A stretch of 64,000 nt of DNA. Source: Polytrichum commune. Its lineage: Eukaryota; Streptophyta; Polytrichopsida; Polytrichales; Polytrichaceae. The stretch is taken from NCBI GenBank assembly GCA_950295325.1, contig OX485807.1:7256501-7320500 (forward strand). Direction: 5' to 3'. Each line of letters opens with the position of its first letter. Position 1 is the stretch's first letter. Positions 1 through 64,000 of the stretch are shown in pieces. The position numbers and the translations under genes were made by a program. The notes below the pieces were generated by a model. The model made no database searches, was not told the DNA's origin, and saw only the letters and a program-made list of their open reading frames with translations.

Positions 1-812
1 ACCTCTATGTATCTAGTTTAGGCCCTTCACAAACAATGTACATGACACTAAATACCATAAACAATGTAGTTTCAAAGAAAACTGCAATCAATAGTTAATG
101 TAGTGTCACCAATTCTAATCGCCTTGCTCAATACTGATTGTAAATGCCCGTGTAGTGTCACCAACACTAAATGTGAACCTAACATTTATTTGTCATTCCT
201 TGTAGAAAATTTTGGGCATTATAAATTTACAATGTTGTTCTTATCATCACTTAGTAAGTGATTCTCCATCTAAATTTCAATCATCCATGACAGTGTGTCA
301 TTATAAAAATGTTCCGGATGCCAAATACACCAAGCTCTGTTCCTGTAACTAGCATTTGGATGAACTAAAAGTAAGTTGGGATGTCAATACTTGTAAAATT
401 ATTCATAGGAAATATCGTTGGAATAGTTACCACGGTGACATAAAATACCATATGACACGGTGACAAGATGATAAGCACGAACCGAGGCTAAGTTGCTGTA
501 GCTCCCAAAAGTCTGGTCATCTTTCCCGGGCGTCAATGACTTAGTGTCAATATATACACCATACGACACTAAATACAATATTTTAGTGTAACGTTCATCT
601 TCATTTATTTGATTTTATGTCATTATTGCAGAATGAATAACTTAAACCAAGTCACACTATTTATATTATTATGCTTGGCGTGATATCCCGGCCACCCCAA
701 ACATAGTTTATAGTGACAAGATGATAAGCACGAACGAGTGTAAGTTACTGTAGTCCCCAAATGTCTGGTCATCGGTTTCCGGGAGTCAATGATTCCGCCA
801 CAGACCCTGTAA
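1..812. repeat. Degenerate dispersed repeats, TAGTGT family, plus duplicated CCCGGGAGTCAATGA segments
   Basis: No gene is supported here. The first 600 bp is a diverged copy of the dispersed element that is better preserved at 2709-3067 and inverted at 26928-27303; shared landmarks include TAGTGTCACCAA, GCTCAATACTGA and CCATATGACAC. Two short segments containing 'gatgataagcacgaac', then 'gtctggtcatc', then 'gtcaatga' occur at about 469-541 and 718-793, and a relative occurs at about 9662-9733. This suggests repeated insertion or duplication of one element. Confidence 0.5.
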
Positions 813-1206
813 GAGCATCCTCAGTCGGTCTAGGTAAAGCTCACTGCAAACCAAAACCTATCTTTTGACTGACCTAAAATTAGAAACTGAAATTACCATC
901 ATTAGAAGCACACCTAAATAAACGTGAGATATTTCTCAAGAAAAAAGAATTGTAAAAATTTGACGTAGGTGAAATCCCTCGTTGAAAACACCACATTTTC
1001 AAAATTTAGAGGGAGTGCACCAAATCTTGCTTAAAAATGGAAAGATCCTCCCACACTCCCTCCAAATTTTTGACATTTAGAGGGAGTGTGGGAGGATCTG
1101 TCCATTTTTAAGCAAGATTTGGTGCACTCCCTCTAAATTTTGAGCATTTTAAGCAAGATAGGTCTTGGTTTGCAGTGAGCTTTACCTAGACCGACTGAGG
1201 ATGCTG
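813..1206. mobile_element. Foldback MITE, PIF/Harbinger (Tourist)-like
   Basis: A 394-bp element that is almost one long palindrome. The left end (GAGCATCCTCAGTCGGTC, continuing through TAGGTAAAGCTCACTGC) is repeated inverted at the right end (GCAGTGAGCTTTACCTA through GACCGACTGAGGATGCT). A second inner inverted repeat lies around GGGAGTGCACCAAATCTTGC and GCAAGATTTGGTGCACTCCC, and a third at the centre (CCCACACTCCCTC / GAGGGAGTGTGGG). TAA, within a longer shared GTAAG, flanks both ends (810-812 and 1207-1209), as expected for Harbinger target duplications. GAGCATC termini are typical of plant Tourist-like MITEs. There is no coding capacity. Confidence 0.8.
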
Positions 1207-1956
1207 TAAGGGCCGATTCACACTAAGGTAGAGGGTGCTCAAACCAACACTTTAAGCTATTGCACATAAATATGGCTACATGGTTGAGATTTATATATAT
1301 ATATATGTCTTTTTCTAAACATAGGTATAAAGAAAGAAAGAATATTTCTAGCCTCAATTAGATATTTGATGAATATTCAAAGTCAAAAGCACTAGCTTTC
1401 TTAAACCAATATATAGGCCCTGTGTATGACAACCTTGGATATGATGAGGACCTCCACTTTCATTGCCTAGACCAACACAACATAGTTGGGTACTAGACCC
1501 AATCTAAATCAAATACCAACTTGTAACAGTGCACAAAGCCTTCGTGATCCCACCTAGTTTGCTTGCAAAACCATCACCTTGCATCCCGGGCACCAACCCC
1601 TTTTGTGCTTTGTGGGCCTACCTCCGTGACTTTGTGAATAGAATGGCTATAACCCCCTCCCCTCCCCCCTTGTAGTGTATAAAATGGCTAGAATAGGCAT
1701 TGACAAGCCACCCTAAACCCACCTTGAACCAACCCGAGATAGAGTGGAGCCCGTTACCTACCCTACATGAAGGTAGTGGAGGTCGCTATGAGGTGGTGCC
1801 ACTGGTAGCGTCACTCCTTGGGCCCATACACTCCTACACTATGGGGAATGCTTTGAGGTAGTAGAGTGTTGGTGATTGGGAGGCGTTTATAGGTGTTGGG
1901 TTTGGGTGGGGTGGTGTTGGTTTTAGCACCCTCTACCTTATGGGCGTCCAAGTCGA

Positions 1957-2577
1957 GAGGCCATGGGATTGAATGGCCAAACTTTGTTGAGAGTCCAAAG
2001 AAATGGGCTGGAAATAGCCAATAACATATAGGAATTGGAGCCTACGGCCGGGTATAATGTGAAGCCTCCAAAGGCCAAGCCCAAAGTTTAAATCTTTGCT
2101 CATGAATTCCCATGGCCTCTCGACATGACAGCCATAGTGTGAAGTCTCAAAAGGCCAAGCCCAATGTCCAAACTTAAAAAGGAGCATCCACCCACTTTAT
2201 TCCCTGGCCAAAACAACCCCTCCAATCTAACGGCCAAGATCTTGTCAAATTTTTTGATTTCTTTTATGAAAAAAAACCGATGACATTTCGACCATACTTT
2301 GGGTTTCCATTCTTGTCCAACGCAAACTTCCTTCGAGAGTCCATCACCTTGGCCAAAAAGTACTCCCATGTAAGCATTTTGGAGAGCAATGGCCTTTGGA
2401 CTTTGGCCTTTACTGTGAAGGGTCAAGAGACCGAATTCTTGGTTTTTTGCAATTTGATTGGTGGACATCGACGGCCTCTCGACCTTTCGCCAAAGTGTGA
2501 AGCGGCCTTGAATGGCCAAACTTTGTTGAGAGTCCAAAGCAATGAGTTGAAAATATCCAATAAAATATAGGAATTGG
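1957..2577. repeat. Direct repeat pair flanking unassigned sequence
   Basis: The segment containing 'aatggccaaactttgttg', 'agagtccaaag' and 'catataggaattgga' occurs at about 1970-2040 and again at about 2509-2577. A shorter motif (gtgaagtctcaaaaggccaagccc / gtgaagcctccaaaggccaagccc) is also duplicated at about 2060-2084 and 2139-2163. Small ORFs in this block are not recognisable proteins. It reads as a locally duplicated, decayed non-coding element. Confidence 0.45.
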
Positions 2578-2708
2578 ACTTCCCATTTTTGAACGGGGAG
2601 AACTGACTACTACACTATTTTGTTTGATTAGTGTGGGTTACCATTGGGATTTATGTCCTGCTAAAACATTTTATTGAGAATATTACTTTTCACCCAAATA
2701 ACGTGAGT

Positions 2709-3067
2709 ATACTAAATATGGTATTTAGTGTCACCAATGTTAATTGTCTTGCTCAATACTAACTGTAAACCGCGGTATAGTGTCACCACCACTAAATGTT
2801 GACCCAACATTATTTGTCATTTTTTGTTAAAAAAAAGTGATTATTGATTTACATTGTTGCAGTTAATGTCACTTACCAAGTGTTTTTTCATCCATGACAA
2901 TATTTCATTACAAGTTGCTGACAAGAGTAGGTAGGGTTTTGGCCAGAAGATGAACTCATCCATTATCTAGGAAAGGATTTGTTCAATTGTTCGTGAGAAG
3001 TGTCATCCGAAAAGTTACCATAGTCACATTAAATGCCATATGACACTAAATATCACGTTTAGTGTAG
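2709..3067 (+). mobile_element. Dispersed element, TAGTGT family, best + copy
   Basis: About 360 bp bounded by short palindromic ends: TACTAAATATGGTATTTAGTG on the left and CACTAAATATCACGTTTAGTG on the right. A near full-length copy in inverted orientation lies at 26928-27303; both share an internal order of sequence blocks (caattagt/gtcttg, tcacttaccaagtg, catccatgaca, ggtaacttttc or its complement). No ORF. The arrangement fits a non-autonomous DNA transposon, class unknown. Confidence 0.6.
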
Positions 3068-3178
3068 TTAGTATGCACACCAAAGAATATGGTATGATTT
3101 AGTTGGTAGAAAATGATACTCTTAGTAAAATTGTTATAGCAATACGTAACTTCAAATGGTAACCGACACTACATTAAT

Positions 3179-3810
3179 CTCATGTTTAAGTACTCACCCA
3201 TTTAAGTACGCATCCCGGTTAAGTGCGCAATTTTTTTGACAAAAATCAGGGTTTATACTCTATTTGTTTGAACATGTCATGTAGAGTCATTTGCCATGAA
3301 TGCATGAATTTTTTTCGCTTTACATTCATTCTCAATTTGTTAATGTTTCGCTGAAACGTCTCAAACGATCGGCACAATTCATCATACATATGTCTAGCTT
3401 TTGTTTGAACATTGGAGCAAAGCAATTGGTTGCCGATGTCAAGGACAATGATGCTTCAAAGCCTTTGAAATCGGTAGCACTTTCAGATTCAACAAATGTC
3501 TTGATAGGTTGGATTTCATCATCGATAGGTGGTTCTTCAATTTGCATCATTTCCATAACTTTCCAGATGGTACCTTTACTAACTTCATGCTCCCGCCCCA
3601 GCACCCGCTTGCTCAGCACATTCGGCTTTCTCAACTTTACAATGATTTCACATCGTTGGGCTTCGGTCAAGCGGGTTGCCTCAAGTTTCATCCGTTTCTT
3701 GTTGCGATTCATCGAATAAGAGGGTCTAGAAAGCTATATGAGTAAAGTACGCACCTACCAACTAAGTGTGCACCAACGGCTTCAGTTCAAAGTGAGTACT
3801 TAAGCGGGAG
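3179..3810. mobile_element. TIR element carrying a short HTH ORF
   Basis: The left end CTCATGTTTAAGTACTCAC is mirrored at the right end by GTGAGTACTTAAGCGGGAG (16 of 19 complementary). Sub-terminal repeats TTAAGTACGCA / TTAAGTGCGCA on the left match GTACGCACCTA / AAGTGTGCACC on the right. The element is 632 bp, far too small for a complete transposase, and encloses the minus-strand ORF at 3332-3712. I could not define a clean target-site duplication. It is probably a deletion derivative of a pogo/Tigger-type or similar DNA transposon. Confidence 0.6.
3332..3712 (-). CDS. CENP-B/pogo-like N-terminal HTH protein, transposase fragment
   Basis: A 126-residue ORF from an ATG at 3712. Residues ~14-50 (LTEAQRCEIIVKLRK ... 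VLGREHEVSKGTIWKVM) resemble the N-terminal helix-turn-helix DNA-binding domain of CENP-B/Tigger/pogo transposases, where a basic N-terminus is followed by an L-T-x-x-x-x-x-x-I-I pattern and a 'v-s-k-g-T-i-w' recognition helix. The remaining ~75 residues show no DDE catalytic domain. The ORF sits inside a 632-bp TIR element, so it is most likely the surviving DNA-binding part of a transposase. It could be merely a remnant, or it could still bind the TIRs. Family assignment is by pattern only. Confidence 0.5.
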   Translation of the reverse strand: MNRNKKRMKLEATRLTEAQRCEIIVKLRKPNVLSKRVLGREHEVSKGTIWKVMEMMQIEEPPIDDEIQPIKTFVESESATDFKGFEASLSLTSATNCFAPMFKQKLDICMMNCADRLRRFSETLTN

Positions 3811-3839
3811 ATTACTATAATTGGACAAACAATGTACAC

Positions 3840-4190
3840 AATTATAGATGAACATGTTCAGTTTGAGAAATAACTACACTAAATATGATATTTAGTGTTA
3901 GATACACTAAATACGAACACTACACTAAATATCACTAACCCTATGAGAGTAAGTAACATTAAATGTAAATTCAAACACTAAATATCATCTGTGTTAATGT
4001 GTGAAAGTTACATGCACGAATTTAGTGTTTAGTAGGAAAGAGGTGGCAACAAGGAAGGCGGCGGCGGCGCATTTATGTCTAACACTAATTAACAAAGAAT
4101 TGAAAATTAGTGTTGACAAAGTAGGGTGGTAAAACACTAATTCTAATCAAACACTAAATATCATGTTTAGTGTAGTTGAAGTTCAAGACT
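3840..4190. repeat. Cluster of CACTAAATATCAT-type short palindromes
   Basis: At least six copies of short motifs such as ACACTAAATATGATATTTAG, ACACTAAATATCACT and AACACTAAATATCATGTTTAG lie within 350 bp. They match the terminal sequences of the TAGTGT-family elements elsewhere in the window, so this may be a pile-up of nested or broken copies. No coding sequence seen. Confidence 0.5.
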
Positions 4191-5036
4191 TCAAGAAAAC
4201 TACCCATCACTTCAAAGGAATCTATGAAATATTCCTCAATCAATAAAGAAAAACGAAAGACTAGAACGTGTACACCCTAACATCCATAGTGTTGCCCTCT
4301 ATAATCACTCCCTCTCTTATATATTGAAACCTGTGAGCCCAAAATGGTGCCCACATGTGGTGATTAACTCTTCGAAACCAATTTTAGTTTGACTTTGATG
4401 TGTTATGATTATTCACAAAACATAAAAAGAGTGAAGTGTGGTGTGGATTTAACTTTAGGCATTAGGTGGTGTTGTGTGATTATTTCAAGGTTTGATTTCA
4501 ATAAGAATGTGCCTTGATAATGTGAGTAGGGGGTAAGGTGAAGCAAGGTGAGCTCCGCGGGTTAAATGCCCACTTTTGGATCCACCTTGTTAGTTTAGGA
4601 AGAAGGAAGCTTGGTGGATGGGGATTAGTCCCTACTTTAGAGGTGAAGGTTAAGGGATTGTGATTGGAGGTGCTAATCCTCTCACCCTATCCTCACCTCT
4701 CTCTCCCTCTCTCCCTCTCTCCATCTCTCCCTCTTTGCTACTTAAGGTGTTTTCTCTCTCATTTACCACTCTCTCCATCAAGCGCTCTCAAGGGAGCAAG
4801 TCCTTAAGAGCTTGAGCCACGTGTGTAGGTTATTAGTTTTGGTGAAGTTAATTAGTTAAGCTCTATCTCTCACTCTCACACTTGGGGTAAGCTCTTAGGA
4901 TTAGACATAATGTTAGGGATTAGGTAGTTAAACATTTAGAATTAGGAGGTTGGGATTGGTTGGTTAGTTGAAAGATTATCTTGAGTTTAGTGGAAGTCTT
5001 AATTAGTGGTGTGGGGTGGCTAGTTTAATAGTTAGA

Positions 5037-5258
5037 CAAGCAGTTGGGAGCTGGTTTACCCAGACTGGGCTACATTCGGCAGCAGAGCTGCAAGCAGCTG
5101 GGAGTTGGTTTACCCCAGACTGGGCTACATTCGGCAGCAGAGCTGCAATCAGTTGGGAGCTGGTTTACCCCAACTGGGCTACATTCGGCAGCAGAGCTGC
5201 AAGCAGCTGGGAGCTGGTTACCTAGACTGGTTACTTTCGGCAGCAGAGCTGCAAGCAG
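5037..5258. repeat. Minisatellite, ~57-bp unit x 4
   Basis: Four tandem copies of a unit containing CAGCTGGGAGCTGGTTTACC, then CAGACTGGGCTACATTCGGC and AGCAGAGCTGCAAG. Units differ by small changes (a one-base insertion in the CCC run; the fourth lacks part of the TACCCCA segment). Overlapping ORFs exist on both strands only because the repeat is open in several frames; I do not call them genes. Confidence 0.8.
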
Positions 5259-6294
5259 CCGGGAGGGCTTGGTTATTAACACATACACATGAAGCTACAG
5301 TGGGTAGCTAATTAGTGGAAGTAAGCAAGGTGGCATTTACTCATTAACTAATGGGTACCAGTTGTAAGTAAGATAGCCTAGTAGGTAGACAACTTAATTA
5401 GCTCATAGATAAGTAGCTAGTCACATTAGGCTTGCTTGGCATGTGTGGCCTTCACTAGCAAAGTGTACTTACTATTGGTTATAGAGAATAGCGTTTTTCA
5501 ACGCTTGCATCCTCTATATTAAATAAATCAAGTGCACAAGTGATGGAGAATGTTAACAACTCTAGCGATGGCCAGACAAAGGAAGTCAAGACTAAGGGTG
5601 CAAGGGGAATTTCCTTGAGGGCATGTGTGGCCAAAGCCGCGGGTTGGACTCTTGAGAAATCAAACTCTACCATAAGCCAAGAGGCTAACATTAATAAAGC
5701 ACGGTGAATTAAGATGACATGAATGCCTTGGGATGTGAAGGGAGCATTTTCAATACACAAACAATACATGTGATTCTCAAAACCATCACCCGGACTAGGA
5801 CGCTTAAGGGTGGTGGGTTTGGCCTCACAAAACCCTAGGGAACGGATATTTTCAATTTAAATCTCCCTCCTTGTTGTTACAATTCCCTCTCATATGTCAT
5901 AGATCTTGACATTAAAATAATCCCCCAAATAATACAAACCACAAGCTCACACACACCACATTGTCATCGTTGTCATTATTGTCATTATTGCATTTTTGAC
6001 TTTGTGTTTTATCATAGTGGCACATGCCACACTAATTCTTTATTATCACGCACCCATGTTAACATTGCATACCTCCTCAATATCACATGCACTTTGGTTG
6101 CCACACACACGATACTAAGGAGGTTAGAGTGTAGTTGGTTGGACATAGAAACACTAGGATTTTGACAGATAATGGCCAAAAATCTCTTGGACACTGCTTC
6201 CCTTCCTACAGAGCTTGGGACCACATTCATGATGGGGTCCTCGCCTTCCCCTCCATGAGCCTCTTATGTTGTTTTCAAGAAGTAAGGCCAAGTC

Positions 6295-6454
6295 CATAAC
6301 ATTACTCAACATTTATTGTTTGTTCAGTGGGCCCTCGGAATATAATAATCGGATGCTCATAAAGCTAATTAGTCTCATGCTCAGTTTTTCGAGCATCCAA
6401 CTGTTATATTCCAAGGGCCCACTGAACAAACAAGGGGTGTTGAGTAATGTTATG
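6295..6454. mobile_element. 160-bp hairpin MITE
   Basis: Long inverted repeat: CATAACATTACTCAACA ... TTTGTTCAGTGGGCCCTCGG ... CGGATGCTC on the left arm, and GAGCATCCAACTG ... CCAAGGGCCCACTGAACAAA ... GTTGAGTAATGTTATG on the right arm, with a loop of about 30 bases. No ORF. A small foldback element; target duplication not clear. Confidence 0.7.
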
Positions 6455-9272
6455 TTTGTTTGTTTTTTTATTTACAATCTTGCCTCCAACTTGATGTGAA
6501 CTCATGCTCTTTACAACATGTTTTCTTTTTCTTTTTAAAAATAAATAAATATCATTCTTCTTCTTCTTCTTCTTAAGATGGAAGGAAATGTTGGCATATA
6601 TTGTTCTCACATAAAGGTTTATTTTTTTATTTAAATTACAAATTACTTGAAGGTGACATCCATACATCAAATTTCAAATGTCCACATGCCAAGGAACAAT
6701 GTATTGGATTTTGATCATAAACAATTTACACCTAGATTTTATATACTAACATTGTATCCCGAGGCTTTGAAACAATGTATTCTCAATGCACTTGATCGTA
6801 TTTGAATGCTATATTATGTTTTTTTCTTCATTATAATTTTCGTACCAATTGTTTCCATTGGATATTTTGAATTATTGATGACAATGATTGTACATTTTAA
6901 TGTCTCAAACGACTCAATTGGGCAATTCCATGCATGTAAATTGGGCTCAACAATTTCTTTGGCCTTCGTTCAATTTGCATATTATTCTAGATAAACTGAT
7001 GAAAAAGTACGAGCATGTTCAACCTTATAAATGAGACCATGATAATGAAGTTTTGTTTTTGCTAACTTCATCTTCGATGGTTACTTAGAAGAATACCCTT
7101 AACAAAAGTATATCTTTATTCTTCTAACGACTTTCTTCCATGGAAGGGTTAATTTGGCATGCAAACACAATCAAGTATGTTGAGCATAACTTCTTTTGAG
7201 CCTTGGGATGTCATTGTATTATTACATACCTTGGTATGGAATATTCATGATCGAAATACGATGCATGATCTCTTGGCATGTCAAGATGTAAAACTAAGTT
7301 GTCAAATGTATGGATGTACTTTACATTATATCTTTATATGTGTGAAAACATATCTAATTTTCAAGGTGCCACATGGGACGTGCAATCTCTCGTAACCAAT
7401 GACAACATGACAAGTGGCACTTGAGAATCTAGGCATTCATGGATATAATTAATCATGTACAAAATTAACATGCATGTAAGGTAATCTTCAAGTAATTTGT
7501 GATGTTTTTTCCTTTATGTGTAAAAACATTATGTGCATTCCCTGCCATCTTAACAAAAAAAAGTATTCAAGTATAATTCATTTAAGATAAATAAAATCGC
7601 ATAGTGAAGAGCTTGAGCTCACAACAAACAAAGTCATGAGGAAAAAAGCTTGCCCACTATATGGTCCTTTAGGAGTTAAGAGACTCACAGAGGGGAAGGC
7701 AAGGGCCGATAAGGAATGAGGTCTCAAGCTTGGTGGGAGGGGAACCTTTTGGGGGCAAGAGTATCATGCCCACACAAAATTCATCCTATATGAATATTTG
7801 GAGTTGTGGGTCCCATGATCAAAACTATTATTATACAACATACAAGGGCCTACATAGAAGGAGTTAGAGCAAAGATTAAAGTTGACCAATAATCATGAGA
7901 TATTAATAGATGGATCCTTATCAAGGTGGTGAAACTCTCCCCTCTATTAAGTTTCATATTTAAAGGTGCGGAAGAGTTTAAATGGGAGTGGGTACCTCTA
8001 AATTGGTCATAACAAGATATGTGTGAGTGTTTACTTTGTTAAAAAAATTAAACTCTAAACTATTTAGATGTGTCTTGCTCTAACGACAATGATCCAATTT
8101 TGTTTTTGAAGATAGTAGTACTATCCACGCTCAAGTATTAACTCAAGGGATGGTTTTTGCATAATCTAAGGTAGAAGTGTCCAGTTCCATTAATTCCGAC
8201 ACCTATTGAACCCCAAAGTGGGTAACTAGATACTTTGACATGAACGCTAACTAGGTGAAATAGTTTGGACACATGCCATCTCTCCATATTGCACATGCGC
8301 ATATGAAACAATGTCCCAGGCCATCCCCAAAATCTCCCCTCAACATGCTATTGTCAATGACAAATCATTTTGAAAGTTTAGAATGCTAACTACATCAACA
8401 CCCACACACCCTTGCTGTAGACTGCCAAATTGTGTGTGTGTGTGTGTGTACATATAAATATAAATAATTTTATAGATATAGATAATTTTGTTATTATAAG
8501 AACTAAAACCGTAGCTCATTGGTTGAAGGAAATAAACTATCAACAATCAACATTATCCATTTTGGGTGGCCCTATGTGACTAGGAAGAGTGAAATGAGGT
8601 TTGTGTGTTTGAACAATTCCATAAATATTAGATATGCTATGATTCACGTGATCTTAATGTTGTTGTATTTGTCATGTATTTATTAAGCTAAATCAAATAA
8701 AATTTTGGATGATTTGCATGGGTGAGGCAAGGGACTAGCTAGGGTTAGATGCCCACCTCTTTGAGTTGCACCGTACCATTATTACCAAGATAAAAGAAGT
8801 CTACTGAAAAATGGAGCCCTCTTGGATAGGTTTGTGGTTTATTCAACTCAAATGGTTCCTCCTAGACAAATTTGGGACCTCCGATGTTGATTTTGGAGTG
8901 TCCAAATATTTATTATACATGCTATAATAGGGTTGCCTATGTTTTCACCTCGGGTAGTCAGTTAGTGGTAGGTGCCAACTCAAAGAGGCGGGTGTCTAGC
9001 CTTGGTTGTAAGGGATCTTAGTGCTCAAAAGTTTACCAATTTTACCTCCACGTTGGGACTTATTAATTTGAGTGGGATTTGGGACTTGCACTACTAGGAT
9101 AGTGGAATGGACATTGCACTACCACGAATGGAATCATATTGGCAATTTGCGGGCGTGACACTTTGAGACCTCTGGGAATCTGGTTTAGGCTCTTCGCAAA
9201 CAAGTGTAAGTGACACTAAATACCATAAACGGTATAGTGGTCGGTTCTCCCGTTCATCTTGTTGAAGGGCTC
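6455..9272. other. Intergenic, no gene recognised
   Basis: AT-rich sequence with only short ORFs that do not resemble known proteins and lack splice-compatible continuation. The only simple repeat of note is (GT)9 at about 8432-8449. I see no RNA gene or clear transposon boundary. Confidence 0.5.
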
Positions 9273-9355
9273 GGGCGAACTAACCCGTACACAGGTTCCT
9301 TGAAGGCAAGGGTTTAGTCATCCAACAAGGAACGAGTGTATGGGTTGGTTTGCCC
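9273..9355 (-). repeat. 83-bp hairpin repeat, copy 1 (inverted)
   Basis: Its reverse complement has the same nested-stem layout as the copies at 32215-32296 and 41350-41432: an outer stem GGGCAAACCAACCCATAC / GTACGGGTTAGTTCGCCC, an inner stem GTTCCTTG / CAAGGAAC and a conserved loop with TTGGATGACTAAACCCTTGC. Non-coding; probably a short mobile or structured element. Confidence 0.6.
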
Positions 9356-9765
9356 AAATCATGTTGAAGGTTGCATAAAGTACCCCAAGTCACAGTAAAT
9401 TATCATATGTCGCATGATGATCCATCCCAAACATATATACTACAGACCACTGCTCGGGAAGAACCGGCGTTAGTTACAGATGAGCCGGTTGAAGTTGGAG
9501 ACTTCCTGCAGGAGAATTACCGATCATTTCAGAGGAATCTATAGAATATACCCCCTCAGATGAATGAAGCAACCCCGGAAAAGATGTCAAACATGTAACC
9601 GGCTGGATTTAGAATGACTAGGATCTTCACCAACTACTGTATGCCCAAAAACTTCCCGGGCACATGTACAGACAGACAAGTGCAAGTTGCTGTAGTTCCC
9701 AAGTGTCGGGTCGTCTCTCCCGGGAGTCAATGATTCCCCCACGCACCTCGCACGTTGAGAGCTGC

Positions 9766-10016
9766 CAGCCTGCCCTGTGGGTCTGGCAAGGTTCGGAGCA
9801 CAGCGAGAGAGAGGGAGAGAGAGGGAAAGAAAGAAAGAGAAAGAGATTTCAGCCTGCCGTGTGGGTGTGGGAGGGTTCGGAGCAGAGAGAGAGAGAGAGG
9901 TTTCCGCTTGTCCTGTGGGTGTGGGAGGGTTTGGAGCAGAGAGAGAGAGATGTCAGCCTGCCCTGTGGGTCTGAGAGGGGTTTGGAGATGAAGGGAGAGA
10001 GAGAGAGATAGAGAGG
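9766..10016. repeat. GA-rich minisatellite
   Basis: Four imperfect tandem units, each starting with CAGCCTGCCCTGTGGGTCTG or a close variant, continuing with GGTTCGGAGCA and ending in an (AG)n/GGAGAGAGAGG tract of variable length. Open frames on both strands here are repeat artefacts. A GA-rich run like this can sit in a plant 5' leader, and a possible exon begins at 10507. Confidence 0.75.
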
Positions 10017-10506
10017 TGTATGTGCTCACACTCCCTCTTTCGAAGTTTCTTGAGTAGTATGGACACGAGCTCTGATCCACGTTTAGGGGGGAGGAAAGTG
10101 GCAGTGGTTTGAGTGCAGGGCAAAGGAAATGTCTTTTTTTCCTTGCAAATCCTCTTCATCTTTCAACATCTTTTCGTTGCCGAAGTGTATGTGTGGATAG
10201 GGTTGTAGCAAAGACTGCATTTTTGTGCAGCCTTCATTTGCAAAAGAATTACGGAGATCTTAGTTTATGGAGATTCAAGTGAAGGGAAGGAGGGACATTG
10301 TTGGGATTCACGTGCATATTTTTTTCCACATGATTCGGTGATCTGCAACCCAGAAGGTGACTTGAAGTGGTAGAATCCAGAAAGTTGGATAGAGAGAGAG
10401 AGAGAAAGAAAGTTAGAGAGAGCAAGCGCCATTGACTTGCCTAACCTGCGAAATTGATGGTCCTTTAACAAGCTTGGCGCCAAGATTTTGAAGTTCAAGC
10501 TATGGG

Positions 10507-10675
10507 ATGGTGGAACCTGAAAAATTTGATCATAAACGAGAGCAACCCAAGGGAATATTGATGAACATGTTTGGATTTATGCTTGATGCTACAAGGAAGC
10601 AATACTTGCTTAAGTTGTCACTAAAAGTGGATTGTCCTCCACCATTTTTGCCTTTCCCAACTCCACCTCATCCAA
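10507..10675 (+). CDS. Possible first exon, unassigned protein
   Basis: An ATG at 10507 opens 56 codons (starting MVEPEKFDHKREQPKG, later a proline-rich stretch PPPFLPFPTPPHPS) ending at a good donor (CCAA|gtaagc). Without splicing the frame stays open to 10806 (99 aa). I do not recognise the protein and found no convincing continuation exon downstream. It may be a captured exon fragment, a lineage-specific gene or chance. The upstream GA-rich tract and AG-rich sequence to 10430 would suit a 5' leader. Confidence 0.25.
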
Positions 10676-10809
10676 GTAAGCCCTTGCAACACATGCTCCT
10701 CATTCCTTCCACTAGCATATTGATAATTGGATTTATGTACTCAAGGCTTTTATGTGTTGCATACATTTTGAAGGAGCTTTACTTAATAGATAGAGAACAC
10801 TGTTGAAAA

Positions 10810-13800
10810 GAAGTTGAAGAGTTGAAGATATTCATTCACATGTTTTTACCAGATAAGCCGTCAAAACCATGTAGCGACAAAATGTTTGTTTTTATGTGCT
10901 TTTTTATTGTGTCATGAGCAACAAAGGTTTTTGATGTGGAGCTAGTGCATAGGTGTGTGTTTGACTTGTGGCCATACATCTGATTTATTGAAGTAGGTGG
11001 ATGTCTTGAGTAGCATATACTCGATTCTAGGTAACATATAATGCAATCTCTAGTCTGCGACCACTACTGTAGTGATATGCCATGCATAAGAATGTGTTCC
11101 AATTTGATGGTAAATAAGTTTAGATTTGTATTTGTTACTAGTAGATGGATCCTACCAAATGTCTAGATGGCAAAGTCCAATGCACATGACCAAATACCAA
11201 AAGTTACCAAAATAATAGAACATTGTGCCTAGTGGCCATTTATTGAAAATACATATTTTATTATAATAACAAAAAATTGCATTTTGCTACAACAAATTTG
11301 CGCACAATTTACTTAAGTTAGTCAAAGTGTTGGATCTGACATGTTACATGTCACATGTCAAATAATATAATTCTAAATAGAATATTAACCATGTTAGATG
11401 ACGGCATGATGTATGGTACATAGGATTTGACCTCATCAACTGCAAGGGGCTTAAGATGGTACATCCCCCCCAAAACCTTGACAATGCCTGAAATTGACAT
11501 TTGATTGGTGTCCAATTTTCACTACAAGCCTTGTCATATACCATTCTGGTTTCTTGTTATTACTTAAATTGTGGTGCTATTTCTTGGATGTCATGCTATT
11601 TCATAGAGTTGTGAGGATCTGGTGACCTTAGAATGCAAATAGTCATTTTAAGTTTCAAAATTTGAGTTGAATACAAAAATTATAGAAGGTTAGTTTAGTG
11701 GTAATTCTCCTAATTTTATCATGTTCATCTATATGTTGTTATCATGTTCATGTTCATTTTGTTTGTTTAAATTGCTATGTTGTTGATGGACTAAGCGTTG
11801 GGTTGCCAACTTGTCTTTTTTAGACACGTCACTGGGGCCCACATGAACTTCGGTTGTGAGAGTACTAAGATGCTCTAAATTTTTTTTGTCTGCATTGGTA
11901 GATTGGACTGACAATCACTAAGTTAAGTGATTTGTTTTCCTCTTTCACTAACTTATTCATCGTTGGCTCTCGCATTTAGATGATTCACCAATTCAACAAA
12001 GTGACACCAATAACTATACAAATAAGAGGGATATCAATATGACCCACCAACCTCCGGGTGGGAGTCAAATGACAATACCATTATCCATGAGTGCCTAGTC
12101 TTGCAACCATTAGGCACACTAACTTAGATTATGAAAACTTTCAGGTTGAGCTTCAACAGTAGACCAACTTAACTCCTTGCTTTCGCCTCCTCCCTTTCTT
12201 GTGGCAAGAGGCTCCCTTCCATCTTTGTTGTGGAAGAGGCTTGCCGCCCTTCCAACGTATAGAGAATGGAGTTCGTATATTGTTCGACATAGAGTGTGTC
12301 AATGTTACAGTTGCGTTAGGTTGCTTGTACCAACTCAACACTATGTCATGGTGCGCTAGTGTTTTGTAGTATGAGACATGCATCTTTGTATCTTCGTGTC
12401 TGCATCTATTACTTAACATCTCAATTTAACACCATGATATGTTGTCATCATTTTTCTTTTGTAAACTATTTTTAGGATTGAGTAACTATTTATAATGAAA
12501 TTGTTTTTCAAAATCCATTGGAACTTATCGAGGGAATGGCCATTTGGTAGACACTTCAAAAATCCCGAAAGTGTTGCAAAATTGTTCAAAATTTGGACTA
12601 AAGTCATTAGAATATTGAGAGGTTGTCGCAACTCTTGCTAGTGTCCCTTAATTTAACTTCACCACCTTAAAATATTGAGTTGATCATTGCCTTGCCGGAA
12701 CAACACTACAACAACCTAAGGCATATTTGGCAACTATGCCCCCATGTTGGGCCAATGCCCGTGGGCCATGTCTTTTTGCCTCAGGTGGGATCGGTTGATA
12801 ACATTGCCTTACTCATATAAGCTTCTAGAACTTTGGGCAGGGCCCCTACCTCACTATCAAGTATTTTTTGTCTCTCTCTAAAGACTTGGGATGAAGTAGA
12901 CTATTCCCTTAGCCACCGGGCTTGGAATCCCCCAGTAGCTTCAAACCTCCATAACTATTTGTGTGATGTTTGATTCTATCAAGCGACCACTGCATGGGCA
13001 TCTACTCTTCGCGTAGATGCCGATAGACCCTTCTCCAGCCCCATTTGGGCAAATCTTGCGGAAATCATGGTTGTTCTAACCTTGGCAGTCTCAGACGCCA
13101 CTCCCAAGTCATTGCAGTCCCATGGCGTTGTCCCTAGGTGTCCCACTCAAATTGCCATATCTCCTTGTTGAGACCTCCGATTGGAGAGTTCTTGAACATT
13201 TTAAAATCCGGACGCCATAGATTATTCAATGCTCATGGCCTTACCCTCGTGACTTCTAGTTTCCGTGGGTGAGAGGCATTTCCAACGCCCGGGGCCCTCA
13301 CCCACATTAGGACCACTTGGGCCCTCTCACTTATGGTGTCACAAGTCCCGGGTGTCACTCCGGGATCCTTGTTGTGCCCATGGTGTTGGAGGGAGTCCTC
13401 TTGGAGAGGTGGGTGATAGAGGTAGTACAATATTGAGTTAAATTTTATGTTTTATTTAGTGATTGGTTTTGTCTTTGTTGAATATACAAAGTTTGAATTA
13501 TGAGGTCGATACAGTAGTGGACATGTTTTGGTGGTGTTGTAAAGTATCAAATTTTCTCCCAGGTGTGCATCAATACACTACCTCAAGATGGAAAAATGTG
13601 CATGCTCCGAGTGGAAAATTGTTTAAACCTCCCTATAGAGTGGTTCTTGTGGGTATGATCAAGTTTATATAAAGATTTTGAGTTTGTTGATGTGATGTTT
13701 TGAGAGTGGTCTTATTGCGTCATGTATTAATTGGTTCATATTTTTGAAATTGTGGCATGTATTGGAGCCAAGAATTTGTGGTAGCCTTATGAATTGAGGT

Positions 13801-15433
13801 TGAAATTTTAGGATCTCATATACCTCAATTTTTTTCCTTTTTTGAACAAATTTAACCTGTAGTCTATACTAGAGATCTCAAATTAATCAAGTATTCATCT
13901 ATACATGGCTTAACAGACTACATAATGGACCCCTTAACATGGCTACAACTAATTGTAAGCCATACTTGGGGATTATCCTTATTGGTTGTAGCACAATGTT
14001 GACTTTGGTGTAGCCCCTTCATTGGATCACCATGTGTCTTTGATTTTGTTATTATAAAATTTTCTACCTAGTACACAAAGTCCCATTCTATGCATTTTTT
14101 GCATTACTTTGTCCTAGTCAAAGGCATAGAATTATACTTTATTATATTCTACCTAGAGTGACCTTCTATGCATGTATTGTTCTCATCCTAGTTGTGATGG
14201 GTATATGAGGACTTGCTACGTACTTATTGTTTTTCTAGGTTATTTCATGTTATGAAAACTCATTAAGAGACCAACCTAAAACTTTTCATTTGATGTTTTG
14301 AAGGTAGTCTTCATGTGGCTTGTACAAGGTTCATGTTTTGTATGTGTAATACATATGTAGATTGTGGGATGTAGGGAGCATTCCTTCTTGACGCATATTG
14401 CTTGACATGAAGTAGTATGCATGATGTGTAATTTGTCTTTATGATGCTTCAATGAAATAACTGTCATGATGGATGTGTGAAGAGAGTGTTGCTTTGCTTT
14501 GCCAAGTTGGGTCAGAAAAACTTGTAGTTACACCAATGCATTTTGAAATGGCTTTAGCTGATTCAATGATGATCATGTACAAGTATTCATAAACATTGAG
14601 TTTCAATAGTCAAATATGAAATGATTCATAACATACAAATCAACAATGTCTTGAAGTTAACCTATTTGGGTGTCCAAAGGAATTAAGCTACAAAATCTAC
14701 ATTTGTTGCTATGCTTAATGCTTAATGCCCACTTTATAAGGACCTTTGACCATTAGCATTTCCATGGTGAACATGGGACTCCAAAGATCGAGCGTACAAG
14801 GGGAAGTTATTCGCTTTAGACAAGTCGCATGGTTTTTCACTTTGTCACGTTTAGATTTTGCCATGTCCCTCAGTTGTTTGATGTTTTAATGCTTTGAGAG
14901 TGTCCTTAACAAGTTCCTTGTTATCTCATATACAATATAAGCCATGTGATTGAGTTCATGACAAACATTGTAAAAATGTTCATTGAGCTTGCATCCATAT
15001 AATTGTTAACTAGTTGTAAGTATGAAATGAGATTTATATATAATAATACTTCATATATGTATGTCGTACCTTGGGTACTTATAGAACTTTTGTATACAAG
15101 CTTAAGGAAGAAGAAATCTAATAAAAACAATTCTCTACACCAAAAATTATATTAAGAAAACCTTGAGACTAGAGTTTGGTCTACCAATCCCTTGATGGTT
15201 TCTATAATCATGTCAATCTTTATTTTAATGAAGTAATGGAAACATGATTTGAGGTTGCTAGTAGTATATTGATAGCTTTGTATATTGGAATCTAGTATCT
15301 TTTAAAATCAATTGTAACCCTTACTTTTGCATTTCAATATGATTGTGCTTGAAGGTGTATACTACTCATTTTGAGCAACTAGTATTTTTTATGACAACAA
15401 TTTTATGGAAACAAGAAATCACCGGTGTTGGAA
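10810..15433. other. Intergenic region upstream of the kinase-NB-ARC-LRR gene
   Basis: About 4.6 kb of AT-rich sequence. Short ORFs on both strands have no recognisable domains. A GC-richer patch at 12.9-13.4 kb also gives no supported protein. The promoter of the resistance-like gene should lie in the last kilobase, but I cannot point to a specific TATA box with confidence. Confidence 0.5.
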
Positions 15434-18400
15434 ATGACGAACTTTCTACGAGTACCAATGGAGTTTGCAAATTTTCCCAATCTATCATTTCCAGAAGAAG
15501 TTTTGAATAGACGACAATGCAAAAATTTGTTGGACAACTTCCGCAAGGGTGTACATGCAATTGAAACAATTGCCCATGGTTCACATGGGAATGTCTTTCG
15601 TCGAATGGAGGAAGACATGCTTTTTGTTGTGAACAAGGCAAAGGGTGTGATAGAAGAATGTTGCAATGATGATTGGTGTCGAGTTGTCGTGAAGCAAATG
15701 AATAACAAAGAGACCTTCAGGGAACTTCTCGAGGACTTTGAGTGTTCTTTCCACACAATGTGCAATGCAATTTCTCATATTTTTCCTAGTCGAAAAACTG
15801 AAGTTTTGAAGATTGAAAGCTCTACAACATTTTTTCCAACGTGCATTGATGAAGTTGAAGAGGACCATAATTCAATGGTTGAAAGGTTTTCAAAGCACTT
15901 GAATATGTGCAAAACTGCAAGTTGCAAAGATTGCACTCTTGTAGGGTACCTAATGGAACTAGTAAAGGGTCTTCAAAGGGCAGAAGGTGGTGAATTGGAT
16001 AGCATCATTTTTCCTCCTAACTACCCTTGCCCTAAATATGGAAGGCAACGTGCTCCTCTGGGTGGAGGTGCATCAGGAAGTGTATATTGCACAAGATGGT
16101 TAGAATTTGATACTGTCACAAAGGTCATCGAAGTCAATGGCCTAGACCATGAAGAAATGATTCAAAATGAAAAAATGGTTTGGAATGAAGCAAGTATTTT
16201 GGGAGGATTGAATCATCCGAACATCATCAAGTTTTTTTGTTGTGGCTTTACTAGGGATCATCCGAACATCAAGTTGTGTTATTGTGGCTTCATGAGGAAA
16301 AACATTCAAGGCAAAAAAAAGAAAATGTTTGAAATTGTCACCGAGCAAGGAACAATGGACTTGTTATGTTTCTTAAATCAACAAACTTCGTTCAATGAAG
16401 AAAATATGATTGATATTATGTTGCAAATCGCAAGCGGAATGTCCTACCTTCACGATATGGAAGTTGCCCATCGTGACTTGAAGCCTGATAATGTTGTCCT
16501 AACTTTAAATGATTCAACTAGTGTGGAACATGTGCATGTGAAGCTAGTTGATTTTGGTATATCCAAAATTGAAGTGACAAGCTTTTCAAAGGTGCCCACT
16601 GGTGAGAATATTTATGGAACTTGTGGGTATATGGCACCTGAGGTTCTTGAAAGAAGTTCAAAGGTAGATGCATTCAAAACAGACGTCTTTAGTTTTGGCA
16701 TGATGTGCTCTGAGATCCTTTTAAGAAAGAGAAATTTCAATGATTATCGTCTTCGTGATTACAAGGATTCTATCTTGAATGGTGAAAGACCCGAGCTCCC
16801 TCAAGCATGTTCGGAAGGATTGAAATCATTGATACATATATGTTGGTCCCGGGAACCTTCAAAAAGGCCAACATTCCTTGATATTCATAAGACTCTAAGA
16901 AAATTAAAGAATGATGCAATCCTCAAGACTTTCCATGATGTTGTAGCTCCCAAGCAATTCAATGAGCCCACATTTCTTTTCGGTTTGAAGCTTGGTAATA
17001 CCACCTCATTATCAAAAATTGAAGAGCAATCAAAAGACACATCATCATATCAAATGCGACATGAGGTGAATACCACTTTGTCAATATTTATTTGCAAAGA
17101 AAGTTGTATGAATCTTGACCAATCATAATATCATAGATTTAACAGTGGAATACAATGTAAGACCTCATGTAACTTATATGATTTGTTCAATAGCAATGAA
17201 TTAACTTGGTATATTGACATTTTGTAGGGGGGACACAACATGAAGGAGGATTTCAAATTGATTGGCCTCAAAGAAAAGATTCCAATATTGGAAAAATCAC
17301 TCCAACGTGTTGGAAGTGTGGGGTTTGTGGGCATGGGTGGAATTGGCAAGTCAACATTTGCGGCTGCTCTAAGTGATCACATCTCCCACCAATATGATGC
17401 GACGGTCTTTGTAAATGCCTTCAAAGATGAAAGTTGTACTTTTGTAGTGAAATACAACCTACAAAATGTGAAAGTGCTACCTGAAACCAAAACATTAAAG
17501 GAAGGACGAGAGATTTTGACCCAATTACAAAGCACACAAAAAATCCTTATTCTTGTGGACAATGTTGGTGAGGCAAACCAACTCAATGAACTATTGGGCA
17601 ATCATAAATTTCAAGATGGCGATGGAAGTAAACTCATTGCCACTTCTCGTGAATGGAAGTCCTTGGAAGCATATGTACATGTGGTTGGTAAAGTGGATGT
17701 GAAAACCCTTGATGGGCAACAATCGTTGGAATTATTTTCAATGCATGCAAATTTTACAACCAACCAACCATGCTTGCCATACTTGACATATGTAGTGAAG
17801 AAAATTGTGAGCGCTTGTGATGGACTCCCGTTGAGTTTGGAGGTGATGGGTAGTTCCTTAAATGGGGAAAAACGTTTGAGAATATGGGAGCGAAGATTGC
17901 AAAGATTGTTGAGGGCAAGGCATGATGGAAGTGAAGATCGTAGAATTTGGAATACATTACGCACAAGTTTTGATGAGCTCAATGAAAGGGAAAAGAACAT
18001 GTTCTTGGATATATCTTGTTTCTTTTGCAAAGACTCATGGATTGGTGGCTTGCAATCTACAAAAGAGACTATACTTAGATGCTTTGATGATGATGATAAA
18101 AGCATCATAGATCAAAGTTTTGAAAGGCTACAAGACAAATCATTGCTAAAAGTTGACGAATATGGTGGTTTGGATATGCATGATCAATTGCAGGATATGG
18201 GTCGTATGATTGTGGAAAAAGAATATCAAGGCTCTCGAATATGGGATTTTTCTTCATCCACATTCATTGATTATTGTAATCGAAAGGTATGTGGCACACA
18301 AATGGATGGTTTTACAAAATCATTATGAAGTTATGACTTGAATTTAGAATTGTAACCATAACTTAGAAAAACTAAGATTTGAAAATAAATGTTCCATTGT

Positions 18401-20942
18401 CTAATATTTGGTTTTCATGCAGGATACAAGATTGATTGAAGGCATTTCATTTACAAATATTGAGAAAGTATTGACATTTACAACAACTATACAACTGCAA
18501 GGTCTACGATTGTTAAGCGTTCAAAATTGCGAGGATGTGTACCTTCTTTTTTCTATCCTCATTAGAACAACCAAACTCAAAAGGTTAAGGATCCATTTTA
18601 ATACGGAATGTGATAATTTTTGGGCAATGCAAGAGAGATTCAACAATAATATTAAAAAAATTGCCAAAAATCATTTGAAAAAGTTAAGTGTCCTTGAAAT
18701 ATTCAACGGCCATATTTCAAAATCTCTTCCATTTGATGTTCTCCATTTTACAACACTCAAAGAACTTAAATTTATGGGTTGTGAAACATTGGATAGGTTT
18801 CCAAATGGACTTCAAAAAATAGTATCCTTGGAGGACTTATACATAACACGATGCAAGTCATTGAAGATGATCCCGGAGGGATTAGGAGGTTTGACATGCT
18901 TGAAGAAACTTGGTATGTGGGAATGCGAGGCCTTGGAAGAATTTCCGTCCGGAGTGTGCACTCTTGTGGCATTGGAAGAATTGGATTTTCGTGGATGCAA
19001 ATCCTTGAAGATGATCCGAGAGGGACTAGGGGGTTTGACATGTTTGAAGAAACTTGACATGTGGGAATGCGAGGCCTTGGAAGCATTTCCGTCCGGAGTG
19101 TGCACTCTTCTAGCATTGGAGGAATTGAATTTTTGTGGATGCAAATCCTTGAAGATGATCCCAGAGGGACTAGGAGGTTTGACATGTTTGAAGAAACTTG
19201 GTATGTGGAAATGCGAGGCCTTGGAAGAATTTCCGTCCGGAGTGTGCACTCTTGTGGCATTGGAGCAATTGAATTTTCGTGGATGCAAATTGTTGAAGAT
19301 GATCCCGGACGGCCTAGGGGGTTTGACATGTTTGAAGAAACTTGCTATGTCAAAATGCGAGGCCTTGGAAGAATTTCCGTTCGGAGTATGCACTCTTGTG
19401 GCATTGGAGGAATTGAGATTTCATGAATGCAAATCCTTGAAGATGATCCCGGAGGGACTAGGGGGTTTGACCTGCTTGAAGAGACTTCGTATGTCGAAAT
19501 GCGAGGCCTTGGAAGAATTTCCGTCCGGAGTGTGCACTCTTGTGGCATTGGAGGAATTGAATTTTCGTGGATGCAAATCCTTGAAGATGATCCCAAAAGG
19601 ACTAGGGGGTTTGACATGTTTGAAGAAACTCTACATGTGGGAATGCGAGGCCTTGGAAGAATTTCCGTCCGGAGTGTGCACTCTTATGGCATTGGAGGAA
19701 TTGAAATTTAATGGATGCAAATCCTTGAAGATGATCCCGGAGGGACTAGGGGGTTTGACATGTTTGAAGAAACTCTACATGTGGGAATGCGAGGCCTTGG
19801 AAGAATTTCCGTCCGGAGTGTGCACTCTTATGGCATTGGAGGAATTGAAATTTAATGGATGCAAATCCTTGAAGATGATCCCGGAGGGACTAGGGGGTTT
19901 GACATGTTTGAAGAAACTCTACATGTGGGAATGCGAGGCCTTGGAAGAATTTCCGTCCGGAGTGTGCACTCTTGTGGCATTGGAGGAATTGGCATTTTAT
20001 GAATGCAAATCCTTGAAAATGATCCCCAAGGGATTAGGGGGTTTGACATGTTTGAAGAAACTTGGTATGTCGAAATGCGAGGCCTTGGAAGAATTTCCGT
20101 CCGGAGTGTGCACTCTTGTGTCATTGGAGGAATTGGATTTTCATGGATGCAAATCCTTGAAAATGATCCCGGAGGGACTAGGAGGTTTGACATGTTTGAA
20201 GAAACTCTACATGTGGGAATGCGAGGCCTTGGAAGAATTTCCGTCCGGAGTGTGCACTCTTATGGCATTGGAGGAATTGAAATTTTATGGATGCAAATCC
20301 TTGAAGATGATCCCGGAGGGACTAGGGGGTTTGACATGTTTGAAGAAACTTGACATGTGGGAATGCGAGGCCTTGGAAGAATTTCCGTCCGGAGTGTGCA
20401 CTCTTCTAGCATTGGAGGAATTGAATTTTGGTGGATGCAAATCCTTGAAGATGATCCAAGAGGGACTAGGAGGTTTGACATGTTTGAAGAAACTTGGTAT
20501 GTGGAAATGCGAGGCCTTGGAAGAATTTCCGTCCGGAGTGTGCACTCTTGTGGCATTGGAGCAATTGAATTATCGTGGATGCAAATTGTTGAAGATGATC
20601 CCGGACGGCTTAGGGGGTTTGACATGTTTGAAGAAACTTGCTATGTCAAAATGCGAGGCCTTGGAAGAATTTCCGTTCGGAGTATGCACTCTTGTGGCAT
20701 TGGAGGAATTGAAATTTAATGGATGCAAATCCTTGAAGATGATCCCGGAGGGACTAGGGGGTTTGACCTGCTTGAAGAGACTTTGTATGTCGAAATGCGA
20801 GGCCTTGGAAGAATTTCCGTCCGGAGTGTGCACTCTTGTGGCATTGGAGGAATTGAATTTTCGTGGATGCAAATCCTTGAAGATGATCCCGGACGGCCTA
20901 GGGGGTTTGACATGTTTGAAGAAACTTGCTATGTCAAAATGA
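15434..20942 (+). CDS. Protein kinase-NB-ARC-LRR (PNL-class) immune receptor-like protein
   Basis: Three exons joined in phase 0: 15434-17065, 17228-18286, 18423-20942, giving 1,736 aa. Exon 1 carries an N-terminal domain of ~200 residues (similar in feel to the helical N-terminus of bryophyte soluble kinases) and a kinase domain (~203-470): glycine loop GGGASGSVY (~209), Lys ~229, HRDLKPDN (Asp ~348), DFG (~373), APE (~402). Exon 2 is NB-ARC: P-loop GMGGIGKST (~579), LILVDN kinase-2, GSKLIATSR RNBS-B, GLPL, a TIR-type FLDISCFF RNBS-D and MHD in MHDQLQDMGR (~861). Exon 3 encodes LRRs, mostly 48-residue double units. Kinase-NBS-LRR proteins are known in mosses and are inferred to detect pathogens. 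The frame ends at adjacent TGA-TAG codons inside the array. The first in-frame ATG was taken as start; an extra 5' exon is possible. Confidence 0.85.
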
Positions 20943-21700
20943 TAGGCCTTGGAAGAATTTCCGTCCGGAGTGTGCACTCTTGTGGCATTGGAGGAATTGA
21001 ATTTTCGTGGATGCAAATCCTTAAAGATGATCCCGGAGGGACTAGGGGGTTTGACATGTTTGAAGAAACTTGACATGTGGAAATGCGAGGCCTTGGAAGA
21101 ATTTCCGTCCGGAGTGTGCACTCTTGTGGCATTGGAGGAATTGAATTTTCGTGGTTGCAAATCCTTGAAGATGATCCCAAAAGGACTAGGGGGTTTGACA
21201 CGTTTGAAGAAATTCTACATGTGGGAATGCGAGGCCTTGGAAGAATTTCCGTCCGGAGTGTGCACTCTTGTGTCATTGGAGGAATTGAGTTTTTATAGAT
21301 GCAAATCGTTGAAGATGATCCCGGAGGGATTAAGGGGTTTCACATGTTTGAAGAAACTTGACATGTGGGAATGTAAGGCCTTGGAAGAATTTCTGTCCGG
21401 AGTGTGCACTCTTGTGGCATTAGAGGAATTGAATTTTCGTGGATGCAAATCCTTGAAGATGATCCCGGAGGGACTAGGGGGTTTGACATGTTTGAAGAAA
21501 CTTGGTATGTGGGAATGCGAGGCCTTGGAAGAATTTACGTGCGGAGTGTGCACTCTTGTGGTATTGGAGGAATTGAATTTTTATGGATGCAAATCCTTGA
21601 AAATGATCCGGAGGGACTAGGGGGTTTGACATGTTTGAAGAAACTCTACATGTGGGAATGCGAGGCCTCGGAAGAATTTCCATGAGGAATAAGCACGCTC
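18856..21700 (+). repeat. 144-bp LRR-coding tandem array, 20 units
   Basis: The motif GAGGCCTTGGAAGAATTTCC recurs every 144 bp from about 18927 to 21663, giving 20 units (19 intervals; the last is short by one base because of a deletion). Each unit encodes two 24-residue LRRs of the form L-x-x-L-x-x-L-x-x-x-x-C-x-x-L-(E/K). Neighbouring units are nearly identical (those around 19630 and 19774 look identical over the full 144 bp), so expansion or gene conversion is recent. A higher-order copy is visible: landmarks at about 19030-19590 recur at +1,296 bp (9 units), including CTCTTCTAGC (19105 and 20401), TTCGGAGTATGC and CCTGCTTGAAGAGACTT. Confidence 0.9.
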
Positions 21701-22260
21701 GTGGCATTGGAGGAATTGGCATTTAATGGATGCAAATCCTTTAGGAAGATCCCGGAAGGATTAAAGGGTTCGGGTCGTTTGTAGAATTGTATATGAGGGA
21801 GCACAAGGCCTTGGAAGAATTTCCATCTGGAGTTTGAATGCTTGTGGTGTTGGAAGAACTGGTAGGTTGTTAATGTGAATCTTTGATGAAGAGCTCCAAA
21901 GGATCAATGGGTTTGGCACATTTGAAGAAACTCTATATGTTGGAATGCGAGGCCTTGGAGGAATGTCCATCTGGAGTGTGGACGCTTGTGGCGTTGAATG
22001 AATTGGTAGATTGTTAATGTGAATCTTTGATGAAGAGCTCCAAAGGATCAATAGGTTTGGCACATTCGAAGAAACTTTGTATTTGGGAATGCAAGGCATT
22101 GGAAGAATTTCCATCCTGATTGCGCATGCTCATGGTGTTTGAAGATGTGTATTTTGATGAATGCAATATGTGAAGAAGAGTCATGAAGAATTAAAGGGTT
22201 TGATATGTTTGAAGAAACTCTACCGATGGGAATTGTAGGCCTTGGAAGAATATCTATCCG
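20943..22260 (+). pseudogene. Broken 3' continuation of the LRR array
   Basis: After the double stop (TGA TAG, 20940-20945) the same frame stays open for about five more 144-bp units to 21620. A one-base deletion in the ATCCCGGAGGG motif near 21609 (ATCCGGAGGG) then shifts the frame. From about 21690 the units become degenerate, with stops and irregular lengths, fading by about 22260 (recognisable pieces: GGCCTTGGAAGAATTTCCAT, GGTTTGGCACATTTGAAG). Either the gene once had a longer LRR domain that was truncated, or the decayed units are the old edge of the array. No alternative 3' exon is evident. Confidence 0.75.
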
Positions 22261-22327
22261 GATTTATACTGTTGATTCCAATAGATGAAGATGTCTCTTC
22301 ACCAAATGTGCCCTTGAACCTTAGTTG

Positions 22328-22329
<2 letters not shown>

Positions 22330-22369
<40 letters not shown>
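22330..22369. repeat. (TG)20 microsatellite
   Basis: Twenty uninterrupted TG dinucleotides about 70 bp beyond the last recognisable decayed LRR unit. Likely length-variable between individuals. Confidence 0.95.
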
Positions 22370-22370
<1 letters not shown>

Positions 22371-25300
22371 ATCATATTTTATTTCTTTAATGTTAATGAC
22401 TACTTATTTGAGTTTTCAATTTTGTCATAGTTAGTTATTTTGCCATCATAGTCTCCACACTCATAGTTGAATGATGATGGCCAATAATAATGTTTTGGAG
22501 CAAGAGGCAATAGCAATGTCAAGTACATAAATCTTGGAATTGCTCTACATGGAACATTATACTATATTTTTCCTTTAGATGTTATTATTATTGCAACATT
22601 AATGGAATATAATTTAAAAGTCATTTACTTTGGTGAAAGGTACCTCAAATGATTAGCTTGGTAATGGAGAAAACCCATGATGATGAATCTATATCAAGAC
22701 TTGTGTGGAGTCATCAATCAAAGTGGCTTCATCATGATTTGAGTGTGTTTATTGGACATTAATTACAAGCCTAACTCAAGACATCCATTTGATAATTGAT
22801 TGCTCCCAAAACCTCAATTGAAATAGTTGTGGGGCAAAGTTGTACCTTAATCCAACAACCCCAGGGCTGACACTCCCTAAAAATTAGAAACTACGTGTGG
22901 GCAAAGATAGGGTCTCTTTAAATGATTGTATCAAATAAATTGACGTGGTTTCAAAATATAATGGGCCTTGCACAATATGTGACTTTGCGTTCAAAATAGA
23001 TTGTGAAGGTTGTTATAATTTCCATGAAATAAAGTTTATATTATTTCTAAGATAGCATGGTAATAGAAAATTGCAAAAGGGTTATAGTGTAAACTTTCCC
23101 CCATTGCGCCCAGAGTGGATGAAAATTTATTGATATAGGAAAAAATGGTTGAAGAATGTCGGATGACGGGTTTAGGTAAGCAACGTTGAGGTCATGGCAT
23201 TGTATTATGAGAGTTTGGTGTATGCGAATGGTGAGATTGGTTTACAATCCTCAAAATTCCTTGCTTCCAAGCCTAGAAGCAAGATCATTGTAAACTCTTC
23301 TCATTTTTGAGGTGGATTTTCCTCAATTTAACGTCTATTATGTCTTCACGTTTTAGATTTTAGATTTTAGATTTCAAGCTTCTCTATTTCTTATGTTTCT
23401 CTATCTCCTTGTGATTAGTTCTTATTTATGGTGCTTAGGCTCAATTTTGGGACGCCTTCTCCGAATCCTGGTCGGCCTCAACATCCTTTGAAACCTCACC
23501 AATTTCGTTCCAAGTCTCTATAGTTGAACCAAAATCCTAAGTTTTCCAAAGTGGTATTTGGATCCACCTCCAAGTTTTTGTTCTTGCCGTCCTTCTCAAG
23601 CTTAGATCTTAAACAAAATTTGTAGAAGAAACTTCTACAAATGTTATCTCTTTGTTTTTTTTGTCTTGTTACTGGTACCTTTTGTCTTATATCTCCATAT
23701 ATTTCCACTTTGAAAATGTTTGGCACCCTTCATATATTAATGTGCATTGGGTTGCAAAAAATGGGATTTACGCTTTCAAGGTTGTGAACAACCCCATGAT
23801 TTAGTGAAGGTGCATCAAAGCAAGTCTTTACCAGTGTTGTGGTTATTGTGACAACATGTACGTATTTAACATGAATATTAATAATGGTATCTCTCACATA
23901 GTTCAACCTTAGTGGCAATCCAAATTGCTTTGTTTTCTTTAATGGCATTATGTAGCTTCAAGTAGAGTATTTGAAACCTCCTTCAAGTATAGTTTGTCAT
24001 CGGCGGAACTTGACTTTTGGAATAATTGTATTTGTGGAGGGTATATTCTCTAGTTGGAAAAGATGGAAATGACACCTTGACTATGTGGGAAATTGATTAT
24101 TGGAGAGCAACCAGGTGTCTATGTTCTGGACACCCTTGGTGTGTGTTTGTTTCAAATATTGATAATATTAAGGTTGGGCTAAAGTGTGCATTATCTAGTA
24201 AGTTATCTGCCATGTTGTTGATGATTTCTTTGATCCACCACAACCTATTATATAATATCTTTAATTTGATTAAGTTTTTGTGTTTGCTTTCATAGAACGT
24301 GCTTCTAATTCTATATGACTTGTTTGTGTAGTTGAGTTGCATTGCATTTGACACCTTTGTTGGAGGGGGTCATTCAATTGTTGAATCATGGATTGGGAGC
24401 AGATGTTGCACTTTAATAAAGACGACATTTCATCTCCAGAAACCCTTTCCTATGCTTCTTTTAACTATGTGTCTACAAACACACATTTTTGCTTTGTTTT
24501 GTTGACATCTACAAACTATATGTTATAACAGTTCGGTATTGGCACATTTGTTTTTTTGTTCACTGTTTAAGCTTGTGATGGTAATCTTTCCACATGAATA
24601 ACAATTTTGTAGGATTTCCATCACTCAGCTTGGGGATGTCATTGGTTTATGCTTCCACAAAAAATGCAATTTTTTTGTCCTCTAGAGTGCATATGAATTT
24701 TGTGGCTTTATGAAATTGCTTTGAGGCTAAATTGCATTGTAATGAAGTATTAGCTATGCCTTTTGAGATAGTTTTTAAAATAAGCCAAAGTTTGGCTTTG
24801 GTAAGACAACCAACTAGAATTGACCATGTGTGGAGGACAATCATAGAGCATTAGACTCTTCCAATTGGCCACTTGTTGATTTATAATAAACATGTGGTAT
24901 AAGAAAATTACTAATTGCACATATAGGTACAACAAAATGGTCAAATATCAAATTGTGCATATTTTGAAGTACCTAGATGTATAATACAATAAAAATTTGG
25001 TACAATATTTGATTTATAATAAATAAATGCACAAGTAGAAAATTACCTAATTGAATGGGTCATTTAATTGCTTTGTGAGCAAGATAATATCCCCAAACAA
25101 TTATACCGTCATCACATGTGGTCCTATTGTTAAGGTGGAATTTAGGACTATGTTTTAAGAACATGACCTTGGTAAACCAACCTATAAAATCCATACTAGT
25201 TGGCCATAGATTGTGAGAATGGCTGGAAATGGCATTTTAATGGTTGACATCAAATATAGCCTTAGTACAACTAGTTGCTAAAGTTGGCACTAGTTGATTT

Positions 25301-25557
25301 ATCTTAAACTGTTTTATTACTGAACACTATGTTTAATAGTGGTAAATATGTGGCCTTAGTAATTAATTGGCTTGGAAATTACTTGTAGGTCCGAAGTCAT
25401 TATAACGACATTGTGGGTTTTTTACTAGTAGACTGCTTTTATGTCATTATGTGCTAGCTAGTCATGACATGGACAAAGGGCAAAAACACGTCAAAACAAC
25501 TAGTTATAATATTTTGTCAGGGTGTCAATCTACGAAGTTGAATTGTTTAGTAAATAC
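22370..25557. other. Intergenic, no gene recognised
   Basis: AT-rich sequence. ORFs are all under 90 codons, without domain resemblance and without convincing splice continuation. No tRNA-like or rRNA-like sequence seen. A triplet of TTTTAGA units near 23350 is the only tandem feature noted. Confidence 0.5.
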
Positions 25558-26151
25558 CAGGGTTGTCTATTGTGTCGTGACAGAGGGTAATCCCGACATA
25601 ATGTCGTGCCGTCACGACACGTATCCGTCACGACATTATGATGGATGATGTCTTTATCCTGCCGGACTTGAATTTTACCGAATTTTTTGTGTATTTACAT
25701 TACCCCATTGCGGACACGTAGGAGTTACGATGTCCACGTGTGATGACATGTCAGCAAAGTAGAGGTAAAGTGGGGAATAAAATTACTAGCTCCCGTCCGC
25801 CCTCCCGTCCGCCCCCGTTCCCCGTACCCTAACCCCGCTCCCTTAGCCCATTAACATGTCCCTAACCCGTTCCCTATGTTCCCTCCCGTCCGACCCCCCC
25901 GTCCGACCTTTTCCCGTCCTCCCTTTTCCCGTCCGACCCCCCGTCCTCCCTCCCGTTCCCCTCCCCTGTTCCCATCCATCCCGTCCTATCCAAACCTCCT
26001 AAACCTGCTCCCATCCCCCGCTCCCCACGTTCCCACACGCTCCCCGCATTCCCCCCCGTCCGCCCCCCCCCCCCCCCCGTTCCCACTTACCTTCCCGTCC
26101 TCCCTCCCCGTCCTCCCCCCCGTCTGACCCCTCCCCACCCCGTCCGACCCT

Positions 26152-26189
<38 letters not shown>

Positions 26190-26572
26190 TCCGACCCTTC
26201 CCCCCGCCCGACCCTCACCCCCATCCGACCCCATGTTCCCCCGCGTTCCCACACGTCCGCCCACGCTCCCCACCCGTTCCCCCCGTCCGACCTACACCCT
26301 CCTTAGTAATATTTTATTACTTTGATTTTAACAAAATGGTAAACACAATGGCAAAATGGTTTACATGCCAAGGGAAATATGCACATCCACGTTGGCATTT
26401 TTTGCCACATAGGACGCCACCTTGGCAAGAAGGTAAGTATTTTACCCACCCTACTAGGTTGACCCTAGTTTGACCCTACGAGGAGCCTATTGTGTCGTGA
26501 CGGAGGGGTCCGACCCGGCACGACGCATCATGACGGCACGACCCCGTCATGACGTCGCGATAGACAACCCTG
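25558..26572. mobile_element. 1-kb TIR element with C-rich core (hAT-like ends)
   Basis: The ends are inverted repeats: CAGGGTTGTCTATTGTGTCG on the left and CGCGATAGACAACCCTG on the right. CAGGG termini are typical of many hAT elements, but the flanks (..gtaaatac and ttaccatc..) give no exact 8-bp target duplication. Sub-terminal clusters of GTCGTGACGG / CCGTCACGAC occur near both ends. The interior (about 25790-26300) is an irregular array of CCCGTCCG / CCCGTTCCC motifs with C runs, including 36 consecutive C at 26153-26188. ORFs in the core are low-complexity artefacts. Non-autonomous. Confidence 0.65.
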
Positions 26573-26927
26573 TTACCATCAAATGATCTGCATGTATGTT
26601 CACTCATTGTTGGTTCCCTTTTGGAACCAACATAAGCCAATATTCATGTTTGATGAACGGCTATCGTAATTCAAGTCAATTGGATCCCTATTTCCACCCC
26701 AAGGGCCCAAGGGGTGGACTCTGCATACCACGTACAAACTAACGTGAGTGTAAGAAGAAGTAATATTTGAGGCATTAGCGTACATAATATACACAACGGA
26801 GAGAAATTATTTTCTCTATTGTATAAGTTGCGGAACTAAACTAAGTGTAAAGCACATTTACCTACATTGCTCGGTTAGAGAATCAGAAAGCGTGGGAATA
26901 CACTAATTTAAATTCACTAACTACACT

Positions 26928-27303
26928 AAAAATGATATTTAGTGTCATATGGTATTTATTGTCACTATGGTAACTTTTCAGATGGCACTTGTTATGAATA
27001 ACTGAACAAATACTGTCATGGATGATGGGTGAGTTCATTATTGGCCTTCTCTTTGTGAGCAACTACCTTCTCTTTGTGAGCAACTTGTAATGGATGATAG
27101 AAATTTGGACGAAAAACCACTTGGTAAGTGAAAGTATTGCAACTCTGTAAATCTGTAATCCCCAAGAATATTTACAAGGAATAACAAATAACAGCAAATA
27201 ATATTGGGTTAACATTTAGTGTTGGTGACACTAACCCACGGTTTACAATTGGTATCGTCAAGACAATTAGTAATGGTGACACTAAATATCATACTTAGTG
27301 TAC
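26928..27303 (-). mobile_element. Dispersed element, TAGTGT family, inverted copy
   Basis: The reverse complement reads ACTAAGTATGATATTTAGTG at one end and CACTAAATATCATTTTTAGTG at the other and shares internal blocks in the same order as 2709-3067 (TCACCATTACTAATTGTCTTG, CCAAGTGGTTTTTCGTCC, CATCCATGACAGTATTTG, GGCACTTG/CATCTGAAAAGTTACC). It lies about 400 bp beyond the caleosin stop codon. Non-coding. Confidence 0.6.
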
Positions 27304-27703
27304 TTATGAGCAGGAATATGGTAATTCGAATCAACTAGCTACTACTTTAATGACATGGCAATGCATCTGTCACTGAATGGTCACATAGACCCTCCTATGA
27401 GTGTCCAGCTGGCAATTCAGTGGATACTAATACTTATTGAATCTTTTGAACATACAACACAGCTTGAATCAAATAGGTTTTGAAAAATGTGAATTATAGA
27501 ATTTAGCGTGGGCCACAGTAATTTTGCAATGAATTTTAGCACTATGTAATGAACCAGCAGTAGCTCACTTCTCATGCAAAACTGTAGCACTTGAAACATT
27601 TACAAAACACTCGGATGATTATATTCTCCATCTGTACATCAAACTTACTTGTATAAACAAGTTTCAGTTCTGAAACCAGAAAGCATGCAGAGCTAGACAA
27701 TCT

Positions 27704-30555
27704 TTACATTTTCTTCTTCTGCATCTTCTGTGCCTCTACTTTCTTTGCCATGGTCTCAAAAATACTACCATCAAACATACCACGAATCAACTCCTTGGAA
27801 ACAAATCCCTCCCTATCTTTCAGCAACAAGTAGGTGATACCCCACTCCAGTTTTTCGGCAGTCCTGTTTTTCAAAACATCAATCTGGTTCAGGAACTTGA
27901 CCTTGACACAAAATCAGGTTTGCTGTATGTGCATCAAGACTGCAATTGAACATGTAAATATCAAAAGATTAACGGGTAGGCACATGCTCACTTACCAACC
28001 GAATGGGTCGTACGCATTGCGATTAGCATTGGTCATTGCATACAATTCATTGAAATGAAGTCGTGATTTGTCAGTCTTAGCATACTTGCTGAAGAGCTCC
28101 TCAAACTTTTGAGGCACAAACCTGTTGCAATGACATTTTAGTATAAAGACATGATTGAACATGCACGTTGTAGTTGATTTCAAACATCCTGGAGGATAAA
28201 GTGATAGTGGCAACCAAAACAAATGAAAAATTACAGATGAGAACAAAGAATGGTGAATGTATTCGTTCAATATAATTCCATGACCAGAATCTAAACAACA
28301 CAGTAAACTTCTGAAAGCTCTTACTACATGCTCTATCAAGTGAAAAATGTTACCTCCCCTCCGTATCGTACACTTCAGAGTCACTGCCATGTTTTGCTTT
28401 GTGAATATTCTTTATGTAAATTGGAAACATGAGACTCGGAATCCAAGTCTGCACACAAAAAGTACACACCTTCCACTTGTCAAAAAGATAAAACACACTT
28501 GCAGCCAAAGCAAAATCATCTGGAATGAATAATATTCAACATTCAGCTCAGTGATCTTTTTTGAGACCATACTAAATTTACATCAGAATCAATGTAGAGC
28601 AAATGCATGCTCATGCCCGCCAAGTTCTTGCTTCTTGAATAGTACAATGACAAGGAATTACACAAGGCAAAACATGAAGCTTGCCCTCTAACCAGTCACC
28701 TCACCTCCAGGGTAGAATAGCTAAATGCTCCATTGATGATAACCATGGCAAGGAAACTGATGAGCAAGTTAAACCCAATAGCGCGAAATCCTGCAATCAC
28801 ATAATAAATCATCCCACCTTGCCTGTAAGGCTACTGAAATACAATAAAATCATCCAAAAGACTCTAGACATTCTAAAAATTAGCATTCATCTAATGTAAC
28901 CTCTACAAAGGTTCACCAGACACCGTCTCTGGTGGTGACCCTGACCCTAAGAGAAGCTTTACAACACACTCACATGCCAAATCAAGTAGTCGATCATGCT
29001 ATCACAAGTCTATTCAATAATTATCAACAATGTCCCACATTTGCTAAGAAATCATCATATACCTTGGAAGGTCTCCCATGGGTAGATAATTCCATCCTTG
29101 TTAATATCAAAGAACGCAATGTGCTGCTGGAGCACTGAGTAGCCATTGTTCTTGTAACCTGGGGTTCCATGGGGATGGTCACCGTCCACAGCCTCCAATG
29201 CTCGTGGTACGTCTGCATTCATTGACATCACACCAATTTTAATTTGAAGTAGAATTAAATTTACCATCATAGTTGCAGGATCATGATATAAATTATATCC
29301 ATATTTTCAACAAAAATTCACTTTGGCATACATTCTATGACATACAGTCATGGAGACGACATGCTTGCACAAAGTGGCAAACCAGGTTTTGCAAATATGC
29401 ACTACTGCAGTCTTGGCTCATAGCAACAGCGCATGAACAAATGTATGACAAATGTACAAATGTCCGTTTTTACAGCGGTTTGGAAAAAAAAAAAGGTTTC
29501 TAAATATTGGTATATTTACACAAAACATGCGGTTCACTTGAGCAAAAGACATTATAGCGCGCTAAATGTGTTGCAAATGCCCCTAGGTTTGTAACGCCCA
29601 TCACCGATGACTTTTGAGGGGTTTTGCAATGAATAGATTTGCATGTATTTCTGGCCACAATCATGCAGCAGTAATATATCGTCGCCCTTGCAATGTCCTT
29701 GGATTAACTTAGCTCACATCCAGACATGTCCAGCAATTCGATAACGTTCAACCAATTGTCAAGAAATCCAAATGCGTATCCAGAGACGGAGAATCAGCAA
29801 GACATACGTGAACTTACACTTCGCGGATCCAAAACAGAGTCGCATGTATGACTACACCCAACATGCATGTACGTTTTTGCATCAATCATGCAAAAAGTTT
29901 CTCATCGATCTTGCAATGTCCCGTTGGATTGGCTTAGCTCATATGCAGACATGTCTAGCAATACGACAACACTCAACCGAAGGTATGCAGAAACAGAGAA
30001 TTAACAAAATACACGTGAACTTATAATATTTCTCGGATCGAGTACATAGTTCCAGGTATGAATAAACCCAACATCACCCAACGTGCATAAATATTTTTGC
30101 AACAACCACGCAACAGTAGTTTCTCATCTTGCTTACAATGTCCTTGGATTAACTTGGCTCATGAGCAGACATGTCCAAAAATTCTGAAATATAACGGAAC
30201 CACTTGTCAAAAACCCCAAATGGGTATCCAGAGAAACTAGAGAAGAGGAGGACACATGTGAACTTTTCTTACAATCAGGAGATCATCAAGTAACACAGTT
30301 CCATGTATAAATCACATGATAATTATCCAGCAAGCATGCAGAGAGACCGAACATTCATCATATTTCCCCCCATTTACTCTCCACAACATTAACCAGATGG
30401 AAGAGGAGATTGGAAGGAGATAAGTATAATGATGCATACGAGGCTTGGGGATGCCGAGGCCGCCGGCGCTTACAATCCGCTCATACGTAACTGGCGCCTT
30501 GGGCGCCACTGTCTGCAAACTCTCTCTCCCCTGCCCCGTCTCCGCCTGCACACTC

Positions 30556-30560
<5 letters not shown>
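27704..30560 (-). CDS. CLO: Caleosin / peroxygenase
   Basis: Six exons on the minus strand: 30560-30440, 29212-29063, 28790-28705, 28448-28354, 28121-27996, 27863-27704. Total 738 nt, 245 aa, a usual caleosin length, with every junction phase consistent. Caleosins are lipid-droplet/ER heme peroxygenases that bind calcium and make oxylipins. Visible signatures: an N-terminal APVTYER segment, HPHGTPG, a canonical EF-hand loop [12 protein letters not shown] with the preceding QQHIAFF, a membrane segment ([19 protein letters not shown] type), [62 protein letters not shown] and a lysine-rich tail. The proline-knot region reads [13 protein letters not shown] instead of the usual PTLPGWIPSPLFP. The start is the ATG just inside a (CT)n leader. 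Intron 1 (30439-29213) holds a tandem repeat. Confidence 0.93.
29642..30310. repeat. Three ~221-bp tandem units in caleosin intron 1
   Basis: Units start near 29642, 29864 and 30085 and share the same order of blocks: CATGTA, then a CAATCATGCA block, TTGCAATGTCC, TTGGATTAACTTAGCTCA, CAGACATGTC, CCAGAGACGGAGAATCAGCA-like, and CGTGAACTTA. The units are diverged (perhaps 75-80% by eye), so this is an old duplication. Non-coding. Confidence 0.7.

Positions 30561-30601
<41 letters not shown>
30559..30601. repeat. (CT)n microsatellite in the caleosin 5' leader
   Basis: About 21 CT units ending at the start codon of the minus-strand caleosin gene, so the mRNA carries a (GA)n tract directly before its ATG. 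GA/CT tracts in 5' leaders are common in plants and can bind GAGA-type factors; a regulatory role here is inference. Confidence 0.85.
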
Positions 30602-30604
<3 letters not shown>

Positions 30605-31669
30605 GACAGCGGTTCAGTAGTAAGCAAGCACACACTCCGTCAATTTCACAGAGCTGAGCAAATTTTATCTCCCAAAGTTCGTGGTGAAGACGAATGATGA
30701 AGGTGGGAAAAGTCTTTTTAAGAAACGCGGGGGGGGCGATTGGTGGAGTGGTGACTGCATGCAATGGTTAACGTTGCCAATCCCGTAGCCAGCGCATGAT
30801 GATCGCATGGATGCGGCTCCCGAGTGCGAGCCGGAGCTCGCCGTGTGGCGGCTACCCAGGAGCGGCACTTGGACACTTTGTGAGCTTCTGTTATGGCCGA
30901 GTCAGGTTGGTAAGTTCTTGTTGTCCATTCAGGTGTCGTTCCTACTGGAGTGCTAGTTGTGGTCCCAGATCGGTGTTCATCCAAATGTGGGACGTTCTCA
31001 TCCAGACCCAATGTTCTGGTCATTTATAAACAGCGATTGCATTAGGTGACCGGTATGAACCGGATGAATGACTCAGTTGCTTTCGCAGTTTGTCATCCAC
31101 CTCTTCACGCCGGTCCCCGACTCGTCGCTCATCCAAGTGGAGGGCACCTCCAACAACTGAACCTTAAGGCGGGACACCATTGTCCCATAATTCACATGTT
31201 AAACCTTGAAGCCTGTGTCGACGTCAAAAATGGTCAATTGAAGGCGATCAAAGCGACATTGAGATTATCTCAACATCTTGTACATGCTATGATGTTTGAA
31301 GTTGGTTTTTATTGTCAATCACTCACAACCACAAAACCAATCATCAAGGAGGCTCTGATTTATTTGGGCCACCGGTGTCCTACCATAACGTTCAATTATC
31401 TTGCGTTTCCTATCCACACAGATGATGTTTCGTCATAGATTGTGTTTACATTCACGAACAAATCGATTATGACCAATAACCAACTCCATGAGGTGGATGA
31501 CTCGTCATTTTTGCAACTCGTCATCCACTCTTCTCTCAACGGTTATCTAATTGGTGGTAGTTTCGGACCCACCACCTTTTGGCATTCACACACAAGATAT
31601 AATTTAAGGGACAAAGAGAATTTGATTTGATGCCAAATTTAAATTCAATAATCGTATTAGTGTGTGTTA

Positions 31670-32020
31670 GAAAATGGCACGGATTACTCTAATTAGCATG
31701 GTTCACTCTGATTGTTTAATCGGAGTGGGATAGCGTGGGTCAAAGACCCTAGGTCTTCCCCTCAAACTTCCTCGAGACTTGTGGCCAACACCTTACATAA
31801 AATAAAATAATCACTTTATATCAAAAGTAACATAAATTGAAACATTCACCCACATCTATTCCTAGAAAAGAATTTGATGTGGCCCATGCTAATTTTGACT
31901 AAGGATTTGGCATGGGTTGAAAATTACCGTGGCCCACACTAGCTCTCAATATGAGAAATTAGTGTGGGCACTAGAGATAATTGTGGCCAACAATACTAAT
32001 AGGACTATTTAATGTAGCTT
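31670..32020 (+). repeat. Dispersed repeat, copy 1 of an inverted pair
   Basis: The sequence including ACTCTAATTAGCATGG, GCGTGGGTCAAAGACCCTAG, GAGACTTGTGGCCAACACC and ACTAATAGGACTATTTAATG matches, in reverse complement, 47740-48095. Its length of about 350 bp and the CACTAATAGGACTATTTAGTG-type ends suggest a MITE. Non-coding. Confidence 0.55.
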
Positions 32021-32214
32021 TAAAGATCTCAAATCAGTCTTGTCCAAGTTGTTTGAGATCAATAACAACAAACAAATAGGGGGTCATGTTTTCACATTGG
32101 ATGGATGAGAGAGGTATGTTCATCTACAATAATTCCGTCTCTCCCTCTCGGGGCACTTTAGACCAAGAGTGTGCTAACACAATTGTTGGTTTGGTATATA
32201 GGTGAATTGGGGGA

Positions 32215-32296
32215 GGGCAAACCAACCCATGCAGTGGTTCCTTGTTGGATGACTGCAACCCTGCCTCCAAGGAACCAATGTACAGGTTGTTTCACC
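32215..32296 (+). repeat. Hairpin repeat, copy 2
   Basis: An outer stem GGGCAAACCAACCCAT / GTACAGGTTGTTTCACCC encloses an inner stem GGTTCCTTG / CAAGGAACC and a loop containing TTGGATGACTGCAACCCTGC. Matches the copies at 9273-9355 (inverted) and 41350-41432. Confidence 0.6.
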
Positions 32297-33289
32297 CCAA
32301 CCGGTGAATTGTAGGGCATAGTATCAATAATTGTGTGAAATAACTTACCCATGGGTATCAAAATTGTAATACTATTTGATGGGTATGTCAAATTGAGAAT
32401 TTTTTCCCATACCTGATTTATAATGTTGTTCAATACCATTCTTAACCATACCAAAATAGTGCTTGGTATCAATAATCAACATCAATAATGGTATTAAATA
32501 TGAAGGTGAGCCCTTGGGGGTTGCACCTTTCATAACACGTATGAGTTAACCTTTAATTCAGCCAAGGTTTTGGTTGGGAGTTGGTTGTTTTGCATGTCAA
32601 AATGTCCATATTTGTTAAGTTTTGTTGCATGTGTTGGAGTCATTGTGGAGGTTTGTTTGAACTACATTCTATATTCATTCCTTGAGGGTCAAACTCATTA
32701 AAAATATATACTTATTGTATGAAAAGTTTTGTGAGAGAGAGAATCATTGTATAGGAGTGTACGTCTCATTCATCCAACATAAAACCATGAAATAATATGC
32801 ACATGAAAGGTTACTTTTTTAACGTCGATTTGACATTAAAATTAGCTTCAAAAACCCCAAATTATAGTTTACTCAAGGTCATTTTGAAATGAATCGGCAA
32901 CAAACCTATAGAGGTCCAAGTTTTAATGTTGGATGGATGAGAGGTACGCTTGTATGTGATAATTCCCTCTCACCAAATTTTGTATGCAAAACAACCAACT
33001 CCGTGACCAAAACTCTGGTTGAATTACAGGATAACTCCAATCCATGTGAACATTTGAAGAATGCACTTTCCATGGCTTTCGGTTTTTGGTGACTGGGGAT
33101 TGTGTGGCCTTGAGGCAGTATTGTGCAACAAAGTGGTGAAGTAAGGAAAGTGAGGAAAGTGAAGAAAGGTTCTCTTCGGAAAGGAAGAGGACGAGGGTAT
33201 GGGAGCCTTAAACCCTAAACCCTAGCCCTAATGCCTAATGCTCTGTTTTCGTCATCGACATTTTGCAAATTCTTGTCGCTATCGCCACC

Positions 33290-36200
33290 ATGCCTCCTTG
33301 TGCGCTCTTGCAACCCTGCCACTTACGCCTCTCCACGCTCTCCAATCTCTTCTCTTGTAAGTTTGGTCCACATTTTCCTCCTCACCTTTGCTTGTTGTCC
33401 TCTGTGGAGGATGTGAACTTAAAATTGTGCCTCACGGTGTTGGATTTTGTGTTGAATTCTGTGCACTAAGTTGTGAATGACAATTTGAATTACAAGTTTC
33501 ATCTTAACAATGTTTATGTAGTTTGCGTTTGGAAATCTTCCTCTGAAATCTTGAAAATTCTCTCAAGAATGTGGAGTTTTCTGTGGGAACTTTTCTGTGG
33601 TGTTTCTCCTTTGTGGTGTATTCAGAATTTGAAAGCTACTGCAGGAAGATTCAGGAAACTTCTAAATTTAGGAGAAATGTTTTGGATATGATTTAGTGCC
33701 TGAAGGCATCTGTATGTTTCAAGCTCTGCATTTTGCTGTACAACATTGTATAGTGTAAAGAAACTGCCTGATTTGCCATTCGATGGTTGTATCGGCCGAC
33801 ATTGCACTGTATCGTCAGCAGAACATGAATACGGTTTTCGTTAAAAGCCTTCATTCTATTCATTTACATGGCTCAAAATACAATCCACAACTAATGATGG
33901 AATAAATTATAGTTGCAAATACACCAATCATCCTCTGAACATGTTGAATGGCTCTCTTTCAGGTGCAAGAGCTGCAGATCGTCAATGCCTCCTTTACAAG
34001 CAGTCAGTGGGCTATAGAAAATTAAGGTCTCATTCCTGTAAGGCCAATAATTGTGGGAGGTACTCTGAAAGAATAAGGTTGAGTGTACTGCGTAACAGCC
34101 AATTAGTGGCTCCGATTCCGAATGCCCAACCATTACATACTAGAAATGTTTCTGTTCGAGCTTCCGGAAGTGATGATGAACCGAATGGGACCGAATTGGA
34201 CCCGCAAGGGGCTGGTGATAAGCTTGTGCTTTGCATCTCCCAGGATGCTGAGGTATGTGTTTCAATATAGTTGCGTGAGCAAGCACTTCAATGTGTTACC
34301 TTTCTCCTATATTATCATCACTGATGGTGAGACCACAATATTATGGCTGTTCATCCAGTGCAAGTGGCTCAAATAGTTCATTGAGGCCCCCTTTACAGTA
34401 GGGAAGTTGAGAGCTTGAAGGAGATTTGTCATTGGCAGGGAGCTCTTATGCATGCTTGTTCACTCAAATCCACTTTACACTTGAGCTTTTTACCGGGCTT
34501 ATAATGCTTAGATGGCGCCTTGATGAATTCATTTGGAACGACGACGATAAGCTCTCGGTCAAAGATTATAACCTAACTCATGTCGAGAGCGAGAGCTCTC
34601 GTTCAGTGGGCCCCGAGCCAATGGGCTTTTTAGCATTCTTTGGTTTGTCACGAATGCTCTTTTATTTAGTATCCTTCCCCCTTTGAATTCTCACTCTGAG
34701 CAGGGCCATTTTACATTCCCCTAAACTATTGCGAGCTTGAATATTGATCAAAAGCTTTGGATGAAAGCTTGTGAACTCCAAGTATGAAACTTTTGAATAT
34801 TGCAAGTTCGAGCTCTCAACTTGAGTTCTAGTGTAGAATGGGCCCGCGTCTTGAGTTGGCCCAAAGAGGGATTCTCTTGGTCTTGAGGTCTTCATGTTGA
34901 GGAGTTTAAGCTCATGTTACGTTAAATGAATTGTTCTCCAAAAGTATTTTGGCACAGTGGGCTTTATTTTCAGACTCTGTTTTGCATTAGATAAGTAGGT
35001 TAATTTCCTCGTATGGGAGGCAATAGTCACAAGCGTTGCTGACTATTTGTACATCAGCTCAGTGGCCAGATGGCTTCATCGTGCATTATGTACCACTAGT
35101 TAACATGACCTGATGTGTCCAAGACTCATCATAACCACAAGAACCAATTCTTCTGGCCATTGTAGATGAGAATGAAGATTGTAACAGAGATACGTATAGC
35201 TCAATGTAGGATTTTCTTGCTTTGAAAATTCAGCAAGTATGTGGCCTGTGGTTTTGGTCCCGGCTCACGCAGTTTGATGCTTATATGATGGTAACATAGG
35301 TTTCAGTACTCAGCCTTGTGGCCACAGAGGTTGTGCGGGAAGCCCAACAACGGCATAAGGCTGCCCCTACGGTGTGTTCCAGAGTTACCCTACACTCACC
35401 ATTGTCATCAAATACTGTTGTCAAATACTGTTGTCAATGTATTTGTCTGTGTTTTTGTTCATATAATTGCAAATTTCTGCAAGTGCATTCAAGTAATCTA
35501 GACACAGAGAGATGGTCGCGTACAGAAATGTATTATTTTCCCTTGGTCTCAGCTCAAATGTTCCTATAGGATCAGCATCTCTTGTATCTCTACCTCTTTC
35601 TGTGTTTGTTTCTTATTGTCTATGTGTATATAGTATAGGGTATATGGTTCTGAACTGGTTGCTCCACATGAAGCATTATATGTGTTGCAAAGTGCTCGAC
35701 GTCATCTCGAGATACTCAATCTGTGGTTGTGGGAGGGAAGGCAATTGCAGCACTGGGACGTTCATTAATGGGGACTCTTCTTCTGGGAGCCCTCAAAGGT
35801 GATGCAGAAACTGTACAGGTATGGCAAGGGTAAAACCTCTCCTTGCAAAGTTCCACTTTAGACATTAATCTGAAAAGTTTGGGATCTCCTGTGACTCACC
35901 TGCTTTCACATCCTTTTATCTTGTTAAATGAAAAGCTACAAAGATAAGTGGCCTAAAATAGGCACCTTCAGCTCTGCACTTCTTCTTCTAGGGTATTAAA
36001 CATGTGATTAGTACGAGATGATCAGCAAATTCAAATTGAGGCCATAGCCATTTTCCTCATTATTTTTGGAGCTCATGTGAATATTATGAATCTTATTTAT
36101 TATGAAAGTGAAGAGTCTCTTTCTTTCTAAATGGTCTTATACGTCTCCCCAATTATGTTGACCGTTGAACCTAGTATAGCTAACAAATTCTGAGCATGCA

Positions 36201-39200
36201 GTCCAATCTGTATAAATGTGTTTTTTTTAAACGTCCACTCTTAGATCCATATCTAACCACATATCACTGAAATATAAGTGCTCAATGAAGATAAGCAACT
36301 GAATTAGGCTCACTTACTTTAGAGGATGAATTGTGGTCAGATATGATTCAAGAAGCACAAACACACAGAATGATTATGATGTGGTTTTTTTTAGGCTTAT
36401 ATGGATTTATGTTGCAGGTGACCTTTTTAGGAGATGGTCCATTAGGACAAATGACATCAATATCGTCAGCCGGTAGTTTCGTAAAAGGGTTTGTTGGTAA
36501 TCCTCTGTGCCAGCCACCCTTGAAGGACAATGGCAGAGTATGATTTACTTGACCATATTTTTATCATCTTGTCATTGATCAATATTACTGGAGGAATTTG
36601 ATTCTGTATCCTGGCAGGAACTTTCTGGTCCATTCAAATAAGTTCATTTCATTTGCAAACAAACACATATCTAAGACCAAGACATTATCTTTGACTCCCT
36701 ATATTATTCTCAACAATTTTACGTATGTCAATTGTGTGTATAGCATGCATGCCTGTTGTTTTGTTTTGATTGAAATCAAACTCTATTAAATCTTGCTTCT
36801 ATCTATTGCTTCTTGCAGCTGGATGTTGGATCAGCTGTTGGATCTGGTGTGCTCAGTGTAGTGCGAAATCATACTGAATGGAAGCAACCTTATACGTAAG
36901 TTCCTCCTCCAACCAAAATACTTGACAATGATGTGAACTTGATTGTGCAGATCATATATTGTATGTAAGCTAGTTCTCCTTAATAACTATTTAGAAACAA
37001 TAGTTTGAAACAGGGGTTGAATTCATCATTGCCATATGTACTGATGAATATATGTAGTGTAAGACAGATGTTGCAAGCATGAGAGGTATAATGCAAGAGT
37101 CGCTTTTGTTGTAAGTCATTGACATTCACTTTATTCATCAACATGGTGATGACCTACAGAGGAACAATACCTATTTATTCTGGTGAAGTTGCTGAAGACA
37201 TTGCACACTATCTAGCAGATAGTGAGCAGGTAAGCCTCTTCTAAGTTGACTTCGTTGCAGAATTTCCTTGTTCAGAACACACAAGATGATTAAGTATCCT
37301 CCAATGTTTGATATAAAAATTAGAGTCACCAACTCAAGATGAAGGTTGAACAATCTGGGGACGATTTGGCTATGATTAATCGTACTAAAAGTTTTTCATT
37401 AGGTCATCAATGCAAGCTTTGTTCTCAATAATTTTTATGCTTATATGCAAAAAAAATTATGTGTTGATGCAAATCTTGTATGGAGTCTAAAGGGAAAAGA
37501 TACTCTTGTCATGTCCTTGTGATACACTCACCTCTATCTCAGAAGTGCTTGTAAGTTTGCCTCTGTCATGGTTTGTGTGCTTGTAAGTTTTTTCCACAGA
37601 ATTAACTAAAACTACCCAATTGTACTTCAGATGAACACTGCTTTGGGACTAGGTGTGGCATTTGACCGAGCATCAGGAATCAGGTTTGCAGGAGGATTTT
37701 TAGTGCAGGTAAACCTTGTCCTCGTGTGTCATACTTGGAACATTCATAAAAATGGTGTTTGGAAGCTTTGTTTCCTACTGAAGTGTGAGTGTCCATGATG
37801 TATGACTACTTACATAATGTGTGCAATTTTTATGCAGGTGCTGCCATTTTGCTCAGAGGAGACAGTAGCTAAGCTGGAAGAAAACATCTTGAAAATGCAA
37901 CCTATTTCAGAAGCACCAAGTGATCTGAAGGCGTCAGACATAGTGGAAGCATTACTTGATGGGATTGGAGTGGGGGATTACAATGAAACGGTACATCTAT
38001 TTTCCAGACTGCTTTAAGGATGTTGCTTTTATGTTTATGAGGAACAGCTGATGGTTGCAAAACATGTCCCGAAATACACTCAATATGGCTAAGAGTATTT
38101 GTTGCATTCAAGTTAAGATTGTTTGTGCTTTCAAACAAGAAAATCTCCTTTACTGGAAAATATTAAGAAATACTAAATCTTAGGGCCACTTTACACTATG
38201 TCCAAGAGCTGTGACCATCAACTGATTGCTATTTTGTTCCCATCCTATTGTTGTAGACTGTTCTACACATTAAGTTATAATAAATCAAGGGCTCTGAGAG
38301 TTTGAAATGTCATGATCTCCTGGTTTTGTGTTAGACCCAGTCTTTGAGGTGAACTTGATGCAAAAGCCGGTAGATCATGAATTTTTATCATTGCATGCCA
38401 TATAGGAGGACTTCATGTAGGTGTTACATCCATTCAAACTTCCTTGGTCCCTTGGGCCTTCAAGCTCTAGTGTAAAGTGCCTTTAGTACTTGCTTTGTGG
38501 GCGCAGACATGAAGTGCAGTTAGATAGGCGTGTATTGTAAGAGCTTGTATCATTTACAGACTTAAAGAGTAATCATTCCAAGTTCCGCCAAATATATTGA
38601 ATTAGAACCCTGGAAAGGAGGATATGTTGCAAAATGTGACGGATCACTAATTTTTGAGTACATATGTGAGTTGGGTTTTGCAGGTAGTTCCCAGGTATGG
38701 TCCATGTGGAGTAGAGCAGCTTAAGCCACGAATGATGCGTGCAATTGCCTCATTGGGGCAGTCAGATGTCCAGAAGATTCTGGAAGAACAAGGTCAGTGA
38801 TTAAAGTGACCTTCCTGTTTTCTCTTTTTTGATTTGCCTTGAGAACCTCTGGAGTCGCAAAAACTGGCCAGGTTTATTCAGTTGGAGCTGCTCACACCAG
38901 CTTTGTAGGCCCCCTTTACACTAGAGGTGAAGTTGAGAGCTTGAACTTGCAATGAACTTGTAGGCCCCCATTTCATGATTTTGATAGTTGGAGTTGACAA
39001 GCTTGCATCCAAAGCTCAAATTATTGAGAGCTTGAATTCACCAATCCTCTTGAAACCTCTCAATACTTTGACCAAGTGTAGTGTGGCCATGCTCAAAGTG
39101 AGATATCAAGGGAGCAATGTTACTAAACAAAGGAGCATTCATGACAACCCAAAGAATGTTTGGAAGCCCCGTGGCTTGGGGCCCACAAATTGAGGGGTCA

Positions 39201-39820
39201 AACTCTTGACATTTTTAATCTACCTTATGGAGGTAGCTTAAGATTTTGACTGAGAGCTTGTTGTAGTTGTCTCACCGGGCACCATCTAAGCGTTGTAAGC
39301 CCAGTAAAAAGTTGAAGCTCTGAAGTTGAAAGTTGAAGTGGAAAGTGGACTTGAGTGAGCAACCGTTCATAAATGGCTCCTTCATGCTAATGAGAAGGCT
39401 CGTTTCTTCAAGCTCTCAATCTCTATAGTGTGAAGGAGGGCCTCAATCTTTGTGCCTTTTTAAAAGTGCAACCCAGATAATGAAATATAATCCATCCATT
39501 CAATCAGAAGTTTTGTTATCTTGGCTCTAATTTCAAAATAATTTCGACTTTTACTTCCAACTCTGATCCTGGTTAGGAAGTCACCTTCCCCTTGGGTAGT
39601 CATGGTATGTGTGTTGTCAACAGTTTGACAATCGATTGGAGAAATAACAATGTGATTTGCATTTTGATCTCCATAGTCTTTTAATGCTAACGAAATCTTC
39701 ATTTCTCACCAGCTGTAATTTGTGTCTGCAGGTTCTGTAGAAGTTAGGTGTGAATTTTGTTGTGACGTGGTTCAGTTTCGAGAGGCGGACTTGGAACAGG
39801 TTTTGCAGTCAACAACCTAG
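33290..39820 (+). CDS. HSP33: Chloroplast-targeted HSP33 redox chaperone
   Basis: Eleven exons: 33290-33356, 33963-34252, 35300-35371, 35741-35818, 36418-36537, 36819-36895, 37160-37229, 37631-37708, 37838-37990, 38684-38792, 39732-39820; 1,203 nt, 400 aa, all phases agree. HSP33 is a holdase chaperone switched on by oxidation of zinc-bound cysteines. Family signatures: QQRHKAAPT, AALGRSLMGTLLLGALK, VTFLGDGPLGQM, VGNPL, YSGEVAEDIAHYLADSEQ, ALGLGVAF, AGGFLVQVLPF and the C-terminal CEFCCDVVQFREADLEQV. The first ~85 residues are S/R/L-rich without acidic residues, like a transit peptide. The start ATG sits in an ideal Kozak context (GCCACCATGC), and only this frame gives the right phase into exon 2. 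Exon 4's acceptor (gggaag|GCA) is the least certain boundary. Odd: the usual CxC motif is replaced by YGPCG, leaving a single cysteine there. Confidence 0.92.
34384..34862 (+). mobile_element. Intronic MITE family, copy in HSP33 intron 2
   Basis: About 480 bp matching 60158-60655 in the same orientation and 38905-39450 in inverted orientation. Shared blocks: CTTATGCATGCTTGTTCACT, CAAATCCACT, TTTTTACCGGGC, GGGCCC, AGCATTCTTTGG, GGATGAAAGCTTGT. The ends look like terminal inverted repeats built on CCCCTTTACA-x-TAG and CTA-x-TGTAAA-x-GGG. Non-coding. Confidence 0.65.
38905..39450 (-). mobile_element. Intronic MITE family, copy in HSP33 intron 10 (inverted)
   Basis: Same family as 34384-34862 and 60158-60655 but on the opposite strand: TTCACTCAAGTCCACTTT, GCCCGGTGAGACAACTACAA and CAAGCTTTCATCCA-like blocks appear as reverse complements. 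It fills much of the 939-bp intron between exons 10 and 11 of HSP33. The termini read GGCCCCCTTTACACTAGAG and a diverged CTATAGTGTGAAGGAGGGCC. Confidence 0.65.
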
Positions 39821-42398
39821 GCACTCATTCATTTACCATTTTTAGTGTAGAGATCCTTTCTTATCAAGAAATAATTGGACAGCTTTATGTAATTATGAAT
39901 CACATCATTGTCTCACTAAAGTTCTTCACTTCTCTAATGGATATGTTGACATTGAACTGAAGATGTATTGTTGCACAAAGAACTTGCATGGAGATTGTCT
40001 CTTAGGTTACACTGATATGGTATGTACTGTGGGCCACACTTTTGAGCCTATTTCCACTGATAATACTGTGCATGCAAACTATTTATGAACCTACAATTTT
40101 TAACAGCAGAGATCCACGTTTTAGGTTACATGATTCCCATCGGAATGAAGATGGTGTGCAAGTGAAAGACTTCCAACCTAGTGGAAGGAGGTGGGTATAT
40201 CAGGTAGGCATGACAAGCAAACTACAGTTGCACACTATTTTTCTATTGTGATAGTGTATACTCATGGTTATATTGTGGTGCAAATCCAAAGAGCATAAAC
40301 TCACTTTGTAAGAAAACATTTAGAATTGACATGGAGGTTTTTCTCGAAAGAAAATGCAGCTTATCTCAATAGTCACTATGTCCAAACAACTGAGAGTTAT
40401 GAGGTGATCTTGGTGTCTTTGGAAAGAGCACGAGAAGCTACAAGTTAGATTGTTTGGCAGTGGAAAAAGACCAAGATTTGAAGGAGATATCATACATTGT
40501 TTCTTGGACCTCTAATATTATAGTGTAGGTTGGTAAATAGTGTGCACCCAAAGTATTTTCTCCAATGAGGTTTTTTGTAGGTACCTTGTTAATGATGGGC
40601 CCACAATATTTACCATAATTAACATAGTTGTTTTGAGTTCTTGAAACCCCTTTGCAATATGACCCCAAGATAATCAATGTCAACCCTCACCGACCTACAC
40701 CAACCAATTATTGTGAGGGGAGAACTATTGTAGGATCGACAGAAGTATTGTAGGCGACAAGAACTTACAAAATTTAATGAAGTTCAATGTGTCTATTGAA
40801 TCTTAATACTATATCATGAATTTTTAGGTGAAGGGAGAAAAGTTTAATAGGGGAAAGAGGGACCTCACAAGACAAGTATGGGAAAACCCCACAAGACAAA
40901 CATGGGGACAAAGAAGGGACACTTTAAAAGGGGGGCTTTGCAAGCTATATGCAATAGATAGCATGGTGGTGAGGTTGTCTCCCCATTGTTCCCCGTCTTT
41001 CCGGAAAGGTGGGGAGTCATGTGTCATGTGTACGGGTGTAAAGGGCCTAAACAACATGGGTCCATCCTAGTTCATTTATGAAATCTATCAAGTAACTACC
41101 TAGTTCATGTTGGTGCAACATGTTGGTGCAGGTTGATATGGCCCGTGTGAGATTGGTGTGGGTTGGTGTGGCCTTGGGGAAATAAATTGCATCTCCAACT
41201 TCCAACCTTATTTTTAGTGATTTTGTTTATCCTAATCCTCGTTTGATTGGGAGTTGATGGTCATGCACATTGTTTAGGCTCTCGAAATTGTCAAGTGGTC
41301 CTAAAAGTGGTTTGTTCAACATGATGGGTGGTCATGTTTGTCATGATTTGGGCGAACCAACCCATACCCTCATTCCTTGTTGGATGCCTTAACCCTTGCC
41401 TCCAAGGAACCAATGTACGGGTTGGTTCACCCGGCCTATTTGTCATGGAATATGGTTGCAATATTTTCACCCCTTCAACACTGCCAAACCTTGTATAATA
41501 ATGAAATTTCAAGTACCATGTAACTTATAATTGAAGTTCTTACAAGACCACACAAGTTACAACATTGTGATGCTACAAATACCATCTTATGACACTAAAT
41601 GGTTATGTTATGGTTATAACAAGCCTAAGTTAAAGTTACAACTATAATGGATTATAATGAATAATGTGTTACCTAATTAGTGTCGATGACAAATCACATC
41701 ATGTTTAAACTCATTGCTTGACAATGCCATTACACAATTATAATACATTACAAATACCATGACATCTAATATATTTATTTGGCAGGTACATTAATTCCAT
41801 GAGGGGTGCACTCAATGTTGGTTCCTTTCACCTATACCTAAGCTTATATTGCAATGTGCAACTTTCTTATAGCAGATTTAGTTGAATGGATTATCGTATA
41901 AACAAATCAGCACAAGTAAGAAATTGGGGATCATGTATCTTACATTTGGAAAATAACACACTATATATGTACATAGATATTTCACAATAAGAATAAGAAC
42001 GTATACTTATAACATGACATCGCAAGTTAAATATAATGTTGAGCTGGCATGCATGAAACCCAGCATGTAGAGCGTGCTTTTGCCATATCAAGCACTTCCA
42101 ATTACTAATGTTGGAATCCAAACCTTGGCGTCCGTTAGTTAGTGCACATCTTCATCCATCTCACATCCTTCATTCTTCATCCTTCTGCTTGGGAAGCGAC
42201 AAGCATTGGAGAGTTGTAGGCTTGTAGCTACTGTAGGAAGCCAGCTATGGAACCCTAGGATGCAAATCCCCACGCCTCGAGGCGATGGCAGATCACCGAT
42301 AGAATTGGAAGCTCGATTTGGCATCCTGTCGGACGCTCTTCACGTGATTCCAGTCCAATTCGAATGGTGTAGGATGGTGGTGTAACGACGGAGATGAG
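39821..42398. other. Intergenic between HSP33 and CCDC93
   Basis: About 2.6 kb. The HSP33 3' UTR should occupy the start; I saw no perfect AATAAA close to the stop. The hairpin repeat at 41350-41432 lies here. Short ORFs (for example 40828-41070) have no family resemblance. The last 250 bp before 42399 is GC-richer and is probably the CCDC93 promoter/leader. Confidence 0.5.
41350..41432 (+). repeat. Hairpin repeat, copy 3
   Basis: An outer stem GGGCGAACCAACCCATAC / GTACGGGTTGGTTCACCC, an inner stem ATTCCTTG / CAAGGAAC and a loop with TTGGATGCCTTAACCCTTGC. The best-paired of the three copies in this window. Confidence 0.65.
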
Positions 42399-45300
42399 AT
42401 GGAGGAGGACAGGGAGCGAGCTGAGCTCTTGCGGGAGATTTCGGAGCTTCTGCTGTCCGGGGGTTACTTCAGAGCTCAAATCTCAACTCTCTCCCCCTTT
42501 GATATGCTCACCGGGGGATTGGCCTGGTCGATTACAGCCAGCAACGTGGACGTGGATTTCGATGTGCTTTATGATGACGATGCAACCCTTGGCTACAAGA
42601 TGTAAGAACCTGCCTCTATCCTCTGCGTTTGTAGCTACAGGGAAGGACATGGAAACATCAGACGATCTTTTCTTTTTCTGTACGCAAACAGAGTCGGTTG
42701 AAGCGTAATGACATGAATTGATTTCTAAAGAATTGGAAAGGATGAAGACTGTTTGAAGGAAGATCACATCTTATACATCCAAACGTTCTACGATCTTTTC
42801 TCTAAGGTACAGGAATTGCTTGAGGCGTAATGGCATGAAATTGGATTCGGAAGAATTGAAAAGGATTGAGAATTTTTGAAGGAAGATTACATATTGTATG
42901 CCTTTTGTGAAACTGTATAAATAGTAAATTTCAGCGCTTGTCTATTGTATCCGGTACGTGTTGCCGTCCATAGATCAAATCACGGGGGAAGCTTTATAAC
43001 AGATTCTTGGATTATCTATCATAATATGTCAAGCTTATCAGCAGCTTCGAGCACATTGTCTCGATTACCGTTTCTTAGGTGTGAGAGCTCTGGTGTGCAG
43101 AAAGGTAGGGGAGGCTATTGAGGAAGCTTTACAACGCATGGGGTGTCCTTACCCTCTCCAGGCACATCAGATCCAGGGGCTCGATTACCCCGCTGTTCTT
43201 TTGGTGGTGCAATGGCTAGTGAAAAGGGTGTTAGCGACCAGAGAAGAATCTGGAGACCAGGTATGTAAGGTTTAAGGTTTTTAAGGGTCTAAGGTTTAAG
43301 CAGTTTCTTCTGAATGGAGGTTTCGGTGGCGGAAATGTACTGCGGTGATGGTACTGGTGCTGTTTCCTGCTTGGGAGGATCTGTTTTCCATCCTTTAGGT
43401 TTCCTTGTGAAAGATAGGCTTGTACAAGAGATAATGGAGGGCAATGACAATCAAGGCGAGGGATCTGATAGTAGAGGTTGTGATTCAATTGCAGTTAAGA
43501 AAATACTCATTGTGGAAGTTTCAACAACATTATGCGCTCCCTGGAGAAGTTCCTGCCGTTGGTGAGCTGTCAACAAGACAGTTTGATTCTGAATTGCATC
43601 TACAGGCCAAGTATGTCTTCATCACTTGCATACTACTCAAACAAACATTTCTATGTGATATTTGCAGATCCTACTCAAATTTTGACATAACCTCCGCTGA
43701 TGATTGGTGTGATCAAAATTTGAGAGATGTTACTTTGGATTTCAAACACTCTTTTTGTTCACACAAAATCACAATCTTGAGATGATCTGTCTTTCTGGAC
43801 CTTCCGAACCAACCATGGTGGAAAAGAATTGGTGTACTTGGTATTTGATTGTTCACCATCTTGCAGATCAAAGTCTCAGTTGCCCTTGTTTAGCACATTG
43901 TGGTAATTCAAGGGGCAAATCTTGACTATGGTGGTAAATGCAACTTTTGGAATTTCTTAGACCCCCTAATTTGCCTAGTAATATTCTGAGATTGGCGTCT
44001 GAGGCTCTGGGATTGAAGAAACACACTTGCTTTCGGAAGACTAATTTATGAAATTATTTGGATTTCTTTGAATATCTCTTGAAATTCATGAACTTCCCTC
44101 CCTTTTCATCCAAAAATTTAAAATTTATTTTGGCGCACACTTTGTCTAACAAGCAAATCATATAATCATCCAATAAAGCATGCACCTTCCTTAATATATA
44201 GTTTGTATACTTCATTCATCTCTCTGGGCTCTAGTTGTAGACCTTGTGTAGTCTATCATTCTTGAACCTGAAATCTCTATCATTATACAGTTGTTGATTA
44301 GTGTTGCTTGTGGTGTATGCAGTGATGGCTTGGCTGACCTCCAGCTTGAGGATGCCAATAATCTTGGTGGAAAAGTTCAAGAGAGTGAACCAATCTCAAT
44401 TGAGCAACAGGCATAGTCTAACTTCCCTCTTGTCATTGATCCAATTTATGTGGTTTCTTTTTTTCAGGTGTCCTCCCATGTCTGTAGTGGAGATCTCTGT
44501 GACCAATTGCAATTGTAGCTTTCCAGAACCAGTATATCTTGATAATTTACCTTACTGGTATATCTTGTCAGTTTGTTATTGGTAAGCTGGGTTTGTTGTT
44601 TGATTTGTTGCTCTGGGCAAGTAGGGTATGACTACTTGTCACTGGAAAGATTCTCTTACAACATTCTTCTTCACTTGAGTTCTCTTTTGATTATCCAAGT
44701 TGTAAGAAACATGGACACTGTATTTCTGATATGATGCAGACTGCAGCCCTTGAGAAGCAGGTAGAGTTCCAGAAAGCCAGGCTGGAATCTTTGCAATCGC
44801 AAAGAGATTCTGCTCTGGAAGCTGCTGAACAAGTGAACCAGTTGGTTAAGAAAGAGGTGCCTCTTGCTTTCCTGTGCAGGGTTGTTTGGCCTTACATGTT
44901 ACCTCAAAGAGGAGGATTGGATTTTGTATAGCTCTTTGAAATATCCATGTGCATAACCTTTTTCTCTGTTTTTAAAGCAGCTTCAATGGTATCATCAAAT
45001 TGATCACATTATTCTACTAAATCACTATCAACCAGAGATGCTAATCTGTTTCTGTTCAAAAGCTTGATATATCATTGAGTTTAGCTTGACAAGTGTGCTG
45101 GGTGCACATGGCCCCCTTTTAGGAAGGCAGGAGGAGCGTTGGGCAGAGATTGTTGCAGAGAGAGCAGAGCTACAGCAAGCTGTGAATGCCGCCGGTGCGG
45201 GGTCACTGGTCCAGGATTTGATAACCTTGTTGGATCAATCTATGGTATGTCAAAAGAGATCTATCTGGTCCTTAGATCCACACCTAACCACAAACCACTT

Positions 45301-48300
45301 AACTGTTAGTGCCTGATTAAGATAAACAACCGATAGAGCTGCTTACCTTGTTCATTAATGTTACACCTCCTGCTCAGGCTGCCAGCTTATTTGTCAGTTA
45401 CACTAACTGCAAATTTCTATAGTGACTTAATGTAGTCAAGTTCACTGAGCAATCTTGAGCAAATACTTTCACATTGGTTTTAAATGCTCTCGTTCATTCT
45501 TGTGTATCCCTTCTAATGAGGCTTGTTGTCAGAATTTTGAACGTGTGGAAGCTGAGTTTCGATCAAGTTGCAAAAAGAGAAGGGCAGAGCTCATAGCTCG
45601 GATCAAGCAACTTCAAGATCCAGCTCAGTCTCTTGAACAGGACATAGAACAACGAGCAGAAGTTGAGGCTATGTATGAGGCTGAATCTCAAAAACTGAGA
45701 TCTGCTCGAAAAGTAAGAACTCTTCGTCTCTCACAGGTTGCTGGAACCAGGCTTAAATCAACCTAGTCTGTTGAATTGTTTGCCTTCTATTACATCAATG
45801 GTTTTGGGCTGCTATAGAAAATTTCGAAATAATGCCCCAAGTGTTTCCTTTTACCAATGTTTCTGCTGCCCTGAAGGGGTGTTTGTTGAAGACTCTCATC
45901 AATTTGAAAAGTAGTGAGACCTTTAATCTAACTCCATCTGCCTAATTCTTTGGTGTTTGCAGGAGCTGGCTGAAAAATGCCGAGAAGTTGCTTTGTTGCA
46001 GAGGCAGGTGGATGATGTTCCTGCTCAGTCTGAGCTTATCCAGTAAGTCTGATTGAACACTGATGTATGATTCACCTTGTGTGCTTGTCAACAGTTACAT
46101 CCTTTGGGGGTCATGCTGAATCTAGTGTTGACATAGAAGGTTTTTGTGCTGCTATTTTTGATGTTGTTTGGTCAATAACTGTCTTGTTACATTGATGTAG
46201 AAATAATATATGCAACTGGCAAGGAACTCCTCATGAGCCATGCTAAAAAATTTGATGCTTGTAAGGATGTCAGAGACTTCAACTTTTTTGTATCCTTAAA
46301 ATGTGAGCCTGTGTGGTTACGTGCAGGTATGAGCGTCGATTTGTAGAGCTTTATCTGCATATACAGGTCTGTTTCACTCCACATTCATCTTGTTTTGAAA
46401 CTGTCAGAAAATGTTTGATGCTATGCTTAATTTCTGTTTCGTGCATGTATGTGCTTATGGTATACATGTAAGGTGGTATCATAAGCATTCTTTCAAATTC
46501 CACTTGGTGGGCCCAAAGGACACACTTAACCTAGTTGTTTTAATTTGGTTGAAGAATTGAGGTATTTTCTTTCTTATGTTTGGATGCAAACATTGACTGT
46601 TTTGTTGGTACATCACAGAGGAAGCTAAGGGAAACAAGAAAATATTTTGCAACATATAACGCGCTTGCTGAGGCTCATGAACTTACTATGAAAGAGACCT
46701 CTCTACTGAACTCCATTCATTCTCAGGTTTGTGCATTCCAGAAAATAAGAAGGTTACTGAGGGTGTTCTATTTCTTCTTTACAACATAGTGCTGCAATGT
46801 AGTTTATACATGTGATATAAGGGTCTGGACCAACATGAGATTGACACATGGCAGAATTTGAAGGGAGAATAATAATTTTTGTCAGAATATAGAGCCTGGA
46901 TGTTACTCTGCTACCCTGCTACTGTGTTTGAAGTAACATACTATGTAGTTTGTTCAAGGGTGGTATCTGAATTATGTCGTCATCTATATTTTAATTTAGT
47001 GACTATTTGTTTTGTAAATTTTTGCAACCCCATTGAAAGTCACGTGGGAACTAGATGGGTGTTCTAGGGGTAGTTTCTGGCTTGTTCTTATATAACTGAC
47101 CTGAATGAAAATGATAAATTTTCTGCATCTCAGTTTGAGGCAGCTATGATGACCACCGGGGGGCGTGTGAAATTTGTGGATTCGATGGATGGCATTGTGA
47201 AGGGTGTAAAGCAGGTAAGATTTCCACAATTTCATTCACTGCTATTTATTTACTAGAACTTTGAGGACCTAAAGGACCAAGGAAGCTTGAATGGACGAAA
47301 AACCTACATTAAGTTCTACATGGCATGCAATGGATTATGTTTCATGGTCTACTGAATTTTATGTCAAGCCAACCCCAAAGAGGTGGGTCCAACACAAAAC
47401 CAGGAGACCATGACACTTCAAAATCTCACAACCCTTGATTGTAGAAGGGCCTGCATGAATAGGGTGGTAATGAATTAGCATTGGGTTCAGAGCCCAGTTA
47501 CATATGTCCTTGCACTGCACTTGGAAATTTGGGATTGGGTTTTGTGTGGTCATGGGCCTTCATGGTACGACCTTCGGAGGCGATTTAGGGGCCTTCACAA
47601 TTTCATGGTCACGGCCCTTGGCCATAGTGTAAGATGGCCCTAAATTCCGCGAGTACCTTGTACCAGTAAAGCCATCTTCTTGGATTTCTGGTGCTACCTT
47701 TTGCAAAGCTTGCAGGTTTACTATGTTCACTGGGTTGTTGACACTGCACTAAATAGGCCTATTAGTCTGGGCCATCTTCTTTTTCAACCCACACCAGATC
47801 TATAGTTTTAAAATAATGTGGGCCACATTAACAAGGTGAATGTTATATTTTATAGTGTTTCTAGGAAATTGATTTGGGCGAATATTGTAATATATACTAC
47901 TTTTGATGGAAGGTGACTATTTTCCTTATGTGAAGTGTTGATTGGAAGTCTCAAGGATGACTGAGGGCAAGACCCAGGGTCTTTGACCCATGTTATTTCG
48001 ACTCCAACTAGACAATTAGAGTGGCCCACATCAAATGTTTCCACACGAATTTTCCACCTACACTAATAGGACTATTTAGTGTAGTTACCATGTCTAAGCT
48101 TAAGAGGTGTCTGCATGATCCTCTCTATGTTGTTTGGTGTCATACAGAAATTGGGGAAGATGGAGAAGCGGTTCCAAGCAGAGAAGGACACATACTCTAT
48201 GTTGAAAGAGAAGCACGTGGCTTGTGTTGCTGCCCAACGGAACTATTTCTCTCTTCTCAAACTCTTCCAAGTAAGCTCTTCATTGACATCTTCAATTAGG

Positions 48301-49333
48301 CGGATCTCAAGAGAATATGGTAGTCCATGCAACCTTGGTGTATTCTTCAACCTCGGAAACAACAAAGTGGGTTAAATATATTTTCAATCTTCTAAAGTAC
48401 ATCAAGTATAACTTGAATCTAATACTTGTTGGGGGCTTGTATAAACTATTGGGTGGGCCGTAGGATGTATACTGGTGTCTTTAAGGGAACTTAATGCATG
48501 GCCAAACAAAGTAGCAATTCTTGCATTTACACCCAGTGTCCCACTGAGAAGTTGCTCACTTAGGATAGCTGTATATTAGGGTCCAGGCCTACGAAACTTG
48601 GGCGTCCGAAACACCCCTTCAATTGACCTTACTTTCAGACTCAAGGTTGGACCCCAGCTTAAAGACTTGTGTCTCAAACTAGGAATATTTTCAGGAGTGG
48701 AGACCGCCAAGATTTGACTCAAGATTAGTGTCGCTTCATTTTTCTATACCTTGGACCCAGACCCTAATGTAAACTCCTTGGGTCCAGAAATTTGCTCTCC
48801 ACCAATAGGATCGCTCAATTCTGGAGTTTTTTTAATCTTGGACCTTAGTGTAAACCTCCTCGGGTCCATAAATTTGCTCTTGACCAATAGGATCCACTCG
48901 ACTCTGGAGTTTCTTGGGTCTTGGGCCCTAGTGTGAAGCCCCTGGGGTCCAGAAATTTGCTCTCCACCAATGGGGTCGCTTGATTCTGGAGTTTCTTTGG
49001 TCTTGGACCCTAGTGTAAACCCACCCTCACATCATAGTATGACAATGATGAGTAGAGAAGGTGACGTTTGCCATGACTCTTGAGAGTGGGTAGCTCACAT
49101 CCAACCTTGAATATTTGAGCAAACCTTATTTTTTCTCTGTTTCTGTGTCAGATGCTTATGGTTTTCCTCCTGGATTGCAGGAAGAATGTGCACGCAGTGA
49201 GAAATTGCGATCTGCACTGGAGCCGTTTGCTACCAAGGACATCCCTTCGTCTCCACTGGCACTGGCACTGACACCGACACTGGAACCTTTAGAACTGGAA
49301 CCTCGGCAACAGTCTTTTGTACCACCACTGTGA
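42399..49333 (+). CDS. CCDC93: CCDC93 homologue, endosomal CCC-complex subunit
   Basis: Thirteen exons: 42399-42601, 43101-43260, 43495-43610, 44323-44410, 44740-44856, 45131-45244, 45533-45712, 45963-46042, 46327-46366, 46619-46726, 47134-47214, 48148-48270, 49181-49333; 1,563 nt, 520 aa, phases consistent. In animals CCDC93 works with CCDC22 and COMMD proteins in the Commander/CCC complex for endosomal recycling. The N-terminal NN-CH-like domain is clear: LLLSGGYFRAQI, LSPFDMLTGGLAWSI, VDVDFDVLYDDDATLGYK, then CPYPLQAHQIQGLDY and VVQWLVKRVL. The C-terminal two-thirds is coiled coil, with family landmarks ELIQYERRFVELY and RKYFATYNALAEAHELTMKETSLLNSIH. It is shorter than human CCDC93 (631 aa). 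Exon 4 is weakest: it requires a GC-AG intron (CAACAG|gcatag). Two ATGs occur at 42394 and 42399; only the second is in frame. Confidence 0.9.
47740..48095 (-). repeat. Dispersed repeat, inverted copy in CCDC93 intron 11
   Basis: The reverse complement of this block matches 31670-32020: CTCTAATTGTCTAGTTGGAG, ACATGGGTCAAAGACCCTGG, TTGCCCTCAGTCATCC and TTGAGACTTCCAATCAACAC correspond in order. CACTAATAGGACTATTTAGTG and CACTAAATAGGCCTATTAGTC mark its two ends, so the ends are themselves short inverted repeats. Confidence 0.6.
48757..49020. repeat. ~90-bp tandem repeat x 3 in CCDC93 intron 12
   Basis: Three units, each with a (TTGGACCC)TAGTGTAAAC-type start, then GGGTCCAGAAATTTGCTCTC, CACCAATAGGATCGCT and TTCTGGAGTTTCTTTGGTCT. 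Units begin near 48757, 48841 and 48933. Within-unit differences are moderate. Non-coding. Confidence 0.75.
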
Positions 49334-49436
49334 ATGACTGACCGCATGCATGCAACGTTAATTGTTTTATAGTCCTTTAGGAGATCATCCCTTCAGTGTA
49401 TGATCATTTGTGCACTCTCTGTTTGTGGGAACTTGC

Positions 49437-49442
49437 AATAAA
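49437..49442 (+). promoter_or_regulatory. Poly(A) signal AATAAA of CCDC93
   Basis: A canonical AATAAA about 105 bp after the CCDC93 stop codon, followed by A-rich and then T-rich sequence. Position fits a plant 3' end. Confidence 0.55.
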
Positions 49443-50317
49443 AGAAAAAGCCCTTTACAGATGCTTAAGTCTCCATTGTGTTTGTTGCTTTTTCAAGGGA
49501 GGGACAGTAATGGTGTCTGCTAGAATCTGACAACAGGATTGGTCAATGCACCAAAGAACAGTTTCAGAATGAAATGACTACCACTGAGACATAAGTGGCT
49601 TTTATCTCTTTAGTGGTCAAGCTGCCTACCTTCATTTGACAAATGATCAGGTTAAATGTAAAGACAGATCTGCCCCACACGGTAGAGATGACGGAGTGCA
49701 CCTTTGGGAAACTGTTCAATTCATGTGAGTGGGGTAGGCTTTAGTCTGCTCCAAGATGGGAGACCTCTCATCTTTCCAGGATGTCAATCTCGAGTAGCAA
49801 CATCTTTGACATAACTAGTGATCATTGAACTAATATGGCCTACTTCCTTGCATGAGGCAGGAAGGTGGAACACCTTGAAATTGTTGAGAATTTTATTTTA
49901 CAATCTGGAAGCTTCCAAGCAGACACTCCTCTTTAGTAGACCTTGAGAGTGAGAAGTTTATAAAAGGCTATATAAGAACTTGGAAAATTGAATCAGAGGA
50001 AGTATATAGTTCTTCTGGAGCACTTTTCTGGGATGTGATGCATCCTCTCTGATATTACAGGCTAAACGCAATTAGGTGCATCCAGGATGTGGAGGTTAGG
50101 TAATGTAGCTCATAGATGGTTTTTTTGTGAACTGAATCGTTGTCCTATGCCCAATCCACTAAAACTTGACTGTGTCAGTAAAATGATGCACAGCTGGACC
50201 TTTTTGAGGTTGTGTGGGACTGTACAAGGTCAAACTGCATCCCTGTGAAATTGCAGATTTGGACTTGCACCATTTGTGCAAATCTGTTTCAAGCAGATTC
50301 GGATTTTGACAAAGCTG

Positions 50318-53300
50318 CTAATCCTTGACATCGGCAACGCCTCCTTTTGTGATCTGGAAGATGTGAGATCAAGTTAAGGGCAACAGTGTAAGGGCAGCGA
50401 TAATATCAATATCAAATTCAATTTAGCGACCATGGAGAACCGACCCCGGGTGACGTGGGTGCAAAAGCAGATAAATTTTCCGGAAAGAAATATAGAAGTA
50501 CGAGGATATAGCTTCGTCGTCTGGCAAATTCGGTGCATCGAACACTTTGCAGATTCGCTGTTCAGCCTTCCCCTTCCTCAGCATCAATCGGACTGTCGAG
50601 GCGTGGGCTAATACATGACCGCCGGCAGGCTTCTTCGGGTCAGCCACGAACGTTCCTCCTCCAGGATCAGCTATGACTGAATAACGTCAACATGACAAAA
50701 CATTAAAAAAATTGTGGCCACTCCATAAATATGTGTACAAAGGCTACATACAAAAGCCAACCTTGGAACATCTTTGCCCACCTAAACGATGGTTTCTCGT
50801 ATTATCCTGTGTTCTCTGGTAACAACTCCGAGACATGAGTGCAAAAGAATTAGCTAGAATTGACATGGATGTGACAACTACTTCCCTTGTTAACGCTAAC
50901 GATGAAGAACGACTTCATCCGAGTACAAAACTCAGGTGTATAAAAGTACAACTGACCGTGGTTCGTCATGAAGACTGCAACATTGAACTCCTCAGCCATT
51001 TTAACCAGCTTTGAAAGCATTTGAGCCAGTTTTTGCTGTAGTACAGCCAACAGATCCAGATCCAGACCAAACACAAAGTTGGCACGAAAAAATCCACAAC
51101 ATAAGGAGATCGTACATCTTTAAGATAGAGGACATAGCCGACGGTACTATGTCATGATGTACTAAGCATTCCGTCTAGCAATGTAACAAGTTCAACAAAT
51201 TATTTTAAGTAAATGCTTCAAAAATGAACTGAAAAGAATTGGAGTTATAAACATTCCTCCTGATTTAAGGCACTTTTGAAGAATAACCCTCAGAACTACA
51301 TGATATGCCAAGATTTTTGTAAGGCTGCAATCACTGCGAAGAGGTAAATTACCTGCCGATCAGCCAGCTCTCCACGTCCAGTGAAGTCTACTCGGAAAAG
51401 AGCCATGATCGAATCAACGATCTGTTTCATGGCGTGTTATAATTACAATTTCGTAACTAATTTTCGAAGTGCCTACCACTGGTTCTAACTTTGGCGTCAT
51501 TGAATGTAGAATCTACAGATGTACAGGATGCAATTCCTGCTATACTAGTTTTTCTAGAAATCGTTATTCGATTGTTCAAGCCATTTTCTGACAGGGAATG
51601 CGGCACTCCTAGATGAGAATGGCTGCAAGCATGCCGAAGCTGGTGGATGCCAGTGTAAGTTTCCTGAGCTTACTAGAAATTTAGAACACTTCAGAAAAAA
51701 AATATAGATTCTTTTGAGGGCAGGAAGTTTGGAAGATACCGCAAGAGAGCACTTACAACTAATCGGAACGGTTCTTCGGCCATCCTGCAGGACAGACCGC
51801 CGAGCAATGTGAACTGGTGCTCATGAGTGTACGCGCGAGCATATACAATCTGCCACAATTGCCACGACAGAGTTTAATCCGCTACAAAATCATAAGATGG
51901 AAGAATCCTATCTGAAGGACACTAGTTAAAGTGGACAGTCTTCCTAATTTTCATAATGGCGATGTTCTATATCATAGAATTCTTGCACAAAATAAGTTAC
52001 CAGAGATCATCATCTAAAATATAGCGATAAAATATAGCGGTACAATTTCTCCATCTGCAACGCAATTTTAGAAATGAATAGGCTCGCTCATTCTTCTTCT
52101 CTGGGACTTACATTGTCGAGTACAGCAGTGTAATCAAGTCCAAAACGCTCCGCAATCGGAAGGAGGCGGTCAGGTCGGCTGTGTCATGTGATTAATTCTT
52201 ACTTCTCTTTTACTTAGAATCCAACCATGGTAAGTCGACATGCAAATGATAACTTAATGCTTGCAGCGGCATAATGAAGTGATAATAGGTTGCAGGTTGA
52301 AGCGACTCGATGAGCAGAATTGTCACCGTTCAATAACTTGAAGAATATATAACTAGTGCATTTTGAATGAGTTAATGTCACCTTACTGCGCACTATAATT
52401 TCAACTCTGCGACAATTTAAGCGTCCGCTGAGAGAAAGTATCGTGTTTGTCACATTATAGTGCAGAGTAAGGTGACATCAACTTAGTCAAAGCGATTAGT
52501 TGTACAAGACAATTTCTATTCACGGGTGAGGAAATTTATCCTTGGCAGACTTACAATGTTCCTTCAGTGTCAATGTATGCCACTTTCCCGTTTCCCCCTC
52601 CCATACTGAAAGGAAGCTGCTGTGTGTGAGTCCAACATTAGTAACTGATGCTGTAAATGTAGAACGGGTCAAATCGCTCACATCATCGAAAGAAATGCAC
52701 AAGAGTGGAAGGGAGAGGAAAGGAGAATATAGTGTCAACGATGAACTCTTTTTCAGATTCCAACATGCGTGGTAAAGGTTTGCATAATCAATGTGAAGCG
52801 GATCCGATAAAGAACTATCGGATTATTCGACAGGACTATTCGTCAAAGGAATTAATAAAAGAACCTGCGTTGATACGCAAAGTGTATGCGCCAACTGAGT
52901 CTTTCCGGTCCTGCATCACCAATCCAGAACCTGTTAATTTTGTGTCAAGGTTCACACGATTTACACAATCGATTTCTAGTAGCAATACGTCAAGAGTAAC
53001 CAACCTGAACTCGCCAAACACCTCTGTGAGTGACATGGTTTCAACACCGCCTTCACGGAAAACAACGAGTCATGTTAGCGATGTTATGTTTCGAATGGAA
53101 GAAAGCGATGTAAATTGCTTAGGAGAAGATCAATCTTAAACTTTATAGGAAATATAGAAGTTGAAGTAAATCGCTTAGGAGAAGATTGATCTTAAACTAG
53201 GAGTCGGAGACTCTGTAGAATAATTTAAACCTCCAAGAAGCACGTCGAGCGCCTGACATCCGGTTGTGATGCGTACAACTGTCTTTCGCTGTAAGTGCAA

Positions 53301-54261
53301 ACACAAAACCGCCTCAATCTTTGTGACGAAGAGTACATAACGATAATTAAAGAATCGCTATATATTTAAATTCGAGTATTTACAGATGCTTTTACTACAG
53401 TCTAGATTTAGAGCTCAGAAGTGCTTCATCGCGTCTTACTTTTAGAAGGAGATCGCTTCCTGTGCAATATCCAGTTCGCTGCGAGCAATTTCGTTAGTCA
53501 GAGACAGTTTTATGAAAATAATAAACAAAAATGTGCGCAGTGCAATTCTTCACTCAGACTGATGAATGTTCAACAGGACGATCGATTTAGCTTTCTTAAT
53601 GGACTCTGAAACTAAGAGTAGGCTTGTAAATTTGTTACCACAATTCTTCCTGCAGCATCCCATATCTTTTCAACTTTTGCGTCTGACAAGCCCTTTATGT
53701 TCGACAAAGCCTGCAAATAACATATGTATTTGTCAACTATGGTTAGCTGTAAGTGCAAGGATTGCTCACCGGAAAATCAAGAAATCTAAAAAATCCTTAT
53801 GTTTCCTTGTCGAAAGAGAATAGCCGAATCTGGAAAGGTTCAGGAGATCTGCCTTTTTGGTGTTCATCATCAAGCCATTGCAGGTGAAGATGCCAGCATC
53901 TTGTAACTTCTTGAGATCTCCCGCGTTGATTCCTTGCGCAATCACTGTGCAACAAAATAGAAGCAGGTTATGAGTAACTGGGCTTGGAATGGTTGTAGAT
54001 CATGACACAAGGTTAGGATTTAAACGGAAATAGATGTAAAAAGTAAATTTCTCAATGAACGCCACAAGCAGTGAGTTGAAAGTCCTCCTGTGAGCAACAG
54101 TCGGCAGGATAAACTAAGTCCAGTAAATTTTGTCGACTACATCCTGACTAGAACAAGATATTATAAATCTGACGTTTGTCAATGACGTCGAAATGTTCCT
54201 CTTCCTCTGCATCGAGGTCAACACGGTCCTCGTCTTTCTCCCTGCAGGACAAAGAGAACAT
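50318..54261 (-). CDS. DMC1: DMC1 meiotic recombinase
   Basis: Fourteen exons on the minus strand: 54261-54174, 53944-53853, 53710-53639, 53478-53440, 53288-53231, 53050-53005, 52910-52865, 52616-52555, 52178-52112, 51849-51757, 51421-51353, 51035-50957, 50676-50510, 50362-50318; 1,023 nt, 340 aa (DMC1 is usually ~340-345). DMC1 forms filaments on single-stranded DNA and carries out strand exchange between homologues in meiosis. Signatures: [33 protein letters not shown], Walker [42 protein letters not shown], Walker [26 protein letters not shown] (given in part), [45 protein letters not shown]. The start ATG is the first in frame; alternatively 54241 is a splice acceptor (ttgtcctgcag) from an unseen 5' exon. 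It has one GC-AG and one AT-AC intron. Confidence 0.93.
50363..50509 (-). other. DMC1: U12-type AT-AC intron (last intron of DMC1)
   Basis: On the minus strand the intron starts ATATCCTC (50509 to 50502), matching the minor-spliceosome consensus ATATCCTY. It has CCCTTAAC (50380-50373), matching the U12 branch-point core CCTTAAC about 11 nt before the end, and ends TCTCAC at 50363. Splicing GCT|...|ATC TTC CAG gives [16 protein letters not shown]-stop, the conserved DMC1/RAD51 C-terminal pattern. No GT-AG alternative gives this: the nearest phase-compatible GT donor would add 17 foreign residues and lose IFQ. Confidence 0.88.
53711..53852 (-). other. DMC1: GC-AG intron in DMC1
   Basis: The exon ends ACCAAAAAG and the intron begins gcagat; the acceptor is ttatttgcag. 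Joining NTKK to [13 protein letters not shown] reproduces the conserved DMC1 helix-hairpin-helix region in phase 0. A strong GTGAGC donor downstream (about 53770, open frame up to it) is out of phase with the next exon, so the GC donor is preferred. Confidence 0.65.
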
Positions 54262-57200
54262 ATTAAACATATTACAGATGACTATTTACTATAACATTAT
54301 GACTCCATGTATTCCATGAGTATCTACACATTTCAACAGATATTACTTCAAATTTTATGATAAAAAAGCTGACAAACATATTTGAATTCGCAGGATGCTC
54401 GTTGGACACGAAATAATTTTGGAATCCCCAAGCATAATCCAAGCGAGAACTGTTTAAAGATCTCAGCAACAGAGCTATATGGAGGAGTTCCAGCGTACAT
54501 TTGATAACTTGTTTTCGACATGAAAATGAGATCCTTCTGCTGGTCGCTCTGATTCTAAACCGTGGAAGAAGAGTCTCAGCAGACACATTTCAGACCGAAT
54601 GCCCACGACGACAGCCTCTACATGGCTTTGGTGCAAAGATTGTCTGTACAGATATGTTCATCCATTTAATTTCATCCGACAATTTTCATCTAGATTTAAA
54701 GTTATCTTCCCTCTCCTTCACACAAACAACTCACAATGAGTGTGTCAGGACTCTACAAAAAGGAACCACCAATATATAGAAGGATAATTATTTTTCAACC
54801 CATACAACCAACACAAACCATAAGGATTTCTAAGAAGATTAACAACCTCTAGTAGGCCTTTCATAAGAAATACCATAAGTCGCACGTGTTTGGTGGGCCA
54901 TCGTACCATAAGCGAGATGTTCTCAAATAGGTATTTGAGATGCCCAACGTCATTTATTTTCAATTGAAATTTCCAAAGTATGTTATTCAAATTTGTATTG
55001 ATCTAAATCATTTGCTAAGACATGTGGAGAAATCTTTAGGGAATGTGGGGAATAATTAAGCAAGATACTCAAATTCATGTAGCACAATCAAGTAGTACCT
55101 ACTACGCAAGGAAAATTACACTCTAATCTCCATAACATCACGCTTGTGGCAACCAAAGTGCACATGATATTAAGGAGTATTGTAGTCTTAACATGGATGC
55201 GTGGTAAAAGTGAACTAGTGTAGCATGTGACATTATGGAATAACACAAAGTCAACACTGCAATAATGACAATGATTACAACGTGATGCATACAAGCATGT
55301 AGTTTGAATTCTTTGGTGATTTATTTTAATGTCAAAACCCATGATATATGGGAGAAAAACATGACACTATGGAGCAAGATTTAGACTAAGAAAATTTGTT
55401 TCCTAGGGTTTTGGGATATATTTGTTCATTATACACTCTAAACTCCGTAATACCAACATCCTTAATGGCACTCCTCTTATCACATTGTAGAATGTTGTGT
55501 TGATGTCAGAAAGACATAATGATAATCATGTGCACGTGATGTTAACATTGAAAAGGCACATCAAATGTCCATTGCAACATCAAATCTTGTCAATTTTAGA
55601 CTTCAAATGTCACATTTTCATTGCATTATCAATTTGCATGCAAATCCAAATCACTATTCATCCACATTTTGAAACAACAAAGCATCCACCTTTCAAAACA
55701 AAGGATAATGCAATATCATCTATGATACTTAAGGCAAGAATCTAAATATACAATGTTCCATTGGTAGTAAGACTTCTTCACTATAAAATGCTGACAACTT
55801 TAATAATATAATTAATGGTGTTGTTCGCTTTTTCAATTTGTTTATATATGACCTCAGGGACCTTCCCACATTGCCCATTATGAAAAAGAAACCACTATTT
55901 AGTAGGATAATTTGTCAACCATGGGACCTTCCACAACTTGTTTCGATTGTTTAAACTAGTATTTAAGAAACTTAAGCCGAAAGGCCCATTCACAACCCTC
56001 TTTCAATGCATGTCAAATGCAAAATCGCCCTTTAAAACACTTTTTTTCAGAGCCTTTAACATAGTTATGCACAGGTCCTTCACAAGAGTGTCACAGTGAA
56101 GACCAACAAATAAAAGTGTCCTTCACAATTTCATCATGACATAATGAGAGTAAATTGTCGCATTCAAGGGTATCTAAATGTAGTCATTTATTTATAGAGT
56201 AGGCTACAGTCCACCCTCGATAAATGTTACACTTATAAACGTTAACTCATTATATTTGTTAACAAAATCGTACTCCCCTCATATTGCTAACTAGAATGTT
56301 AACTATGTTAAATGTTAACAATAATTTACTCCCCTCTTTGTTAATTTGCCACTTATAAATGTTAACCTACGAAATACATCCAATACTGTGTGATGACATC
56401 CATTACATTGACTCACAACCTTTCAAAGTGGCAAAAGCCACCAAATTTGACTTTTGTGATCAAATTATTCATCTAGACTATATTGATTCTTATTTTGTTT
56501 CATAAAAATAAAATATTTATTTGATACACATATTTTATATATGATAATTTTGCAAAACTCTCCCTCCATAATTGTAATGAATTTATATTTGTTAAGCATT
56601 CAAAAAGCTCTCTTTATAACTGTTACAATGTTAACTCACTATAAATGTTAGGAAAATTTTACTCCAGAGGGTGGACTGTAGTACTTTGTAGCTTGGAAAA
56701 CAGGTTCAAGAATCTGCAGATATTCTGGCTGGATTGACTCAGATGATGGCCAACCGGTCGTATAAGTGGAGGAAACGCCATCCTATTCATCCACATCAAG
56801 GTTCTTTGAAGGTATCAAATATTTGTCATCGATGCACAACATTGCTTGTTGTCAAATAAATCTCAAGAGTATTTAGAAGAAATTCATTTGGAGCTAATAA
56901 ACTCTCTGTATTTTTATGCTCCTGACAAAGCAAATAGCAACCATTCTTCCGGTGATCAACAAAATTTCAGCAATTTTCAGCAGCCGAAAAGTGAACCTCC
57001 TCATAGTGATTTGGCATGTTGCATTGAACCCAAAAATTCCAATCTAATTAGATCACTTTGCCACAGATTAGCTCAGCAATCAAGAAGATCTTGTTCAAAC
57101 ATCAAAATCCATACATCTCTACATGGTGAGAATTGCAATCCTCAGCTAACAGCTAATTTGATCGTACTTTGAATGACAGATTCTAGACTGGCCTCATCGC

Positions 57201-57500
57201 TAATCGTAGAAGATTAATGAAAAAACAAAATTTCACAAACTCTCACGCTGATGACCTGTGTACCTGTAATATAGCAAATCAAAATATGTGCCTGGAATTC
57301 CACATGAGGTCCACATGTCGAGAGGATAATATTTGAATCCTGGAGGCAGTATTTTAGTATAGTTTGTTCCGCAAGGATGACAAGGGGGCACTCGCTGGTG
57401 ATGGACAAATAAGAACCAACTATGTAAAATGAAAAGAGAAAGAAAACGCATGCCAGTAGATGTGTAGAATACAGTTCTGCTTTTTGCTGACAAGTGGCAT
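54262..57500. other. Intergenic between DMC1 and SYP2
   Basis: About 3.2 kb of AT-rich sequence. It should contain the DMC1 promoter (54.3-55 kb) and downstream sequence of the SYP2 gene. Repeated TTAACATTTATAAGTG-like motifs occur at 56.2-56.7 kb. Apart from the exon-like fragments at 56.7-57.2 kb no coding sequence is supported. Confidence 0.45.
56707..57172 (+). CDS. Exon-like fragments of an unrecognised protein
   Basis: Directly after an acceptor-like ggaaaacag (ending 56702) a plus-strand frame reads QESADILAGLTQMMANRSYK then a basic stretch with WRKRHP and HPHQGSLK, reaching a donor-like gtatca at about 56811. A second open stretch around 56860-57171 reads YLEEIHLELINSLYFYAPDK and then S/N/Q-rich sequence. 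The composition resembles a nuclear regulatory protein, but I recognise no family and cannot join the two pieces in frame with confidence. A gene remnant or chance are both possible. Confidence 0.25.
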
Positions 57501-57518
57501 TGTCGAAGTAGCTCCACC

Positions 57519-57524
57519 TTTATT
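57519..57524 (-). promoter_or_regulatory. Poly(A) signal AATAAA of SYP2
   Basis: Minus-strand AATAAA 45-50 bp after the SYP2 stop codon, in an A-rich context (AAAAAATAAAGG). It also supports the short C-terminal exon assigned here. Confidence 0.6.
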
Positions 57525-57568
57525 TTTTCCCATTCAACACATGTTTGAAAAGAAGATGAATGGGTTTG

Positions 57569-60500
57569 TCACCGGACTAGAAAGAGAATCAATACAAGGA
57601 TTGCCATCGCCAGAATCACCAAGATCAAACATGTCTGTCAATGTCCACACAACCCAGACTGATTAGTCAGTGACTTCATATAAGCTTGAGAGCAGAGAAA
57701 AAAACCAGGCAAGGGCCTTGGTAATATCAACAGTATCAGATTCAATGATCTTGTGGTGCAAGACCTCCCACTAGAGGCTCAACCCTCAGGAAGATCTCCA
57801 TTTAGGATTCCTCTATATGTTTTCAGGATACAAGGTCAAAGGGGCTCAATGTACGACCTATATACAAAATAATTACAAGCCCTCACCAAATCTTGAAATC
57901 CTAAAAAATTAATATTTATGGGTTCAAAAGTTTAGTCAATCCATTATCCTTTTTCCAGGGGAAAAAAAAAATGTACTTATTATACTGATGATCAAACTGC
58001 AAAGTATGTATTTGCATCCAAGGGCACACAACCTATTTGTTTCAACCCTAATCTTCAATAACACTACGGTATTCAACCAATTTAAAAAGTGCACTGGAAG
58101 AATTAAATTAGCTTTAGATAAGGCCCAATTTACATATGTTGAGATTAGCTTATAAGGGAAGTATGTAGCTCAAATACACATTTTTGTATAGTGGCAGGGG
58201 GGAGGGTTTACAATGGTTGTCCCGGACTTTTGGCTTGTGGCTGCCTTCACAAGCTGTCGATTAGCCTGTTCAGTTGCAGCTTCAGCACCCGAGACATTAG
58301 AGTCAATGTCATCTGCTTCCACAAACACAATACAATGAACTCACAAATAAGTCAGGCAGCTCAAAACAAAAGCTCTAAAGTCCATGCAAAACTTAAAAGA
58401 ACTATAGGAGTAATTCTAACAAATCAGTTTGGTTGCACCACGTACCAATCATGTAACCTTGTTCATGCACAAGAACAGCCAAATCCTTGAAAATCTCATT
58501 TACTTCACCAATTTGTGTATGGATTTCTCGAATTCCTTGCTCTCTCTCCTCAATCACCGCCTCATTGTAGACTGTTTCATTCTCTAACTGGATAAATTCC
58601 TGTCTGCACACATACATGACATTTTCCATGAGGAGCCACGATAGATAGGCACAACCCAGAAATTATACCAAAGTAAGATTGTTAGCCCTCATTGTTAGCA
58701 ACAGTGAGTACTGATTACCTAGGTGGTGCACATGCTAGAGTCTGTTCCCATCTTAAAATGGTATTCCCAACAAATGTTGGTTACTTTGATGTTCATTTTG
58801 CATCGCTTAGCTTCTTTCACTGCTGTGAGGAACACCTTAACAAACATCTGCTATGTAATAAGAGCACTTGCAATTGTGCCCAAACAATGCGAAAGATTGA
58901 AAAGCTCCAGAATTTGAAGTTCTTAGATAATTGTCCTTACTGCCTTTGAGAGGCGTAGGCTGATCGTTGCTCCTGGCTCTCCTCTGGCACCAACTTTGAA
59001 TCAGCCAAATTTTGGCTGCACACACTCAAGCACATTATATAAGTCTCCAAGAAAAAGATGTAACCTTTTGTTAAAAACAATATGGACATGGATACCTGCA
59101 TGGTTTGAATAGGACCAGCCACCACGAACATTTCCACTTGAGAACAACAGAATTGGATATCTATGTCTTCATTAGATATTTGCAGCCAAATGTCAACTAC
59201 ATGGTGCAACTTCGACCTACATGAATCAGACACCAGCATACTAATGCAGTTACACTATGGTACTTGAGTGAATATATTGAATTACAAAAGAGATGAATAG
59301 TATACCTGGTAGGTGCTGCAGCTGCTGGGACAAACGGAGCATACATTTTTTCCCGTTCTTGGGAAATTTTTTGAGCATTTTGAAACTCTACCAGCACTGA
59401 TTGGAAATCCTTGGCAAGCTTTGCATCACTCACTTTCTTGGTGGCCTGTGATACAAAAATGTTCCTCAGAAACTATGCTATTTGTTACTAATTAATTCAA
59501 ATTATGGAAAACCAGAACATTGAAAAGAATCCAACAAGCAATAAATATCTTGAAAATTGATCCTAAGACCTAATGTCATCCAATCTATCAAAATCTCTTC
59601 AGAAGAAAGTTCGAGGTTGAAGAGGACTCACATTGGCAGGTTTATTGTGGTCATGGTCACTGGCTGCCTTCAGCTTTGACCCTGTCTCCTTTGCGAGTTG
59701 CCCTATTTGCTGCCGTGTCTTGTGCCTGTAAGATAATAGAATATATTGCATACCGCCCAATAAAAAACATGTTCTTGCAACCACTTGCGTTTCAAATCAC
59801 TTGTGATTAGATTGCTCCTTCAATTCCTAGATAAACCAAGACCAACAATCCGACCATCCCACGTTATGTACCAGTCACAGGTCTGGTACTTGACGTGAAC
59901 ACCTCTTGTGAAATACTGAAGGTTCAATAAGAAACTCATGGTAGTGTATGGCTTCACAAATAAACATTAACCAGCCTGTCAGTCCCGGGAAACATTGCAA
60001 CCTGACCTAATAAAGTTGGAAGCACTTATTAATCCGTGCTTCAGCTAGGTTACTACATCCTCACCCAGTCCAACGGTGAAACAGGTGCCTCAAAACCTTC
60101 AAGAACAACTACCACAACACAACAAGCAATGTATGAATCCCTTTCCCCTTCTAAAGCCCTCTTTGCACTACAGCTCAAGTTGAGAGCTCAAAGAAAGGAG
60201 CCTCTCGTTGGCAAAAAGCAGCCTCTTATGCATGCTTGTTCACTCAAATCCACTATATGCTTGAGCTTTTAACTTAAGAGCTTCAACTTTTTACCGGGCC
60301 TACAATCCTTCGATGGCCCCTTGATGGATCCCATGCGGAACAACTACAACAAGATCTTGCTCAATTTTACAAGCTCTCAGTCAAGAACCCTAAGGATTGT
60401 CAAGAGCTTAAGCTCTCATTTTATGGGCCCGAAGCTAAAGGGCTCTCAAGCATTCTTTGGCTTGTCGTGGATGCTCCTTGGTATATCACATCGAGAATAG

Positions 60501-60889
60501 CCACTTTACACTTGCTGAGACTACTGAGAGCTTAAAGATCAATGAAGCTCTCAATTTTTTGAGCATTGGATGAAAGCTTGTCATCTTCAAGTATCAAACT
60601 TCCGAAACCTATTGCAAGTCCAAGATCTCAGCTTGACCTTTACTGTAAAGGGGCTTAGATAGAAACAAGGAATCTAGGTTTGCACAATCAAATTCGGTGT
60701 CAAGGAGGCTTACAGCTTTTCTCGCAGAGCAGGGGTGTCTTTGGCAGTGCCAAGGGAACCAACAAGGCGCTTGAAGCTGGAAACCGCAGTGTTAATCTGG
60801 AACACTCCCAATGCAAGTTCTTGTGTGGAGTCTTGCGGTCGGCGGCGACCCTGAGGAACACCGCCAGCCTCCAGATCCAAGAAACTCAT
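57569..60889 (-). CDS. SYP2: SYP2-class Qa-SNARE (syntaxin, PEP12/SYP22-like)
   Basis: Seven exons on the minus strand: 60889-60714, 59725-59632, 59445-59306, 59015-58941, 58603-58446, 58312-58212, 57634-57569; 810 nt, 269 aa, matching plant SYP22 (268 aa). SYP2 syntaxins drive fusion at the prevacuolar compartment and vacuole. Signatures: N-terminal [10 protein letters not shown]; Habc domain ([40 protein letters not shown]); the linker [10 protein letters not shown]; a SNARE motif from [12 protein letters not shown] through [19 protein letters not shown], with the zero-layer Gln in VHEQG; then [12 protein letters not shown]; a C-terminal membrane anchor [19 protein letters not shown] ending VR-stop. 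The anchor lies on its own 66-bp exon and is only found through phase. Exon 5's 3' end uses ATTG|gtacgt, which restores GYMIDDID. Confidence 0.93.
60158..60655 (+). mobile_element. Intronic MITE family, copy in SYP2 intron 1
   Basis: Matches 34384-34862 block by block: CTCTTATGCATGCTTGTTCA, CTCAAATCCACT, CTTTTTACCGGGCCTA, GATGGCCCCTTGATG, GCATTCTTTGGCTTGTC, GGATGAAAGCTTGT. Ends CCCTCTTTGCACTACAGCTC and GACCTTTACTGTAAAGGGG. It lies antisense to the host gene. Confidence 0.65.
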
Positions 60890-63674
60890 TGCTCCTCACT
60901 GCTTCTCTCCTTGTTTTCAAAAGGTTTTCACCTTGTTTTCAAAGATCGCCAGTCACTCCCTCTTCAAATGTTCGGCGTTGCACACTTTATTAGCAACAGG
61001 TGCACTTCTTCCAAGAAGATATTGTTCTGCTCCCTCTTCTTTTCATAAACGCATGTGTAGGCGTAGGACACACTTGCACATAACCATCATCTGTACAGGC
61101 TCCGTAACAAGCTGCAAATCCCCTGCTCTCCAAACCACACAGCCTTGCCATGCAATCCCTTCACTCTTCTCCAATTTTTACAAATCAACATAGCCCTGCA
61201 ATAACAACAACGAGGCGCTCTTATCCCGTAAGGTAGATGATGTTAAAACCAACACCCTAAAATCTTGCACAATAGGTACATCTAATTCAGAGAGTGTCCA
61301 CCACCGTATCATCAGGCTCCCGTGTTCGATTTGAGTCATCTACTAATATATTTTGAACCCATATAGCTTTTGCACATGAAATTCAAATAAGACATTCTGG
61401 GTGCATTCGAAATCCCTGTCCGTCGCTAAGAAGAATCATTTGAATTTTTTTGAATCTAATGATGATATCCATGCTCAGCGCGCTTAGAGTGACGTTTTTA
61501 GCTCCATCTACCTAGTCAAAATCCAGTCGAAGGCGTCGAATTCTTCTCGAAAACTCTGGGGCGCTATTCCAACCTCCTGTGTATGTTCATAGAGAAATCG
61601 GACAATATCTTCACATGAGGCCACACACATTATTTACACGATCATCCATCTTGCAATCGCAAAGTTAACCAGAGGAACCCTAATCTTCCACTTCAAAACG
61701 ATGACAAGATCATCGAACCAACTGTACAACAAAGATCTCCGAATTCGACAACACTAACCCTTTCCAACCGGGATAATCGAAAATCGGATCCTCAAACGAT
61801 GATCCGCATCCCAAACCTGTAAAGAACACATCCATGCATCCCAGTCCCTTTTTTGCCGGCTACTAGTAGCCACTTTGCTACGGTGGAGTGAATTGATTCC
61901 CACACATATTTAAAAAATTGGACTTTTGCCTTGTAAGGTGCCACCTGCACTCTTTGTGGACATGCATGAGGTGGTGCCAACTAGCTTCACATGGGTGGGT
62001 GGAGTCGTTTAAAAACCGGGACTTGTCTAACCTTCATTATTAGGAGTAGCCAGTGCGTTTCATTATGAGCAGTGGATGGAGCCCATCTTCCCATCCAAGG
62101 GCTCATGTCACCTAGGATTTAGTTGGGTCAGGTGATATAGTCGACACACCGGGGGTCCACCCAGCCAACCCAGCCGATGCGGGCCACCTTGCGGAGCTAG
62201 TGTTGCCCATCTAGGGCGGATGGGACAAGTTCCCATCCAGCACCAGCTCACCAACGTGATCAGGCCAGATAACGGCATCCCATGCACCATGATAGCTACT
62301 CAAGCTCCCTGGTGGGCCCATTGGTTGAAAGTGCATGAAAAAAGTTTCAACATGTAAAGTAGGCTTTCCTCTTAGAAAAACATACACAAGGAATAAAAAA
62401 GTCATGTTTCAACACCTTTCTTTGCCAGGGCTCTAAGGGGTTCATGGTGTCTATGTAAACTCATTCATTGTGAAGATGAAAACGCGAAGAATCATATTTT
62501 AGCTTGTAATTAATTATTTTAAGACGAGTTGACTCCTAAAGTAGAGTAAGAGACCAAATTAATCTAGAGGAGTCAAATTGGAATGAATTGGCCCTCAGTC
62601 TTGTAAAGGAATTTTTTTTACTAGAACCCCTTCATCCATGATGGAATCGATGAGGTTACATGAAGTAGGGCTCAGATTCATGACTTTTATATGCAACCTT
62701 AAATATTTATCTTTTCCCAATTAATTTGTGTGTTGGAGCAGAGAGCCTCGTGTTCACCTCAAGCTTCCAACATGTGGAGTTTGAACATAGGGTAATCACA
62801 TTAGGGCCCAAGACCTAAACTCCTAAAGTCAACCAATCCTATTGGTTGACAGCAACCCTTTTTTTTTAGGCGAAAAATTGCCAGAAAATGATAAATTAAA
62901 GGACACGGTGGCACCTGTGTGTTAATAATTGGGAGGGAATGATGAGGAAATCGCCAAATAACATCCATCATCAGCCCTCATTAGGCCAAATCCCCGCAGC
63001 TGTAGCATGATTGCTAGCCAGTTGCCACCCACCAAATCCGATTCCATGTAAAAGTCCCTCGCCACCTCCCGCCACGAAAACGTCCATGTCTTGCCGCCTT
63101 CCATCCCCTTATTTCAGCTCCCTCACCCCTTACCGTTACTGTACTCTTTAGGGCTCGCCAACATCCTCCGCGTTCATCGCAGTCCGTCGCTCTCCTTCAC
63201 TCGCCTTCTTCGACTTTCATCACTCCCTGTCCTTGCCATTTACTTCCCTTAGATTGATTGCGCGTCGCCAACTCTAAACTCCTAATGCTACTTCTTCACT
63301 TTGCTTCAATGTCTCACCCCTTGCACATCACATCATCTTGAAACCCCGCTACAATTTCGTTTGTGAATTGAATTGTTGAACAATCAGTGTTTGTGAATTG
63401 AATTGTTGCAATGGAGTGGGCTTTGGATTGCGCTGCAATGGACATTGTTGTTTTTTCTGTAGGGTCAGTATATAGTGTCGACACTGAATTCTTTGATGCA
63501 CAACCAATGCTTTGTATGCTTACATGTGTTCTTGTTCATTTCTGTGTTTGCACATTGTGGCTGTGGATTTACTTGCATGAATTGGGTTTACTTGCATCAA
63601 TTCAAGGTTTAGGGTTAGGCTGTGGGCCAATTGGGTTTACTTCCATCAGACAGGGAGGTCCACATTGTGGTTGT
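60890..63674. other. Intergenic, SYP2 upstream region
   Basis: About 2.8 kb. The first few hundred bases include a pyrimidine-rich plus strand (purine-rich on the SYP2 side), as in a 5' leader/promoter. Further out there is no supported gene; the ORF at 63411-63758 runs into simple repeats and has no recognisable domain. CT-rich sequence at 63110-63260 could be the leader of a plus-strand gene beyond the window, which is speculative. Confidence 0.45.
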
Positions 63675-63679
63675 GAGTT

Positions 63680-63747
63680 CACCTGTGGGTTTTGGGTTTT
63701 GGGTTTTGGGTTTTGTGGATCCGTGGGTTTTGGGTTTTGGGTTTTTG
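63680..63747. repeat. GGGTTTT short tandem repeat
   Basis: Two runs of GGGTTTT (about 4 and 3 units), separated by GTGGATCCGT, with GGTTTAGGGTTAGG at 63606-63619 upstream. These resemble telomere-type G-rich repeats but differ from the plant TTTAGGG unit, so I call a simple repeat and not a telomere. Confidence 0.7.
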
Positions 63748-63773
63748 GTTGTGCGTAGATTGTTGCATACCCT

Positions 63774-63975
63774 TGGTCGAAGGGGAGATGATCGCGGCCG
63801 AGGGAGGTGATCGCGGCTTACACTTCGTCGAAGGGGAGGTGATCGCAGCATACACTTCGTCGAAGGGGAGGTGATCGCGGCATACGGACGGTCGAAGGAG
63901 AGGTAACCAGCTTCGAGGGAGGTGATCGCGTCAGCCGAAGGAGGTGGATCGTTGCGGCCGTGGGAGGTCATCATG
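63774..63975. repeat. Minisatellite, ~37-bp unit
   Basis: Imperfect tandem units built on GTCGAAGGGGAGGTGATCGC and GGCATACACTTC, about four to five copies, continuing in more diverged form (GAGGGAGGTGATCGCGTC) towards the window end. ORFs through it are repeat artefacts. Confidence 0.75.
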
Positions 63976-64000
63976 GACGGTCCTACAGAGACTCCTCTTG

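Follow-up and report, generated by a model that had tools for sequence, protein, structure and literature searches.

In a predicted DMC1 recombinase gene of the plant Polytrichum commune, the final coding intron identified is very probably a genuine U12-type AT-AC intron (we put the probability at about 0.93). It lies at 50509-50363 of the window, by which we mean the whole stretch of 64,000 nucleotides that was analysed (C5:7256501-7320500). The features to which the text refers are listed below.

54240-50318, minus strand: DMC1 gene; the model has 14 coding exons and 13 introns and does not extend to the start codon at the extreme N-terminus
50510..50676, minus strand: exon 13, with an 11-residue end given
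50509-50363, minus strand: putative U12-type AT-AC intron (intron 13, 147 nt, phase 0), the final coding intron identified
50502..50509, minus strand: putative U12-type 5' splice site ATATCCTC, matching RTATCCTT at 7/8 positions
50423..50425, minus strand: in-frame TAA, met after 28 intron-encoded residues upon retention
50373..50380, minus strand: putative U12-type branch site CCCTTAAC, matching TCCTTAAC at 7/8 positions, with the branch A at 50374
50363..50364, minus strand: AC 3' splice site
50318..50362, minus strand: exon 14, 14 residues and the stop

The DMC1 gene and its last coding intron

The predicted minus-strand gene is DMC1, not RAD51, because its joined product scored 523.3 bits with the NCBIfam model recomb_DMC1 (TIGR02238), above the cut-off of 447.7 and over all 314 profile positions, and 425.3 bits with recomb_RAD51 (TIGR02239), below the cut-off of 478.05. 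Among the best solved structures, human DMC1 (421.9 bits) was likewise ahead of RAD51 (370.5 bits). These scores bear out the earlier note on this DNA, which had named the gene DMC1. The joined product comprises 333 residues over the 14 exons, is free of stops, does not include the start codon, and matched the Pfam Rad51 family with 396.2 bits. Relatives were also sought in contigs of other origin; the scan of prokaryote contigs gave one archaeal relative, and the scan of viral contigs gave none.

Eleven of the 13 introns have GT-AG ends, and the remaining two are GC-AG and AT-AC. Intron 2 (53852-53711, minus strand) appears to be the GC-AG intron (AAG|GCAGATC...TTTGCAG|GCT). Enumeration of its junctions gave 16 in-frame options, all of them GC-AG; since no GT donor in the enumerated range keeps the frame, DMC1 would contain two non-GT introns. 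At the end of exon 12 (50957-51035, minus strand), an 11-residue stretch was observed to differ at the TNQ of human DMC1, the glutamine of which we take to be highly conserved in loop 2 of the RecA family. The codon at this site is independent of the splice choice because it is located wholly inside exon 12.

Read on the minus strand, the sequence across intron 13 is GCT|ATATCCTCGT...GTTGCCCTTAACTTGATCTCAC|ATCTTCCAG, and 50509-50363 is the exact AT-AC interval. Both the branch point 11 nt before the intron end and the AC acceptor were found as the earlier note had described them, with the branch motif stopping 10 nt before the junction. Only TTGATCTCAC separates the branch motif from the 3' splice site, and no polypyrimidine tract is present. 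In the accessible part of PMC2426677, the U12-type 5' site is printed as |ATATCCTT, and the branch site is located 10-15 bases before the 3' splice site. Intron 13 was assigned to the AT-AC subtype of U12 introns because it resembles, at 7 of 8 positions each, the 5' site |ATATCCTT or |GTATCCTT and the branch site TCCTTAAC, the latter at the expected distance of 10-15 nt from the 3' splice site. The other 12 DMC1 introns matched the U12-type 5' site at 3-4 and the branch site at 3-5 of 8 positions. The branch region of intron 13 looks duplicated on the minus strand, with TGCCCTTACAC (50396-50386) followed by TGCCCTTAAC (50382-50373), and only the second of these stretches, TGCCCTTAAC, fits the U12 branch consensus.

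The in-frame join of DDEA with the 14 residues of exon 14 gives the conserved recombinase end of 18 residues. Across the junction and up to the final residue of human DMC1, this spliced C-terminus aligned without gaps; the four alignments displayed are all to human DMC1 entries.

Alternative junctions and chance occurrence of the motifs

Donor-acceptor pairs of six dinucleotide types were enumerated for introns of 30 nt or more, the donors being taken from 50557 up to where exon 14 starts. Forty-one junctions were retained, and the 17 listed among them comprised all 11 GT-AG or GC-AG pairs and 6 others of similar length. The exact mRNA can be obtained from three equivalent junctions, of which only 50509-50363 is AT-AC with a U12-type 5' site at +1. 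When the end pieces of six isoforms were compared with the Pfam Rad51 profile, the AT-AC product scored best (63.1 bits) and reached position 244/244; the next piece scored 50.2 bits.

That next piece belongs to a U12-type AT-AG intron (50509-50354), which would use the same 5' and branch sites together with a CAG 9 nt downstream and would encode a 15-residue end. This variant keeps the frame, has its AG 9 nt beyond the AC, and ranked second of the six pieces. However, its score is 12.9 bits below that of the AT-AC product, it loses IFQ, the aligned counterpart of TFA in human DMC1, and its branch motif would end 19 nt short of the junction, farther than the 10-15 bases given in the accessible text of PMC2426677. 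We consider it very improbable that this junction is the one used.

If there were no intron, or if retention were normal, the mature DMC1 would carry a 28-residue tail. The frame is indeed open for 28 codons, and reading through adds exactly 28 residues before the stop, in agreement with the spurious tail of ~28 residues that the earlier note had described. The retention piece scored 46.7 bits, however, and its match to the Rad51 profile halts at 233/244, with the missing end and a stop encoded downstream; the full-length recomb_DMC1 score falls from 523.3 to 506.1 bits on retention, and the U12 motifs would have to be a coincidence of order 1e-5. We give this reading hardly any probability.

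A GT-AG or GC-AG intron combined with an unusual DMC1 C-terminus is just as implausible: 6 GT-AG and 5 GC-AG pairs preserve the reading frame of the final VKD, but each of the eleven removes conserved residues or adds intron-coded ones, and the three of them scored on the Pfam profile gave 47.5, 46.4 and 33.6 bits, against 63.1 bits for AT-AC. These alternatives were rejected, as none of the 11 enumerated pairs restores the recombinase C-terminus. Two further claims of the earlier note thereby held over the enumerated range, namely that only the AT-AC splice yields the conserved end and that a predictor limited to GT-AG introns would miss it.

The assignment of 50509-50363 as an AT-AC intron was also considered against the chance level of its motifs. 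Scanning of both strands of the 64-kb window showed the motif pair at 2 places, both on the minus strand, and shuffled windows contained a mean of 0.435 pairs, with at least one pair in 77 of 200. The motif pair alone is thus neither significant nor rare, and it was rejected as proof of an intron by itself. The second pair (38625-38274, minus strand) was taken as chance because it is located opposite an apparent plus-strand gene (read by eye). The occurrence of both motifs at one fixed junction has an expected frequency of ~5.9e-6, or ~1.8e-5 when all three equivalent junctions are counted, as calculated from the window frequencies of equally good matches with independence of the motifs assumed. 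The evidence for the intron is therefore the fit of the motifs to the coding junction and not the pair as such. A genome-wide scan for short introns with strict U12-like motifs showed no enrichment: its 11 matches, at 10 distinct places, were fewer than the 51 of a reversed-pattern control. When the flanking sequences of 10 of these 11 loci were read by eye, no convincing coding junction was seen.

Minor-spliceosome snRNAs and a variant U6atac

The genome searched comprises 408 Mb in 64 contigs, and most of the minor-spliceosome snRNA genes are predicted to be present in it alongside the DMC1 intron. U12 (87.6 bits, cut-off 53), U11 (68.9 bits, cut-off 39) and U6atac (91.2 bits, cut-off 33) were all matched, the U6atac match (C4:35254560-35254679) being the only one in the genome. 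U4atac gave no match in a search of this genome, a result that does not in itself show its absence, and the Rfam search of the window gave no matches. A second U12-like copy was observed at C1:4725816-4726008; it scored 52.9 bits against the cut-off of 53, and its 5' branch-binding stretch is intact.

The branch region of intron 13 formed a duplex of -9.6 kcal/mol with the U12 snRNA of the same genome, compared with -10.7 for the consensus branch site. This value is not very specific, because the upstream non-canonical stretch CCCTTACAC of the intron gave -8.7. With the genome's own U11, the DMC1 5' site gave -4.4 and the consensus 5' site -8.2. The U12 fit, which had been called almost ideal, stood insofar as both motifs match at 7/8 positions; the wording was slightly generous, because one position in each motif departs from the consensus and the genome's own U11 pairs less strongly with this 5' site than with the consensus site.

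According to the mechanism that we propose, the U11/U12 di-snRNP would recognise the 5' site ATATCCTC and the branch site CCCTTAAC, and U6atac-containing complexes would then excise the 147 nt and join DDEA to the 14-residue recombinase end. From the motifs and the coding junction, we infer that the transcript is really spliced at the AT-AC junction. Retention would be expected to replace the end of DMC1 by 28 foreign residues; since intron 13 is the last coding intron found, the stop met on retention would have no coding junction downstream of it, and such a tail-swapped protein could thus be made.

The single U6atac copy starts with GUGUUCGUUGAGCCGAGAGAAGG, compared with GUGUUGUaUGAAAGGAGAGAAGG in the Rfam consensus, and its 5'-site-binding stretch reads AGCCGAGAG instead of the consensus AAAGGAGAG. 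This stretch presumably pairs with U12-type 5' splice sites, and we assume that its GGA, which is CGA here, pairs with positions +4 to +6 of the 5' site. When the conserved stretch next to it was searched for as a pattern with up to one mismatch, again one copy only was obtained. The copy need not be a pseudogene, because it carries a terminal T run together with TATA-like and upstream-element-like stretches that, as read by eye, we take to be those of plant snRNA promoters. In duplex calculations, the genome's own U6atac favoured the DMC1 site (-6.0) over the consensus site (-4.8), and the consensus U6atac had the reverse preference (-4.5 for the DMC1 site, -8.2 for the consensus site). This preference is a lead only, as the duplexes are very short and one intron is concerned, and a canonical U6atac copy missing from the assembly would explain the variant away. 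If the variant is the only functional U6atac, it will be necessary in this lineage to check the pairing rules of minor introns, which may matter more than the intron itself.

Relation to known U12 introns and to neighbouring genes

U12-type AT-AC introns are well known, and intron 13 of DMC1 would be a new case that may already be included in published intron lists. Their share of Arabidopsis U12 introns is 26% in a table of PMC7367187, and 4.8% is quoted as an estimate in PMC5932401, from both of which, as from the other articles cited here, the accessible parts were used. U12 introns are recorded in PMC5932401 from mosses, liverworts, one lycophyte and seed plants. Intron 13 resembles intron 4 of CBP20 in the same article, which has AT-AC termini and a branch site of the TTCCTTRAY type, and its length of 147 nt is comparable to the short class described there (76 to 284 nt). 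It differs from the CBP20 introns, which have an AT content of ~65%, in having an AT content of 58% and a CCC-type branch site. Its position is also unusual. In human and Arabidopsis, the 5' portions of genes are enriched for U12 introns according to the accessible text of PMC2426677, and a 5' bias is also reported in that of PMC10639083, whereas intron 13 is located at the extreme 3' end of the DMC1 coding sequence. Compared with known DMC1, the meiotic RecA-type recombinase, the gene has a full-length family match, and one of its coding introns appears to be of the U12 type.

The AT content of 58% is the lowest among the 13 DMC1 introns. Together with the C at position +8 of the 5' site and the CCC that precedes TTAAC in the branch site, it suggests that intron 13 may be spliced less efficiently than is typical. 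The available portion of PMC5932401 states that plant U12 introns are spliced better the richer they are in TA, and it names a feature of patens U12 introns, which may differ from the CCC observed here, as possibly responsible for poor splicing. It is conceivable, although we hold it to be improbable, that such a weak minor intron serves to limit the rate at which the functional DMC1 C-terminus is made, or to restrict it to meiosis, with a 5' site that may be co-adapted to the lineage-specific U6atac and with retention yielding a tail-swapped, possibly dominant-negative DMC1.

In the accessible passages of the open-access literature, we found no description of a U12 or AT-AC intron in DMC1. 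DMC1 and U12 splicing are mentioned separately in the accessible parts of PMC5608401 and PMC11594017, and the relevant terms occur only in the reference list within that of PMC4202332. PMC4189105 was rejected as a link between DMC1 and U12, as the 'U12' in its accessible text is a grant number. In mice, minor splicing is already known to matter for fertility: mutation of the U12-splicing factor ZRSR1 alters U12 splicing and impairs spermatogenesis, and the accessible part of that article (PMC11594017) makes no tie to a U12 intron in Dmc1. If transcripts confirm the AT-AC junction in Polytrichum commune, the functional C-terminus of DMC1, the central meiotic recombinase, would depend on the minor spliceosome in this plant, and minor-spliceosome activity could then be connected with meiosis and fertility in a simple and testable way. 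Annotation restricted to GT-AG and GC-AG introns would put a wrong C-terminus on DMC1, both here and in relatives with the same intron.

Other genes were also recognised in the window. The neighbouring genes at 46600-49335 on the plus strand and 59800-57600 on the minus strand gave CCDC93-like coiled-coil and syntaxin/SNARE matches. Further away, the region 15395-21620 on the plus strand contains a kinase, an NB-ARC domain and a long run of leucine-rich repeat units that are much alike. The series makes a moss origin of the DNA plausible but is only indirect support for it; its parts are as follows.

15395-17128, plus strand: protein kinase
17228-18325, plus strand: NB-ARC
20946-21617, plus strand: LRR

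This series resembles the PK-NBS-LRR (PNL) class of the moss Physcomitrella, as presented in the accessible part of PMC3352924.
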